From positions 248,327 through 312,326 of the forward strand of contig CATKHK010000011.1 of NCBI GenBank assembly GCA_949751835.1: DNA of 64,000 nt. Reading direction: 5' to 3'. This DNA is from Blepharisma japonicum. Taxonomy: Eukaryota > Ciliophora > Heterotrichea > Heterotrichida > Blepharismidae. Below, one piece after another: positions 1 to 64,000 of the stretch. Within the stretch, counting starts at the first letter, position 1. Every line of letters begins with the position of its first letter. The position numbers and the translations under genes are program-made. Below the pieces are notes generated by a model. That model was not told the origin of the DNA, did no database searches, and was given only the letters and a program-made list of their open reading frames with translations.

Positions 1-1
1 A

Positions 2-721
2 GACACAAATAACGACAAATCCCATCAAAACGAAAGCCTTGATATGGGAAAACTCTTAGATACCTACGAAAACGTTATTTACGAACTAAAAGAGTTAGAA
101 TATAAAGTAAAAGAAGCGAAAATCGTCCACATCGAGGAGAGTGAAGAATGAGAAAAATTAAAAGAAAGCACAGACCATGAAGTCGCAAAAATCAAAGAAA
201 GAAATAACGAGCTGAGGGAGATGCTTTCTATTAAGGAGTTAGATGTACAGAGAATTAGAGATGATATCAAAGCTGCTAGAGAAGAGTTAAACGAAAAAAG
301 AGAAAACAGCAAAAGGTTTACAGACATTTTTGAAAGAATGAACAATCAACTAGTAAGATTTACTTAGTAGGCCAAAAAAGATGTTTTGATTCAAAAACAA
401 CTTGGAATGATAATCTCGTTAAAAAATGAAGAAGAGATGCACAAGCAGTCTCCTTTAAAACTCTCACCTGGATCACCAGAAAAAGCATTAGTTTCAAGCT
501 CAATAGGAAAGTCTCAAGGATCATATGTGACTCCATATAAGTTAAAGCCCGAAGATGTAGGAAAACAAGAAATCACAATGCCATTGCTTTCAAAATCAGT
601 CGACAATTGGGTGGCGTCTTTTCGATCATATTCTCCTTCGCCGAGGTCAATTAGTCCAATCTACAGTGAAAGTCCTAGTATGTCAAACCTAAAATATGGG
701 TCTAAGAAGAAGCTCAACTAG
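2..721 (+). CDS. Coiled-coil protein, 5' end outside the window
   Basis: The frame is open from base 2 and ends at TAG 719-721, so the N-terminus lies off the left edge. About 233 residues are visible. The first ~115 are rich in Glu, Lys and Leu with heptad-like spacing, as in a long coiled coil. The rest is a Ser/Pro-rich tail with SPxR-type motifs that could be phosphorylation sites. One TGA (149-151) is read as Trp. The frame is interrupted only by an 18-nt intron at 353-370; both flanks are in the same frame. I recognise no catalytic domain. A cytoskeletal or ciliary structural role is a guess from composition. Confidence 0.7.
353..370 (+). other. 18-nt intron with tandem TAG acceptor
   Basis: The sequence is GTAAGATTTACTTAGTAG, lying between codons of the coiled-coil gene. 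Removing all 18 nt leaves the frame open; stopping at the first TAG (15 nt) would leave an in-frame TAG stop. Confidence 0.6.
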
Positions 722-857
722 AATTTTTGCACATAATAATCGATAATGGTTACGAAAAAAATTTAAAACATTTAATAATAAAATATCAATCCTATCATAC
801 CACCCTGGCATTTCCAAGGATTCAGGAGTGCCTTTAAAGCGAAAAGACTCATATGAA

Positions 858-1598
858 ATGCTAAAAATCAAAGGAAGCTTTACTATTGAGATACCAAAAT
901 TATCTAACCTTTCAAGCCTAAATACACCTCCAACTCCTGAAATTGGAAAAAGAAATGGCTATTGGCGTAAGACATCGTTTCAAGAGTCACCAGTATTAAT
1001 AGATGACGAGCAAAAAGATTTAAGAAGAAACTCAACTTTAAGCCTTCTGACAGAGCCCTCACCAAAAAAAGCGATCAAAAATCTAAATATTAACAAGAAT
1101 TTTATGGAACTTATAACTAAAACAAGCCTTAAGCTTAAAAGGAAAAATAATTCAATTGAGAATACTGATGAAGAAATAAAACAGGAAAAAAAGAGACTTT
1201 CCCAAATGATTGCTAGTTACTTTAATAAGGATCAATATATGAGACGAAGGGGAAGCGAGAGAAAAAGAAGCATGACTCAATGGCCCACAAATCATGCTAA
1301 TCAACAGCAAATTAATAGTGTAAAATTTCCATCATTTGCAACATTAGAAAATAAGTCACAGACATTAACAGCTGAAACGCTACCAACTCCAAAAAATTCT
1401 ATTAAAAAGAGTGCAATATCAGGGAAATTAAGAAAAATTAGAACTGAGCAAAATTTAAGCAAGCGACCAATAAAAACTCACCCTAAAAGACAAATAAAAT
1501 TAAAGACAGCAGCTATTTCAGGAAGAAAAAGTATAGGAATTAATTGCCATCAATATAATAAAACATGTGAAATCAATGTTACTCCGGTAAGTCCATAA
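858..1598 (+). CDS. Hypothetical basic, low-complexity protein
   Basis: About 246 residues from the first in-frame ATG (858) to TAA 1596-1598. It is rich in Lys, Arg, Ser and Thr, with many TP/SP dipeptides and short basic clusters, and is probably largely disordered. No known domain is recognised. The frame is already open from 747, and the ~37 residues before the ATG look coding (they include HPGISKDSG). So either translation starts elsewhere, through an intron I could not place, or the 5' end has decayed. TP/SP-rich basic proteins are often kinase-regulated cytoskeletal proteins, but nothing here proves that. Confidence 0.55.
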   Translation: MLKIKGSFTIEIPKLSNLSSLNTPPTPEIGKRNGYWRKTSFQESPVLIDDEQKDLRRNSTLSLLTEPSPKKAIKNLNINKNFMELITKTSLKLKRKNNSIENTDEEIKQEKKRLSQMIASYFNKDQYMRRRGSERKRSMTQWPTNHANQQQINSVKFPSFATLENKSQTLTAETLPTPKNSIKKSAISGKLRKIRTEQNLSKRPIKTHPKRQIKLKTAAISGRKSIGINCHQYNKTCEINVTPVSP

Positions 1599-1913
1599 TG
1601 TATGATTTCACTTGAAGAAATTTAATTTTAAGAAAGCTAAATAATAGAGTAAGAGTTTTACTAGTTATATATCTCATAGGTATGCCTAACTGGCTTTAAC
1701 TGAAATCAGAACTTTTATTGAATAATAAAGAAGTTCTTTAGATATTAAGAAATCTTCAATTTGAAATATTAATTCTTAATACCTGGTCTTGAAAATATTT
1801 TTATATATTCTGATCTCAAAAAAGATTTCTCAATATTAAAACCAATTGTAAATAATGGAAAGGATAAGAGAGTAAATTGAATAATTATTGAAAAATGTTA
1901 ACTAATTAAAATT
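1599..1913. other. Intergenic, 315 bp
   Basis: AT-rich spacer between the unknown basic protein and the channel gene. I see no conserved motif, RNA gene or repeat. It presumably holds the 3' end of one transcript and the promoter of the next. Confidence 0.5.
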
Positions 1914-3674
1914 ATGAAGTCTCCAAGGAAATCTGTCAAGCCTCTAAAGAATCTATCTTTGAGGGACCAATTATACATGCCCCCTCTCGAAAAGTACAGC
2001 GTCTTTGGGATATTTCCTTGGGCAATGGTTATCCATTTACTGCTCGTCCTTTTTGCTTCATGCCAAGTCGTGCTAATTATAAATTCAAGTGCCATGTATA
2101 GCTATTCACAGCTTATGCTCTGAAACCAATTATTTTTGAATAAGGACGTCCAAGGTAGTGATACTTCCCTATCTTACACATTTACTTTATTCAGAATAAA
2201 TAAACTCCAGAGCTATGTCCAAGAAACAGTTGAAAAGTACTATGACATAAACAGCCATGCAATAGACAATTATTCTTTTAAATACAATGAATACGGAGAC
2301 AAAAAGCCTGTGAAAATGTTCGTAAAATATTCTGACAGAGAAAAAGCGAAACATAAACATTATTTAGACGAATACGACTTGACAACTAATGATCTTGGTC
2401 CCTTTGAGTTTGTAAATTTAAAAGATTTTTTGGATTTAGTGAATGAGTTTCAGCTCCAGTTCACACTTTTACATCATTTAAATCCACATGTAGATACAGC
2501 TTCAACTTGCTATGAATGAACGATAAGCCAGATTTATCAATATACTTATCATGGGACAATAGAAGTTTTCCAAGAGTTTGATAGAGGAGTTTGCCACTCT
2601 GATTCTATCAATGTTTTTCAAAAGTACATATGACTTGATATATTAGTATTGATTTTATCGCTATCCAGTATAGTAATAACTATGCTTTACTTATTTAATC
2701 GAGCACTCTTAATTTCGAGATTGAAATACAACCCAAGAGCTACGATGGCTTATGCATGGGATTCTTTATCCACAAAAGAAAAACTGCATTTCATCGATCT
2801 CTGAATCTTAGTTACTATTTTTGGAAATCTATGCCAGCTTTTTGGATCATTAAGTGCGTTTATAGACGAGCAAAACGTTCTTAATATCCATGAAATCTTT
2901 ATTGGTTTTGGCTGCTTCTTTTCCTGGATCACTATCATAAGGTACTTAGAGCCTGCTAAAAATGCATATACTATAGTCCACACCATGCAAAGAGCTGTCC
3001 CTATTCTTGGTCCTTATATGGTAGGAATTTTGCCAGTTTTCATGGCATTCTCATTTTTAAGTATATGCTTATTTTGGGAAACTGGGTTATATCCCTCACC
3101 AATTTGGGCAATGATAGTAAATTTTTGTATGCTCAATGGTGACTCTTTATATTTCTTTATCAGTGCCGATTACACTGCAAATAAAGTTTTAGGCCAACTT
3201 TATATCTATGCATTTCTAGTCTTTTTTATTTGCTGCATTCACAATATTTTTATAGCCATTATCCAAGATGGTTTTGCATCTCTGCAAACAAATCCGATTA
3301 AGCAAGGAGGGGATTCAGACGAAGAAGCTGATACATCATCATTTTTCAGTGCATTAACCAAACTCAAAAAGAAGAAAAATCAAGATAAAGAAGATGAGAT
3401 TGATAGGGTTAAAAAGTCAAGAAAGGCATTTCGGAAAATTCTGACTGGGAGGGTTTCGGGACCAATAAACCAAGATAGGACTCAGACTTATTTAGATAGA
3501 ATGGAAAGGCAATTTGAAGATATCAAAAAAGCAATATCAAGCTTGCCTGACGTCATTGAGCCTGAGTCTGGGCATAGGGTTGATAGAAACGCATTAAAAG
3601 AAAGGATGAATGCAATGCTCAGCAAAGAAATAATGGATTATGCAGACATGCTACTTACAACTAAAGTCTTTTAA
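1914..3674 (+). CDS. Mucolipin-like (TRPML) cation channel
   Basis: 586 residues, close to human TRPML1 (580), once four TGA codons (2121, 2517, 2631, 2802) are read as Trp. A first membrane segment lies near residues 36-57. A long luminal loop follows, then a cluster of membrane segments with the mucolipin-like stretch WITIIRYLE before TM5. The pore loop carries NGDS at about residues 408-411, where animal mucolipins have NGDD. TM6 is near 424-452. The cytosolic tail is basic and coiled. Mucolipins are endolysosomal Ca2+/cation channels activated by PI(3,5)P2, so an endolysosomal location is likely by family. It starts at the first ATG after an in-frame TAA. PKD2-type channels are the main alternative. 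Confidence 0.8.
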
Positions 3675-3795
3675 TTTATTATTGAATAATAAATTAATTT
3701 TATGACTAAAGTGATAATTTTTAATAGTAAAATAATATTCTCCTACAAATACGAAAGATTTTTAATTCTAAAATTGATGAATCTCATTATTTAAG

Positions 3796-4806
3796 ATGGC
3801 GAAAATGATGAGAGCCCTAGTTTTTGACAAATTTTTGCCTGATCCTAAGCCTTTTATTAAAGAAGTTCCGATTCCAACTCCAGGCCCTGGAGAAGTTCTA
3901 GTCAAAATGGAAGCAGCTCCTATTAATCCGTCTGACTTAAACTGAATGAAAGGGGTATATGGAATCAAGGCAGAATTACCTGCTATAGGTGGATTTGAAG
4001 GTTCTGGAACTATAATTGAAGCTGGCCCAGGAATGTTTAACAGTTTTCTAAAAGGAAGGCGTGTATCTTGTATAGCAGCTCCTGGCAAAAGTGGAACATG
4101 GGCTGAATATATGGTAACTAAATCAAATTATTGTGCAAAACTAAAAGATCATTTTTCATTTGACCAAGGTGCTACTTTTTTCATCAATCCTATGACTGCC
4201 CAAATGTTTACAGAAAAAATTTCTGCAGGCAAGCATAAAGCTGCTATTCAAACAGCAGCAGCTTCATCTCTTGGCAAAATGATGGTAAAATGGGGCGAAA
4301 GAAACAAATTCCCAATAATTAACATTGTAAGGAGAGCAGAACAAGTTGAGATGCTTAAAAAACTTGGATCCATTTACATTTTAAACTCAACAAGCCTAAA
4401 ATTTAAAGAAGAGTTATCAGATCTATGCAAATTACTACAGCCTACAATTGCTTTTGATGCTGTAAGTGGAGAGTTGACAGGAATTATTATGAACGCTATG
4501 CCTGATAATTCTATTCATTATGTGTATGGAGCTCTATCAGGGCAAGATATTTCAGGGATAAATACAAGAGGTCTTTATTTTGGAAATAAACTATTAGGAG
4601 GCTTATGGCTTACAAGCTGAATGCAAAGTAAAACATCTTTTGAGCTTTCTCTTGCTGTTGGGGCTGTGCAAAAGAACTTTGGTAACGCTTTTCAAAGTGA
4701 AATCATAGGTAGATTTCCACTTAGCAAATACGGTGAAGCAATTAAAATTTTTAAGAGTAACACTTCAAGCGGAAAAGTGATACTATGCCCATCACACATC
4801 ATATAG
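3796..4806 (+). CDS. Zinc-independent medium-chain dehydrogenase/reductase (quinone or enoyl reductase type)
   Basis: 336 residues with two TGA-Trp codons (3943, 4618). The N-terminal GroES-like fold shows PGPGEVLVKMEAAPINPSDL, typical of quinone oxidoreductases and mitochondrial enoyl reductases. The central part has GFEGSGTIIEAGPG. The Rossmann nucleotide site is present as an AAASSLGKM segment near residue 155 instead of a strict GxGxxG, as often seen in this branch. No Cys ligands for a structural zinc are apparent. It probably reduces a quinone, enone or enoyl substrate with NADPH. Several in-frame ATGs (3796, 3805, 3808) could be the start. It is convergent with the PHD gene, with 15 bp between the stop codons. 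Confidence 0.75.
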
Positions 4807-4821
4807 AATTAATAAAAATCA

Positions 4822-7800
4822 TTATTTCTTTTGATTTAATTTTTCTTCAATAAGCTGGGACAAAGGATGAACAAAGCCTAAAGCCTGGTACTCATGCAGC
4901 ACTTCTCTGAGATGATAGCCTGGTTGATCAGTTTCTATAGCTGTATTTGCTTTCTGTATCCACAGGTCTGCTGAGTTTAGAAGAGCATAAAGTTCATCCA
5001 AAACTGGGTCAGCGAAAGTCATCTTCAGAGCTTTTTTCCTTAATTCATTAAGCTTGGCATAATCCCTGCTTGCATTCAATTCTTTTTGTATATCATTTAC
5101 TAGTGCTTCAAAAAGCTCTATCCTTTTCTTCAGTCGATCTACTTTTTCAATCTTCAGATAGTGAGGATCTTCTCCGTCAATAAAATTCTTCAGCACTTGA
5201 ACTGAAACTTTTTGGGTTTCGAGGTCTTGCAGCTTTTGGGTATACTCTGAAGCTTTATTTATCATTTCTTCTAGCTTCTTTACAACTTCAACAATTTCAG
5301 GCTCACCCCAATTTTGAGAGTCAGCAATTAATTTTTTCATGTTTCTTAGGGAAATCTTTACATAAAGACTTTTATAAGCATCTCTAAGCCAATCCCGCTT
5401 TTGAAGAAGCTTCATAAGGAGCTCTCGTTCAGGGATCACTACAGGAAGCCCTTCATAATCTGCGAGCTTTCTCATTACTCTGCAATCAAACAGAGTTTGC
5501 TCATTTTCCAATGCTTGATTATCTTGCAGCATAAGCATTTCTAATTTTTTTGCTTGTAGCCCAGAATCTAATAGTTCATTAATTGAGCCTTTCCAGGCTT
5601 GCATTTTCTCATACACAAGTTTAAGCTCCCTTCTTTCGTCTCCATTGATTTTGAATTTTTCCCCTTCTTCTATAAGTTTTACGAAATCTTCTGTAGATAT
5701 CACTTGTCTGCGAGTTTTATCATTTCTTGAGCCAGTCCTCTCATTACATAAAAAGCATATAAATTCTTCAATTTTATCAATTTCTCCAGCATCAAGTCCA
5801 ATGCAAGAAGGGTGGTATCATTCTCCACAGGAGTCACAATTAACCATCACTGTGTCATCTCAATTGAGTTCATAATTGCATACACAAAAGGTTGACCAAG
5901 GAACTGTAAAATCTTTTGGCCTCTTGGATGATTTTTTAGTTTGTTTTACTTCGTCGTTAAGGCGACTTTTGAAGTTTAAGGCGCGTTTTCTTTTAAAATC
6001 AATTAGGTTGCGAGGCTTTATTTTTGGGAAAATTTTGTTAACTCGGAAAATCATAGAAATACCTTCTGTCGGGTGGTAAAGGGGGAATGCGTAGAAATTA
6101 TAAGGAATATCGATATCTACAGGGCTTTCTTGTGGGGATACTTCTTCTGGCTCTTGATTGATGTATTCTTCTAATGTGCAGCGCTTCTTAAGAGATCTTG
6201 GGTTAATAGGCATTCTAGGTGGAGGATTTGGGAGCGCTGATAGAACTTTTCTTGCTCTCACCCTCCAGCCTTTAAGATCTTCAGCAATTTTGGCGAGTTG
6301 ATTAAACTCATCAGTTTCATAGCAAATCAAATCTCCTTCTTTCATTAAAGTTTTCAGCTCTGCATACTCTCCTCCGTTATTTATGATATCTCTGGCTCTT
6401 TCTTTCCATGCGCAGATTTCAATTAATGATCTTTTAAGAAGAGTTTTCTGGGTTTCGGGCACTGGGATATTTTTGGACTCTTTATAAAGATCAATGAGTT
6501 TATCAATAACACCTTCTTCACAAGCTGTATGGAGCCTTTCTCTTCATTCTTCAGTCTGCTTTGAGTGGACTGGAGCTTTGAAATTCCTGTCAGATAAAAT
6601 CATCAGCTGTTCAGCTGGGTTATCTTTGACTACAATTGGAATTTCTTTGGCCCATTCTTGTTGAGTCTGCTCAAGACGAGTAAGTTCTTGAAATTCTTCT
6701 GACTCTTTAAGGATATCAGGACATGACTGTAAAAGCCTTGTAAGGCTCGGAACTTCATTGAGTGATGGGCGATGCTTTGAAAATTGTCGAAGGAACTCAG
6801 TAGCTTCACTTACCCAATTATCAATTGTTTTGACTTTATTTTTAATTGACTTATACTCATGACAGCTGACTTTTAGGTTGTCATTTTGGCTCTGGATTTC
6901 CTTTACCTGTTCCCAGCTTCATTTTTCTTGGTCAATATTAGCAATCTCTATACATTTTTGTTGGAATTCTAATGCCATGCTTAGCTTATCTTTCAACTCA
7001 GTCAAAGTCGGCTCCACCTCAATTCTTTGATTTTCTCCTTGTTTGCACAGTTTTTCTAATTTGCTGATTTCAATTACTTCTGACCCTGCAAGCACCCGCT
7101 TGGACTTTTCCCTCCACTCTTTGAACTTCTTGAGCATTGATTGGAGTTCTTTAAACAATTGGCTGCTTATCTTTTTCCCTTTAGCTTCATTTATTAATTG
7201 AGTTAATTGTTTTTGGTTAATCACTTGAGTTTCCAATATTTTTCTAGCTCTCAAAGACCATTGGGCGTTATTCTTTATCCCTTCTAGGCTTCCAACTTCT
7301 AAAGGTAAATTGTTGCCTTCTTCTAGCACTGCCATCATGGAGTCACTTTCTTTATCTTCTTCTGACATTTTCACTCTCTCTTGTCACTCTTTGACCTGCT
7401 CTATGGAGTTCTCTAACACTCCTATTTCGTGGTGAGTGAATTTAAGCTCTTTAGCTTCGTTTAGCAAGCACATGACTTCTTGGACACTTGTGCGGCTATT
7501 TTCCTTGCGAGCTTTTCAGCTACGGATGAGGTTGTGGGCTGACTCGATCCATTTTTTGGTTTTTCTGTGCTTTTCTTTGACAGAGGGCAGCTCTGGCAAA
7601 TTTACAGGCAGTGCTGAACCTTCAGTGACAAGGGAATGCAGCTGCTTCAGTGTAGGATAATTGAGCTCTTTTACTTTTGCAGTCCATTCCAGGGCTCTTG
7701 TTAAGTACTCTTTCATGCTTTTCATAGTCGATGTTTGAATTTTGTAAGCCTCGCTTTCTTGCACCAATTCCTGCAGCTCGGCTACACTCAGCAATTTCTC

Positions 7801-8523
7801 TTTAAGCCTTTTTCTTGCCCCTTGAGAAAAAACTTCAGATTCGGAAAGTTCATCAGCGATTTCTCCTGGAACTTTTGCCTTCATATTTGTCGCTATCTGC
7901 AACAACGTTTGCAGCTCCTGTTCACTAATCCCATCTGCAACTGATTTTTTCATTTTGTCCAAAAAATCCTCTTTTCCGTCTACTTTTACCCTTGTGAGCT
8001 CTTTAGTGGCGTCATCCACTTCTTTGACGATTTCGTCGTATGGCAAGTTGTGGATAAGCTCTGGGTTGAACATCAGCGAAACTGGCTTAAGTACAGCGTA
8101 CATAGCCTTGTAGACATCGCCATATTTTTCAAGTAATTTCAAAGCTCTTTCTTCAACGCCGCAGCCTCCTTTGATGATATCTCCGTCAATTTGATAATCC
8201 GTGAAGACCAGCTTGCAAAACTTGAGGAATTGCTCGATTTTTTCTTCATCGTTGAAGTTGTAAATTTTTGAGAATTTGAGCTCCTGAGTTGATCTGGTCA
8301 AGGCTGGAATTGAGGATTGGAACTGATCTCCTACTCTTGACGAGCGAAATGGGTAATTATTTTTGCTCTTTTTGATCGGACAATTATTATTGCTTTGAGT
8401 TTTTCTATCGCGATGCTTTTGTCTTAGGTGCCGCTGATAACAAGGATTGCACATACCCCTGCAGTAATGGATTCCTGACTGCCCGCACTTAGTGCATCTA
8501 AATTCAGGTAGCTTGTCTTTCAT
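4822..8523 (-). CDS. PHD-finger protein with PLU-1-like helical repeats (KDM5 C-half-like)
   Basis: A single open frame of 1233 residues, reading several TGA as Trp. Near the N-terminus (residues ~9-32) is a small Cys/His zinc motif (CTKCG..CRGMCNPCYQRH). A very long helical region follows, with repeating W(x)nA(x)nL units such as ALEWTAKVKEL, as in the PLU-1 domain of KDM5/Lid demethylases. At about residues 880-930 there is a clear PHD finger (CVCNYELNW..CDSCGEWYHPSC..CFLC), then more PLU-1-like helices. JmjN, ARID and JmjC are absent, so it cannot be a demethylase. A chromatin reader or scaffold role is inferred. It starts at ATG 8523 and is divergent from CIA2. Confidence 0.75.
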
Positions 8524-8963
8524 ATTTTATATACGATTGATTGATTCATATATAAATTTTTGATAGTGATATATTAGGTTAATCTGGGTTTATAGTAGAA
8601 GAGGGGACTTTTTGTGATAGAGGCCATAAGGTCTGTTTGAAAACCCCAGAATTTTAAGCCTTTTCACTGTCGTTGCGAAATTTTGTATCCCTATACAACT
8701 TTAGAGGGAACTTGAAATCTGGGTATAGAATAAGAAATTTAATGATATAAGGCGATTATTAATAGTAATTTATCTACCTTTATAGGATTTTCCTTATGAA
8801 ATAGCTTCTTTTGTAAAGGCTTGTTCTTGTAAGTAAATTTGGTCATATATAAAATTATCAGATTAAAATGAAATCTTTATAGAGCAGATAAGTAATTTGG
8901 AATAAAGTAAATAAAATTGTATAATCCAAGACAGATTTCTTATTTCCCAGAGCTTGCCATAAA
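8524..8963. other. Intergenic, 440 bp, divergent promoter region
   Basis: Lies between the start codons of the PHD gene (minus) and CIA2 (plus), so it should hold both promoters. AT-rich. A slightly GC-richer patch at about 8600-8720 does not fold into a tRNA-like cloverleaf that I can see. No ORF. Confidence 0.45.
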
Positions 8964-9395
8964 ATGAATAATAAACCGAAGTATGATCCAGAATTTCTGA
9001 AAGAAATGATCATGGATGCTATAGGGAACATACAAGACCCAGAACTCCCAAACACCCTTGAAGGCTTAGATATAGTTGCAGAAGATCGCATTGAAGTTAA
9101 AGCTACTGAAAACAGCTATCATGCAACAATTGTCTGAATTCCGACAAAAAGCACATGTTCCTATGCAAACAATATTGCCCTATGCATGAGATACAAGCTT
9201 CATGAAGAATACCCAGACATAAACCTAAAATTAGACATAATCTTAAAAGAAGGCTCCCATGTGACAAAGATGGAAAGTAATATTAATACAGTTGACAAAC
9301 AGGTGAATGATAAAGAAAGAATTGCTGCAGCTTTGGAAAACCCTGATGTCCTACAAATGATTAAAAAGTCAACAGGAAGTATATATGAACACTAG
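8964..9395 (+). CDS. CIAO2: CIA2 / MIP18 family, cytosolic Fe-S targeting factor
   Basis: 143 residues with one TGA-Trp (9135). It carries the MIP18/FAM96 signature: IQDPELPNTLEGLDIV near the N-terminus, PTKSTCSYAN with the conserved reactive Cys, and the C-terminal VNDKERIAAALENPDVL, nearly identical to animal CIA2 proteins. In the cytosolic iron-sulfur assembly pathway CIA2 acts with CIAO1 and MMS19 to deliver 4Fe-4S clusters to polymerases, helicases and other targets. The N-terminal extension is shorter than in human CIAO2B. The ATG at 8964 follows an A-rich stretch. Confidence 0.92.
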
Positions 9396-9857
9396 ACTTA
9401 TAGTTAAGCACAAGAAGCAAATATGTTTATTAGCGTTTGTGAAGAATATTGAGATAATAATTTTATAAATTGTAAGAAATATTATTGACTTTAAGCTGAA
9501 GAAGCTGAAATTTATAAATGCAATGAAATTAAAATTCCATTTTTAAAAAATTGATAATGTGCATAAAAGGCATACAAAAACTCTTTTTAATTATATATGA
9601 GAAATTTAATAACTTAATCAGATAATTTTATTGGATAGGTATATACAGTAATGATAGCACACAAATAAGCTTTTACTAAAATTAATCATAAAAAAGCACA
9701 AGCAAGATAGATTATAAAATATTTTTTAATCTATACTTTCAAAATTAATGCTTTATGAATTTTTTTTATTTAGATAATGACTGAATAGCTTGATTATTAA
9801 TATAGTAATTAAGTTTCATAATATTCTTTTATGCAATTTTTAATTTTGGCTATTTAA
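9396..9857. other. Intergenic, 462 bp
   Basis: Very AT-rich spacer between the convergent CIA2 and MAPEG genes. No coding frame, RNA gene or repeat can be seen. Confidence 0.5.
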
Positions 9858-10367
9858 TTAATCGTAAACCATATAAAAGCATGAGACAAAAGCAACAATT
9901 AAAAGCCCAAGTAAGGAAATATCTAAAATCGCTGCACCAATTCCTCTCCCTCTTGATCCACTCATCTTATACCCGATAGAATATACAGTTCTACCAATAA
10001 TGTAAGCAGCTCCTAGCCCAATAGTCCAATATGGAAATTCTAAACCTGCAATTGGAATACAAACTAAAGGAGCATGAGCGCCTTCCAAATAATTTCATTG
10101 AATTCTTTGTGCATTATTGAATTCATACCAATCCTTTAATGGCAATTTCTTTGAGAATCTCCCACTCCCAGTATCAGGATATCCCTGGAAATCTGGCTCT
10201 CTATGAAACGCTTCAACAAATTCTTCAGTGAAATTTTCTTTCATGAATCTCGGTGTAAAAGTTTTAAGTCTACTTGGAGAAACAAAAGCATAAGTGAAAA
10301 GCGTAAGTTGAAAGGCAATTAGAATCTCTATAAAAATCACCCATCCATAATCATCAGGCACGTCCAT
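9858..10367 (-). CDS. MAPEG-family membrane protein (microsomal glutathione S-transferase 3 type)
   Basis: 169 residues with one TGA-Trp (10095-10097). A hydrophobic segment lies near residues 8-28. The MAPEG core follows: FNNAQRIQWNYLEGAHAPLV, where MGST3 and LTC4 synthase have FNCxQRxHxNxxE. After it come WTIGLGAAYIIGRTVYSIGY and a final hydrophobic segment. The RIQ Arg corresponds to the glutathione-binding arginine of the family. It is likely a four-helix ER/membrane glutathione transferase or peroxidase. A hydrophilic insert of ~55 residues after TM1 is longer than usual. It shares a 159-bp divergent promoter with DCP2. Confidence 0.8.
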
Positions 10368-10526
10368 TTATTATCCTATATTTATGAGTTTTCAAGAAAA
10401 TTAATTGTTAAAATATTTCAATTATAAATCATTTGATTTTTGAGTTTTTTATTTCGCCATTCTTTATTTAAACTTTTATTTAATTTTTAAAGCAGTAATT
10501 ATAATAGCTAAAATTAAAGTGCAAAA

Positions 10527-11336
10527 ATGCAAGAAGCCCTCGAAGAAGCTTACGTAAGGTTCCTATATAATTTACCTCTTGAAGAGCAAGAGCCCGAAAG
10601 GCTAATGGTTAACATGGAACAAGCACATTGGCTTTATGAAGATGAGCTTGTCAATAACATTGACATCCCATCATTGAAATTTCACAAGTTTGTCAAGTAC
10701 ATGAAAGACACATTTAACATTCTCCCTAACTACTCCACCAAAGAGCTTATTGATATTTATGAAGACTACAAAGCACAGATCCCTGTAAGAGGAGGAATTC
10801 TATTAAATTCTCAAATGGATAAAGTTTTACTCGTAACAAATTACAACTGCAGAGTCTTTGGCTTTCCTAAAGGCAAAATCAATGAAGAAGAAAGCGACGA
10901 AGCATGCGCATTGAGAGAAGTTAAAGAAGAGGTTGGATATGACGCTTCACATTTATTAAACCCAAGCGATTATTTAGAGCTTCCTGGAGGACATATCAAA
11001 CTTTATATTTTCCCAAATGTCCCAGAAACCTATAAATTTGAAACAAACACAAAAGGTGAAATTGGTTTAATAGAATGAATTAAGCTTGACGACATTCCAT
11101 CCAAAAAAAACAAAAATTCAAACTTATATAGGAGCTACAAATTCGGAAAGGTCCATGAATTTTTGCCTGACCTAAGAAAGTGGATTAAAAATAAGAAAAG
11201 TGAAGAGCTTGTAGAAGTAAAAGAAGAAGGCTTAAAAGTCGACTTTAAATTCAACTGCGCAAGCTTGTCAGAATTTAAGTTCAAAATTTATCGTTTGCAA
11301 GCTTTACTTGACTATTATATACCACCTTTGTCATAA
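10527..11336 (+). CDS. DCP2: mRNA decapping enzyme DCP2
   Basis: 269 residues with one TGA-Trp at 11076. The N-terminal DCP2 domain (Box A) contains the motif QAHWLYEDEL, as in other DCP2 proteins. The Nudix fold carries a complete Nudix box near residues 115-137 (GKINEEESDEACALREVKEE, matching GX5EX7REUXEEXGU). Box B follows. DCP2 hydrolyses the m7GpppN cap and commits mRNA to 5'-3' decay with DCP1. The protein is essentially the catalytic core, without the long disordered C-terminal tail of the yeast enzyme. Its stop is 26 bp from that of the convergent histidine phosphatase gene. Confidence 0.93.
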
Positions 11337-11362
11337 TGTTAATTCAAATTATTATGATAAAA

Positions 11363-11944
11363 TTATCTCGCCTTTTTCATGCTGCAATTCCCAAGCATGA
11401 GATTTTCCCTTAAAAACATCCTAATAAAATGTCCATGTGTAACAACTACTATAACCTTCTCTTTTCTTGAATTTAAAAAGTCTTCAAATCTTAAAGCTCT
11501 TCGACAAACATTATCTCGTGGTTCTTTGGTTAACACTTTCGGGTTATTTTTATCGCAAAACCACCAATATTCGTCTTCGAAATGCATAAACTCGTAGTTT
11601 GGATGTAAAGCTCTAAGTTGTGATAAAGGCAATCCTATATCACAAGTGGTGTCTGTTCTTTCTGCAATCAGGGGAGTGATTATTACTGGGCACTCTGAGC
11701 CTTCAAATACAATTTTCATAGTTTCAATAGCTCTGGTGAATGGAGAACAAATAACTAAGTCGCATCTGGCTATGACATCTTGATATTTCTCTCTCGCTTT
11801 TCGGGCTTGTTTCATCCCTTTTTCTGTCAAATTGGCATCATAAAATTCAGGAGCTTCACACATCCATTCCCATGGTTTAAATCAATGCTTGAACGCTCAT
11901 TGGTTGTATGTAGACTGTGCGTGCCTGAGGACATAAACTTCCAT
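11363..11944 (-). CDS. Histidine phosphatase (phosphoglycerate mutase family)
   Basis: 193 residues. The N-terminal catalytic motif VLRHAQSTYN (variant RHG with the phosphoacceptor His) is followed by two TGA-Trp codons. LTEKGMKQARKAR, CSPFTRAIETM (substrate-binding Arg) and the second catalytic segment VVTHGHFIRMFL are in place. Members hydrolyse or transfer phosphate on small sugar phosphates or phosphoproteins; the exact substrate cannot be read from sequence. Its size and the insert around CDIGLPLSQLRALHP fit the small phosphatases of plants and fungi better than the glycolytic mutase. Confidence 0.85.
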
Positions 11945-11989
11945 TTAAAATTAAAACAGTTTTTGTAATTTTAAATTAATATTTATAAG

Positions 11990-12583
11990 CTATTTATGCT
12001 TCTCGATCAAGCTTTTATTTCGAGAGAGTTTTGGATATTTGAATGGATTTCCTCCATTTCTCTGTAAGCATGCATCATCAAATATTGTGAATTCTCCGGA
12101 TTTTCTACGGAAGGCTGCTGTGTTATTGGAAACAGCTTCTCAGTATTTTTTGTGCATCTTGGGAATGGTTTTTAAAGCATAGTCTTCAAGCCCCCGAAGC
12201 TTATGGCTGGTCGTGCTTGGTCTGGATTTTATATTAGCATGTGAGATTGGGTCAAAATTTGCTTTCTGATAATTAATCATTGAAAATTTTTTGTTAAATC
12301 GCCAATCAGCGCCTTCTGATTCACTATTAACATGATAATGTTTGACCTTAAGATTGGTGGAAGATGCAATACCAATAAAGGGTGTTGAGTTTGTAAAAGA
12401 TGCTAATGAGTTACTTCTTCTGGTTTGTAAGTTAACACGAGCACCTTTAAATTCAGTTGCATTAAAGTTTGATTGGGAGTTTGGATAAGCTAAATAGTCA
12501 GGCAATCGAGAGAGATGAAAATAATTCATGCTATTAATTTGGGCTGAAGAAAGCCCTGCAGGCTTTAATGTGCCATTTTGCAT
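11990..12583 (-). CDS. Hypothetical protein
   Basis: 197 residues from ATG 12583 to TAG 11990-11992, with one TGA-Trp near 12140. Asn/Ser-rich and basic, with no transmembrane segment and no recognised domain. The C-terminal KYWEAVSNNTAAFRR segment may be a short folded or binding motif. It is divergent from the unknown gene starting at 12787 (203 bp apart). The short basic, Tyr-containing style is common in ciliate axonemal accessory proteins, but that is only an impression. Confidence 0.6.
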
Positions 12584-12786
12584 TATTTGAAGGTGAGGTT
12601 TTTGAAGTAATTAAATATTAGACGACAAAACACTAAATATGGCCAAGAAGTCTAATGTGCTTATTAAATTCTTTGTTAATAGCATAAAATAAGCCTAATG
12701 AATGATACTTTTTTTAAATTTAAATACTATTTTTTTAGCCTATATCTGCAAATCAATCATTTATTGCCAAACAAAATAAAATAATA

Positions 12787-13890
12787 ATGCTCCCAGACAT
12801 TAGACTTAAAAAAATTTTAATCACTGATCTTCCTACAGGTGGAAAATACAGTCTAAGCTCCAAAAAATCACAAAAAACTCTAAAAGTTGCTCGAAGAACT
12901 GCATCTGATAATATTCATATTGAAGATGACTTTGAACTTGAAGAAACAGGCGATTATAAAAGGTTTTTTACATCTCCAACAAAACTTGATTAAGGCTTAA
13001 AATTTGATGAAAAAGGTACAATTATTCCAAGAAGTATTATAGGATCTCCAAAGCTTTTTGAAAATGAGAAAGGGTCCAAATTCCTTGGAAGAGATTCTTT
13101 ACCTTCATCCCATAGAACACAAACCAGGAAATTCACAAGCATTAGGAGGACTATGATAAGTGACGTTAACTACGATTCCAAATTCAAAGAAAAAATCACC
13201 CAAATCAGTGAAAATATTAACCTCGGCAAAAGAGCAATGACTGAAAGATATCTCAACTTAAGGCCAGACCAAAAATACGTTATTTTAAAAGATACAAAGG
13301 CACTAAAAAAATTTAATAAGATACAGGAAGACTGAGATAACCTCGAAAGAAACTTAAGTAGAAAAGTCCATAAATCTCCTGAGGATTTGCTATCAACACG
13401 AGCATGAGAGTCAAGATCGAAGTTTGAAGAGCTAGATTATATTGAAAAAGGCAAAAACAAAGCCGAAGAATATAGAAGATATGACTGAATTATGTCCTTA
13501 AGGCACTCCCCAGGAGACGTCTTGGATGCTTATGTAAATATAGGCTCACCTCTTGGTGGACTTTATGTTAGAGTAAAAGAAAGCCCAGATACTCCTTGTG
13601 AGCTGATAAGGAAGCCTGGACTTACAAAGTCAAGTCTAAAAACATATAAAGACAGCCCATATCTTATGAATACTTTGTCACTAACCAAGTCTTTAAGAAC
13701 TCCAAGCTGCCCTGCAATGGATGAACTTCAAGTACTTGGATTATCGAAATTTCCATTAGAAGTTGAAGCTGCTCAAACTGCTGGGCTGGAGAAAGTCAAA
13801 TATAATCCAGTAAAAGAATACGCAGAAAATGAAATAATCACGGAGAACTATGAAAGGCCTTATTCTTTCCTTTCAAAGTTAATTAAATAG
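12787..13890 (+). CDS. Hypothetical protein frame with an in-frame TAA
   Basis: One reading frame runs from ATG 12787 to TAG 13888-13890 (367 codon positions) but contains TAA at 12991-12993, after 68 residues. On both sides the frame looks coding, and downstream it includes three TGA read as Trp. The region between the TAA and the next in-frame ATG (13153) is open, and no 15-18 nt GT..AG intron removes the TAA. So this is a recently broken gene, a sequence error, stop-codon read-through, or two genes. The product is basic and Ser/Pro-rich with motifs such as LRTPSCPAMDEL; no domain is recognised. Confidence 0.5.
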
Positions 13891-14454
13891 TCTATTATTT
13901 ATAATATTTTATTTTTAAAGCTTGAAGCAAATTTAGAATTATTATTACTTATATGCTCAAAATATAATTAAAATAATGCATTAAATTCAATATTAATGGC
14001 TTTATGGATTTCCATAAGCTAATCCTGCTTTATAAATTATTTATTTATATTAAATAACTTTAATAAGTCTATTCATTCCGTATTATTATTCTTTCTACGA
14101 ATTTCTAAATTTATTTTTACACTAAAAATTTAAATTCTTAATTACTGATCTCTTAATATTGATTTTTACACTATTTTTTAAAATAATTCACATTTAAAAA
14201 TAAATATTAAAGTAAGATTCCAAAATTTTATTTAAAATCCAAAATGTCCCAAACCCAATTCCTCTCTGAAATAGGACCAAAATAGGATGTTATCTACTTC
14301 TAATTTAATTGTTTTTTCTTCTTAACTGCACCATTCTTTCCTATTTTCCTTCAATTTCTTTCCAATATACCTTTTTCTTCCTATTCTCAATTTCTACCAC
14401 CCTATCACCTACCTGATGCATTAGACTTCTCCTAATTCCATAATATTTCTAAAT
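13891..14454. promoter_or_regulatory. 564-bp leader/promoter region before the HECT gene
   Basis: AT-rich spacer. From about 14312 to 14420 the plus strand becomes strongly pyrimidine-rich (runs such as TTTTTCTTCCTATTCTC), unlike other spacers here. A short upstream ORF (ATG 14244, TAG 14283-14285, 13 residues) precedes it. Both could be part of a long 5' UTR of the ligase gene. No other feature is visible. Confidence 0.35.
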
Positions 14455-17400
14455 ATGAAAATCGGTGAGGCGAATGGCAACACAATCGAAGGTGTCTCTG
14501 AATGGGTCCAAGAAGTGAAATCTCTTCCATCCACTCAATTCATTGAATACCTCTCTAACCTAAAACATTGGGAATGGCAACGAATTGATGATTTATCCCC
14601 CATCGCTCCGATTCTTGACCGAATAGATGAGCTTCTCAATCAAGCTCTGCAAGAACAAAACCACCAGCTCTTGATCTTTCTATTAGAAAAGACTCAAACT
14701 CTCCTAAAATCAGCAACATCTAAGTCACTTTACAACTCCGTAGACGAGCTTTTATTGATTTTGGATATGCCAGATTGGGAAATTGTGTACAGGGCACTTC
14801 AGGTGTTCCACGTATTAGTCAACCGAATCACTCCGACAATGAAAACAACGAAAGCTCACAGTAACTCTTTGCTGGCCAACAAACTTTATGCAATAGGCCT
14901 GGGGCCAACATTGAATAACCCGAATCCCCTTTCATTACAAATGCTTTGTTCGGAAGAAAATGTCCAGCCATTGAGATTTCAGTACTTATCGGGAGACGAA
15001 TTAATTGAGACAGAAGAAAATGTCCCAGAACATTTAAAATATATTTGGGAAAATAGAAAGAGGACAAACCAGGTCATTGGGAATAAGGATCAAAGGCAGC
15101 TCGTTGCGGCATGCCAGCTGTTAGCACTAAGTGTGCTGCTGCAGATGAACCCAGATTTCCATATGATACAGGATTTTTGCAGATCATTGCCAGAGCTGTG
15201 GCTGCTTCCAAGCCTGTCAGAATTGCTAAGAATGCAGGTTAGTTCATCAATTCATATCCAAGTCATCTATTTGCTGTCAGCTATTCTTGTTATGATGGAA
15301 GGGCAAACAAATCGCCATGAGCCTTCTCAAAGCCAGCTAATAACAGCAACCCATAATTTGCTTGCAGCATGGCAGCAGCACGGCCTAATGCAGTCTCTTC
15401 TTCGAGACATAGTCTACCCGTCTCCTGCAATGATTACTTTTGAGACTTCAAGAAACCCAGAATTTGTCTCCTCAATTTTGCACCTTTCAAGTATAATTGC
15501 TGACTACAAGTTTAGAGTAGACTCTTCTCATGTTCATGGAATGACTTGTTCATTATTGCTTCTATTGAAACTCCCAGAGCACAATACTTATAGCTTTATG
15601 ATGGAGTCTATTGCAAAGGGTGTCAGAATTCTATCAGTCTTGATATCACATAATATTGACATGTTCAGAGAAATCGACGGAATGAGTACTGTTTTACGTT
15701 TACTTAATCATGAACTTGTTATCAATGCTGAGCCAGTTGACTGCTTTTATGAGCATTCTTCTGATATTGTACCGTCTGCAGCTGTAAGATCTTATCTAAT
15801 TAGAACTCTCTTGCGTATCCTCAAAATCGCACTTAATAAGTTGGAAACAGTTCCAGGAGTTTCTCATAATGAAATCCGAACTATAATAGACAGCGGACTA
15901 ATGGCGTCTTTAAGGAAAAATTTTGAAAAACAGAAATTTGAAATTTATGAGCCTTCTTTGCAGCTTTTGTCAATTATGGTAAATGATAATCCACATCTAG
16001 TTAATGAGTTTTTGTCAGATGGAACTATTGTGGCCTTATTTAACTCATTAGAAACACAGCTGCCACCACAACCTAAGCTTATGGGAATTTTGGCAAGATT
16101 TTTATGTGCTACAGCTTTAAATACTGAGGGAATCAAAATAATAGAAAATTTTAATACAATTCCAAGACTTTTGCAAGGATTGGGAAATTATGAAACCTCT
16201 GTGCTTTCTAATGAAGTTGCTATTGGAATTGGAGAAAGCTTGCAAGAATTAATGACTTTGGTTCCTGGACTGAGAGATAAAACAGTTGATGGCTGCATTC
16301 AATTGGTGAATACAATGCAATTTTGCAATCTTTCTGCGAAAGAGTCCTTTTTCACTCAATTGACAAATATTGCGAAACTCTTAGGAATGCTTTTTAACTA
16401 CTCTAATGATTTAATTCGAGGGTTTATCGATAAAGGTGGTCTAGATGGATATTTTGCAATTTTCAGGCTTCCTATCTTGCCTCATACTTATAATAACGAA
16501 TTCCATTCAGCCTTACTATGCTTCAAATCCATCCCTATGAACCTAACTCTGGTCGTACTAAGTAAAATTCTTGCAATTTTAAACCAAAGTTTATCAAAAC
16601 TCGAAGATTTCATTGGCCCATTGCATTTAGCTAAAGACTTCAGTAGCGTGACAGTTAATAACCATGACGAGTTTATGCATGTTTTGACATTAATTGACTC
16701 ATTTGTAGACATGACAAGAATTGTAAGTCAATATGGCACCGGGATAAGCAACATAGTCAGTGAACTTTGTGCAACTTTAGTCCAACTATCACATTTTATG
16801 AGACTTTTAATAGCAGAACAAGCAAGGCTGTCTCCATTTAGTAAACTAAATGAGAAGAAAACAGAAAAATTCAACATGCCAATTGACATCACCGATATTG
16901 AAAATGCAGCACTGAAAAGCTATGATGAAAATTTTTATTTTACCTGCCAACTTTCTGTTAGAAGACTATTTAGATTTGCTACAAGGATTTCATCTGCAAA
17001 AGGCAGGAACAGTATTAGTGAAGACTCAAGCTTGAAAATAAGTAAAACTATGGGCGAATTAATGGCAGGACTTATTAAGCTTTTGAACTTAGATGAGCCT
17101 AGCCAAAGCAAAGCATACTATTACTGTTTACAGCTGTCAGATATTCTGAAAATCCTTTTGCATGATCAAGGATCAAGCCCTTCCACAATTTGGGCATTTT
17201 TCCAAGCTGGAGGAATAGACCACTTAATACACTTCATCAAGCAGCTCAATGCTATTTCAATTTCTCTTCACAAGCAAAAAGACCTTTCCTATGACCTTGT
17301 TAATTCTTTACAAATTCTTTGGAATTTATGTGGAAAAGCTATGGAAGGCTTAGCTAATGGAAAGTACCAAGGCCCTCCAGGCATCAATTCAGTACTAAAA

Positions 17401-20400
17401 TCTCTTGGGGTCGCTAGTGGCAAGCACGTTGTCAGAAAAATGCAAAATTTAGCAGTTGACTGTATTAAAGACCTGAATTATTTAGAAACTGGAGTTTTAT
17501 CCACAGCTTTTGCAAAATCTGTATTAGAAGTAATCAAACAAGTTTTAGATCAGCCACATGATGATTTATCGCCTCCTCACTTCAGTGACCAAGCTCCAGC
17601 AAGACCAATAGGTGAGATGGGGTTAAATGAAGCTTTAGAAAGGCATTTATATATGCAGCCAGGGTCATCAAATTATCATCATTTTAGAGATTCAAGGCAC
17701 AATCATAGTGATTTTTCCAATATGCCTCCTGCTCCTACAATAGAAAATGTCCACCAAATTTTAATAGACTATTTGCCTGCAATTTCACCATTAGCTTCAA
17801 GTGTAGCAGATTTATTGTTGAAACTCTGCAATAAAACGAACTCTCAAGGCCCAGAAATCGCTCTTATGCTACTATCCTTAATAGGTAAACTTGCAAAGGA
17901 CTTGCTAGGAGTTAGCTCTTTATATGATGTCACTTTCGGTATGAGCTCTCTGCAGCCAGTTGAAATAGAAGCAGACTTCGGCCAATTATCAGCTGCCATC
18001 CAAACCCTTTCATTTTTATCAGCTAAATCCAATGACATTTTGGAGTTTGTCAAGCAAAATAACTTTACTCAGCACGCCCTCAATTTTATATCAGCTGCAA
18101 ATGAAAATTCCAGAAAAGGTAATCACGAATGGATGGCTCCTTTGTTTTCAATTCTCGATACCCTAGTCCGCCTTTGCAGTGCTGGAAGCTTCGATATGGT
18201 TGAGGCCATTTCTAAATTCCTCAAATCTACCCATGAAACAAAATCAAAACTTGCTCAAACTGAAGTCTTTTCTCTTTTGACGCTTTTAATCTCTCTGACT
18301 TCAGACCCATCCTACGCAAAATCATTTGTGGATAATGAAGCTTTATTTTCTCTCCTAACTGTCTCTGTAATATCTCCAGAACCAAAAGTTCGAGGCCTAT
18401 TAACTACTTATTTCAATTTCCTCAAACAAATATCTGAAGACCCTTATATTTTGCAAAGCATTTTCGAAATTGCTATTAAAGGAGCCTTGATTGGTTCGCC
18501 TTCATTAGACAATTTCATGAAGAATTTCCGCTCCCAAGTTACAAGAAGTAAAGAAATATTCCAAAGAGCCTTTGAAAACGTATGCTCCTGCTTTAAGAGG
18601 GATAATAAGGTGTACGTAGAAGAAAGGAAGGAAAGAGAAGAAATTTCAGCTCCAAGATGGGACATGGTTACACCAATTGCAAATGCACTTGTAGAAGCTT
18701 TTAATGCTGAGCAAGCAGGAAGGTCTGAGCTTTTGTTACAAAGTGAGCAGATTATGTCACTTCTTGCAGATTTAATACAAACTTATCCTCTTATGATATC
18801 AAGCTTGATCCCACTCAACGTTAAAGGAGTAAAGCCTGCTTCAAGTCACAAGCATTCACGCAGATTTTTAACACAACTAGTAAGAAACTATATTCAAAAG
18901 CCTCATGTAAAACTACTAAGGGCTTTAACTTTTAAACAAGCTCATAGACAGCCAAATACTCCTGTCGCACACATTTTCAATACATCGATTTGCAGCAATA
19001 ATATTCCTGTATTAAAAGCCAGAAAAAGAATTTTCACAGAAATGAAAGAAATGCTTGCAGAAGAGTCTAAAAAGAATTGGTCTGATAGTGAAAAATCTAT
19101 GAGCACTATCAAAAACATAGCAATAACCATCATGCAACTGTTAAGAGAGCCTGCAAAAGCTCCATTCACACGCAACAATCCGGCAGAAATCGCAAGATTT
19201 TTAGTCTCTGACCAATTGAATATGGTTCGGCTGCTTTCTGACTGCTCCAAAGGAGTCAAGCTTTCTTTCAAAAAAGCTGGCTCTCTTCTAAATCTCTTAT
19301 TAGCACCCTTAGAATTACTCACAAGATACAACATAAATTTCACTCTACATTTAGCCAGGCACCAAACTCATGAACTTGAAGAAGTAGTGGACGAAAATCC
19401 AGAAGACGAGGACATGCCCAAGTATGATATTTATCCTTTAGAAGAGCAAGAATATGAAGAAGAGGACATAGAAGAAGAAGGAGAAGAAGTAGGAGAAGGA
19501 GAAGAGGAAGGAGAAGGAAGCGAAATCAGCTTGAACTCTGGAACTGAAGAAAGTGAAAGCCAAGAAGAGCTTGAAATAGGAGAAGTAGAGGGCATGGAAG
19601 ACCACGAGGAAGACGAAGACGCTGATTTAATTGAAGAAGAAAGCGACGATATAGAAGATGAAGAGCTCTTAGACGATATTGTCATTGAAAACCGAAATAC
19701 AGATGCCTTTTGGGCCGATGACTTTGAAGAGGAAGAAGAAGACCCTGCAAGAGAAGGCTGGATGCAAGCTAGACCTAATGATCTTACACACGCAGAAAGG
19801 CATTTACTTGAGCAAGGCGCTTTCGGTGCTGAAGTTGACGAAATTCACCCTGGGATCCTTTTCCAAACCTCGAATCACTCCCCCAGCCAATTTGTCAGAG
19901 AAATTAATGACGAAGGACCCATTATGCAGCTGATTCGAGACTTTGACAACCCTAACGATGAGTTTCTTCAAGTCTTGTTACATCGTAACCGTCACACAGG
20001 CGAAGCAATGCCAATAAGACCTCCTGAATATAATAGGACTGACCAAGTTGAAAACACCATCACAGAACTCACCACCATTTTTGCCCAAAACGCCTTAATT
20101 GCACAAGAAGTCTCACAAAAAGAAGCTTCAGAATCTCAGCCAGCCCAACAGCTAAATTTCGATATGGATGTTGAAGAAGAAAGCCCTTCACAAGTCCCAC
20201 AAGAAAGAGAAGTTGTCGTTGAGGTTATTCCACAAGAGCGCAGGCGTGAAGAAGTTCAAATTCAGCTACCTGAAGGCATTGATCCTGCCTTTTTGGACGC
20301 ACTTCCGCCTGATATTAGAGAAGAGGTCCTTGCACAATACAGACATGCAGAGCCGCAGCCGCAAGAAATTGAGGCGAACATTAGTGAAGAATTTTTAAAT

Positions 20401-22926
20401 GCTCTGCCACCTGATATAAGAAATGAAGTTATGCTGCAGAACCAGCCTCAAATAGGGCAGGCTGCTGAAATGGACAATGCTACGTTTATTGCAAGCTTAG
20501 CACCTGATTTGAGAAGGGAAGTTTTGCTTGGGGTAAGCGAAGAGATGATGCTAACCCTCCCACCTGAGCTTGCAGCTGAAGCAAGACTTCTTCAAGATCG
20601 AGCAATTCAGCAGAGACACAACTTTATTATTGAAAGGCAAATTCCTCAGCAGCGACATAATCCGATTTCACAAGAAGAGGGCAAAGCAATTTCTGATATA
20701 GTGGCTGATGAAAAACTGTCAAACTCTTTAATTCAGGTTGAAGACAATTTCTTAGAACTTCTGTTGAAAGCACTATATCTTGTAAGCCCTATAAATCGAG
20801 ACATTTTAGCATTTTTGTTATTAAACCTTTCAGCTCATCAGCTTTCTCGTCAAAAAATCCTAGACGGTCTTGTCTGCATTCTTTTGCAGCTATCTCCTCG
20901 TCGCGATTTTCCTCCTCGTCAGCTATATGGCTCAGATTCCTTTATGGACAACTTTAATCAAGCTTACGCAATTGTATCAGGGCGAATTTTAGACTTGCTT
21001 CAATATCTCACCAAAATGAACCCAAAGGTTGCATCAGAGCTTACAAGCCAATCCAAGCATCGCTTGAGCATTGTAAAGTCTTTCAAAGGAAATGAAGAAG
21101 TTAAAGCTTTCCAAAGCTTAATTAACTTAATGGACCAAGGACTATATAGAACAAGTAGTACTCATTTAACACCTCTTATCAATCTAATTGCAGCTGTTAT
21201 AGAAAAACAAGAAAATGATATACAAACTTTGGACGAATTTGCAATCAGACAAATTTGCAGCTTGCTGAGCTATGAAAGCTTAAATGAAGTGACTGTAAAA
21301 ACTGTTGTGGAGCTGGTTACAAAACTAGCAAAAAATGAAAATAATAAAGCTCAAATACAAGAAGCACTCACAAGAGAAATCAGAGCTTTAGGAGAAGAAA
21401 TTGCTGAAAACTTGAGGAGGGTTGAAACTTCACCAAATGGGCAAAGGGAACTGCAGCTGTTAAGGCTATACAAAGTTTTGAACAGCGTTTCAAACAATAT
21501 TGAAGGACTTGAGTATTTGTGGGATCCATTAACAGATGCTCTAAGTGTGATCACAGAAAGAGACACTAATTTATCAAGTACCACAAGTCCGACCCTCAGC
21601 AAGCTCTTACCTATTATTGAAATCTTTTTCATTTCTCATATAAATTCAGTGCTTGGTGAACGTTTCCAATCATTTTGTGACAAAAATCGAAAAGTTCTTA
21701 ATTTATTAGTCAAGCAAAACCCAAGCCTATTAAATGATACTTTCAACTCCCTTGTGACTCGCTTCCCATCACTTTTGGATTTTGAAAACAAGCGCAGCTT
21801 TTTCCGTTCAGAAATCAGAAAAATGCGTCCAGAGCGAGGATATGATACGATTAGGCTTAATGTGAGAAGAAATGAAGTTTTTATGGACTCTTTCCATCAG
21901 TTGAAGGTTAGGACTCCAGCTGAAATGTATGGAAAACTCCGTGTTCAGTTCTTTGGAGAAGAAGGTGTAGACGCTGGAGGTTTAACAAGAGAATGATATG
22001 GACTTCTTGCAAGGGAAATGTTTAACCCTAACTACGCTCTTTTCATCCCTTCAGCAAATGGTGTTCTTTTCCAGCCTAACCCACTATCATATGTAAATGC
22101 TGAGCATCTACAATTCTTCAAGTTTGTCGGAAGAATTATTGGAAAAGCCCTATGTGATGGATATGCCCTTGATGTCTACTTTACTCGTTCATTTTACAAG
22201 CACATTCTTGGTCAAGAAGTAAATTACCAAGACATGGAAGACATTGACCCTGAATTTTATAAAAACTTGAAGTACTTATTAGATATCAGCTTAACAGAAA
22301 ACGAGTTCCATGAGTATTATTTTGCATATGAAGAAGAAGAGTTTGGAAAATTAATCATAAAAGAACTGATTCCAAATGGAGCACAAATTAGAGTGACTGA
22401 AGACAACAAGATGGAGTATATAAAATTACTATGCAGTATGAAGACTACAAAGAATATAGAAGAACAAATCAATGCATTTTTAGAAGGCTTTTACGAGATG
22501 GTGCCGAAAGAACTCATAGGAATTTTTGACAGCAAAGAACTGGAGCTGTTAATATCAGGATTGCCTGATATAGATCTAGAAGACTTAAGAGCAAACACCG
22601 AATATCATAACTACACAAGGGATTCTCAAGTGATCAGATGGCTATGGGAAGTTTTGTATGAGTTCTCCCAAGAAGAAAGAGCAGAGTTCTTACAATTCGT
22701 GACAGGCTCAAGCAAGGTGCCTTTAGAAGGCTTTAAAGCCCTAGCTGGAATGAGCGGTCCTCAGAAATTCCAAATACATAAGAGCTTCACTACAGTTGAC
22801 AGGCTGCCAACAGCTCACACCTGTATGAATCAATTGGACCTTCCAGAATACACCTCCAAAGACATGGTTTATAGCCGAATCAAGCTTGCAATCAGCGAAG
22901 GAAAAGAAGGGTTTGGATTCATGTAG
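14455..22926 (+). CDS. HUWE1: Giant HECT E3 ubiquitin ligase, HUWE1/TOM1 type
   Basis: 2823 residues in one uninterrupted exon; human HUWE1 has ~4370 and yeast Tom1 ~3270. The N-terminal ~1500 residues form alpha-solenoid-like DUF908/DUF913-type repeats. An acidic Glu/Asp tract covers about residues 1640-1760. Ubiquitin-binding UBM repeats follow near 1943-2045 (FLDALPPDIREEVLAQ, FLNALPPDIRNEVM and two weaker copies). The HECT domain occupies ~2475-2823, with AGGLTRE then TGA (21994-21996) exactly where HUWE1 has the Trp of REWY. The catalytic Cys is in AHTCMNQLDLPEY (codon 22822-22824). It ligates ubiquitin to nuclear and cytosolic substrates. No UBA or WWE domain was recognised. All other Trp codons I saw are TGG. 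Confidence 0.95.
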
Positions 22927-22977
22927 CTAAATAAGATTCTTAATTTTAAACAAGTTTAAATATGAATGTCCATATTG

Positions 22978-25470
22978 ATGGAATCTGAGTTTCCAGCAGC
23001 TCTTCCTCTTGTACAGAAGAATTATTCGCTTGAGCCTGACATGATTTTTGGGTGAAAGCCAAAGACTTTGACAAATGGTGGGCCGATTCCTCTCTATTTT
23101 CATTATAACAACTTGCCTGCTTTAACTGATATTCAAACGAACACGAAATCAGAAGTTATATACCATGGCTACAGACCAAGAGATACCTTTGCAATGCATA
23201 AATTTTTCACCCAGGCAAAAGGGTCATATCCTTACGATTTTTCTACTCCTATGACATCAGCACTTGAATTCTTGTCAAAAAAAATCGCGCAAAAGCCAGA
23301 TCCGTCAGGCTGGGCTTTTGAAAGAATGAAGCCAAATTTAGATGAAAAATGCATAGTTTTTGATAGCTTTTTTGAAAGTGGGAATTTAGATAAAGTTGTA
23401 AGGATGAACGATGAGGAGTATAACTTGTATATGAGAACTGATGCAAATACTTATGGAAATTACAAATGGTTTTATTTTTCAGCTGAAAATAAAGCATCTG
23501 AAAAAAGAAAAATAATTTTTCATGTCCTGAATTTTAAGACAAATTATAATTTGTTGACACAAGGAATGAAGCCAGTTTATAGCAAAGATAATAAAAACTG
23601 GCATTATGTTACGGGCGATCTCCAATATGGAAATAGTAAGCTTAATAGAGTTTGTAAAAAAGGGAGGTTTTTTATGCTTAGTTTTGATTTTAATTTTGAT
23701 AATGAGGAAAAAATTTACTTTGCATTAAGCATTCCTTATAGGTTTTCAGATTTAATCAATTTTTTGAAAATTATGCCACGCACAGTTACCCAAGAAACTT
23801 TGTGTAAAAGCTTGAGCGGAGTCGATGTCCCGCTACTTACTATTACAGATTTAGATACTCCTTATAATGAAAAGAAATATATAGTAGTGATTGCAAGAGC
23901 GCACCCAAGCGAAACCGTAGGGTCTTGAATTGTTCAAGGACTAATAGATTATTTGTCAAAAAATGAGAGAGCCCCAAGAAAGCTTAAAAAAAGATTTATT
24001 TTTAAAATTATTCCAATGACAAATCCAGATGGAGTAATTGTGGGGAATTCAAGGGTAAATTTATCAGGAGATGATCCTAATAGAATCTATAGCGAGCCAA
24101 ATTCGGTTATACATCCAATTACCTGTGCAATTAAAAAACTTATAGAAGGACTCTGCAATTCTCCACAAGGAGTTTTAGCTTTTTTTGATATTCACGGGCA
24201 TTTCAGAAAAAAAGGAAGCTTTATGTATGGCCCACATTTCCCTCTGCATTCCGATAAATATTGCCGAGTCCGAGTTTTGCCAAAATTAATCAGCGAGCAA
24301 ACTCCCATGTTTCGTTATTACTCCTGCAAATTTCGTGCTGAAAAATCAAAAAGACAAGCAGCAAGGCTCTTTTTTTCAAGAGAAATGGGTATCTCAAATT
24401 GCTATACTTTTGAAAATTCCTTGTATGGATATCTTGACGAGCAAAGAAATACACATATATATACTCTAAAGCATTTAGAAACCCTATCCCATCATTTAAT
24501 AAATGCAATTTATCAATTTCATTTAATGCAAGTGCAGGAAGAGCAAGAAAGAGCCTTAAAGGCTCAGAAAAGAAAAGAGAAAAAGAAAAAACTAAAGAAA
24601 AAGAAGGAAGATTTGAAAGATTCATTGCTAAGGGCTCATGATAAACTAAGAACAGCTCCCACTGCTATTGAAGTAAAGAGAATCTTTAGAAGCAGAAATG
24701 ATGCACCTATTCATACGATGAAAGAACTTATAACTATAATAAAGCAAGATAAAAATGAAGACAGCTCATCTGCATCTTCTCAGTCCGAATCTGAAGAAAA
24801 TGTTGAAGAAAATATTGAAGCAAGAAATATCGTTATTTCTGCAATAAAAGAATTTGATAAACTTGCTGATACAAGAGTCAACATTAGAGAAATGATTTAT
24901 AAATCTACAGGAAATATCTCTCAAAAAGTTGATAAAAAAAAATCGAGATCAAAAACTCCTGGCAAAAAAGTGAGATCAAGCTCTCTTTTAAGGCTCAGTA
25001 GTCCACTTAGGAGTTTTGAGTGTAAAAGGCTGCCTTCAGTCAGAAGAAAATCAAAAAATTCAGATGACAATAATTTAGAGAGCTCAATAAGGGTTTGCGT
25101 ACCACATCTTGATAATTTTGAAAAGAGCGAGCAAGTCACAAGATGCCCTGGATCAGACCCTTCATCACCAACTAGGGAAAGAATTGATTCAAGCTTTGAC
25201 ATTAATAAGCGAATAAGAACTCCACACTTTGCACAAAGCTACTTTGGAAGAAACCACAAAATGAGGCATTTAAAGTCAAACAGCAGAGAAGAACATAAAA
25301 ATCAAGTCACAATGATTAATTTGGTTGATATGATAGGAGTTGAAGAGCCTGTTACAAAAATACGAAAAAAGGAAACGCCAACTAAGAACGAAAACATTGC
25401 AAAATACCATAAATTTGGCCCTTTTCCATCATTAGCACTATTTAATGCAAAAACAATGCAATATATGTAA
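22978..25470 (+). CDS. Cytosolic carboxypeptidase (M14, AGBL/CCP2-3-like), probable tubulin deglutamylase
   Basis: 830 residues with two TGA-Trp codons (23053, 23926). The N-terminal CCP domain (residues ~115-250) has FFESGNLDKVVRM and NYKWFYFSAEN, as in AGBL2/3. The M14 catalytic part has the zinc ligands HPSE (~309) and DIHGH (~404), MTNPDGVIVGN with substrate-binding residues, and the catalytic Glu in NCYTFENSLYGY (~478). The second TGA falls at the conserved Trp after HPSETVGS. CCPs trim polyglutamate side chains or C-terminal Glu from tubulin in cilia. The C-terminal ~330 residues are basic, Ser-rich and probably disordered. An earlier ATG at 22962 is out of frame, so 22978 is chosen. 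Confidence 0.9.
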
Positions 25471-25559
25471 TGTATAGCAATTTTTTAATTGAATTTTTAT
25501 ATTTTAATTATTGTTTAAAATTTAGCATTTGATTAAAATATAATGCATATTATATTTCC

Positions 25560-26000
25560 TCTTTTTCTTCTGATAGAGTATGTTACATAAGATTCAGCTT
25601 GTTTGCAGTCACCAAGACTAGCTTTAATCAAGAGTTTAGCTTTTTTTGTTTTGATTTTACACAAACCCATCCTTCCAGGTTCATAGCTGCTAAATAATAT
25701 TGGCCAGCAGGATGACCTAAGTCTCTAGCCTCTTGAAAATTTTGATAATCTTGGCTGCCAAAGAAGATAGGTCCACTGATAATTGATTATTCACTTCGTT
25801 CAGCTGTTTAATTAAAATTTTCATTTTCATGAAATCAGTCGAGTTTATTGGCTCATTTATCTCATTTGAATTTGCTTTATCTTATCTAGAATCAGTTTCT
25901 CTAGCTTGATGATTTTCAGCAGGATCTGATTTAATTTCATTAAGAGAAGGAGCCAGCTTGATTTCTTCTATTGAGCTTTGAATCTTGATTTTCTTTTGCT
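25560..26000 (-). pseudogene. Decayed gene relic with a Sel1-like repeat
   Basis: Within the 758-bp gap 25471-26228, the minus strand shows coding-like segments in different frames broken by stops. One reads GPIFFGSQDYQNFQEARDLG followed by HPAGQYYLAAMNLEGW, a Sel1/TPR-type repeat. It passes a run of seven A (about 25648-25654), after which sense continues only in another frame (AKLLIKASLGDCKQAESYV). Upstream, a Ser/Glu-rich segment (SSIEEIKLAPSLNEIKSD) contains an in-frame TAA. At least two frame changes and stops make this a relic of a host gene. The rest of the gap is AT-rich with nothing recognisable. Confidence 0.5.
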
Positions 26001-26228
26001 TTTAATTCGTAAGTCCTTGAACTCTAGATGCAGTTTTTATAAGGCCCAAAACAAATTCTTCAAAGTTTTACGGCTTTATCCTTCCCCAACTATGCTTGGG
26101 AAGTTTATAATTCCTGAAGTCTTAATCAAGTATATCATCGTTGATAAAATATTTAAAGAATATAAACTAAGGCTTATATTTATAATTAAAAATTTAAATG
26201 CTATCCTATATAAATTATATGGAAAAAA

Positions 26229-26711
26229 TTAATTATACTCTAATTTTGGCTTTTTCTTACATGTGTCAATATGATCTTCAGATTGTCTTTTACCTAACTC
26301 TAAATTGTCTAGACTTTGTATACAAATTTGTAAATGCTCCTCAAATCGTTTTTTGGGAATATTTTTATTACAGATTTCACAAAAATCTGTCCTGCTTCCA
26401 CAAAAGTCTTCATGTCTAATCAGTTCTAGCAAGTCCATAACAGCACCGCAAAACATGCATTCTTTTGGCTTAGCTTCACAAGTTTTTATATGATCCTTAA
26501 GTTTAAGCTTATTTATTGATTTTCCACAATATGAGCAATTTTCTTTTGAATGAAATTCGCTAATGTGCTCTTCTTTTTGTGTTTTTGGAATAAGCTCATC
26601 ACAATCTTTACAGTGGTAAAGAAAGCGTTTGCAATGAACTTCGTGCAAGACAAAAGAACTTTCAGGAATTTCTCGATGACTATTTAAAAGATACCAGTGT
26701 GGGCATACCAT
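26229..26711 (-). CDS. TRAF-type zinc-finger protein (XAF1/TRAFD1-like)
   Basis: 160 residues from ATG 26711 to TAA, no TGA. Most of the chain is Cys/His-rich: repeated C-x2-C..H-x(3-6)-C/H units, including CKDCDELIPKTQKEEHISEF, CSYCGKSINKLKLKDHIKTC, CMFCGAVMDLLELIRHEDFC and CEICNKNIPKKRFEEHLQIC. These match TRAF-type zinc fingers as in XAF1, TRAFD1 and many protist proteins. The family binds proteins, often in ubiquitin or stress signalling; the partner here is unknown. It ends in a basic tail (KKKPKLEYN). Confidence 0.8.
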   Translation of the reverse strand: MVCPHWYLLNSHREIPESSFVLHEVHCKRFLYHCKDCDELIPKTQKEEHISEFHSKENCSYCGKSINKLKLKDHIKTCEAKPKECMFCGAVMDLLELIRHEDFCGSRTDFCEICNKNIPKKRFEEHLQICIQSLDNLELGKRQSEDHIDTCKKKPKLEYN

Positions 26712-26818
26712 TACAAAAGTTATTTGATATTAATAGATTGGGGATCTATTAAATAAAATAGTTTTCATATTTAGCTGGATGAAATAACTATAAAAATATT
26801 TTCTATAAAGTTAAGAAT

Positions 26819-28027
26819 TTAGAGTCTTATGAATGAAAGCCTCATTCTCTCCATTGGAAGATTTTGTGTTTGATAGATTTCTTGTAAGCTTGGTCTATCT
26901 CCAAATAAGTAATATCTCCCAAGTTTATCCTCAAGGCCTTTTTGTTGATAAGTTTCGAGATTAAGTGAGAATCTGTCCAGCCCTGGCAAAGAGCCAAAAA
27001 TTGAAGCACCAATTCATGTCAGCAAATTTCTTGGATATGGGGTTTGATTGATTTGAACATAGTCAGCAAGTGGCTTTATATTAGAAAAATCAGGTTCATT
27101 ATGAAGTAAATCTAAGAGCTCTTCTTCTAATCTTTCCATAAACCCCATCATCATAGCGCATCCACCAGAAACAATAATACTATTAATTAACTGTTTTCTT
27201 GTGTCAATGTCACAAGTTTGTAATGACTTTAAGATACTCGCAGCTATATTTGATGAATCCTGGGAGTATTCTGCAAAAAAGATGCTTTCAGGTATCAATC
27301 TTTGTTTAAAATCAACTGAGATTGCTCTATTATGTTTCAATGGAATGAAATTATAAATTTTATTTGCAGTTGGCCTTTCTTGTAATTCCTTTCTAAGTTT
27401 TCCATAAGGAATTATTGATAGTCTTCCTACTATATCTTCAATGGACTCTAAAGAAAATCGGTGCCCAGGATTAGACGTTTCCAATATATTTTTATATGAA
27501 GATAATAGCGCTTTTCCTCCACAGTTTGCGCTGACGAATGAATTTATAATGGGAATTCCTTCATATATCTACTATATTAAGATTACAGGTAAAATATCAA
27601 CACCAAAGTATCCAGCATCAATTAATAGGCCTGTATATGAGCCTGTTGTATAAAGAGGCAAAGAATTCGACATGATTATATATAGAATTGGGACTTGTAA
27701 ATCTTCGAGCAAAATTTTTACTGTAGATTCGATTAAACCTCGAGGTGCCATCAAGCCTTCACAGAGGATTGTAGCCGAATCTTTAGGAGATTTTTGAACT
27801 TTATGTAAGTAAATAATCTGTAAAAAATCGCGGAGGATAGGATAATAATCTTCTTTTGAGCTTTCATGGGTTAGTAAAATTAAGGATTCAGGGTTTCTAA
27901 TTATACTGCGAGGCAGTGCTTCTCTGGAGTAGCCACATTTTGTATATAGAGAGCCGATTTCAATTACAACTGCTTCTTCATCAATTCCTCCTCCTAATCT
28001 AGATGACTCAACTCTGGCTGATGACAT
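26819..28027 (-). CDS. ACTR10: Actin-related protein ARP10 (dynactin pointed-end subunit)
   Basis: 396 residues in two exons separated by an 18-nt intron (27569-27586). The order follows animal ARP10: VVIEIGSLYTKCGYSREALP (actin phosphate-1 region), LLIDAGYFGVDILP joined across the intron to IYEGIPIINS, CDIDTRKQLINSIIVSGGCA and YPRNLLTWIGASIFGS, with a TGA as its Trp. IDTRKQL followed by xxGG and WxGxxIFG are diagnostic of ARP10 among actins. In dynactin, ARP10 caps the ARP1 filament pointed end with p62, p25 and p27, linking dynein to cargo. The stop is TAA 26819-26821. A more distant actin-related protein cannot be fully excluded. Confidence 0.88.
27569..27586 (-). other. 18-nt intron with tandem TAG acceptor
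   Basis: On the minus strand it reads GTAATCTTAATATAGTAG. The exons join as DILP|IYEG, which matches LPIYEGIP of animal ARP10, so all 18 nt must go. Splicing at the first TAG (15 nt) would leave a TAG stop. Confidence 0.75.
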
Positions 28028-28222
28028 ATTCTGCTTAATTTAGTTATAAAGATTAATTATTGTGTTTATCAAACTAATAATATATAATTTTTAATGTAAT
28101 ATTAACTTAAAACTTTAAAATATTATTTTTTATTACATAATTCTATATAATAGAAAATATTATACCAATTTAATTAAATACTTCGAGTAGTTACTTTTCT
28201 TGCTACTAAGATTTTAACAAAT

Positions 28223-28828
28223 TTAGATTTCTATGAACTCTTGAATGAGCTGGTCAACCATTGTCTCTTTTTCTTTGACTACATCAAACTGAATTTTTTC
28301 ATTTTCGTCCTTTTCGTCAATAAACGAAAAATCAAAATTAGGAGACATATTAGGAAAAATTGGTTTTTCTGATGGTTTTGGATTTTCACAGCTACTCTTT
28401 GCTATTGCGTTATTATCAGTTTTAAGCTCTGTATTTATAATAATAGTCTCAGGTTCTTTTTTTACTAAATTTTCTTGTTTTAAGGAAGATTTTTCTTCCT
28501 TTGCATTTTCTGGTTTCTCTTTAATTTTTATATCAGCTGCTATTTCTGCTCCCCTTTGTGCATGACTAGCATCTTTTGGACTGTTGACGGCTGTTTTAAT
28601 CATTGGTATTTTAGGTTTCGTAATTTTTGCATTTGGTTCAATTTTTCGAAGCTCTTCTTTGGTGTCTTTTTCTGAAACAAGCGAATGAGCTTCTGAATCA
28701 GGAGAACTTATAGCCTGTATTCCTTTTGAAGGTGGTGCTAGATTAGTTTTTGCAAGAGCTTCTTTTTCTTTCGCTTTTGAGACTTGATTCTTTATTTCTC
28801 TCGGGTATTTAGCTTCCATGCATCCCAT
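28223..28828 (-). CDS. Hypothetical disordered protein with MGC lipidation-like N-terminus
   Basis: 201 residues, Lys/Glu/Ser-rich, with no predicted fold. The N-terminus MGCMEAKYPRE fits an N-myristoylation site (Gly2) plus a palmitoylated Cys3, so the protein may be anchored to a membrane. The C-terminal ~40 residues (NFDFSFIDEKDENEKIQFDV) are acidic and hydrophobic and could form a binding helix. The gene lies 16 bp downstream of the acyl-CoA oxidase stop on the same strand. No family is recognised. Confidence 0.65.
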   Translation of the reverse strand: MGCMEAKYPREIKNQVSKAKEKEALAKTNLAPPSKGIQAISSPDSEAHSLVSEKDTKEELRKIEPNAKITKPKIPMIKTAVNSPKDASHAQRGAEIAADIKIKEKPENAKEEKSSLKQENLVKKEPETIIINTELKTDNNAIAKSSCENPKPSEKPIFPNMSPNFDFSFIDEKDENEKIQFDVVKEKETMVDQLIQEFIEI

Positions 28829-28844
28829 CTTATTAGTTAATTAG

Positions 28845-30794
28845 TTAAAGTTTTGGCCTTAGATATCTATGAATTCCTGGAAAAACTTTTCCTTTGTTGA
28901 CTGGGTTCATATATTTGCTGGTCCAGACCATGTTTTGGTAGATCTTTCCATCCTTTCTTCCAATAACTGAGTTTAAGGTAGTTTCAGCAATTTCAAAAGC
29001 TTCAATTAATGCTAATGCATTGGGACGAGTTCTATCGAGAGAATCCAATTGAACTTCTTTTAATTGCTCAAATATGCTATTAGGCATTCCTAAACGAATT
29101 AACTCAGCATGATACTTTGCAAGCTCAGTGGAAGCATAAATAAGCCTAAGGATTTCTATAGCATTACGAATTAAAAGGTTGCTGATTTTTGAGATTCCTT
29201 CAATGTAATAAAAATGCAAAGATGCGTGATAAACTGCTTCTGTAGCCTCAATCCCTTCCACTTGTAAAAATTCATTTCATATTCTTGGCTTTTTGAAGCC
29301 TTTCGCAATCAAATCTTGCTCTTTTTTATAGATTGATTGGATTTTCAACTTTGCAATAGCTTCAAAACATATCTGATGATAAATCGAATCTTTTATATCA
29401 GGACACACACTGAGATCTGGCATTGGAGTATTTAAGAAGCTAAATACTCCTTGAGGGTTTGGCTTTTTCATTAGTGTTATTAAATACCTTGCTGCTTGCA
29501 AAGCAAGAATATTGTTATCGCCATCATACGTCACAGTTGGCAAATGATTCATATATAAGCTAGGCAACCCAGAAAGCATCATATATCCATGACCTCCACA
29601 GCTTCTTCTGCATTCTTCTAAACCTTGTACAGTAAAATGTGACACATAAACTTTATATAGCGAAACTAGAGCATGGCTTTCTGCTAATAAGGAATCATCA
29701 CCCTTAAATAATCTTCTTTCACACTCATCATAATGGTCTGATACAGGCTTTTTTGCAAAGACATGTCCATATAGCCTTGCTAAATTTTTGAATAGCTTAT
29801 GTCTTTGTATTTGGTAATCCAAAATCATTCTTTCTTTATTCGGATTTTCATGGTCAGTGAACTGTTCTCTTACAAGAGAATATCTAATAGAAATTGTCAA
29901 TGCGCAAGCATAACGATACCAAGAGTCTGTGACTATTCCTGCCCTTAAACTTACCAAAGTCGCATATAAGATTTTAATACCATTTGGGTCTAATAGCTCA
30001 TAGTCTCCTTCAGGGGTGATTCTTGCAAATCTATTTAGCATTGCATCAAATGGAACTCTATAATAATCAAATTTCAAGAAGCCGTTATCGTTGCCATTAA
30101 GTCCAAATTTCGGGCCAATATCTCCTACGTCAACACCATCTAATGGTTTTCTGGTTTTAGTGTCACGTATTTGAACTAAAAATATATGAGGACCATAGTC
30201 GTTACCTTTTGCTATAAGCCTTGCAGCAACCAAAGCGTGAGTTGCAGTGAGCCCTAATCCTCCAATTCACCACTTATAAGAGGTAATCGTAGGACTATGC
30301 ATAATAAATTGTTGCGTTTTTTCGTCATAAATTGCTTGGGTTTCAATTCCGCGGACATTTGAGCCATGTCCTAGCTCAGTTTGTGCATAGCAGCCTGTGA
30401 TTTCTAAGCTTTCCATTTTTGGCAAAAGAAGCTTCTTTTGTTCTTCATTAGCTTGTAATGCAAATGAAGGGATGAAAAACTCATATTGAGCTACATGAGC
30501 TGTCAATTCAGGGTAAAAACCCATGATAAATCTTCTTTCCCATCTTGTCAGTTTTTCAGACTCAGAGAACTTCTTCAAGGCTGTACCAAATTGATAAGCA
30601 CGGATTATATCTTGTTGACGAGTATCGTGGAATTTTTGAAGGGCATAATTTAGCTCTGGGATTTTGCTGCATTTGAGATTGAGCTCTATAATGCGTTCAA
30701 GAGTTAGTTGAGGAACGAGATAGTTTGGATATAAATATTGGGTCAACTCAGTTGGATTAAATGAAGCCTTTTTTCTCTCCTCTTCTAAACTCAT
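28845..30794 (-). CDS. Peroxisomal acyl-CoA oxidase
   Basis: 649 residues from ATG 30794, with two TGA-Trp codons (30267, 29277). ACOX features in order: an N-terminal helical domain; GCYAQTELGHGSNVRGIETQ (flavin and substrate loop); GGLGLTATHALVAARL; RFARITPEGDYE; SLRAGIVTDSW; and EECRRSCGGHGYMMLSGLP near residue 390, the ACOX signature. The C-terminus is PKL, an acceptable variant of the SKL peroxisomal targeting signal. It catalyses the first step of peroxisomal beta-oxidation, making trans-2-enoyl-CoA and H2O2. The length matches ACOX1 (~660). The mitochondrial acyl-CoA dehydrogenases are shorter and lack this C-terminal half. Confidence 0.92.
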
Positions 30795-31134
30795 TTTATT
30801 TAGAATTAAATTAAACACAGTTGACTAAATTGAGATATATAAAAATAATTAGATTGTGGCTTATTTCTAAAATAATATAATTCATTTATTATCTATATAA
30901 TTGCAATTGTTTCAATTATATTGCATGCCGATGTCTATATGCTAAATAAGAATTGAGTTCATTTTGAGGTAAAGCTAAAACCAACTCTTTTCCTTCCTAT
31001 TTAGAAAATACCGGTATTTCTTCTAGTTTTGCAAGAATTGAGCAAGCAACTCTTGATGTCTTCAAGTCATTATCCAAAAAGAAAGTGCAGGTTAAGCAGT
31101 GGAGATCCCCATTATTCGGGAGCATAGATAAAAA
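30795..31134. other. Intergenic, 340 bp, with an unexplained plus-strand open frame
   Basis: Spacer upstream of the acyl-CoA oxidase gene. A plus-strand frame without ATG is open from 30950 to TAA 31193-31195 and includes one TGA. It overlaps the 3' end of the DENN-type gene on the other strand. Its composition (for example ARIEQATLDVFKSLSKKK) looks coding, so it may be a gene fragment. Confidence 0.3.
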
Positions 31135-32889
31135 CTATTTATATCTCACTTTTAAACATTCATCTCTTGAGGACAATAAAGTATCTAATTCATAATACAT
31201 TTTTCGTATCCCTTTAATTTTTTCTCTAGCAAATGCTATTCTAATCCTGGTCAATAATTTATATATCAAATACTGCGGCTCTCTTTCATCAGCAAAGATT
31301 TTCCCTTTATAATGATTTGAATAATACTCAAACTCAATTGAGCCCCTCCAATCCCTTGCTCTTTGAAGTTTGCTTCCTTTTTCTCGGAAATCTTCTTCAA
31401 ATATGGCTAAATCAATGATATTTTGTGTGTAATCAAAAAACTGGCTTCGTATATAAGATTCTTTATTGTGTTCGTTAGGCAAATTTTCCAGTAAAAAAGA
31501 AATAAAATTTGTATCTGCTTCTAGAGGTGGTGGCAAATGAGAAATAATTTCTCCAGAGTCAAGATCTCCAAATATATCTCACCATTGAGGACGAATCTTA
31601 AATAAGGGATTTGTAACTCCTGCAATAAAAAATTGAGAATTCAGAAAATCAAGGTTATTTAGATGAGCATATGGATGTAAATGCAAATCGGAAATATTTA
31701 CCAATGGAGGGCAAGCTAGTTGTGTCAAAGCACAAGTGAAAGTGCATACTTCTCATGCTGGTTTATTTTTGGAGAATAAAATAATCTATATAGAAATCAC
31801 TCGTTTTCCTCGAATTAAGGCATCATAAAGTGACATTGTTTTTTCTTTGAAGATTGATAATAATGGTAAAAATGACACTGGCATGATTTCAGAAGCTTCC
31901 AATGTGCAATCAACTTCAAAATACATGTTTCGATCAAAAAAAGTTGTCTCTATTATTTCATTTGTAAATTTTTCAGAAAGCTGCTTATAATAAAGCCACT
32001 TGGCGATTCTTGATTCTTCTTCTGACAGAATTGGCAGTTTTTCTCAGTTAGCATTATTCAATGAATTATAGACTTGGATTGCAATTGCTTCTTGTGAATA
32101 TTCTTCAGAAAAAATCATTTCTAAAGCCACCAATAGTAAATTCTGAATATATATTACTCGATAACAGTAAAAATGCTTCTGCTTAGTGCACACCCCTATT
32201 GACATAGCTTTTGCTCCTCTTACATAGTCATCAGAATGCTTTATCATAACCACACTGATTCCATAAGTAATCTCAGTTTGTTCAATTGGTATCTGCATAC
32301 TATTTCCTCCTCTTTCATCATTTAATGCTTCTTCATAATGAAGCAGCTCTTCAAGTTCCTCTTGTGTATCTTTTTTAAAAAAGATTCCAACAGCTTCTCC
32401 TTCTTCTGTATAAAGTGAAGCAAAATTTGAATCCAATGCGGTATACTGTAAGTCTTTATGGATTTTTCTATATGAACTTTACATAGATTCAATAATTTTT
32501 CCTGCTTGGTAAACGTCTATATATCATAATTCCTCATCTTTTCTGACTTTTAAAATGCAGCCATTTTCGTCATCTTTTGACTTTAGTTTTCATTCTTGAA
32601 GTTCTTGATCGAATTTGAAAAGATCAACAGAGTGCTCTATTTTACTTAATCTTCAAAATCTAAGTGAGAGTTACTTGGGATGAGACGAAATTGAAGCTGC
32701 CTTACTTTCTTTTCTTTCTCGTAAAATGAAGATGCTTGTGTCTTGATTGTGGTTGTGTAGTCCTTCTGCTAGCAAATAAGGTGCGAGATTTCTAAGTGAA
32801 AAATACTCTGAATGAGAATGAGGATACTGAACATTTATTATTGCTCCTTCTGTTTGATGGAATTCAGCGATTAATACAAGATCTGCTAT
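31135..32889 (-). CDS. DENN-type (Afi1/SPA-like) vesicle-traffic protein
   Basis: About 569 residues in four exons separated by three 15-nt introns, with several TGA-Trp. The N-terminus (LVLIAEFHQTEGAIINVQYP) matches the first strand of DENN/longin-type uDENN modules. The middle has FFIAGVTNPLFKIRPQWWDI followed by DLDSGE, as in Afi1/'stabilization of polarity axis' DENN proteins. These act as Rab GEFs or Arf effectors in vesicle transport. There is no ATG in frame: the frame opens at 32901 after a TAA, and codon ATA at 32887-32889 is simply the start I mark. The upstream PLAC8 stop is only about 20 bp away. TAG ends it at 31135-31137. Confidence 0.7.
31786..31800 (-). other. 15-nt intron
   Basis: On the minus strand it reads GTGATTTCTATATAG, between codons (phase 0) of the DENN-type gene. 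Unspliced, it contributes an in-frame TAG; removing it restores LIRGKR|IILFSKNK. Confidence 0.8.
32468..32482 (-). other. 15-nt intron
   Basis: On the minus strand it reads GTAAAGTTCATATAG, inside an Ile codon (phase 2) of the DENN-type gene. Unspliced it gives ATG TAA; spliced it gives KIIESI|KIHKDL. Confidence 0.8.
32660..32674 (-). other. 15-nt intron
   Basis: On the minus strand it reads GTAACTCTCACTTAG, inside a Lys codon of the DENN-type gene. Unspliced it gives an in-frame TAA; spliced it gives SSHPK|FWRLSKIE, with TGA as the Trp. Confidence 0.8.
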
Positions 32890-32908
32890 TTTATTATGAA
32901 ATTATAAA

Positions 32909-33319
32909 TTAAATCATAGGACCTTGATCTGGTGTTTTAGAGTCCCAATAGTTACATAATGTCATTTTATGATTTCCTTTAACTTTATGCATTGTTTCCA
33001 TCCATTCTTGGGTGTTAGAGCAGCTTTCAAGGCAAAATAGTAAAGAAATAGCAATATTTTTAATCCAACTGTGTTTTAAATGCAAATTCTTTGCAAGATT
33101 GTAAGAGTTGTAAATTGATCCAATGCAGCAAAAAATAGCACCGCAAAGGCAAGCAGTCACACAAGCATTGGAATTTGTGGGATCAGAAGCTTCTGCATTG
33201 TAAGCTTGCATCAATATTCCGGCTCCTGGAATCAATGCAAAAAGGCACATTGGGCAATTTTTGTCACAATCAAATAATTTAAAGTCCCATTCTGATTCAA
33301 TCTCTTGATATTTTTGCAT
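32909..33319 (-). CDS. PLAC8-family Cys-rich protein
   Basis: 136 residues. The chain is built on the PLAC8 pattern: WDFKLFDCDKNCPMCLFAL at the start, an internal Cys cluster (CVTACLCGAIFCCIGSIY) that is hydrophobic enough to insert in a membrane, and the closing Cys-x(n)-QEW motif (CSNTQEWMET). PLAC8 proteins such as plant FW2.2/PCR and animal cornifelin are small membrane proteins linked to cell size, metal or Ca2+ handling. The function in ciliates is unknown. Starts at ATG 33319, ends at TAA 32909-32911. Confidence 0.82.
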   Translation of the reverse strand: MQKYQEIESEWDFKLFDCDKNCPMCLFALIPGAGILMQAYNAEASDPTNSNACVTACLCGAIFCCIGSIYNSYNLAKNLHLKHSWIKNIAISLLFCLESCSNTQEWMETMHKVKGNHKMTLCNYWDSKTPDQGPMI

Positions 33320-33640
33320 TATGGTTTTATTATAGATTGGGTAAGATTGTCACTTTATCTCATAAATGACAATATTTTTTGATATGAATTAATCATGTTT
33401 TAAATTTTATCTCAATAGATAATATTCCTAAAATTATTGTATAAGAGTTAAAGAACAAAGCTAAAACGGATAGTATAAAATTTGCATTAAATCTTAGTTT
33501 TCGTAACTAAATTTTTGGGTTATTCCAATAGATCCAATTCATGAAAAATTATGCTTTTACAACTTTATTTATATCTTTATAAATACTCTGATAAATGCTT
33601 ATTACCAGCAAGCTAAGCTATCAAGTAAATATTGATAAAA
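33320..33640. other. Intergenic, 321 bp
   Basis: Divergent spacer between the PLAC8 gene and the cNMP-binding gene. AT-rich; no ORF, RNA or repeat is visible. Confidence 0.45.
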
Positions 33641-35023
33641 ATGGATGAAAAGAGTATTGAAAAAAATAATGAAATTCTTTTAGGAAGGAACAAAGCATTC
33701 TATCATCGAAAAGCTATAAAATACCTGCACAACTTTTTTTCAAATCAGCCTAGCAACGGAAATAAGCTGCTGAATTCTACTCTCCCTATAAAGCAGCCTA
33801 AACATATTGAAATCAATAATTCGTTTGTCTCCCAATCTCCTCCGAAAAAATTATCAAATCATACAAAGAGTATTTCACTTGCAAAGCTATTAACTATATC
33901 CAATCACCCAAAAAGAGCACCTACTCGACCAAGTTCATCTACTTTATCCTCAAAATCTCTTGGTTTCAAAATGAAAGAAGTCCAAGAACAAAAAAATATT
34001 ATCAATTTCAACAAGCGGCGAACAAAAATCACACTTTTGGAAGAGCCACTGCAAATTACTGAAGCAAGTCCGACATCAATTTTGCCAGAAGGGAAAACTC
34101 TTACCCAGCAAGCACTAAATTTTGTTATAAAAGAACTTAAGCGTCCAGATCGGGATATTGAGAAATTATATCATGTCACAAAGAAGTTAAAATTTTTTGC
34201 ACAATATAATGAAAATATTGTGAAAATGCTTTTACAGTCTGCTGAATATGAATTTTATGCTAAAGGCGATTTTATCTTTAGAGAAGGGGATGATGGAAGA
34301 CATATATGGATAATTTTAAGTGGTTCTGTGTCTGTTCAAAAAGAAACTGATGAGACTACATCAGTTCCGTGAATAATTAATTCAAGATATGATGGAGAAG
34401 TCATAGGAGAATATGCAATTGTGAGAGGAAGCGTCAATATTGAGGCAGCTAAGCGAAGTGCGACATGTTTTGCTGGAGAAACCTGCCATATGCTAAAAAT
34501 TAGTTCTGATGATTACATTCATGCTGTTCAAAGTCACATTGACACTGAAGGCTCAATTTTGAAATTTTTAAGAGAACTAAAAGCATTAGAAAAAATCCCT
34601 TCAATTGATCTCAAGTTATTATCCAATACAATCTCACAGCAATATTACACACTAAATCAAGTAATTCTGAATGCTGGAGAGGTCCCTAAAGGAATGTACA
34701 TCATTTATAATGGAAGAGTTAGAATTTCTTATCCTACAAAAATCCCTAAAATTAACTATATAAAACAAAAAGTATTTTACACTGAATCTATGAAGGATTT
34801 GTACTTACCACGTGGTATGTATTTTGGGCAGAGAATTTTGATGGGAGATAAGACACCTTGCTCTTATAAAATCACTTCTGAGAGTGCAGAAACTATTCTC
34901 CTGATGATCACTCATCATGTATTTTTCTTATTATATAATCCGTATAGAGATGAAACATTGCAATATTTAGCAGAGACTCCACAGTATGACATTAAGGTTC
35001 CAGTTCCTTTAAGATTTGAATAG
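33641..35023 (+). CDS. Protein with two cyclic-nucleotide-binding domains
   Basis: 460 residues from ATG 33641 to TAG, with one TGA-Trp at 34370-34372. The first ~170 residues are basic and disordered. The first cNBD (about 195-300) reads YEFYAKGDFIFREGDDGRH, then GEVIGEYAIVRGS and AAKRSATCFA, the phosphate-binding-cassette region with its Arg. The second (about 310-440) has YYTLNQVILNAGEVPKGMYI and a degenerate cassette (MYFGQRILMGDKTPCSYKI). There is no kinase domain and no PKA inhibitor motif, so it resembles the cNMP-sensor proteins of ciliate axonemes and basal bodies. Ligand binding by domain 1 is plausible and by domain 2 doubtful. Confidence 0.8.
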
Positions 35024-35153
35024 CTTGCACATAATTTAAATTTATTACTGTAATAATTTTATAAATGTTTGGAATCAATATTAGTAATAATTAAATATAA
35101 ATAAAGCAATATTTAACACATAATTATTTTGAATTGCCACATCTAATAATAAA

Positions 35154-36731
35154 TTAATCTCTAAACCATCTTTGTCTTTCACCATTTTTCCACAATCCCC
35201 TTCTTGTTTCTCCGGCAACTGAAGTGTAGTAGCCTTCTCCATGCTGCTTTCCTCTTTCCCAATTTCCTCTAAATATTCTGCCATCTGGCCAGAAATACTC
35301 CCCATAGCCATGTTTTTCATTATCTTGATAGTTTCCTTGATACATTCTTCCATCTGGCCATTTAAATATTCCATTTCCATTGAGTTTTCCATTTCCCCAC
35401 TCTCCTTCATAGCTTCTCCCATCAGGCCACATATAAATCCCTTTTCCCCACATAAGATTATTATGGAAGCCTCCTCTATATTCATTTCCACTGTTCCATT
35501 TAAAAATCCCTTGCCCTTCTTTTTTTCCTGCCACAAATTGTCCATCATACTTTGACCCATCTGGCCACTCTTCAACTCCATTGCCATGAGGCAAATCGTC
35601 AAAGAAGGTTCCAACATATTTTACACCATTCATATGATAATAGATCCCTGGTCCATGTGCTTTATTTTCAAACCAATCTCCTTCATATACATCTCGAAGT
35701 CTATGAATTAATCTCCCAAAGCCATTTTGCTTATCATCGAAAAACCCACCTTCATATGAAACTCCTTCAGGCCATATGACTTTTCCTTTGCCTTCTCTGC
35801 CTGTTTTTCTCTTATTTAGCTCGCCTTTATAAATATATTCAGTAGTGGTGCCATCTTTTCTTAATTCATTCGAGACTTCAGCATTCCTCTTTGGGCGCTT
35901 TGCCGTTAAGTCAAGAGGGAGTTTTTCTAATACCCCTTGATCATTTCTTGCATAGTAATAATAATGATCTTGAGAAAACTGCAGCTTCCCCAACTGGGCT
36001 TCTATTTCTCCTATGTGGGGATAAAGTTTATAAAATTCTGTAATTTTCTGTTCTGCACTTTTTTCTCCGACTCTTTTATTAGAAGATTCTTCAACTTTCC
36101 CCAGCACTTGGGCAATAGCTGCAAACGTCGAAATTTTTATAATTTTTTGTTTTGACTCAGAAGCTCCTTTTAATGCACATTCATCGATATACTTTAATAA
36201 AAGTTCATAGATCGCTTCAGTGTCATAGTCTATTTCATCATGATAAGAAATTTCACCTAATGTTGACTCTAATAAAGAGCAGCCTTCATAGAAGGAGTCT
36301 TCTTGCTCTGGAAGTTTCTCTTGGAAAATCATTCTTGTTGACTCAAAATTGGTTACAAGATTCATGATTTGACGAATTTTTAGTTTATTGGTATAAATTC
36401 TATCAATTCAAACTTCCATTTGGGCTGTTCTCAAGGTAAGATCAGGGCGATGCTTAAGATTTTCATTTTCAAAAATGTACTCGATAGTGGGAGAATCATT
36501 GCCGAAAGTGACTGTAAAGTATACTTTCACTGTGGCTTCTGGGACTGGTTTAGACGAAGTTGGCTTGCTGAATTCTGCGATATATCTAAATAGCAGTTAC
36601 TTGAAGTCATTATAGTTTCTTTCAACAAATCTTACCATATAGTAATATCTTTCTGTTCAATTGCTGATGAGCTGTTCCACTGATTTTTTGCCTTCATCTA
36701 TCCAAATTTCTTTATCTTGATTCTCTTCCAT
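35154..36731 (-). CDS. MORN-repeat protein
   Basis: 520 residues after removal of one 15-nt intron. The N-terminal ~290 residues are helical and charged, with several TGA-Trp, and have no recognised fold. The C-terminal ~220 residues hold nine to ten MORN repeats (YxGxWxxGxxxGxGxxxWPDG), for example SYEGEWGNGKLNGNGIFKWP. MORN arrays bind phospholipids or proteins at the cortex, basal bodies and axonemal radial spokes (RSPH1/RSPH10B); a cortical or axonemal role is inferred. ATG is at 36731 and TAA at 35154-35156. Convergent with the double-cNBD gene, divergent from eL20. Confidence 0.85.
36586..36600 (-). other. 15-nt intron
   Basis: On the minus strand it reads GTAACTGCTATTTAG, inside a Lys codon of the MORN gene. 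Unspliced, a TAA falls in frame; spliced, NYNDFK|YIAEF is restored. Confidence 0.8.
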
Positions 36732-36940
36732 GGTTTTTAAATATTTCTCAAGTAAAACTTATTAAAATTAACAGAATGTAATGAGTATCATGGAAAGCTA
36801 ATTCAGTGACTTTTAAAATATTTTAAACCTATTTTTTATGCTAAAAATTTAATTCTTTGTTTTATGATACCTATTTAGGGCTTTATGGTTCTTGCTTAAT
36901 CCTTTGATTACCTTAATTAAGATGATCATAATAATAAGCA

Positions 36941-37501
36941 ATGGTGAAAAGCGACCCTACACTCGCAATGCACATTAGAGAGTATATCATTGCTGGCAGA
37001 AGACTTCCATCAGAAAAAGACGAAAATCCTACCATCTATAGGATGAGAATCTTTGCAAGTGATGAAGTCAAAGCCAAATCAAGATTTTGGTATTTCGTAA
37101 AGAGAATGAACAAAATCAAGCCATCTCACGGCGAAATCGTTTCTGTCAAGGAAATCAAAGAAAAAAGAACTTTACATGCCAAAACCTATGGTATTACTTT
37201 GAGATACGAAACTAGGACTGGAGTCACTAACATGTACAAAGAATACAGAGAAACTTCATTATGTGGTGCAATTGGCAGACTTTATATGGATATGGCAGGC
37301 CGCCACAGAGCAAGACCTGAAACAATTCATATTGTCCACACTAAAGTGTTGCACACCTATGATCAAGTTAAGCGTTCAACCACTGGACAATTTTATAACT
37401 CAAAAATCAGATTCCCACTATTGCACGAAACTGTGAGAGCACCTTCTAAAGCCCTGAGATCAACTTTTGTAGCTGCAAGACCTCTTACTCGTAGCCACTA
37501 A
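36941..37501 (+). CDS. RPL18A: 60S ribosomal protein eL20 (L18a)
   Basis: 186 residues, full length for the family, with no TGA codon. Clear eL20 signatures: IREYIIAGRRLPSEKDENPT, FWYFVKRMNKIKPSHGEIVS, GITLRYETRTGVTNMYKEYR and GAIGRLYMDMAGRHRARPET. It is a structural protein of the large ribosomal subunit near the central protuberance/5S region. The start ATG lies 209 bp from the divergent MORN gene. The TGG-only Trp usage fits a highly expressed gene. Confidence 0.97.
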   Translation: MVKSDPTLAMHIREYIIAGRRLPSEKDENPTIYRMRIFASDEVKAKSRFWYFVKRMNKIKPSHGEIVSVKEIKEKRTLHAKTYGITLRYETRTGVTNMYKEYRETSLCGAIGRLYMDMAGRHRARPETIHIVHTKVLHTYDQVKRSTTGQFYNSKIRFPLLHETVRAPSKALRSTFVAARPLTRSH

Positions 37502-37660
37502 CTAACTTAGTTATTAAATTCAGTCTTCTTAGTTTTTATTTATCAAACTCTCAAGCCATTTTAATTAAATACAGGTTTCTCTAATGGCATACTCAGTTAT
37601 AGAGAGAATGAATTACATTATTTTAATTTAAAATAGATAATTAATCTCATCTTATGTAGG
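37502..37660. other. 3' spacer after eL20
   Basis: AT-rich sequence between the eL20 stop and the decayed minus-strand frame. Nothing recognisable. Confidence 0.4.
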
Positions 37661-38078
37661 CAGATAAAATATAAATTTTTAATTGACATACATTTAAACT
37701 AATATTTCTAGCTATTAAATAATATAATTCATTATTTAATCTTATGAAAATCTTTGAAACTCCTGATTCATATATCCCAGATAGCAGATTCAAAGATTTT
37801 TCTCCTTTTGCTCTATTTTTTCCTAAGTAAATCTCGCTGAGATGAATAATTTAAAGGCTTATATATGTGTGATGCACGTATTGGTCATCTTCTGTTCTGA
37901 CCTCAATCTTGCAATAGCTTCTATTAAATTTATTGCTTATTTTTAAGCGCATTCATTTAAAGATAGTTTTCCCCATTACTTTCTTCAATATTGAGCTTTA
38001 AAATCCTATAAGCTTGAATTAGGTAGAATCTGAATCATTAGGAGCTGAATATCCTGCCTTATTATATTGTTTTGACAT
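37661..38078 (-). pseudogene. Coding-like frame interrupted only by TAA codons
   Basis: From ATG 38078 one minus-strand frame can be followed for roughly 140 codons. It reads MSKQYNKAGYSAPNDSDST, later MGKTIFKWMRLKISNKFNRS and CKIEVRTEDDQYVHHTYISL, then IIHLSEIYLGKNRAKGEKSL. It is broken by TAA at 38019-38021, 37998-38000 and 37851-37853; one TGA falls where Trp would be. I see no GT..AG intron that would remove these stops and no frameshift. It is most likely an eroding host gene of unknown family. Chance openness in AT-rich DNA cannot be excluded. The flank 38079-38231 shows nothing. Confidence 0.35.
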
Positions 38079-38231
38079 TTTAGATAATATTTTATATAAG
38101 AATTTTTATTATGCATTTACCTAAATCAAATGAAATGATAAATTGAGTATTAGAAAATAGTTAAAATGTTACCACATTTGCCGAAATGGTATGCAAATAA
38201 TTTTCATATATAATTTATAATAATATTTAAC

Positions 38232-40085
38232 TTATTGGTTTTCCCATCCAATTTCCTGCAAAAAATTTTCAATGCTCTTTTCTTTTCCTTTAGTTTTTAC
38301 ATCAGTAACTTCTTCAGCTACAGTTAATTTGGTTTTACTTTTCTTTTTGCTGCATTTTGAAATCTCATAAATTTCCTGCATATTTTTTGGTATTTGATTC
38401 TCGTCAACTTCAGTATTTTCTAACAACTCATCAATATTTGCATAGTCAAACACAGCAGTTTTTTCTTTTTTCTTTGGAGCTAGATTTTCTGAGTTATTTA
38501 ATCCTTTAATATAGTCTGCTTTGCTTTTTTCCTTTATTATTTTAAGTAAATGATAAGCAGTTCTTTTTTCATCTAAATCGCTGCAGAAATCATATATGGA
38601 TTCTGGCGAAATTCCGTCTTGCTTTGACAGCTTTTGGTAAAGTGAAAAGTATGGCAAGTTTTGTGATTTGTCCCAGCCTGAAGAAATAAAAATATCTTGT
38701 GAGCTATCTCTTGGTTTAAAAGATTCTTTTTGAGTGAAATGTTTGAGGATATATTTGGAGTATTTTAGGATAAAAGGGGATGAGTCTATTGTTGATAGCT
38801 CTTCAACTGTCTTAGGCTTAGCTTTTGCTATTTTTATTAATGAAGACTGTGAAACTAAGAATTCTGGGCTTTCATCTTCCATTCTTGCAATCAAGTCTCT
38901 AAATTGGCCTAGCTTGTTTAGATTTTTGTCTGGATTCTGAAAAGAGTATTCTCCTTTTATATAAGAATTCAAGCAAAGCTGCTTCGAAGTTTCAAGTACC
39001 GAAAGCACAAAAGAAAGATGGTGGATCCCTATATTCATTGCCTTGTGTATTAATTCTTCTTTAACTTTATCATAAATAAACAGTAAATAATGAGTGTCCA
39101 TTCTTGCATATTTAATCATATCGTCTGTTAATGGTCTCAGTCTCCAATCTGCAAGCTGGTATCGCTTATCAGCATCAATAGCACAATATTCTTTCAATAA
39201 AAATGCCAAGCTGAAAGAGCTTTTATTAAGCTCTCTGGATGCTATTCCTGTATCAAACATATTTACTAGATAAAGCCCAAAATCTCTTTGAAGCCAATAA
39301 ATATCATTTATGGCTCCATGCATAACCTTGACTATTTTTGGATTTGCAAAAACTTCTCCAAGTAGATGGATTTTGTCAGGAATTTTTAAAGGATCAATAA
39401 TATAATCCTTAAATCTAGTAGAAATTTGGATTAAACATAGAAATCCTTGATAGCTTCTTAGCGAATGGTGTTCCAAGTCTACAGCAATTTCTCGCTCATT
39501 GCTTATTTCTTCGATTGCTTTTTCTAAGTCACTTAAATTGTCCACAATTTGGAGAGGAGTAGACTCTAAATCGGGAAAATAAGAATCAATCGGGTTTACT
39601 TGCCATTTGGTAAATTCTAGTGTTTCGAGCTCATTTTTATAAGGGTTATTAAATAATAATGGAGGAAGTTTAGTCGACAAGTCACCGAAGCGCATTTGTT
39701 GAGCTTTCAAGGTATAATCAATCATTTCTTCTTTCCCATGAAATTTGTTTAGGAGTTTCGGGATGAATGGAAATGAAGAATTGTCTATTATAAAAGGAAA
39801 GGAATTTTGGGGCTTTGGAAGCAAGTATGCATTAGATTCTTGTAAAGCCAGAGGAATTCCTGCATATATTGCAGAAAACTCATCTTGAAGTGCATATTTG
39901 TATGAGGTATCTTCTATAGTAGCATAGGCGTTTTCATCATTTTGGACTAGATTTTCGTTATTAGCAGAATAATCTGTGAATTCATTGAAAAAGCTATAAT
40001 ATTGTGACGAAGATCCCTCCCACATCGATGAGTAAAAGTCTCTCATACTTTGAGGATCTAAAATACTGTTAGAATATTCAGACAT
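38232..40085 (-). CDS. EXOSC10: Nuclear exosome 3'-5' exonuclease RRP6/EXOSC10
   Basis: 617 residues with no TGA. The N-terminal PMC2NT-like part has LPKPQNSFPFIIDNSSFPFI. The DEDD-y exonuclease domain (about 180-345) has EIAVDLEHHSLRSYQGFLCL (first Asp and Glu), HGAINDIYWLQRDFG, FDTGIASREL and YARMDTHYLLFIYD (Tyr and last Asp). An HRDC domain follows near 385-440 (FRDLIARMEDESPEFLVSQS). The tail is Lys-rich, as in other exosome lassos. RRP6 trims rRNA, snoRNA and aberrant nuclear RNA with the exosome core. It starts at ATG 40085, 186 bp from the divergent C2-PX gene. Confidence 0.95.
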   Translation of the reverse strand: MSEYSNSILDPQSMRDFYSSMWEGSSSQYYSFFNEFTDYSANNENLVQNDENAYATIEDTSYKYALQDEFSAIYAGIPLALQESNAYLLPKPQNSFPFIIDNSSFPFIPKLLNKFHGKEEMIDYTLKAQQMRFGDLSTKLPPLLFNNPYKNELETLEFTKWQVNPIDSYFPDLESTPLQIVDNLSDLEKAIEEISNEREIAVDLEHHSLRSYQGFLCLIQISTRFKDYIIDPLKIPDKIHLLGEVFANPKIVKVMHGAINDIYWLQRDFGLYLVNMFDTGIASRELNKSSFSLAFLLKEYCAIDADKRYQLADWRLRPLTDDMIKYARMDTHYLLFIYDKVKEELIHKAMNIGIHHLSFVLSVLETSKQLCLNSYIKGEYSFQNPDKNLNKLGQFRDLIARMEDESPEFLVSQSSLIKIAKAKPKTVEELSTIDSSPFILKYSKYILKHFTQKESFKPRDSSQDIFISSGWDKSQNLPYFSLYQKLSKQDGISPESIYDFCSDLDEKRTAYHLLKIIKEKSKADYIKGLNNSENLAPKKKEKTAVFDYANIDELLENTEVDENQIPKNMQEIYEISKCSKKKSKTKLTVAEEVTDVKTKGKEKSIENFLQEIGWENQ

Positions 40086-40271
40086 TAAATTTATATCTAA
40101 CGAGAAATTCCCCTTTTAAATAGAAAATACCGTTAACACCCAAAAAATTATTTAAAGCTAATCTGACACTATTGTGATTATTTTTTGACTATTTACTCAA
40201 AAAAATAAAAATGTTAAATCGTTAAGACCGATCGGAAAATCATAAAGAAGGATGATTGTAATATCTTTATT

Positions 40272-41126
40272 ATGGCATCTTCGTTAACTACAACAGATTC
40301 CTATTCTGAATATGGGTACCTTAGGTATCCTTATTTGTCGGTTAAAGTTATAGAATTGAGAAATTTAGAAAGTTTCAGCGAAAATTCACAAGAATTCAGC
40401 CCTTATATCAAATTTACAAGAGATTCCTATTCCTTTAAAACAAGGCCTAAACAAACCAAAAACTCTGCCTTTTATATGGAAAACTTTGATATTCAGTTAG
40501 ACGGATTTGAAAGTTTGACTTGCTGCTTGATGGACCACGATGAATTTGATGGAGATATTGTTATATCTGGAGTTATTTTTTCTATAGAAACACTCAAACA
40601 GTGAAAAAGTACGAAGCAGCTGTGAATTAAGTTCAGCGAAAATGATTTATCAGAAACTTTTAGCAGTTTGGAAGATGGATGTCTTAAGACATTCACTGAA
40701 GACATGGAAGAAAAATATCCTGATAATTCTAAAACCCCCTTAGTTTTGCTGGAATTTTCTTATTTTGGACTAGAAACCTCAAAAGAAATCCAAATAGAAA
40801 TTATTAGTTATGAAACTATTATAAAAGAAGGAGAAGTGTTTACTGAGTACCAAATGCTTTTGACCAGAAAAGATGGAATTAATTGGAAAGTTAAATTTAG
40901 ATATTCACAGCTCAGAGAAATAAGATCAAAACTTATAAAAAAATTTCGGGAAATAAAATATTTAAGATTTCCAAGCAAAACATTTACAATAAAAAGTAAA
41001 TTAAAAGGTAAGGTTGTTGAAAGAAGAAAAATAGAAATAGAAAACTTTTTGAATTGCGTGGTTAGAGGGCAATACCAAAATCACTGCAAAGAGTTTAATG
41101 AATTTTTAAGTCTCCCTGATATATAA
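40272..41126 (+). CDS. C2-like and PX domain protein
   Basis: 284 residues with two TGA-Trp codons (40602, 40632). The N-terminal half resembles a C2 domain: YLSVKVIELRNLESFS..PYIKFTRDSYSFKTR..CLMDHDEFDGDIVISGV. The C-terminal half is a PX domain: EVFTEYQMLLTRKDGINWKV, KFRYSQLREIRSKLIKKF and FPSKTFTIKSKLKGKVVERR-type proline/basic loop, ending in FLSLPDI. PX domains bind PI3P on endosomes. C2 plus PX suggests an endosomal membrane-binding or sorting role. The C2 assignment is weaker than the PX. Confidence 0.75.
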
Positions 41127-41265
41127 TCTAAAATTCATCAGTGTTTTCACATATTTTAATGTTGCTTGCTTAAGATAATCTATTTATATGCTTCGCAAAT
41201 AGGCTCTCTAAGCTTATCTTGTGGTAATCTTCAAAATGCAGATATAAGTTAAATATAAATTTAAA

Positions 41266-42669
41266 ATGTCAAAAACACCGATTAAAGGGAGCACATTCAT
41301 TGCAACAGACGAAAGCAGGGACCGAAATTGAACCGAATGGGACATTGACAAAGATGAATATGAGTATTCCAGAGAAAGCTTTCAAAAAGAAAACTCAATT
41401 CTGTTTCAAGATGAGCTTGACGAAGCCCAAAGAAGCAATGAAGATTTAATTATTGACAATAGGGAACTTTATGGCTCTCACGGGCATTCAGGAAAAAGAA
41501 GGATATTTAGTGATTTAGAAGAGCCTTTAAAAAGTGAAGATATGAGGGTATTGAAATCAGCTGATGATTTTTTAAAAAACACTTCAGAATTGAAAAGCTT
41601 GTTACTGAAGAAACCTGAAAATGCTGATATAAAAGAGCCACATCTAAAATTGGTGAAAAATATCAATGAAATGCTCATAAAAAATAATTTTGAGCCTTTG
41701 GATCAAGGCATAAATGTTCAAACATTATTATGTGCTTTGAATGAAGTTTTGAGCGCTTTTGATAAGAAATATATTGATGAAAATGAAGACACAGAACTTA
41801 TTTTTAAAAAATTCTATGGTAGAAACTCTAGCCCAAAAAATCCTATGGATCTAAAAACCTTTGAATTAATATTAACTTATGAAAACAAGACAAAAGAACT
41901 TAACCAGAAAATCCAACAAATGGAAGAGAATTTACGAGACCCGAGATCCCATGGCAAATACCAAGAAATAGAAGAAAGCTATAATGAGCTGAAAAATAAT
42001 TATCACAAATTACAACAAGAATTGACGAAATCTGAATATTTAAACGAAGATTTATCGAAAAAATCTGAAGAAAATAGCGCACTCATTAGTGAAATTTGTA
42101 AAATTCTTACATTAAAAGACCCGAAATATATAATTAAAGCCGTAGTAAAGTTAGAAAAAGTTTTGCGAGCAGTTCCTCATCTTGAAAGATTTATCAAAGA
42201 TGTTTGTGTTATAGTATTCCCCGAATTAAGAGAGGAAAGAAATAAATTAATTTGTAGCCAAAGAATGGATGATGTGATCCCAAAGCTTAAAAAAGCATTT
42301 TTAGAGCTAGATCAGCTCAGAAGAGCAAAGGAAAACAGCACCAGAAATAAAAGTCCAATGGATGAAATGCGAATTAACAATCAGACTTCTTCAAGAAATA
42401 AAAGTCCTTTGGAAGAAGCCAGTAGGACTACCCCAAAAAGCACAAGACGGGATTTTTCATTTGAAGAGCAAGTTGTTCAACATTTTTGCCATCTCTATGA
42501 AATTCCTGAAGAAAAATCCATCATATTGTCTACAATAGACCAGACTTTTATTTTTGTACGCGAAATTGAATCATTTTTAAGAATATCGAGAGCTGCCTTA
42601 AGACTAGATGAAGACGTTTCACTGAATGAAGTCCTTCACAACTTAAAAGTGTTAATAAAGAATATATAA
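41266..42669 (+). CDS. Coiled-coil protein, CEP70-like C-terminus
   Basis: 467 residues from ATG 41266 to TAA, with a TGA-Trp in the N-terminal part (DRNWTEWD). The centre (about residues 195-300) is a coiled coil. The C-terminal ~60 residues (FCHLYEIPEEKSIILSTIDQ and FLRISRAALRLDEDVSL) resemble the end of the centrosomal protein CEP70, which localises to centrosomes/basal bodies and binds gamma-tubulin. The similarity is from memory and moderate. The stop lies 36 bp from that of the convergent next gene. Confidence 0.6.
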
Positions 42670-42705
42670 ATACAAACTATGATTGATTTTTACTAAAATC
42701 TAATT

Positions 42706-43638
42706 TTATACGTTGAACAAGTTTAAAAACCCAGAATCCAGTGATGAGTGGAATTGAGATGAAGGTTTAAATGATGGAGGTCTTATATTATGCTGCCTGC
42801 CCGCTGTTAAATTCGCACTTAAAACTCTTCTGCTCATCTTTTCATCCCTGTTAATAATTATTGGTACATCATAAAGCTTGCCACTCGCAGGCCGCTTAAA
42901 CATATTATCATCAAAAGCAGGACTTTTCATTGATCCCTGGATCCTTATTTTTGTTCTCGGTCTGCCTTGGGTCATTGGCCTATCTTGAACTTCACTAACA
43001 GGCAAAGCAGTCATTGGAGGGTCAATTCTTTTTTCTCTAATGACTTGGCTATTTCGAGATTCCCCTCTCCCAGATTTTAAATTTCAAAATTTTTCTGACA
43101 TTGATGAATGTGTATCTGGTGGTGTACAAGTCCCAGGAGGTAAATATAAACCTAATGCTTTAGGTGGATCTTTATGTCTTGATGGTGGACGTAGCTTTCT
43201 TTGCTCTGATTCCCTGGAAGTTGGTTTTTCGTTGATTTCTTCTAATCCAGCAATTTTGAAGCCAAAAGTGACAGGACGCTTGATATCTTCTGCATATTTT
43301 GCAGTTTTCGGTTTGATATCTGGTATTAGAACTGTATTTGTTTTTATTGGACCTATTTGAGAAGAGTTTCAGCCTGATCCTCTCATAGAAACTTTATTAT
43401 TTCCATGAGAAAAAGGTATTTCTGACAATGAATTCATTGAATTTACAGAATATTTTTGTGAAGTAGCTGGCACTTTTTGCGGGTAATATACAAGTGAATT
43501 AACGGAAGGCCCTGGAGCAGTTCCGATTCTTTTATTTTCATCCCTAAATAGTCAATACGCTGCTACAAATGGCCAAACTGAATAAGTTTTCGGCAAGTCT
43601 TCATGATTAATGCTTCGATTTATTCCTCCAGGGTGCAT
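42706..43638 (-). CDS. Hypothetical Pro/Arg/Ser-rich protein
   Basis: 310 residues from ATG 43638 to TAA, with three TGA-Trp. The N-terminal part (HEDLPKTYSVWPFVAAYWLF) is semi-ordered, the rest low-complexity. A segment KRPVTFGFKIAGLEEINEKP and a PPKALGLYLPPGTCTPPD stretch look like short linear motifs. No family is recognised. It shares a very short (65 bp) divergent spacer with the GALK2-type gene. Confidence 0.7.
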
Positions 43639-43703
43639 TTTATTAAAATTATATAATAAAATAGACTACTTTATAAGATGATTCTAGTAAAAGAGAATAA
43701 AAA

Positions 43704-45188
43704 ATGGATTATGTCGAAGTTGTTGAAAGTGTAAGAGAAATTTACGACAAAGATCTGACTGCAAAATACGATTTCATAGCCCAAAGATTTTTCCAGGAAT
43801 TCGGCTCATACCCAGAATTCTTTGCAAGAGCTCCTGGAAGAGTTAATATTATAGGAGAACATATTGATTATAGCGGATACCCCGTACTGCCAATGGCTTT
43901 AGATAGAGACACTATAATGGCTGTTAGAAGAACTGAGATGAGAAATATCGTCATCAAAAATATTCAAAGAAATAAATTTCCCGAGGCGACTTTTTCACTA
44001 GATCAAAGACTTTCGGATGAACATGTGTGGACAAATTATTTTGTAGCAGGATACAGGTCGACAACTGAAGAGATTCCAGTGGAAAATCGGGTTGGAATGC
44101 TTATAATGGTAGATGGAGATGTCCCAATTGCATCTGGACTCAGCTCTTCGGCAAGCTTTACTGTGTGTGCAGCTTTAGCCACACTTTATGCGAATAATCC
44201 GTTTGGGAAAACTTCTTATAAAGAATATCTTCCTGAAGACCACCCAAAAGCGAAAAATATGCTTGAGGATTATTATGTAGCTTCGACAAGAATTAGCAAA
44301 ATTCAGCTTGCAGAATTGACGACTAGGTTTGAAAGAATGGTTGGAACTCAGTGCGGAGGTATGGATCAAACTATTAGTATCTTGGCTGAGGCAGGAAATG
44401 CTTCTTTTATAGAATTCAACCCAATTCGACTTGAGCCTGTCCCTCTACCTAGCGGCTGCACTTTTGTGATTGCAAATTCATTAACACCTTCTCCTAAAGT
44501 CTTAACTATTGCTACAAGGTACAACAAAAGAGTTGTTGAATGCAGAATTGCAGTTGCACTAATTGCAAAAGCTTTTAATTTGCCTATTTTCCCTAAAACA
44601 CTCAAAGAAATCCAAGAAGAATTAGGAAGATCTTTAGAAGAAATGATAGAAATTGTAAACTCGCATATTAGAGAAGAAGAATATACAACAGCAATGCTTG
44701 AGGAAATATTTGGGACACTTTTAATAGAAATCGTCAAAGACATTCAATACTCTGATGTTGTTTTAAATAATAATACTTCTTATAAACCAAGACAAAGAGC
44801 TTTACATGTGTATAATGAAGCTAAAAGAGTTTATGAATTCAAAAATGTGTGCCAAAATAATGGGGATTGTGAAAGGCTTGGGAGACTAATGACAGAAAGC
44901 CATAATAGCTGTAGAGATCTATATGAGTGTAGTTCAGAACAACTAGAAACACTTATTGGGCTTGCTATTGAAGGAGGGGCTATTGGCAGCAGACTGACAG
45001 GAGCTGGCTGGGGTGGATGCTGTATAAGCTTAGTGAGGAATGAACAGTTAGAAGAATTATATAGAAAGATGCTGAAATTTTATGAGAATAATCCTCTTGT
45101 TACTGATGATAATGTGATTTTTTCAACTGTGCCGTGCAGAGGGGCTTGCATTTTAGAATCGAAATATTTTACTTGGGCAGGCCAATAG
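43704..45188 (+). CDS. GALK2: GHMP kinase, N-acetylgalactosamine kinase / galactokinase (GALK2-like)
   Basis: 494 residues, no TGA. The galactokinase signature RAPGRVNIIGEHIDYSGYPV, the ATP motif PIASGLSSSASF, GGMDQTISILAEAGNASFIE and SRLTGAGWGGCCISLV are all present, in the order and spacing of human GALK2. HNSCRDLYECSSEQL and FVIANS also match GALK2 more closely than GALK1. It phosphorylates GalNAc (and galactose less well) at C1 in amino-sugar salvage; the substrate choice is inferred. An insert of ~25 residues after LATLYANN includes the PFGKTSYKEYLPEDH loop seen in fungal and plant kinases. Confidence 0.9.
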   Translation: MDYVEVVESVREIYDKDLTAKYDFIAQRFFQEFGSYPEFFARAPGRVNIIGEHIDYSGYPVLPMALDRDTIMAVRRTEMRNIVIKNIQRNKFPEATFSLDQRLSDEHVWTNYFVAGYRSTTEEIPVENRVGMLIMVDGDVPIASGLSSSASFTVCAALATLYANNPFGKTSYKEYLPEDHPKAKNMLEDYYVASTRISKIQLAELTTRFERMVGTQCGGMDQTISILAEAGNASFIEFNPIRLEPVPLPSGCTFVIANSLTPSPKVLTIATRYNKRVVECRIAVALIAKAFNLPIFPKTLKEIQEELGRSLEEMIEIVNSHIREEEYTTAMLEEIFGTLLIEIVKDIQYSDVVLNNNTSYKPRQRALHVYNEAKRVYEFKNVCQNNGDCERLGRLMTESHNSCRDLYECSSEQLETLIGLAIEGGAIGSRLTGAGWGGCCISLVRNEQLEELYRKMLKFYENNPLVTDDNVIFSTVPCRGACILESKYFTWAGQ

Positions 45189-45227
45189 TTAATTCTTTTA
45201 ACATATAAAATATTCCATAATAAAAAA

Positions 45228-46099
45228 ATGGATTCATCAATTGATTCAAGCCAAACTGAAAATATGAATTGTTCTTATCAAGATTGCAAAGAGAAAGCTG
45301 AATATATTTGCAAATGTACCCTTCCAGATACTCTTCTGTGCATAAATCACCACAAAGAGCATATCAAACCACAAGATGTGGAGCATAAAATTGAATTAGC
45401 ATTAATTGAACCTTCAAGCGAAACAAAGAAGACAATTTTAATGTTTTTGGGAGCTGAAAAAGAAAAATACAAAATAATAAAAAGGAAAGCATTAGATTTT
45501 TTTTTCATAGTGTAGAAAAGGCTTCAAAAACAATAAAAGATAATATTCAAGATATAAATGCAAAGATATTTGATATAGATAAAATGTGCTTTAAGGTTAT
45601 AAAAATCGATAAAATTTCAAGGCTTGAAAATGACAATTTTCTAAAGTCTTTGATTTTGGATGATCAAAACGCTTTAGAGAAAGTAAAACTTTTGATTCAC
45701 GATAAAGCTAAAATCACAGAAGATAACTTCATTTGCAATCTTGCAATAGAGTTTAATAAGCTATCAATTGAATTTATTAAGGAAAAATTAGAAAGGGCCA
45801 GCTTTGAAAAGTATAAAAATATTGATGAAACACTTTGTAAATATAACCAATTGGATGAAAATGAAGCTGATAAATAGTTTAATTCACTAAAGGAGTTAGA
45901 AGTTCAAATTAAAAAGCATGCGACCAATAGCCAGGATTTACAATCTAGCCTTGATGGTATAGTAAAAAGAATAAAGAAAAATTTTAAAGAATTGAGTGCA
46001 ATTACTGTTGTTTCAAAAATAAATGAAAAAGTTAGGGATATTTTAAATTATGAATCAAAAGTAGTCCAATCTGAAAATTCCCTTAAAAATGGTCACTAA
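45228..46099 (+). pseudogene. Broken B-box-like coiled-coil gene
   Basis: The start (ATG 45228) encodes a Cys/His module: CSYQDCKEKAEYICKC..LLCINHHKEHI, resembling a B-box zinc finger. A coiled region follows. At a run of nine T (near 45498-45506) the sense changes frame: after it, SVEKASKTIKDNIQDINAKI and onward is open in another frame, so one base seems lost. That frame then meets TAG 45875-45877 and continues coding-like (FNSLKELEVQIKKHATNSQD) to TAA 46097-46099. One indel plus one nonsense codon make this a pseudogene, unless both are sequence errors. It lies directly upstream of the LINE remnant. Confidence 0.65.
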
Positions 46100-46204
46100 A
46101 AATCGTTATTCTAAAGGAGTAAATTGTGAATTTCAGGTTTTAATTCAATTTTTTACTTCTTTGATTATTCCAAAGCTGTCATTATTTAAAAATCATATAA
46201 TATC

Positions 46205-47285
46205 TCTTGGATGTATTGCTTGGTGTGGCTTAAAGCACTGCAAGTGGAATTCAAGCCTACTCTTGGCACAGCGGATGCGAATGTCATTCCTAGCATACAC
46301 TGCGCTTTCCTGGATATTAGCAAAGCGTTCGACTCAGTGAAGCATAACGATCTATATAGCACCATGAACAGCAGAGGCATCTCAAGTGATTCACTTAGAG
46401 TGCTAATGTCTATGTATGAAGATGCAAGGTGCTACAAGCACCTACATCCCAACCTATGTACTCTTGAACTCTGATAAACAAGTAGCGGTTGGAGCCATAC
46501 ATAGACTCAGAGCAGGTTTCAACAGTAGCAATGGTTGTGCATACAAACGACACTTAACCAATAACCCATTGTGTGAGGTCTGCTCGATAGTTGAAACTGA
46601 AGAGCACATGCTGATATGATGCCCAGTATATGCAGATTATCGGTGTGAACTGATGACCAAAATTACCGAGATAACACAAAGAGACGACTCAATAGAAACT
46701 CTAGGTGATATACAGGACACTCACATACAAGACGTGCACATGCGTGACATGCACATACATGACATGCACATACAGGACATGGACATACAGGGCATGCACA
46801 TACAAGACATGCACATGCAAGACATGCACATACATGACATACACATGCAGGACATGCATATACATGATATGCATATACAGGACATGGACATACAAGACAC
46901 ACATAAACAAGTCATGCACATGCATGACATGCACATACATAACATGAACATACAGAACATGCACATGCATGACATGCATAACATGCACATGCCTGGTACG
47001 CACATGCAAGATATGCACAACTCACTGGATCAGGAGGTGCATATGCTAGGTAGCTCATTACATGAAATGATTAGTGGACAGGCTCAGGAGAAACAAGAAG
47101 CACGAACAGAGACCGGCAATACACAGGAGCTACAAACACGAAATGCTGTAGGAGTTACATTGCTGGACATGTTAATGTACAGCTGAAGATTTGAACAACT
47201 AATGCACAAATGGTGGACTGATGGAAGAGCGGAGGTAGTGAAAGAAATGGACTGGCTGATTAAGATAAGATAAGATTCTGCATTT
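46205..47285 (+). mobile_element. Dead LINE (non-LTR retrotransposon) remnant
   Basis: Two non-LTR reverse-transcriptase pieces in different frames. About 46215-46474 encodes RT motif A (CAFLDISKAFDSVKHNDL). About 46455-47273 encodes the C-terminal part with the CCHC-like zinc knuckle CEVCSIVETEEHMLIWCPVY (TGA as Trp), typical of LINE ORF2 ends. The YxDD active site, the thumb and the whole endonuclease are missing, so there is a large internal deletion as well as 5' truncation. The second frame runs through a minisatellite to TAA at ~47271-47273. The 3' end shows (AAGAT)3, like the short tandem tails of LINEs. The segment is richer in G+C than its surroundings. Confidence 0.75.
46707..47015 (+). 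repeat. 15-bp minisatellite coding a pentapeptide repeat
   Basis: About 21 imperfect units of consensus CAYATRCANGACATG, translated in the LINE C-terminal frame as [HD]-[IM]-[QH]-D-M. One unit near 46975 is shortened by two codons (HNM), keeping the frame. The unit contains no stop in any frame, so all six frames are open here. The other five are artefacts of the repeat. Confidence 0.9.
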
Positions 47286-47290
47286 GTGGG

Positions 47291-47848
47291 TTAATCTCAG
47301 TGATTTTTTTCTCCATTAGCATCCGTTCCTGTAGCATATCAGTTGGCCTCTCTTAAGTCGAAGACTATTCTTTTCAGTGCTGAATCTTGACTATTTGAAA
47401 AACCAGTTATTACATCATCGTAATATAGAATAAGACAACATTCAATAAATTCAGAATCGATACTCTGAGTGAAGCCAAGAAGCAAAGATTCTTTTTTTTG
47501 ATATTTGTTTTGGAATCGGTTTTCAAATATAGCGGTTCTGTTGCCTTCTTCTTGATTGAACAAAGATAAATTTTCGGAACTGTATTGGATCCTTCAAAAC
47601 TCATCTTCTATTTTATTCTTTATGTCATCAGGAAAAACATGGTCAAGAAATTCGAACTTGTACGAAAGAAATTCATCAACGATTGCAAAAATATTAATGG
47701 TGTAATCTTTTTGGGTAGTTTCTGGAATTTTTGCGGATGAAGCAGACTTTTTACGTTTTTTCTGACGCAAAACAGCAAGCCTTAGCTTATTTCACAAATG
47801 AAAAATAATAGTAATACAATATTTAAATAATCAATGATAATTTTAGCT
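47291..47848 (-). pseudogene. Open frame lacking a start codon
   Basis: A minus-strand frame is open from about 47848 to TAA 47291-47293 (over 170 codons) and uses three TGA as Trp. It reads KLRLAVLRQKKRKKSASSAK, then DYTINIFAIVDEFLSYKFEF, LLLGFTQSIDSEFIECCLIL and YYDDVITGFSNSQDSALKRI. No in-frame ATG exists before the APE1 stop 45 bp upstream. A 15-nt GT..AG stretch (GTGAAATAAGCTAAG) near the 5' end could be an intron but does not supply a start. It is probably a 5'-truncated gene next to the LINE insertion; the family is unknown. Confidence 0.45.
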
Positions 47849-47893
47849 TGAAATAATAATGTATAAATTAATTGCATTATACTATATAGTTAT

Positions 47894-48871
47894 TTAATTA
47901 TTAGTTAAAATAATTTCAATAGGGTGGTGATCGCTTCCTAAAATATCATTATGAATCAAACTGTCTCTCACTCTTGGCATCAATGCTTGGCTTACTACAA
48001 TATAGTCCAATCTCCACCCCATATTTTCTCTTTTGGCTCTTGGATTTTTAGAGCTGTACCAAGAATACTTCCTTTCATTAGGATAAAGATATCTAAAAGA
48101 GTCTACAAATCCTTCAGCCAATGTTTGAGTAAATTGCTCTCTTTCTTGTGGTGTACATCCTGCACATTTTTCTTTTCCATTCATATTATATATATCAATA
48201 TCTTGATGAACAACATTTAAATCTCCAAGCCAAATAACGCTTTTCCCCCTTCCTTCTAATTGCTTTAAATAATTTCTAAAATCATTATCCCATTCTTGTG
48301 TTCTATAAGAAAGTCTATCTAATTTTTGTCCAGCATTAGGAACATAAGTGGAAATAACGAAAAAAGTGTCAAATTCAGCTGTGATAATTCTTCCTTCATC
48401 ATCGTGCTTACGACGGCCAAGTCCTGTTACAATACTTATTGGCTCAATTTTACTTAAAATTGCAGTCCCAGAGTAACCTTTTTTAGTTCGACTACAAGAT
48501 CAATATTGATAAGGAAATGCTGGAAAATTATTTTTGAAATCTTGAATGTTCGTATCTTGCAACTTAGTTTCATTGAAACATAGGATATCAATATTATCGA
48601 GGCCTGTAAAAGTGATGAAGGATTGCTTTTTAATACAAGCACGAATTCCATTAACATTCCAAGAGATTATATGGATTTCTGGGCTTGAAAATGTGCCTAG
48701 ACTATTTGTTTGAATTTTAGCATCTTCAGCTATTAATTTAGTTTGTTTGGAAGTTTTAGCAGATTTGGCAGGCATTTTTTCTTCCTCAGAATCAGAGAGT
48801 TTTCTCTTTGCAGGCTTCTTAGATTCATCGTTCTTTTTAGCTTTACTTTTTGGAGGCTTCTTTTCTTTCAT
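47894..48871 (-). CDS. APEX1: AP endonuclease APE1 / ExoIII family
   Basis: 325 residues with one TGA-Trp (48500-48502). The first ~65 residues are a Lys/Ser-rich, nuclear-type tail. The catalytic domain then follows human APE1 closely: ISWNVNGIRACIKK, DILCFNETKLQD (metal-binding Glu), KGYSGTAILSKIEP, STYVPNAGQKLDRLSYRTQE, WLGDLNVVHQDIDIYN (catalytic Asp/Asn), AGCTPQEREQF, GWRLDYIVVSQ and GSDHHPIEI (catalytic His pair). It cuts DNA 5' of abasic sites in base-excision repair. Start at ATG 48871, TAA 47894-47896. Confidence 0.96.
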
Positions 48872-49396
48872 ATTAATTGGAGAATTTTATAATGGGGTAA
48901 CTGAAGTTTTTAATTAATTTATTATGATAAATAATATAATTTCCCTTAAGTTAATTATTCCTGAATCAATCAAACTCGTTTAATTAATATAAGATTATAC
49001 AGTTTAAACCAGCAATAATTTTCTCAGCGTGAATAGTGTGGTAACTTTGATATGTAAAATGGATTTGTTTTTTAATATTTTTTTCGTTAATAAGATTTAT
49101 ACAACTTTTAACAGTCTGGAAACACCCCTTTTTGTGAGATTGTACTCTGTTTATAGCTTGCTTCTAATTTGATTTTATTATGCATTGAGACAATATATAA
49201 AATCTATGCAATTTTTGTTTTAGTTACTTTTAGAGAGTACAAAGATTAATAATTTAATTACTCTATTATCCTGAAAGCATTTCATAAACTGACATAGCTA
49301 TATTCTCAGGCTTATTATATCTCCTTATCTTCATATTTTATGATTAAGCGTATCTTACTTAATTTAATTGCAGCTATTTTTATTACAAATTTTATT
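48872..49396. other. Intergenic, 525 bp
   Basis: AT-rich spacer between the APE1 start and the stop of the first giant receptor-like gene, both on the minus strand. I see no ORF, RNA gene or repeat. Confidence 0.5.
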
Positions 49397-52300
49397 TTAT
49401 AAATTTCCATTTTGGCTGGCTAAAGCACTATTTTCTGAAGGGTTAGGATCAACCTCGTGAAAGTTGATTCTATTATTTGAATTATTTTCAAAGCATTCAC
49501 TTTCAAATTCTTGAGAGCTGTTTATCATTCTACTAGCTGTAATATGTGTATAATTCAAATGCTTATTTTTTATATCTTCACTTATACTATCTTCTATGAT
49601 ATAATTTGTTTTTACCCCAGATTTTCTGAAAAAAATGTTTCTTATTAATAAAAACTTCTCTTTAAGTAATATCAAAAATTCGCTAAAGATTTTTAATAGA
49701 CTGTAAAAGATGAAAGAAACATTTGAACAAAACGCTATGATAAATACAAAAACCGTTCCAGAGTATTCTAATTCGTCTGTCAAAAAGAAAAGACCAGTAC
49801 AAACTGTAGCCAATAAAGTGAATTTAGAAAATAGTTCCATATTGTTTGAACGCTTATCTTCAAAGGGTTTATTTTTATTTTGTAGAAAAAGGAAAAAGAT
49901 CAATAAAATCGTAACTGCAAGAGCTTGGATAGAAATTGATATATTTGATAAGAAGACCGAAAAACTTATCAGTGTAATTTTGCAATATAAAATAACAAAT
50001 TCTCAATAAAAATATGTTTTAGTATAGCCATTGTAAAGGAATCCATATCTCAATTTGACTACTGTATCTTCTAATTTGTTCTTATTTCTACTCAACTTTA
50101 CCAGCCAAATCGCTGGGACGAGAACACCTCAAATTATGATTGCAGGCAGAGCTATCAAATATGAAAAAAAGACATGATCAAAATCTCAACATTGAATATC
50201 AAGATCAATATTAAGTCAATATTCACCAGAATTTATTTCTCTACAGCTAAAAATGCTGAATAAAGTTTCAATGAGGCCTGGGTGGATTAAAAATAATAAA
50301 ATGATAGATGTAGAAATTAGGTTATCTGAAATCGTTTTTCAGGCTCTTTTCTTTATCTTATAGTATAATATTCATGCAAACAAGCATAAAAATCATAGCA
50401 TTATAGGGATAAAGCTAATAAAGATAAGTTTAGCATAAAATATTTCTATTTTGAAATTTGATTTTTGAAAAAAGCAGTCCAAAGAAAACAATTGTTCTCC
50501 AACATAATTCATACTTAATTCTATATAAAAAAATTTCATTAATCATCGTGGCCAATTTAGGTCGAAAGTTGTGATGATGATTATAATATGTAAATAATTT
50601 CAAAAGATTTTGATATAAACTGAAGTAAAGGCTGAAATTCCAAGAATTGAATTTTTTACAGCCTTTATTGTTAATAATGCAATCACAATAAAAATAATAA
50701 TAAATCCAAACATTCTCATAATATTAATATAAGTATCAGGGCATTTTTGACATTCATTTTTATAGAGCCTTGAATATCCAGAATCGCAAGATTGGCACAT
50801 GTTCCCTTTATAGCCGTCTTTGCAGTTTCCTGTTAATGAAATATTATTGAGATCTGGAGATCCTAAACAAGCTGGAGGGTATGGGCACTTCCAAAAATGA
50901 TCAGTATATTTATTATATCTCCAATATCCATGATCAGGAACAATTGTAAAATTACCATAGCATTTTGCATGATCAGGACAAGCTAAGCATGCAGTATTGT
51001 TTGGATTTAAACTATAATAAGGCTTTTCACAAACTAAGCAAGTAATATTTACAGTTGCCTCTCCAAAATCGCATAAGCGGACTTTTACATCTGCATAAAA
51101 ATCTGGATTAGATGAAGAATAGCCATTTGCCTCTTTAATAGTAGAAGTATAAATCTTGATTTTAGTTAAGGATCCTGGCTTAGCTGTGATGACATAATCA
51201 GTAAAGTTAAAGATTCCACTAGCTGCTATTGCTCGAGTTACTCCAAAAAGAATTGTATCTGAATTAGCGCTGAGCATTTGTGCTTGACTTATGTTGTCTG
51301 TTTTAACAATCTGATTATAGTGGTCAACTAAAGCAAATGCAATAGGTTTATTATTTTTTTGACCAGAAGCAATCCCATCTATAGTTGGCGCTTGTAATAC
51401 AGCCTTTTTTGCGTTTTCAATTTCTTGATATGCTAGCATTATTGGGAATGAAGCAATATCATCTCCATATTCTGCAGAATTTCTTTCAAAATTATTGTGA
51501 ATAATGATTGGTTCAGCGTCTTTTCAGCTGATAGCTCCTCCATTGTAAACTGCTGAATTTTCAGTAAAATTGTTATAAGATATATTAAAAAAACAATGGC
51601 TAAAATCCTTGCAACTAAAGTTAATTCCGCCTCCAATCCCATCAATCACACCATTCTCATTGTTTTTTAACCCAGATGAATCTGCAAAATTTTTTATAAA
51701 TTTAGATGTAGAAACCGTAAAATTTAAATTTTCTACATAAATTGCTCCTCCATTTAAAGCTTTGCTATTCGAGAATTTAGATAAAGATATCGCGTATTGG
51801 TCTTTCGGAAAGTCCTTCTCAGTAGCAAAATAAACTGCCCCTCCAGATTCTGATGCAATATTTTGATCAAATGAGCATGAATCTATAATTAATGACTCAC
51901 ACTTAGAGCAATAAATTGCCCCTCCACTTGATCCTGATCCTTCATGAAATTCAGAAGAATTAATTTGCAATGAAAACAATTCCTCTCCATAAATAATACT
52001 TTTGGTTGATTTTTTGAATAGTGAATTTTCTATTCTGATAAAGCTATTATATGAATCAATTACTGATCCTTGAGAATTTTGAATTACTGTATCATTAACA
52101 TATAATGTACTTCCCTTATAAATAAAGATTACTCCTCCACTACTTGAAGCTATATTAGAAAATAATGAATTCAAAATAGTTACATTGCTTGAAATAGAAA
52201 AAATAGCAGTTCCTGAACTAGTAGAAAATCCATTTAAAAAGTTTGAATCCTCGATTAACACATTGCTATTTGCATTAATTTCAATAAAGCATCCTTGATT

Positions 52301-55300
52301 TCCAGATTGATCTGAAAAGCTTGTATTTCGAATAGTGATATTTGAAAAAGACAGGCCAATTCCTGCATTATTATCATCTGCAAGATTATGGTGAAAAGTT
52401 GACGAATCAAATTCTATGACTGATGATAAAAGTGAAATAGTTCCCCCATTTTTGGCACTATTTTCATTAACGTCACAATTATTTATTTTTGAAGTATGTT
52501 TTGAGCATCTGATCATAGCAAATACAGATCCCTTATTTTTACAATAGTTTTTTTCGATTTTTGAATCTTTGATAATAAAAAATGAATCTGACTCAGCGTA
52601 AGCAATGCCCCCTGCATTGGTTGCATAATTTTTAATTAAAGTGCATGACATGCAATAAAATTCAGATTCATAGCTTAGTGATGCAACCCCTCCATTTATT
52701 GCATTTGTGTTATTATAGAAATAAGCATTCTTTAAACTTATGATTGCTGAATTTTTCAGTGTTGCTACAGTGCCAGATAAATCTGAATATCCATGCTGAA
52801 ATGTGGAATTGTTGTCTATTAGTGTATCATTGTCTAAAGAAAAAATTGAACCAAGATTGTATTCAAACAAACAAAACTGTGTTTCCAAAGTTGCATTTTT
52901 ATTTTCATCGGTCAATAAAATAGTTGCTGATGCTTTATTTCATTGAAAAGCACAAAAATTTAAAAGAACTTTTGAAGGATTTTCTTCAGAATTTTCATTG
53001 ATTGCAATATGAAGAGCTGAGCTATATGATCCTTTGTTTTCGGTAAAATTAGAATTATCTACAGAAAGTATTCCATCGAAATAAGAAATAAAAAGAGAGC
53101 CTGAGAGAGCTGCATAATTTTCTTTGAATGTGCAATTATTTACAAGAGAGCTGCTTGATAGTTTAATAGCATTTCCAATATAAATGCATGCCCCATTGAT
53201 TGCTTTATTTTTAAAAAATGCCGAATTGCTAATTGATAAAGCCATTTTTGTATTTGAATAATATTTTTTATTCAAATAAATTGATCCACCATTTAGAGAA
53301 CAGGAATTATTTTTAAAAATTGTATCAGAAATAATAAATTCTGAATTGGAAATACTCAAACCTTGGGGCACTGATCAATGGATAGCTCCTCCAGATAGCT
53401 CAGGTGATTGATTTGATTCAAAATGACTATAATTGATATGCAGGTTTTGACCTAAAAAATATAAAGCACCTCCTGAATCAGCAATGTTTTCTATAAACAT
53501 ACAATTTTCTATCAATAAGGTGCTACTATTTGTAAAATCAATTGATCCTGGACTTCCATTTAAATAATTTAGATTATTCATGAATCTTGAGTTTTTGATA
53601 GTTGCTGAGTAAAGATTTTGAAAAGATAAACTGATTCCAGTAGATCCTGCACCTATATTTCGTTCAGACTTAAAGAGGTCAATAAAAATTGATGCTGTAT
53701 TATCAATGATAATTGCAGGAGATGAGCTTCTGCAATAATTATCGGCTGCGCTGATATTTTGCATATAGAGATTAACTGAGCCACTTATTAAAGCCATTGA
53801 TTTGCAGGAAATATGTGCTGGGCTTGACGCTTCAAGCTTTAAATAAATATTAGGATTATTGATGAAGTATTTCAAAATTATCGAATTAAGATTGCTATCT
53901 TCATAAAATTTATCTCCATTGTCTTTTATTAGAATATCTTCTATATCTATATTGGCCATGTGCATTATTTCTATTAATCCATCTGCTCCTGAATAATTAT
54001 CTATGAAAGTCAGATTCTTCATAGTTAAGAAATTAGGCAAATATTTCACAGCAACAGTTAACCCACTTGGAGTGGTCGCATTTATATATTTTCCATTTAC
54101 AAATTTGTCTTTCATCGACTCACTTCAGATTGATATTATACTGCTAGTTTCAGCTCCATTTGATATAAAATCTGAAGACTCTATTAATATATTTTGTGTT
54201 TCATTATAATAATGTGCCGACAAAATTGCATTTGATTTTCCATAGTTGGATATAAAAGATGTATTTGTGATATGAATATGAGTAAGAGTTGAATACTTTA
54301 AAACTTCTGTTTCATTGAATTCAATTGAATAGTAACTATATTTATTTTGGATATTGATAATTCCTAATTCACAGTAGTTATATGAAAATATGCAAGAATC
54401 AATCACTAATGATTCGAATCACCCAAGAGCAATTAAAGAGGCTGAACTCAGGATATTCAGTGGGTTAATATATATCATATTGTATTCAAATTCCACATTT
54501 TTGATTACTATAGATGTAATATTAGGGGCATATAAAAATCCTCTTAAATTAATTGGATCTCCGAATTCATAGCCATTATTTAGTCTGCTTACTTTGCCAT
54601 AATTATAGAAAAATGTTCCAGGAGTAGGATCATAAAATGTATATTCACTTAGATATGTGACAAAAATTATAACGCCAGAATTTTCAATCTCAGCCAATTT
54701 TATGTTATCAAATTGTACATTATTTAGAACAACATTGCTACTGCCTACTATTTTCATTAATGCAGTATGGCCGAATCGGAAATTTTTGAAAGTTACATTT
54801 TTAAGGATTAGATTGCTATTGACCATTAAGAATCAATAGTAGTATCTTTGGTATTCGCAATAAACAGAGCTCAAGTATTCATAAATTTCTTCATGTCTAT
54901 CGTTATAAACCCTATAAGATTCTGAATTTGAGTATATATATGGGCAGTACTCACAATATAAACTTCTTGAGCAAGTAATGAAGTTTTTCCCATCAAATAG
55001 CAAGTTTCTCATTTCTAATGAAGAAAATCAGAACTCGAAGAGCTTTTGATAAGAGGCACTGTCTGGATTTTTTTGTCTAATGCTTATTTGATTTTCACTC
55101 CAAGATGCGATAAGAACGTTTTGTAATGATTTTTTGCTATCAAAATAGCCTCAACCAGATAGATCATCTAAATTTATATCAAGGAAATAATCCCCATCAT
55201 CTAAGAGATAAATAGTTGTATAAGCATTTTTAGAAAAATATAAAGCAACAAGAAAGTGTTGATATGGAGATCATCTAGTTCCTTCTCCTTCATAAATATC

Positions 55301-56653
55301 AGAGCCAGCAATTGATGTAGCGAAGTATATATGTGGATTATTAGCTGATGAAATGTCATAATATGGAACATAAACTAAAGATCCATCAGGAAATCGTGTA
55401 CGGGGGTTATTTCCTATTCTAATGCAAAATCCGTAATATAAAAATTTAGTTTTGCATGAGAGACACATTAAACCATATGGGCCTACATAAACTTTTGAAC
55501 AATCAGGATCGAGTATATAATAAAAATTGCAGTTGCCATTTGCAAAATTACATTCAAGTATGTTGCATTCCCAGAAGCAGTTTTTCGTTTCAAAAACTTT
55601 GTAAATATCGCAAGCATAATTTGAGGCCTTAAAGCAGTTTTCTAAGTATGAAACATATTGAAAATCTTGGCGTATAATTTGCTGATATGAAGAAAAAATT
55701 GCTAAGCCAGTATTTTGACATCAATTTTTTGGATATTGGGTTATTCTGTCGAAATTGCAATTAGCTACTAAGCATTCTGGCTTGCATTTTCCATAATCTA
55801 AATAAGTGCAGCCATTTGAGCATGCACAGTCTTTATAATCGTACTCACAATCATAATTATTGCATTCATGATTACAAATTCCATTTCCGAGCATTTCTGG
55901 ATAACATCCACTAGCACAAGCTCCACAATCATGATTATCTAGAACACAATTTCAATTATTACATGCTGGATCACACTTACCATCTCCAAGCATGGATTTG
56001 AAACATCCTGGAGAGCAGTCACAATCTCAACCGTCAAAGTTACACTCAGGCACATGGCAAGCTTCGTCACAAATTGAATTTGAAAACATCCAAATAAAGC
56101 AGCCAGGTGCACAAATTCAATTATTACAGTCACCAAAATCAAAATTGCATCAAGGATAAGCACATTCAAGGTTGCAAACTCCATTACCTAATAAATTAGA
56201 AGAGCACCCAGGCTGGCATTCCTGACAAGATCCAGACCCATAATAGCAAGGTGGCACGTTACAATCAGGGTTACAATTTTCCTGAAGTTTGACTTCTGTG
56301 CCTACATAAAATTTACATGAAAACGCACAATACCCGCAATCTCCTCAATCATATCCGCAGTTTCTGGTATTACAAATAGCATCACATATTCCATTTCCAA
56401 GCATTTCCTTTTTACAGCCATCTATATATATGCAACTTCAATAGCAATCTGAACTTTCTTTATTAGCCAAGCCATCGACATAAATGCTTGTGTCATAATT
56501 GCAATAAGGTGTCATGCATTCTGGGTTGCAATGGCCGTTTCCTTTCTGAATAATTATTACTTTTGCATCTGGGCATTCCCACAAATTGCACGAAAGTTGT
56601 TCATTAGCATATATGCCAGCTATACAGTAGAATAAGACCCATAGAATTACCAT
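49397..56653 (-). CDS. Giant surface protein: LNR repeats, beta-helix array, Cys-rich stalk, multi-TM C-terminus
   Basis: 2418 residues in one frame, with many TGA-Trp. The signal peptide is MVILWVLFYCIAGIYA. Residues ~20-310 hold five or six LNR (Lin-12/Notch) repeats such as LGNGICDAICNTRNCGYDWG and LGDGKCDPACNN. About 600-1720 is a right-handed parallel beta-helix array of ~25-residue turns with S-x-F-x-x-N and GGAI/GGAIY motifs. At ~1850-1985 is a Cys-rich stalk (CLACPDHAKCYGNF, GYKGNMCQSCDSGYSRLYKN). About 1985-2360 contains eight or nine hydrophobic helices, followed by an Asn/Ser-rich cytosolic tail. This architecture is known from large ciliate and oomycete membrane proteins; an adhesion or receptor role is inferred. 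The downstream neighbour is a paralogue. Confidence 0.85.
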
Positions 56654-57067
56654 TATTTATAAGTAATGTTAATTTGATAATTATTTAATCTGTCCGATAT
56701 CGGTATAAAAAAAACAAATTTTTGGTCAAGTAAATTTATATAGCGCAAAGTAAGCTTAAAACCCGATTTAATTTGGAGAGTATTTAATAGAATCTCAACT
56801 ACTAATATTGATGGTCTTTAGTTAAAATGCAACCCATAACCATTTTAGCTCTGATTGTTTATTATACTAAATATATGAAGCAATTAAGACTAGGAGAAAA
56901 ATTTTCTGGTAGCTTTTTAAGCAAGATAGTTTTAGAATTAAAAGAAATATGATTAGGCATTTTTAGAGCCTAAAAATAATCCTTTCCTCTTTTGATTGTA
57001 AGTCATATAAATGCAAGTTTCATTTTAGCTCAAGAAGATCTGAAAGAGCCAGATCTCCGCCTCTCAA

Positions 57068-57594
57068 ATGAAATTTGCAAATAGAGTTATTTTGCAAGAA
57101 AGCTATAAGATTAATAAATTGTCAGAAAATGATGCAAGTGGTAGATTAAGGAAGTATTTAAATTCGTGGCTATAGTACCTAATTTGTGCTAAATGCTTAA
57201 AAAATAAAATGTTAACTCATATTCCTGTGCATTTCTTTGAATTTGATGAGAAATTTTTTAGGAGCTAAAGAGAATAAAAGAGGAAATTGGTATGAGATCT
57301 ACTTTAAAGATGTGAGGTTGTTGATAACGAGATAAGAGCGATAGATACTGAAAGAGGAGAGCTGTTCCTGACTGCAGAATCAGTTAATCTAGCATTATTC
57401 AAAAGTGGCATCAAATAAACAATGAAGCAACTCTAAAGGAGGCAGAATCAAGATATCAGGAGGAATATATCAAAGAGAATAAAGAAAAGTGTATTTGAAG
57501 GTTGATACAAGCTATATGTATTATGCAGTTAAAACTTGACAAATTGCGAATCAAAAGCCTGCAATGGGTTTGCTTAGCTTTATTGCTCTCTTAG
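57068..57594 (+). pseudogene. Decayed host gene between the two giant genes
   Basis: Plus-strand coding-like fragments in changing frames with several stops: MKFANRVILQESYKINKLSE and NDASGRLRKYLNSW; later VVDNEIRAIDTERGELFLTA and ESVNLALFKSGIK; finally NNEATLKEAESRYQEEYIKE and NKEKCIWRLIQAICIM (with TGA as Trp) to TAG 57592-57594. No family is recognised. The remainder of the 1.18-kb spacer (56654-57832) is AT-rich and presumably includes the promoter of the upstream giant gene near 56660-56800. Confidence 0.4.
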
Positions 57595-57832
57595 TAATTA
57601 AGTAATAATCAAAAACATTTGTTTCTGGAAGTTATATTAAATTCAAATTTCTTTCATGAAGTTCAAAATCACATGTCATTTTTGAATTTCTAGTTTACAA
57701 TTAAGATATAAGTCTTAGCCTTCTAATCAAATGACATGGAATCATTTTGACAACAAAAATCTTTGCTTGCTGATTAAGAAGAGCAAAATTATCTCAGTCA
57801 TATATTATTATTTTATAGTATTTTATCTTTAA

Positions 57833-60800
57833 TTAAGACTCTGCATTATAATCAAGGCTTATCATCTTGTCTATCTCATTTTTTTGGCTTTCATTATTAC
57901 TTAGACAAGATTGCTCATTACTTAAACTGGCTTCAAAATTTTCATTAGATGCATGATTACTTATAATGATTTGGTTTCTTACTTTTTCAATTTCTGGATC
58001 ATTAGAAATTTTATAGCGATTTCTCCAAATTTTGGCTTTTTGATAAATAAAACAAAAAACCACCCTAAAAATACAAAAAGTCCAATAAGCCAAGAAGTAG
58101 CTTAGCAAAAACAATAATAACAAAAAAGAATAAACCAGCATTATCTCCAAGCGACCCAGTCAAATAAAATAATCCACTATAGACTGTAATAACGCACACA
58201 AACTTAGCTTGCAGCTCTAAATGATTTAAGTTTGGCTCAACATAAGGACTATTAGAATACTGAATCTGCAAAAATACCGTCAACAATATCGCAGCAATCA
58301 ATGCTTGAATTTTTAATGCTATATTCGTCAAAAAGACTGAACAGCAAATAAGAATAATTTTATTGTAGATAATAATAAATTCCCAATAATATTGCTTTAA
58401 ATGATACCCATTAAATAAAAACCCATAGCGAAGCTTCACATTTAGCTCTTCCAAGTATTTTCTCTTCCTAATTAGGGCTACCAAGCAGATAGTAGGCAAT
58501 AAGATTCCCCAGATAAGAATAGACGGTAAAGAGACTATTAGAACATAAAACTTATGCTCATCGTCCCAGCATCTTATATCAAGGTCTTCTTCTAGCCAAT
58601 ATTCTCCTGAATTAATTTCTGTACAATTAAATGAAGCAAACATTTTTTTAATAATACTAGGATGCACTAAAAATAGAAGAATGATGCAAGTAGAAATATA
58701 ATCATCCCAAAAATTCTTAAATGATCTTTTTTTAAGCTTGATTATAATCCAAATAATCATTGCTAAAATGGCCATGAGTATTGGAATTAAAGAAATCATA
58801 ATCAGGCTCCTATAAAAGAAATTGCTATACGAAGTTTCGTTCTCTAAAAGGCATTGAAAAGAATAGAGTTGCTGATAGATATAATCTGTACTTGATTGGA
58901 TATAAAATAACTTTAAAACTTCACTAGGTCAATTCAATTTGAAAGTAGAAGTCAAGATGATCATTTGTAAATAATTTAACAAAATTCTAATATAAATTGA
59001 CATTAAAGCCTTTGGCTTGAATGCTGACTTTATGGTTGCTCTTATAATAATGGAGACTAATATAAATAGCGCTATAGTGATTGCTATTGTAATTGCTAAA
59101 TTTTTAGCAAATGAAGGGCATTCTTCACACTTATTTGCACTTGTGCGAGAAAATCCAGCATCACATGATTGACATTTATTACCTTTATATCCAGAATTGC
59201 ATAAACCAGTATAAGATACATTTACAGGATCAGGAGATCCTAAGCAAGCATTATAATTTGGACATTTCCAAAATTTATCTGTATAAGCATTATCTCTTCA
59301 GTATCCTGGCTTTGGAGCCATTCGAAAGCTTCCAAAGCATTCTGCATAACTTGGGCAACCTAAACATTGAGTTGCTATAGCGCTTAAGCTATAATATCCA
59401 TATCCACAAACTTCACAATTTTTTCCAGCCTTGATTTCTCCAATTTCACAATCCCTCAGTTCAATATTAATAAGCAAATTTTGATCAAAAACTGCATTAT
59501 TTGATTTAATTTTTTTATTATTGTCAATAGCTGAGGTAAATACTCCAATAGTCACATTTAATCCTGGCTCATCTGAAATTGTGTACTGAAAAAAAGTAAA
59601 AATGCCTTTAAGTGCTTTAACTTTGGTAACTCCTGCTATAATTGTGCTCACATTTTGTGATTTTAATTCACCAAGACTAGCATTGTCTGTTGTTATGATT
59701 TGGTTCATATTGTCAACAAGCGCAACCATTATAGGTTTTTTGCTATCTTGCCCAGGGGCAACTGATGATAAACTGAAAGTTGAGATTGGGCTATCTTCCA
59801 AGTGCCTAATATTCTTGTAGCCTTCCAGTTCTCCATTTTCATTTATGCTCATAAGTTTTACAGGGTAGGATGAGTAATCATTTCCATACTTGGCAACATT
59901 ATTCATGAAATAATTATCGGATAGTATCGGTGCTCAGTCATTTCAATTGATGGCACCTCCATTATAGGTCGCAGAGTTTCCTGTGAAATTACATGATTCT
60001 ATGTTAAATTCGCACTCTTCACTTTTTATGCAACTCAGTTTGATTGCTCCTCCAATGCCCTCACTTATTTCTGAATCATAAAAGTCTTGCTTTGAAAATG
60101 CTTTATTGCTGGTAAAAGTTGCTATTGATATGGATCCACTTAAATCATTTATATATATAGCTCCTCCGTTATTTGCTGAGTTTTCATTAAAAGAGCATGA
60201 AGATATTTCATAAATGCTATTTTGTGATGTTTGACTATCAAAGTATATAGCACCTCCAGCAATTGAAGCTTCATTATTATTGAATGAACAAGATTTAATC
60301 TTTATATCACCACATGAATAACAGTATATTCCTCCACTTAATCTTCCATTTCCATTTTCAAAGGATGACTTTGAAATATTTAGTTTTTTCAGATAGCTCC
60401 CATATATTCCAGATTTTGAGAAATAATTAAATATAGAATCTTCTATGGTTAATGGTGTTTGGTATGCGTAAATAATTCCACCTTCCAAGCTATGGGAATC
60501 TGAAAATTTGGAGTCTTTTATTATTAAAGCAGAATCTAATGAGGAATAAATAATTCCTCCAGAAGTTACCGAAGATAAATTTTTAAATTCTGAATTTTCT
60601 ATTTCAACATAGCTTGATGAAGAATATATTGTACCTCCTGAATCACTAGAAATCCCATATGAAAATATAGAATTCTTTATGTAAACAACACTGTTTATTG
60701 AAATATAAATAAAGCAGCCTAGGACACAGCTCTGGTTGGAGAAATGAGAATTTAAAACACTTAGGCTTGAAAGCGACAGCTTAATCCCACCTTGGTTACT

Positions 60801-63800
60801 ATATATTCTTGAAGACTCAATTAAAGTTTTGGAATTTATCAAAACTATTGATCCTCCGTTTTTCGAGTTATTCTCGTAAAATTTGCTGAAATTAAGATTG
60901 GATTCTCTGTTTGTGTTAAATCCATATATAGCAGATCCATCTTCATCACATGAATTTTGGGTAAATTCAGAGTCAATAATTGAAAATACAGAATCTTGTT
61001 CTGCATAAATGGCACCTCCAATCTGAGCTTTGTTGCCTGCGAAATTGCATGAGTTGCAATAAAATTCTGAAGCGGAGCTTAGCAAAACGGCTCCACCATT
61101 AGTGGAGCTTGTATTATTTAAATACTTGCTGGAATTAGAAATTGCAATAGCAGAGTTTTGCAATCGTAAGCATGGCCCAGAAGTGGCTGAATTATGTTGA
61201 AAAATAGATCCAGAATCATTGAGTGAGTCATAGTTTAAGGATATAGATACCCCATAGTTATACTCAAAAACGCAATTTATTGTTTTAATGTAAGAAATGC
61301 TGTTTTGATTGTCTGTAAGTATTACTGAAAGTCCTTTATTATTTGAAAACTTGCATGAATCAAAAGTGGCTGTTGAGTTATTTATATCTATTTGAAGAGC
61401 GGAACTTAGCCTGCCTGAATTTGTGAAAAAATCGCAGAATGAAAAATTTAGATTGCCTTTGCTGTAAAGTAGGATACAGGCAGAAATTTTGGAGCTATTT
61501 TCGATAAAATTGGAATATATTATAGCTGAAGAATCTGCCAAGGTTATTGTGCTGTCAATATATAAGCAAGAAGCATAAGATGCGGAGTTAAAAGAAAAAG
61601 TTGAACTTTTAATCGAAATTTCTGTGTTTGATGATCCGGTTCACTGTTGGGCAATAAAAATGCTGCCTCCATAAAGGGCTGAATTGTTTCTGATATTTGT
61701 TGATGATATCTCAAATAAGCTTGTCCCACTTGCTAATATTTGAAGATAGAGCACTGCTCCTCCATATCCATTTGGAGAATAGTTTGATTCAAATCGAGAA
61801 GATCTAATAGAGATCATTTGGCTTGCTACATTTATGGCGCCACCATAATCTCCTGTATTTTCTCTAAATGTGCAATTATCTATATACAGACCGATACTGT
61901 CTTTAATTTCTATTGCTCCAACTCCTGTATCATAGCTGTTAAAGTTTTCTTCAAATGAGGAATTTTTTAAAACTCTGCTAAAATTTCCTGTAAATAAAAA
62001 GCAAATTGGTAAAGCCCCATTCCCCTTATTTGATTTACAGTTTATAGAGCTAATATCAGCAGTATCTGAACTAACTATTGAATAAGTAGGCGATGAATTT
62101 CTACAAGTATTGTTTATAATTGTAGCTTGAGAAATATCAACATTGTAAGAATTTGATATAGAAACCATATATTTGCAATCAAGCACTTCAGGATTTATTG
62201 CTTCTCTTTTTAAATAAACATCTTCATTTCTGATAAAATATGCAAGAAGTAAAGTGTTGAAATTTTTATCTTCGCTTGGAGATCCATTAGAGTCAATATT
62301 AATATTTTTGAGAGAGAGATTAACTACTTTAGACAGATTAATCATTCCAACTCCATGATTATTCTTGAATGACAAGCTGTCCATTTTGCATCATCTTGGC
62401 CCTAAATGCGCATCTAGAGTTCTCCCAGAGCTCAGTTTATAAGGTCTTAAAGTTCCATTTTTGTATTCATCTAGTATAAATGAGTTTGAAATAGTTATTG
62501 CAGGTCCTTGCTCTATCCCATTGCCCTCAAAAGTTAAGTTTTCAAAATGAATATTTATGAGATAATAAAAAAGATCAATATCAATCAGTGAAGATTTTCC
62601 ATAATTAGAAATAAATCTTGAATTATGTATATAAAGGTGGTCTTCATATGAGTAAGATAGATAATAAGTTTCATTTACACCTCCAGGATATGATTTCACG
62701 CTCAAGTCGAGGTTTATTATTCCATTCTCACAGTAATTATACATAAAAGTGCAATTATCTATTGTTAAAAAGTTGACTGCACTTATATAAATCATTGAAA
62801 CCTGGGCATATATGCTATCTTTTTTTCTGTAAACCAAATTATATTTGAATTCAACATCTTTGATTAAAACTGAAGTAATTGTAGGCGAATATAAAAATCC
62901 TCTAAATTCCATTTGGTCTCCATACTCATACCCATTATTTAATCTGGTTACTGAGCCTCCAATATATATTAGATCCGCATTTGAAGTATCTTCACCAGTG
63001 AGTGATATTATTGCAGCTGTATCGTATCACTTTAGTCAGATATTGTCAAAATCAACATTGTAAAGCCTTATATTAGCTTCTCCTCCAATAAGACTGCTGT
63101 AGCCTGACCTAAAGTTTATGAATTTCACATTTCTCAAAATTAAAATAGATGCTAAATAGTTTGCGTTAAGGTCTGGCATTACAGATCTACAGTAAAAGAG
63201 TGGGTGATTATATCTAGACCATGCTTTTGGATATAAACTATTGCAAAAATCATTCGGCAAATTGCTCGATACACTTTCACCTCTATCATTATAGTAAAAT
63301 CCATTATTTTTATTATAAGTGTTATATGAGCAATAGGAGCAGTAAATTGAGTCGCTACAAGTACTTCCTTCTATATCATCTCCTTGAATAATTAAATTTT
63401 CCATTTCAAGATTCCCGAAAACTTGGATCATAGTATAATTCCAACTTTTAACTTTCATAGTAATTTTGCTGTCATCTTGAGAAATTATTTTTCACTCTCT
63501 TATTTCATTAGTGAAGCCAAACTGTATATCATTGAAATCATATGATCCGTCATTCTTTAGAAGAATAATATTATGATAGGTTTTAATATTGGAAATTGCA
63601 TATTTTATTGTTTCGAATGGATTATTTATTGATCCATCACCTGAAGGTAAATTATTTATTTGCTTTGAAGTTACATAATAAAAGGAGAGATGAGGAAATA
63701 AATCAAATGATGATAAATAGTTAGAGTAATATAGAGAAAGATCAAATAAATTTAGGTTCGTGCAATAAGTGCTTTTATCAAAGCATTGATTGCAAGAAGC

Positions 63801-64000
63801 TTTCCCTAGGCTTTCGGTTGGGTTTGCACAAATATTGCAGAGGTTTCATGCAGATTTTGGAAGATTTTCTTTGCAAGAACTATAAGAATTTATATTGCAT
63901 AATCCATAATTGCATTCAGGAACGAAGCATTCTGAGTGGCATTGGCTTGCATCAAGAGCCATTGCTATATTGCATTTGTAATTAGAAGCAGTAAAGCATT
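57833..64000 (-). CDS. Second giant LNR-family/beta-helix/multi-TM protein, N-terminus outside the window
   Basis: Paralogue of the neighbouring giant gene, running off the right edge (~2055 codons visible). The visible part starts in a Cys-rich region (CNIAMALDASQCHSECFVPE). It continues through a beta-helix array (about 63600-59950, with GGAIY and S-x-F-x-x-N turns), a Cys-rich stalk (CLGCPSYAECFGSFRMAPKP, CQSCDAGFSRTSANKCEECP) and eight or nine membrane segments (about 59120-58060). The main frame ends at TAG 58065-58067 (LLDFLYF). A +1-shifted frame then carries a tail homologous to the neighbour's tail (VVFCFIYQKAKIWRNRYKIS..) to TAA 57833-57835. No 15-18 nt intron explains the shift, so there is a frame lesion or a sequence error near 58065-58095. 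Confidence 0.8.

What the first reader, a model, noticed from the sequence alone, without database searches (positions are those of the whole stretch)
49397..56653. LNR repeats fused to a beta-helix array and a multi-TM module
Notch-type LNR repeats act as force- or protease-gated covers in Notch. Here at least five precede a ~1100-residue beta-helix, a Cys-rich stalk and eight or nine membrane helices. This is a candidate mechanosensory, adhesion or mating-type receptor system. The conserved stretch between TM4 and TM5 (INSGEYWLNIDLDIQCWDFD, and the equivalent in the paralogue) suggests a functional extracellular loop.
Basis: partly seen in the sequence, partly recalled or inferred. Interest (0 to 1): 0.7.

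Follow-up and report, generated by a model that had tools for sequence, protein, structure and literature searches.

The report
Giant LNR–beta-helix TRP-like surface proteins
A ciliate gene encodes a giant cell-surface protein in which Notch-type repeats and a long beta-helix rod sit on top of what looks like a TRP-type channel, and the genome carries about seventy such genes, which hints at an uncharacterised repertoire of touch, contact or prey sensors.

Summary

New here: the membrane module is probably a diverged TRP-like domain (Pfam PF06011). 16 of 30 PF06011 matches in the genome fall in this family, against 0 of 56 polycystin and 0 of 3 class C GPCR matches; among viral models its best fold match is a 'TRP ion channel'. 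Gene A itself gets no PF06011 hit from hmmscan, and no solved structure matches. I read it as a channel or sensor with a giant tethered ectodomain, by analogy with stretch-activated yeast Pkd2. Notch-like proteolytic gating and a mating role lack support. Function is inferred, not shown.

The parts
49397..56653 (-). Gene A: complete ORF, 2418 aa with TGA=Trp (2413 aa if the tiny intron is removed)
56606..56653 (-). Likely signal peptide, residues 1-16 (MVILWVLFYCIAGIYA)
   Evidence: read from the sequence; corresponding first exons in genes B and C; no signal-peptide program was run
56546..56560 (-). Probable 15-nt spliceosomal intron GTAATAATTATTCAG, in frame
   Evidence: 15-nt (gene C) and 16-nt (gene B) GT..AG introns at the same place, needed there to keep the frame; predominantly 15/16-bp introns reported for Blepharisma (PMC9942806, passages)
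55709..56605 (-). Cys-rich head with LNR array, residues 17-315: 5 strict LNR cores (starting at residues 90, 160, 195, 227, 260) plus degenerate ones
   Evidence: the PDB sequence relatives at E <= 0.1 are six Notch1/Notch3 chains, best E 1.5e-4
54719..55708 (-). Residues 316-645: linker and probable N-terminal cap of the beta-helix; least conserved large segment between A and C (46%)
   Evidence: there numbered 311-640, without the intron residues; not folded, cap inferred
51449..54553 (-). Right-handed beta-helix, residues 701-1735 (the part that was modelled; it probably begins earlier)
   Evidence: AF2 pLDDT 87.2; Foldseek and VIA matches; PF13229 E 1.5e-18 in paralogue B, none in A
51074..51439 (-). 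Compact beta domain, residues 1739-1860, possibly Ig-like
   Evidence: DSSP; Foldseek rows of 116-142 columns to Ig-like/MSP chains (prob 1.00, E 0.0086 to 0.024) are assigned to this domain by me, as the output gives no query range
50738..51073 (-). Cys-rich stalk, residues 1861-1972: ephrin-receptor-like plus DUF7630
   Evidence: PF24633 in gene A: hmmscan E 7.4e-5, 23.3 bits, below its cut-off of 27; six-frame 26.4 bits, 28.4 with neighbours. 32 of 32 PF24633 matches of the genome lie within 250 bases of a family TM module
49619..50737 (-). Nine-helix membrane module, residues 1973-2345, probably diverged TRP-like (PF06011)
50177..50248 (-). TM4-TM5 loop, residues 2136-2159, acidic, two invariant Cys
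49397..49618 (-). Tail, residues 2346-2418, probably cytosolic, variable
58065..63998 (-). Paralogue B (same architecture; runs past the window to about C11:313,300; last TM helix broken by a frameshift near 58100)

Best explanation
Gene A is one of about 70 genes, mostly in tandem clusters, for giant plasma-membrane proteins of a Blepharisma-like ciliate. Shown by computation: LNR head, beta-helix rod of at least 1000 residues, Cys-rich stalk, nine hydrophobic helices with specific though weak similarity to the TRP-like domain PF06011, short tail. Inferred: the module is a Ca2+-permeable channel, or a sensor of the same kind, with N-terminus outside and C-terminus inside. The rod holds the LNR head some tens of nanometres off the membrane; binding of, or force from, a surface (prey, cell coat, substrate, partner cell) is passed down the rod and the disulphide-stiffened stalk to the helices and changes ion flow. 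The LNRs serve as Ca2+-stabilised modules of the distal head, not as a Notch-style cleavage gate. The gene family supplies many ectodomains on one membrane core.
For: Intact frame and architecture. Same order of parts across the family: 117 of 140 LNR matches lie on the same strand within 6.5 kb upstream of a family TM module (distance 4252-6059, median 5275), 62 of 74 modules have one, 32 of 32 DUF7630 matches adjoin one. TRP-like kinship: PF06011 over its curated cut-off in family member C60:188746-189162 (31.4 bits against 28.5), 16 of 30 PF06011 rows in the family; controls 0 of 56 (PF08016) and 0 of 3 (PF00003, by coordinates); hmmscan of that C60 member aligns residues 16-365 to profile 170-409, E 0.0016; best BFVD (viral models) fold match is a Megaviridae 'Transient receptor potential ion channel', E 4.5e-5, prob 1.00, TM 0.45/0.52. 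Nine helices, as reported for S. pombe Pkd2, which passes Ca2+ on membrane stretch (PMC11277609 passages). Loop charges fit N-out/C-in by my reading; Cys 191, 268 and 286 of the module, all on the side read as outer, are invariant. Purifying selection: TM dN/dS 0.14 between A and C, dS 1.4, so rough.
Confidence: 0.5

Rival explanations
1. Surface-coat, adhesin or variable surface-antigen family: the beta-helix rods form the functional coat, and the nine helices are mainly an anchor. Tandem arrays generate diversity.
For: 56 of 74 TM modules have a same-strand family neighbour within 15 kb; 74 lie on 23 contigs, 11 of them on one contig of 88 kb. In one young tandem pair (C42; L045/L048) three 100-codon windows of the presumed beta-helix have fallen to 55-60% identity (dN/dS 0.91, 0.70, 0.36) and a neighbour at 75% has 1.39, while the TM windows stay at 93-98% with 0.12-0.14. 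Fold matches of the rod include an autotransporter passenger and the adhesin PfbA.
Against: A mere anchor would not need nine conserved helices; TM2 and TM6 are as conserved as the stalk (0.685 and 0.718 against 0.644 mean column identity). Three other young pairs show no ectodomain hypervariability, though only their last ~260 beta-helix residues were held. LNR (74%) and stalk (77%) are conserved between A and C.
Confidence: 0.27
2. Chemosensory or prey-recognition receptor without channel activity: the beta-helix binds polysaccharides of bacteria or algae, the TM bundle signals by another route.
For: The rod's matches are mostly polysaccharide lyases, epimerases, glycosidases and phage tailspikes; large tandem repertoires suit chemoreception (general knowledge).
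Against: A shared beta-helix fold shows no function; no Pfam signalling domain in the tail; TRP-like similarity favours a channel.
Confidence: 0.13
3. Mating-type (gamone or cell-contact) receptor system.
For: Blepharisma has gamone-controlled pairing (PMC9942806 passages); large contact receptors are conceivable.
Against: At least 74 diverged copies on 23 contigs do not look like a mating-type locus; no expression link could be examined.
Confidence: 0.05
4. Notch-like, force- or protease-gated receptor: LNRs mask a cleavage site and cleavage releases a fragment.
For: LNR units resemble the Notch NRR.
Against: No NOD/NODP, EGF or ankyrin matches at E <= 1; multi-pass; variable tail with no domain; about 1650 residues separate the LNR array and the membrane.
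Confidence: 0.03

Closest known systems
TRP-like proteins of Pfam PF06011 (S. pombe Pkd2, S. cerevisiae Flc1-3; their place in this Pfam family is recalled)
   Same: Nine-helix membrane module, extracellular N-terminal domain, cytosolic C-terminal tail (Pkd2: PMC11277609 passage); PF06011 matches confined to this module; a giant-virus protein named TRP ion channel is the best viral fold match
   Different: Pkd2 carries a putative lipid-binding ectodomain instead of some 1950 residues of LNR, beta-helix and Cys stalk; similarity is at the edge of detection
Notch receptors
   Same: LNR units with the Cys and Asp/Asn pattern
   Different: No HD, EGF or ankyrin matches; multi-pass; LNRs at the N-terminus, far from the membrane
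Autotransporter passengers, PL6 lyases, epimerases, tailspikes (right-handed beta-helix)
   Different: Eukaryotic, membrane-spanning, not secreted by a beta-barrel
Polycystins / fibrocystin (PKD1, PKHD1)
   Same: Idea of a giant ectodomain tied to a sensory membrane system (recalled)
   Different: No PF08016 match in the family (0 of 56)

Membership tests
TRP-like family PF06011 | Profile match over the curated cut-off | tested here: inconclusive
   One family member over it in the six-frame search (31.4 bits), gene A not listed there; hmmscan of that same member 17.7 bits, below 28.5, and no hit in gene A
TRP-like family PF06011 | Specific similarity, not general membrane-helix composition | tested here: met
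   16 of 30 PF06011 rows in the family; PF08016 0 of 56, PF00003 0 of 3 (by coordinates)
TRP-like family PF06011 | Common fold | tested here: inconclusive
   Best BFVD match is a protein named TRP ion channel, E 4.5e-5, prob 1.00, TM 0.45/0.52 but rmsd 13.4; no solved structure matched
TRP-like family PF06011 | Nine-helix membrane domain, N-out | tested here: met
   My count from hydropathy and DSSP; orientation from charge pattern; nine helices of Pkd2 from PMC11277609
TRP-like family PF06011 | Cation conduction | not testable with these tools
   needs electrophysiology or Ca2+ imaging
Right-handed parallel beta-helix proteins | Right-handed coil fold | tested here: met
LNR (PF00066) | Cys pattern and Asp/Asn ligands | tested here: met
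   ligand positions recalled
Notch receptor | NOD/NODP heterodimerisation region after the LNRs | tested here: not met
   no Pfam match at E <= 1; by sequence only, this region was not folded
Notch receptor | EGF repeats and ankyrin domain | tested here: not met
   no Pfam match at E <= 1
Notch receptor | Single-pass membrane protein | tested here: not met
   nine hydrophobic helices
Polycystin / classical TRP (PF08016) | PKD_channel profile match | tested here: not met
   0 of 56 genome matches in the family
Class C GPCR (PF00003) | 7tm_3 profile match | tested here: not met
   3 genome matches, none at a family locus
GPCR / rhodopsin fold | Seven-helix fold | tested here: inconclusive

The most novel reading that the evidence does not exclude
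A single cell carries a repertoire of about 70 TRP-like channels, each fused to its own giant rod-like ectodomain tipped with Notch-type repeats: a tethered lever that gates the channel directly by contact or force, built independently of Notch and of polycystins, with the rods diversifying in tandem arrays while the channel core is held constant.
Probability: 0.25. Interest if true: 0.8.

Novelty: new variant of a known kind. Interest (0 to 1): 0.55.

Why it matters
Heterotrich ciliates respond to touch, contact and prey as single cells, and the molecules that sense contact are, as far as I recall, largely unknown. A large family that ties an LNR/beta-helix rod to a probable TRP-like membrane module gives concrete genes to test. 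It would also show LNR modules used outside Notch-type gating and extend the little-studied Flc/Pkd2 type of TRP-like domain to very large ectodomains.

Tried and rejected
Relatives elsewhere: viral contigs (35 pattern stretches, none confirmed) and genome contigs (38 stretches, none confirmed). The spread outside this genome is therefore untested; I had no other eukaryote genome to search.

Solved structures: profile A2 against PDB sequences gave nothing better than E 0.25; Foldseek and VIA against PDB found no clear fold for the TM module. Bridging the family to the other PF06011 loci of the genome (C139, C110, C51, C15, C4) with single proteins failed: neither L052 nor P0002 as query listed them at E <= 1.

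Pfam side hits PEN-2, MSC and NCD3G are below their cut-offs and rejected as composition or Cys pattern; TNFR_ELAPOR1 is below its cut-off except in L048, where it just reaches it (33.2 of 33.2), in the Cys-rich stalk. Rfam and tRNA scans of the window: nothing (ARAGORN used the bacterial code).

Diversifying selection: seen in one tandem pair only. Pairs L030/L032, L021/L022 and L028/L029 (last ~260 beta-helix residues held), L005/L043 (N-terminal half held) and the full-length pairs L041/L043 and L039/L043 do not show it. In one search the row L048_2/L049_0 is one gene read from two overlapping loci and is dropped; its three-way alignment of L045/L048 was replaced by a pairwise one. L045/L050 is too diverged to judge. 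dN/dS is a simple Nei-Gojobori count written here; dS is above 1 for A-C and saturated or nearly so for A-B and B-C.

Gene B's broken 3' end: a GT..AG candidate at 58199-58184 gave a non-homologous reading, so it does not explain the break.

Literature: the searches (open PMC papers only) listed no paper whose title or abstract start describes this architecture or family. What I saw: passages of PMC9942806, PMC2770060 and PMC11277609; all other papers only as search listings.

Full report
Where the window lies. The window is G000:C11:248327-312326 of a 45.2-Mb assembly in 224 contigs. Three features point to the ciliate genus Blepharisma. (i) TGA is Trp: in the TM alignment Trp is 44 times over background at TGA positions. 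(ii) The 8-base repeat CCCTAACA occurs in arrays: 77 + 91 matches of three units against 0 in the reversed control. The list is truncated; the listed + strand arrays lie within the first 450 bases of their contigs (C11 from base 334), and for the - strand ones I did not check contig lengths. (iii) 15- and 16-nt introns. All three are reported for B. stoltei (PMC9942806, passages; its assembly is 41 Mb, so strain or species may differ). The genus is an inference.

The gene. Read with table 4, 56653..49397 (-) is a single frame from ATG to TAA of 2418 residues with 25 TGA codons. Genes B (58065..63998 and on past the window) and C (C11:314089-321213 and an upstream exon) need 16-nt and 15-nt GT..AG introns just after the signal-peptide exon. 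Gene A has the 15-mer GTAATAATTATTCAG at the same place, in frame, so its true reading is probably 2413 residues.

LNR head. Pfam finds six PF00066 stretches (E 4.5e-25), and phmmer finds Notch1 and Notch3 chains as the only PDB relatives at E <= 0.1 (six distinct sequences). Five units keep C-x3-C-x4-C-xx-D-xx-D-C; 2000 shuffles of the first 420 residues give a mean of 0.001 and a maximum of 1. Over 119 distinct core-like segments in the loci then held, the two Asp before the last Cys stand in 104 and 81. That these are the Ca2+ ligands is recalled from Notch work.

Membrane module. I count nine hydrophobic helices in hydropathy and in a model of pLDDT 81.8, pTM 0.77 from a 47-row alignment. 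By my reading K/R-rich loops fall inside and acidic loops outside if the N-terminus is outside; Cys 191, 268 and 286 of the model, all on the outer side, are invariant.

What the membrane module is related to. Ordinary hmmscan of gene A and of the 47 rows gives no channel or receptor family over its cut-off, and no PF06011 at all. The six-frame search with PF06011 gives 30 rows at E <= 1, of which 16 overlap this family and one of these exceeds the curated cut-off (C60:188746-189162, 31.4 bits). The same search with PF08016 gives 56 rows, none in the family, and with PF00003 three rows, at C5, C25 and C81, none at a family locus. hmmscan of the C60 member aligns almost the whole module (16-365) to PF06011 170-409 at E 0.0016, 17.7 bits, under the cut-off. 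In BFVD the first match is a Megaviridae protein named Transient receptor potential ion channel (E 4.5e-5, prob 1.00, TM 0.45/0.52, rmsd 13.4), followed by two uncharacterised Megaviridae proteins. PDB gives nothing. I conclude that kinship to PF06011 is likely (about 0.8) but not at the level of formal membership.

The family. A search with gene A's TM module gives 93 rows; I class 74 as near-complete modules and 19 as fragments. Two of the 74 hold a TAG or TAA (one is gene B), and one (C200) aligns only to residues 69-360. The 74 lie on 23 contigs; 56 have a same-strand neighbour within 15 kb. Counts are lower bounds by the tool's own statement, while near-identical contig ends (C131/C198, 95.8% over 2.8 kb) may be alleles. 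LNR matches: 117 of 140 are within 6.5 kb upstream of a module on the same strand, 23 are not; 62 of 74 modules have one. Not every copy shows its LNRs in the same frame as the TM module: of nine further long frames scanned, two had PF00066 (L039, L041), and for several others the LNR match lies upstream of the frame, presumably across an intron. A tree of 43 rows shows contig neighbours clustering (22 label changes, shuffled mean 33.5, as low in 0 of 200), with several exchanges between contigs, and places gene A with genes on C11 and C9.

Selection. A against C: identity 74% LNR, 46% residues 316-645, 62% beta-helix, 77% stalk, 68% TM; dN/dS 0.13-0.28 in these parts with dS above 1, so purifying but rough. 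One young tandem pair on C42 has three windows of the presumed beta-helix at 55-60% identity (dN/dS 0.91, 0.70, 0.36), a neighbour at 75% with 1.39, and TM windows at 93-98% with 0.12-0.14; the other pairs do not show this. Diversification of the rod is a lead, not a result.

How it most likely works. Shown: architecture, family, constraint on the membrane core. Inferred: plasma-membrane location (signal peptide, many Cys, 41 NxS/T motifs), channel or sensor function by kinship, and force or contact as stimulus. The reported behaviour of fission-yeast Pkd2, a nine-helix protein that lets Ca2+ through when the membrane is stretched (PMC11277609, passages), is the best functional precedent; its place in PF06011 is recalled. 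Rivals are a surface coat with an elaborate anchor, a glycan or prey receptor, a mating receptor, and a Notch-like shedding receptor, in that order.

Novelty. Each part is known; I found no description of the whole in the searches named under Tried and rejected, which cover only open papers. I call it a new variant of a known kind.

Noticed in passing
window 1914-3674 (+): A polycystin-type channel gene (PF08016, E 7.6e-8) lies in the same window; the genome has 56 PF08016 matches at E <= 1.
   Followed up: no
window 58065-58201 (-): Gene B's last TM helix seems broken by a frameshift near 58100, judged by comparing frames; no plausible tiny intron explains it. Sequence error or young pseudogene.
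   Followed up: partly
window 46416-47273 (+): Low-complexity HIQDMHMQDMH-type repeat ORF whose start resembles the end of a non-LTR retrotransposon reverse transcriptase (recalled); Pfam gives only a pentapeptide match below its cut-off.
   Followed up: no
window 47894-48871 (-): AP-endonuclease-like gene (PF03372, E 1.7e-28) just downstream of gene A.
   Followed up: no
G000:C139, five PF06011 matches; also C110, C51, C15, C4: Other PF06011 matches outside this family, partly in an array; their ectodomains were not read.
   Followed up: no
G000:C41:280419-282893, C5:340755-342973, C1:290341-291072: LNR clusters without a family TM module within 6.5 kb downstream: LNRs seem to be used in other proteins of this ciliate too.
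   Followed up: no
G000:C164:27501-28520, C148:23137-24150, C24:423500-424139, C107:88005-89389: Copies of the TM module with several TAA/TAG stops: apparent pseudogenes of the family.
   Followed up: no
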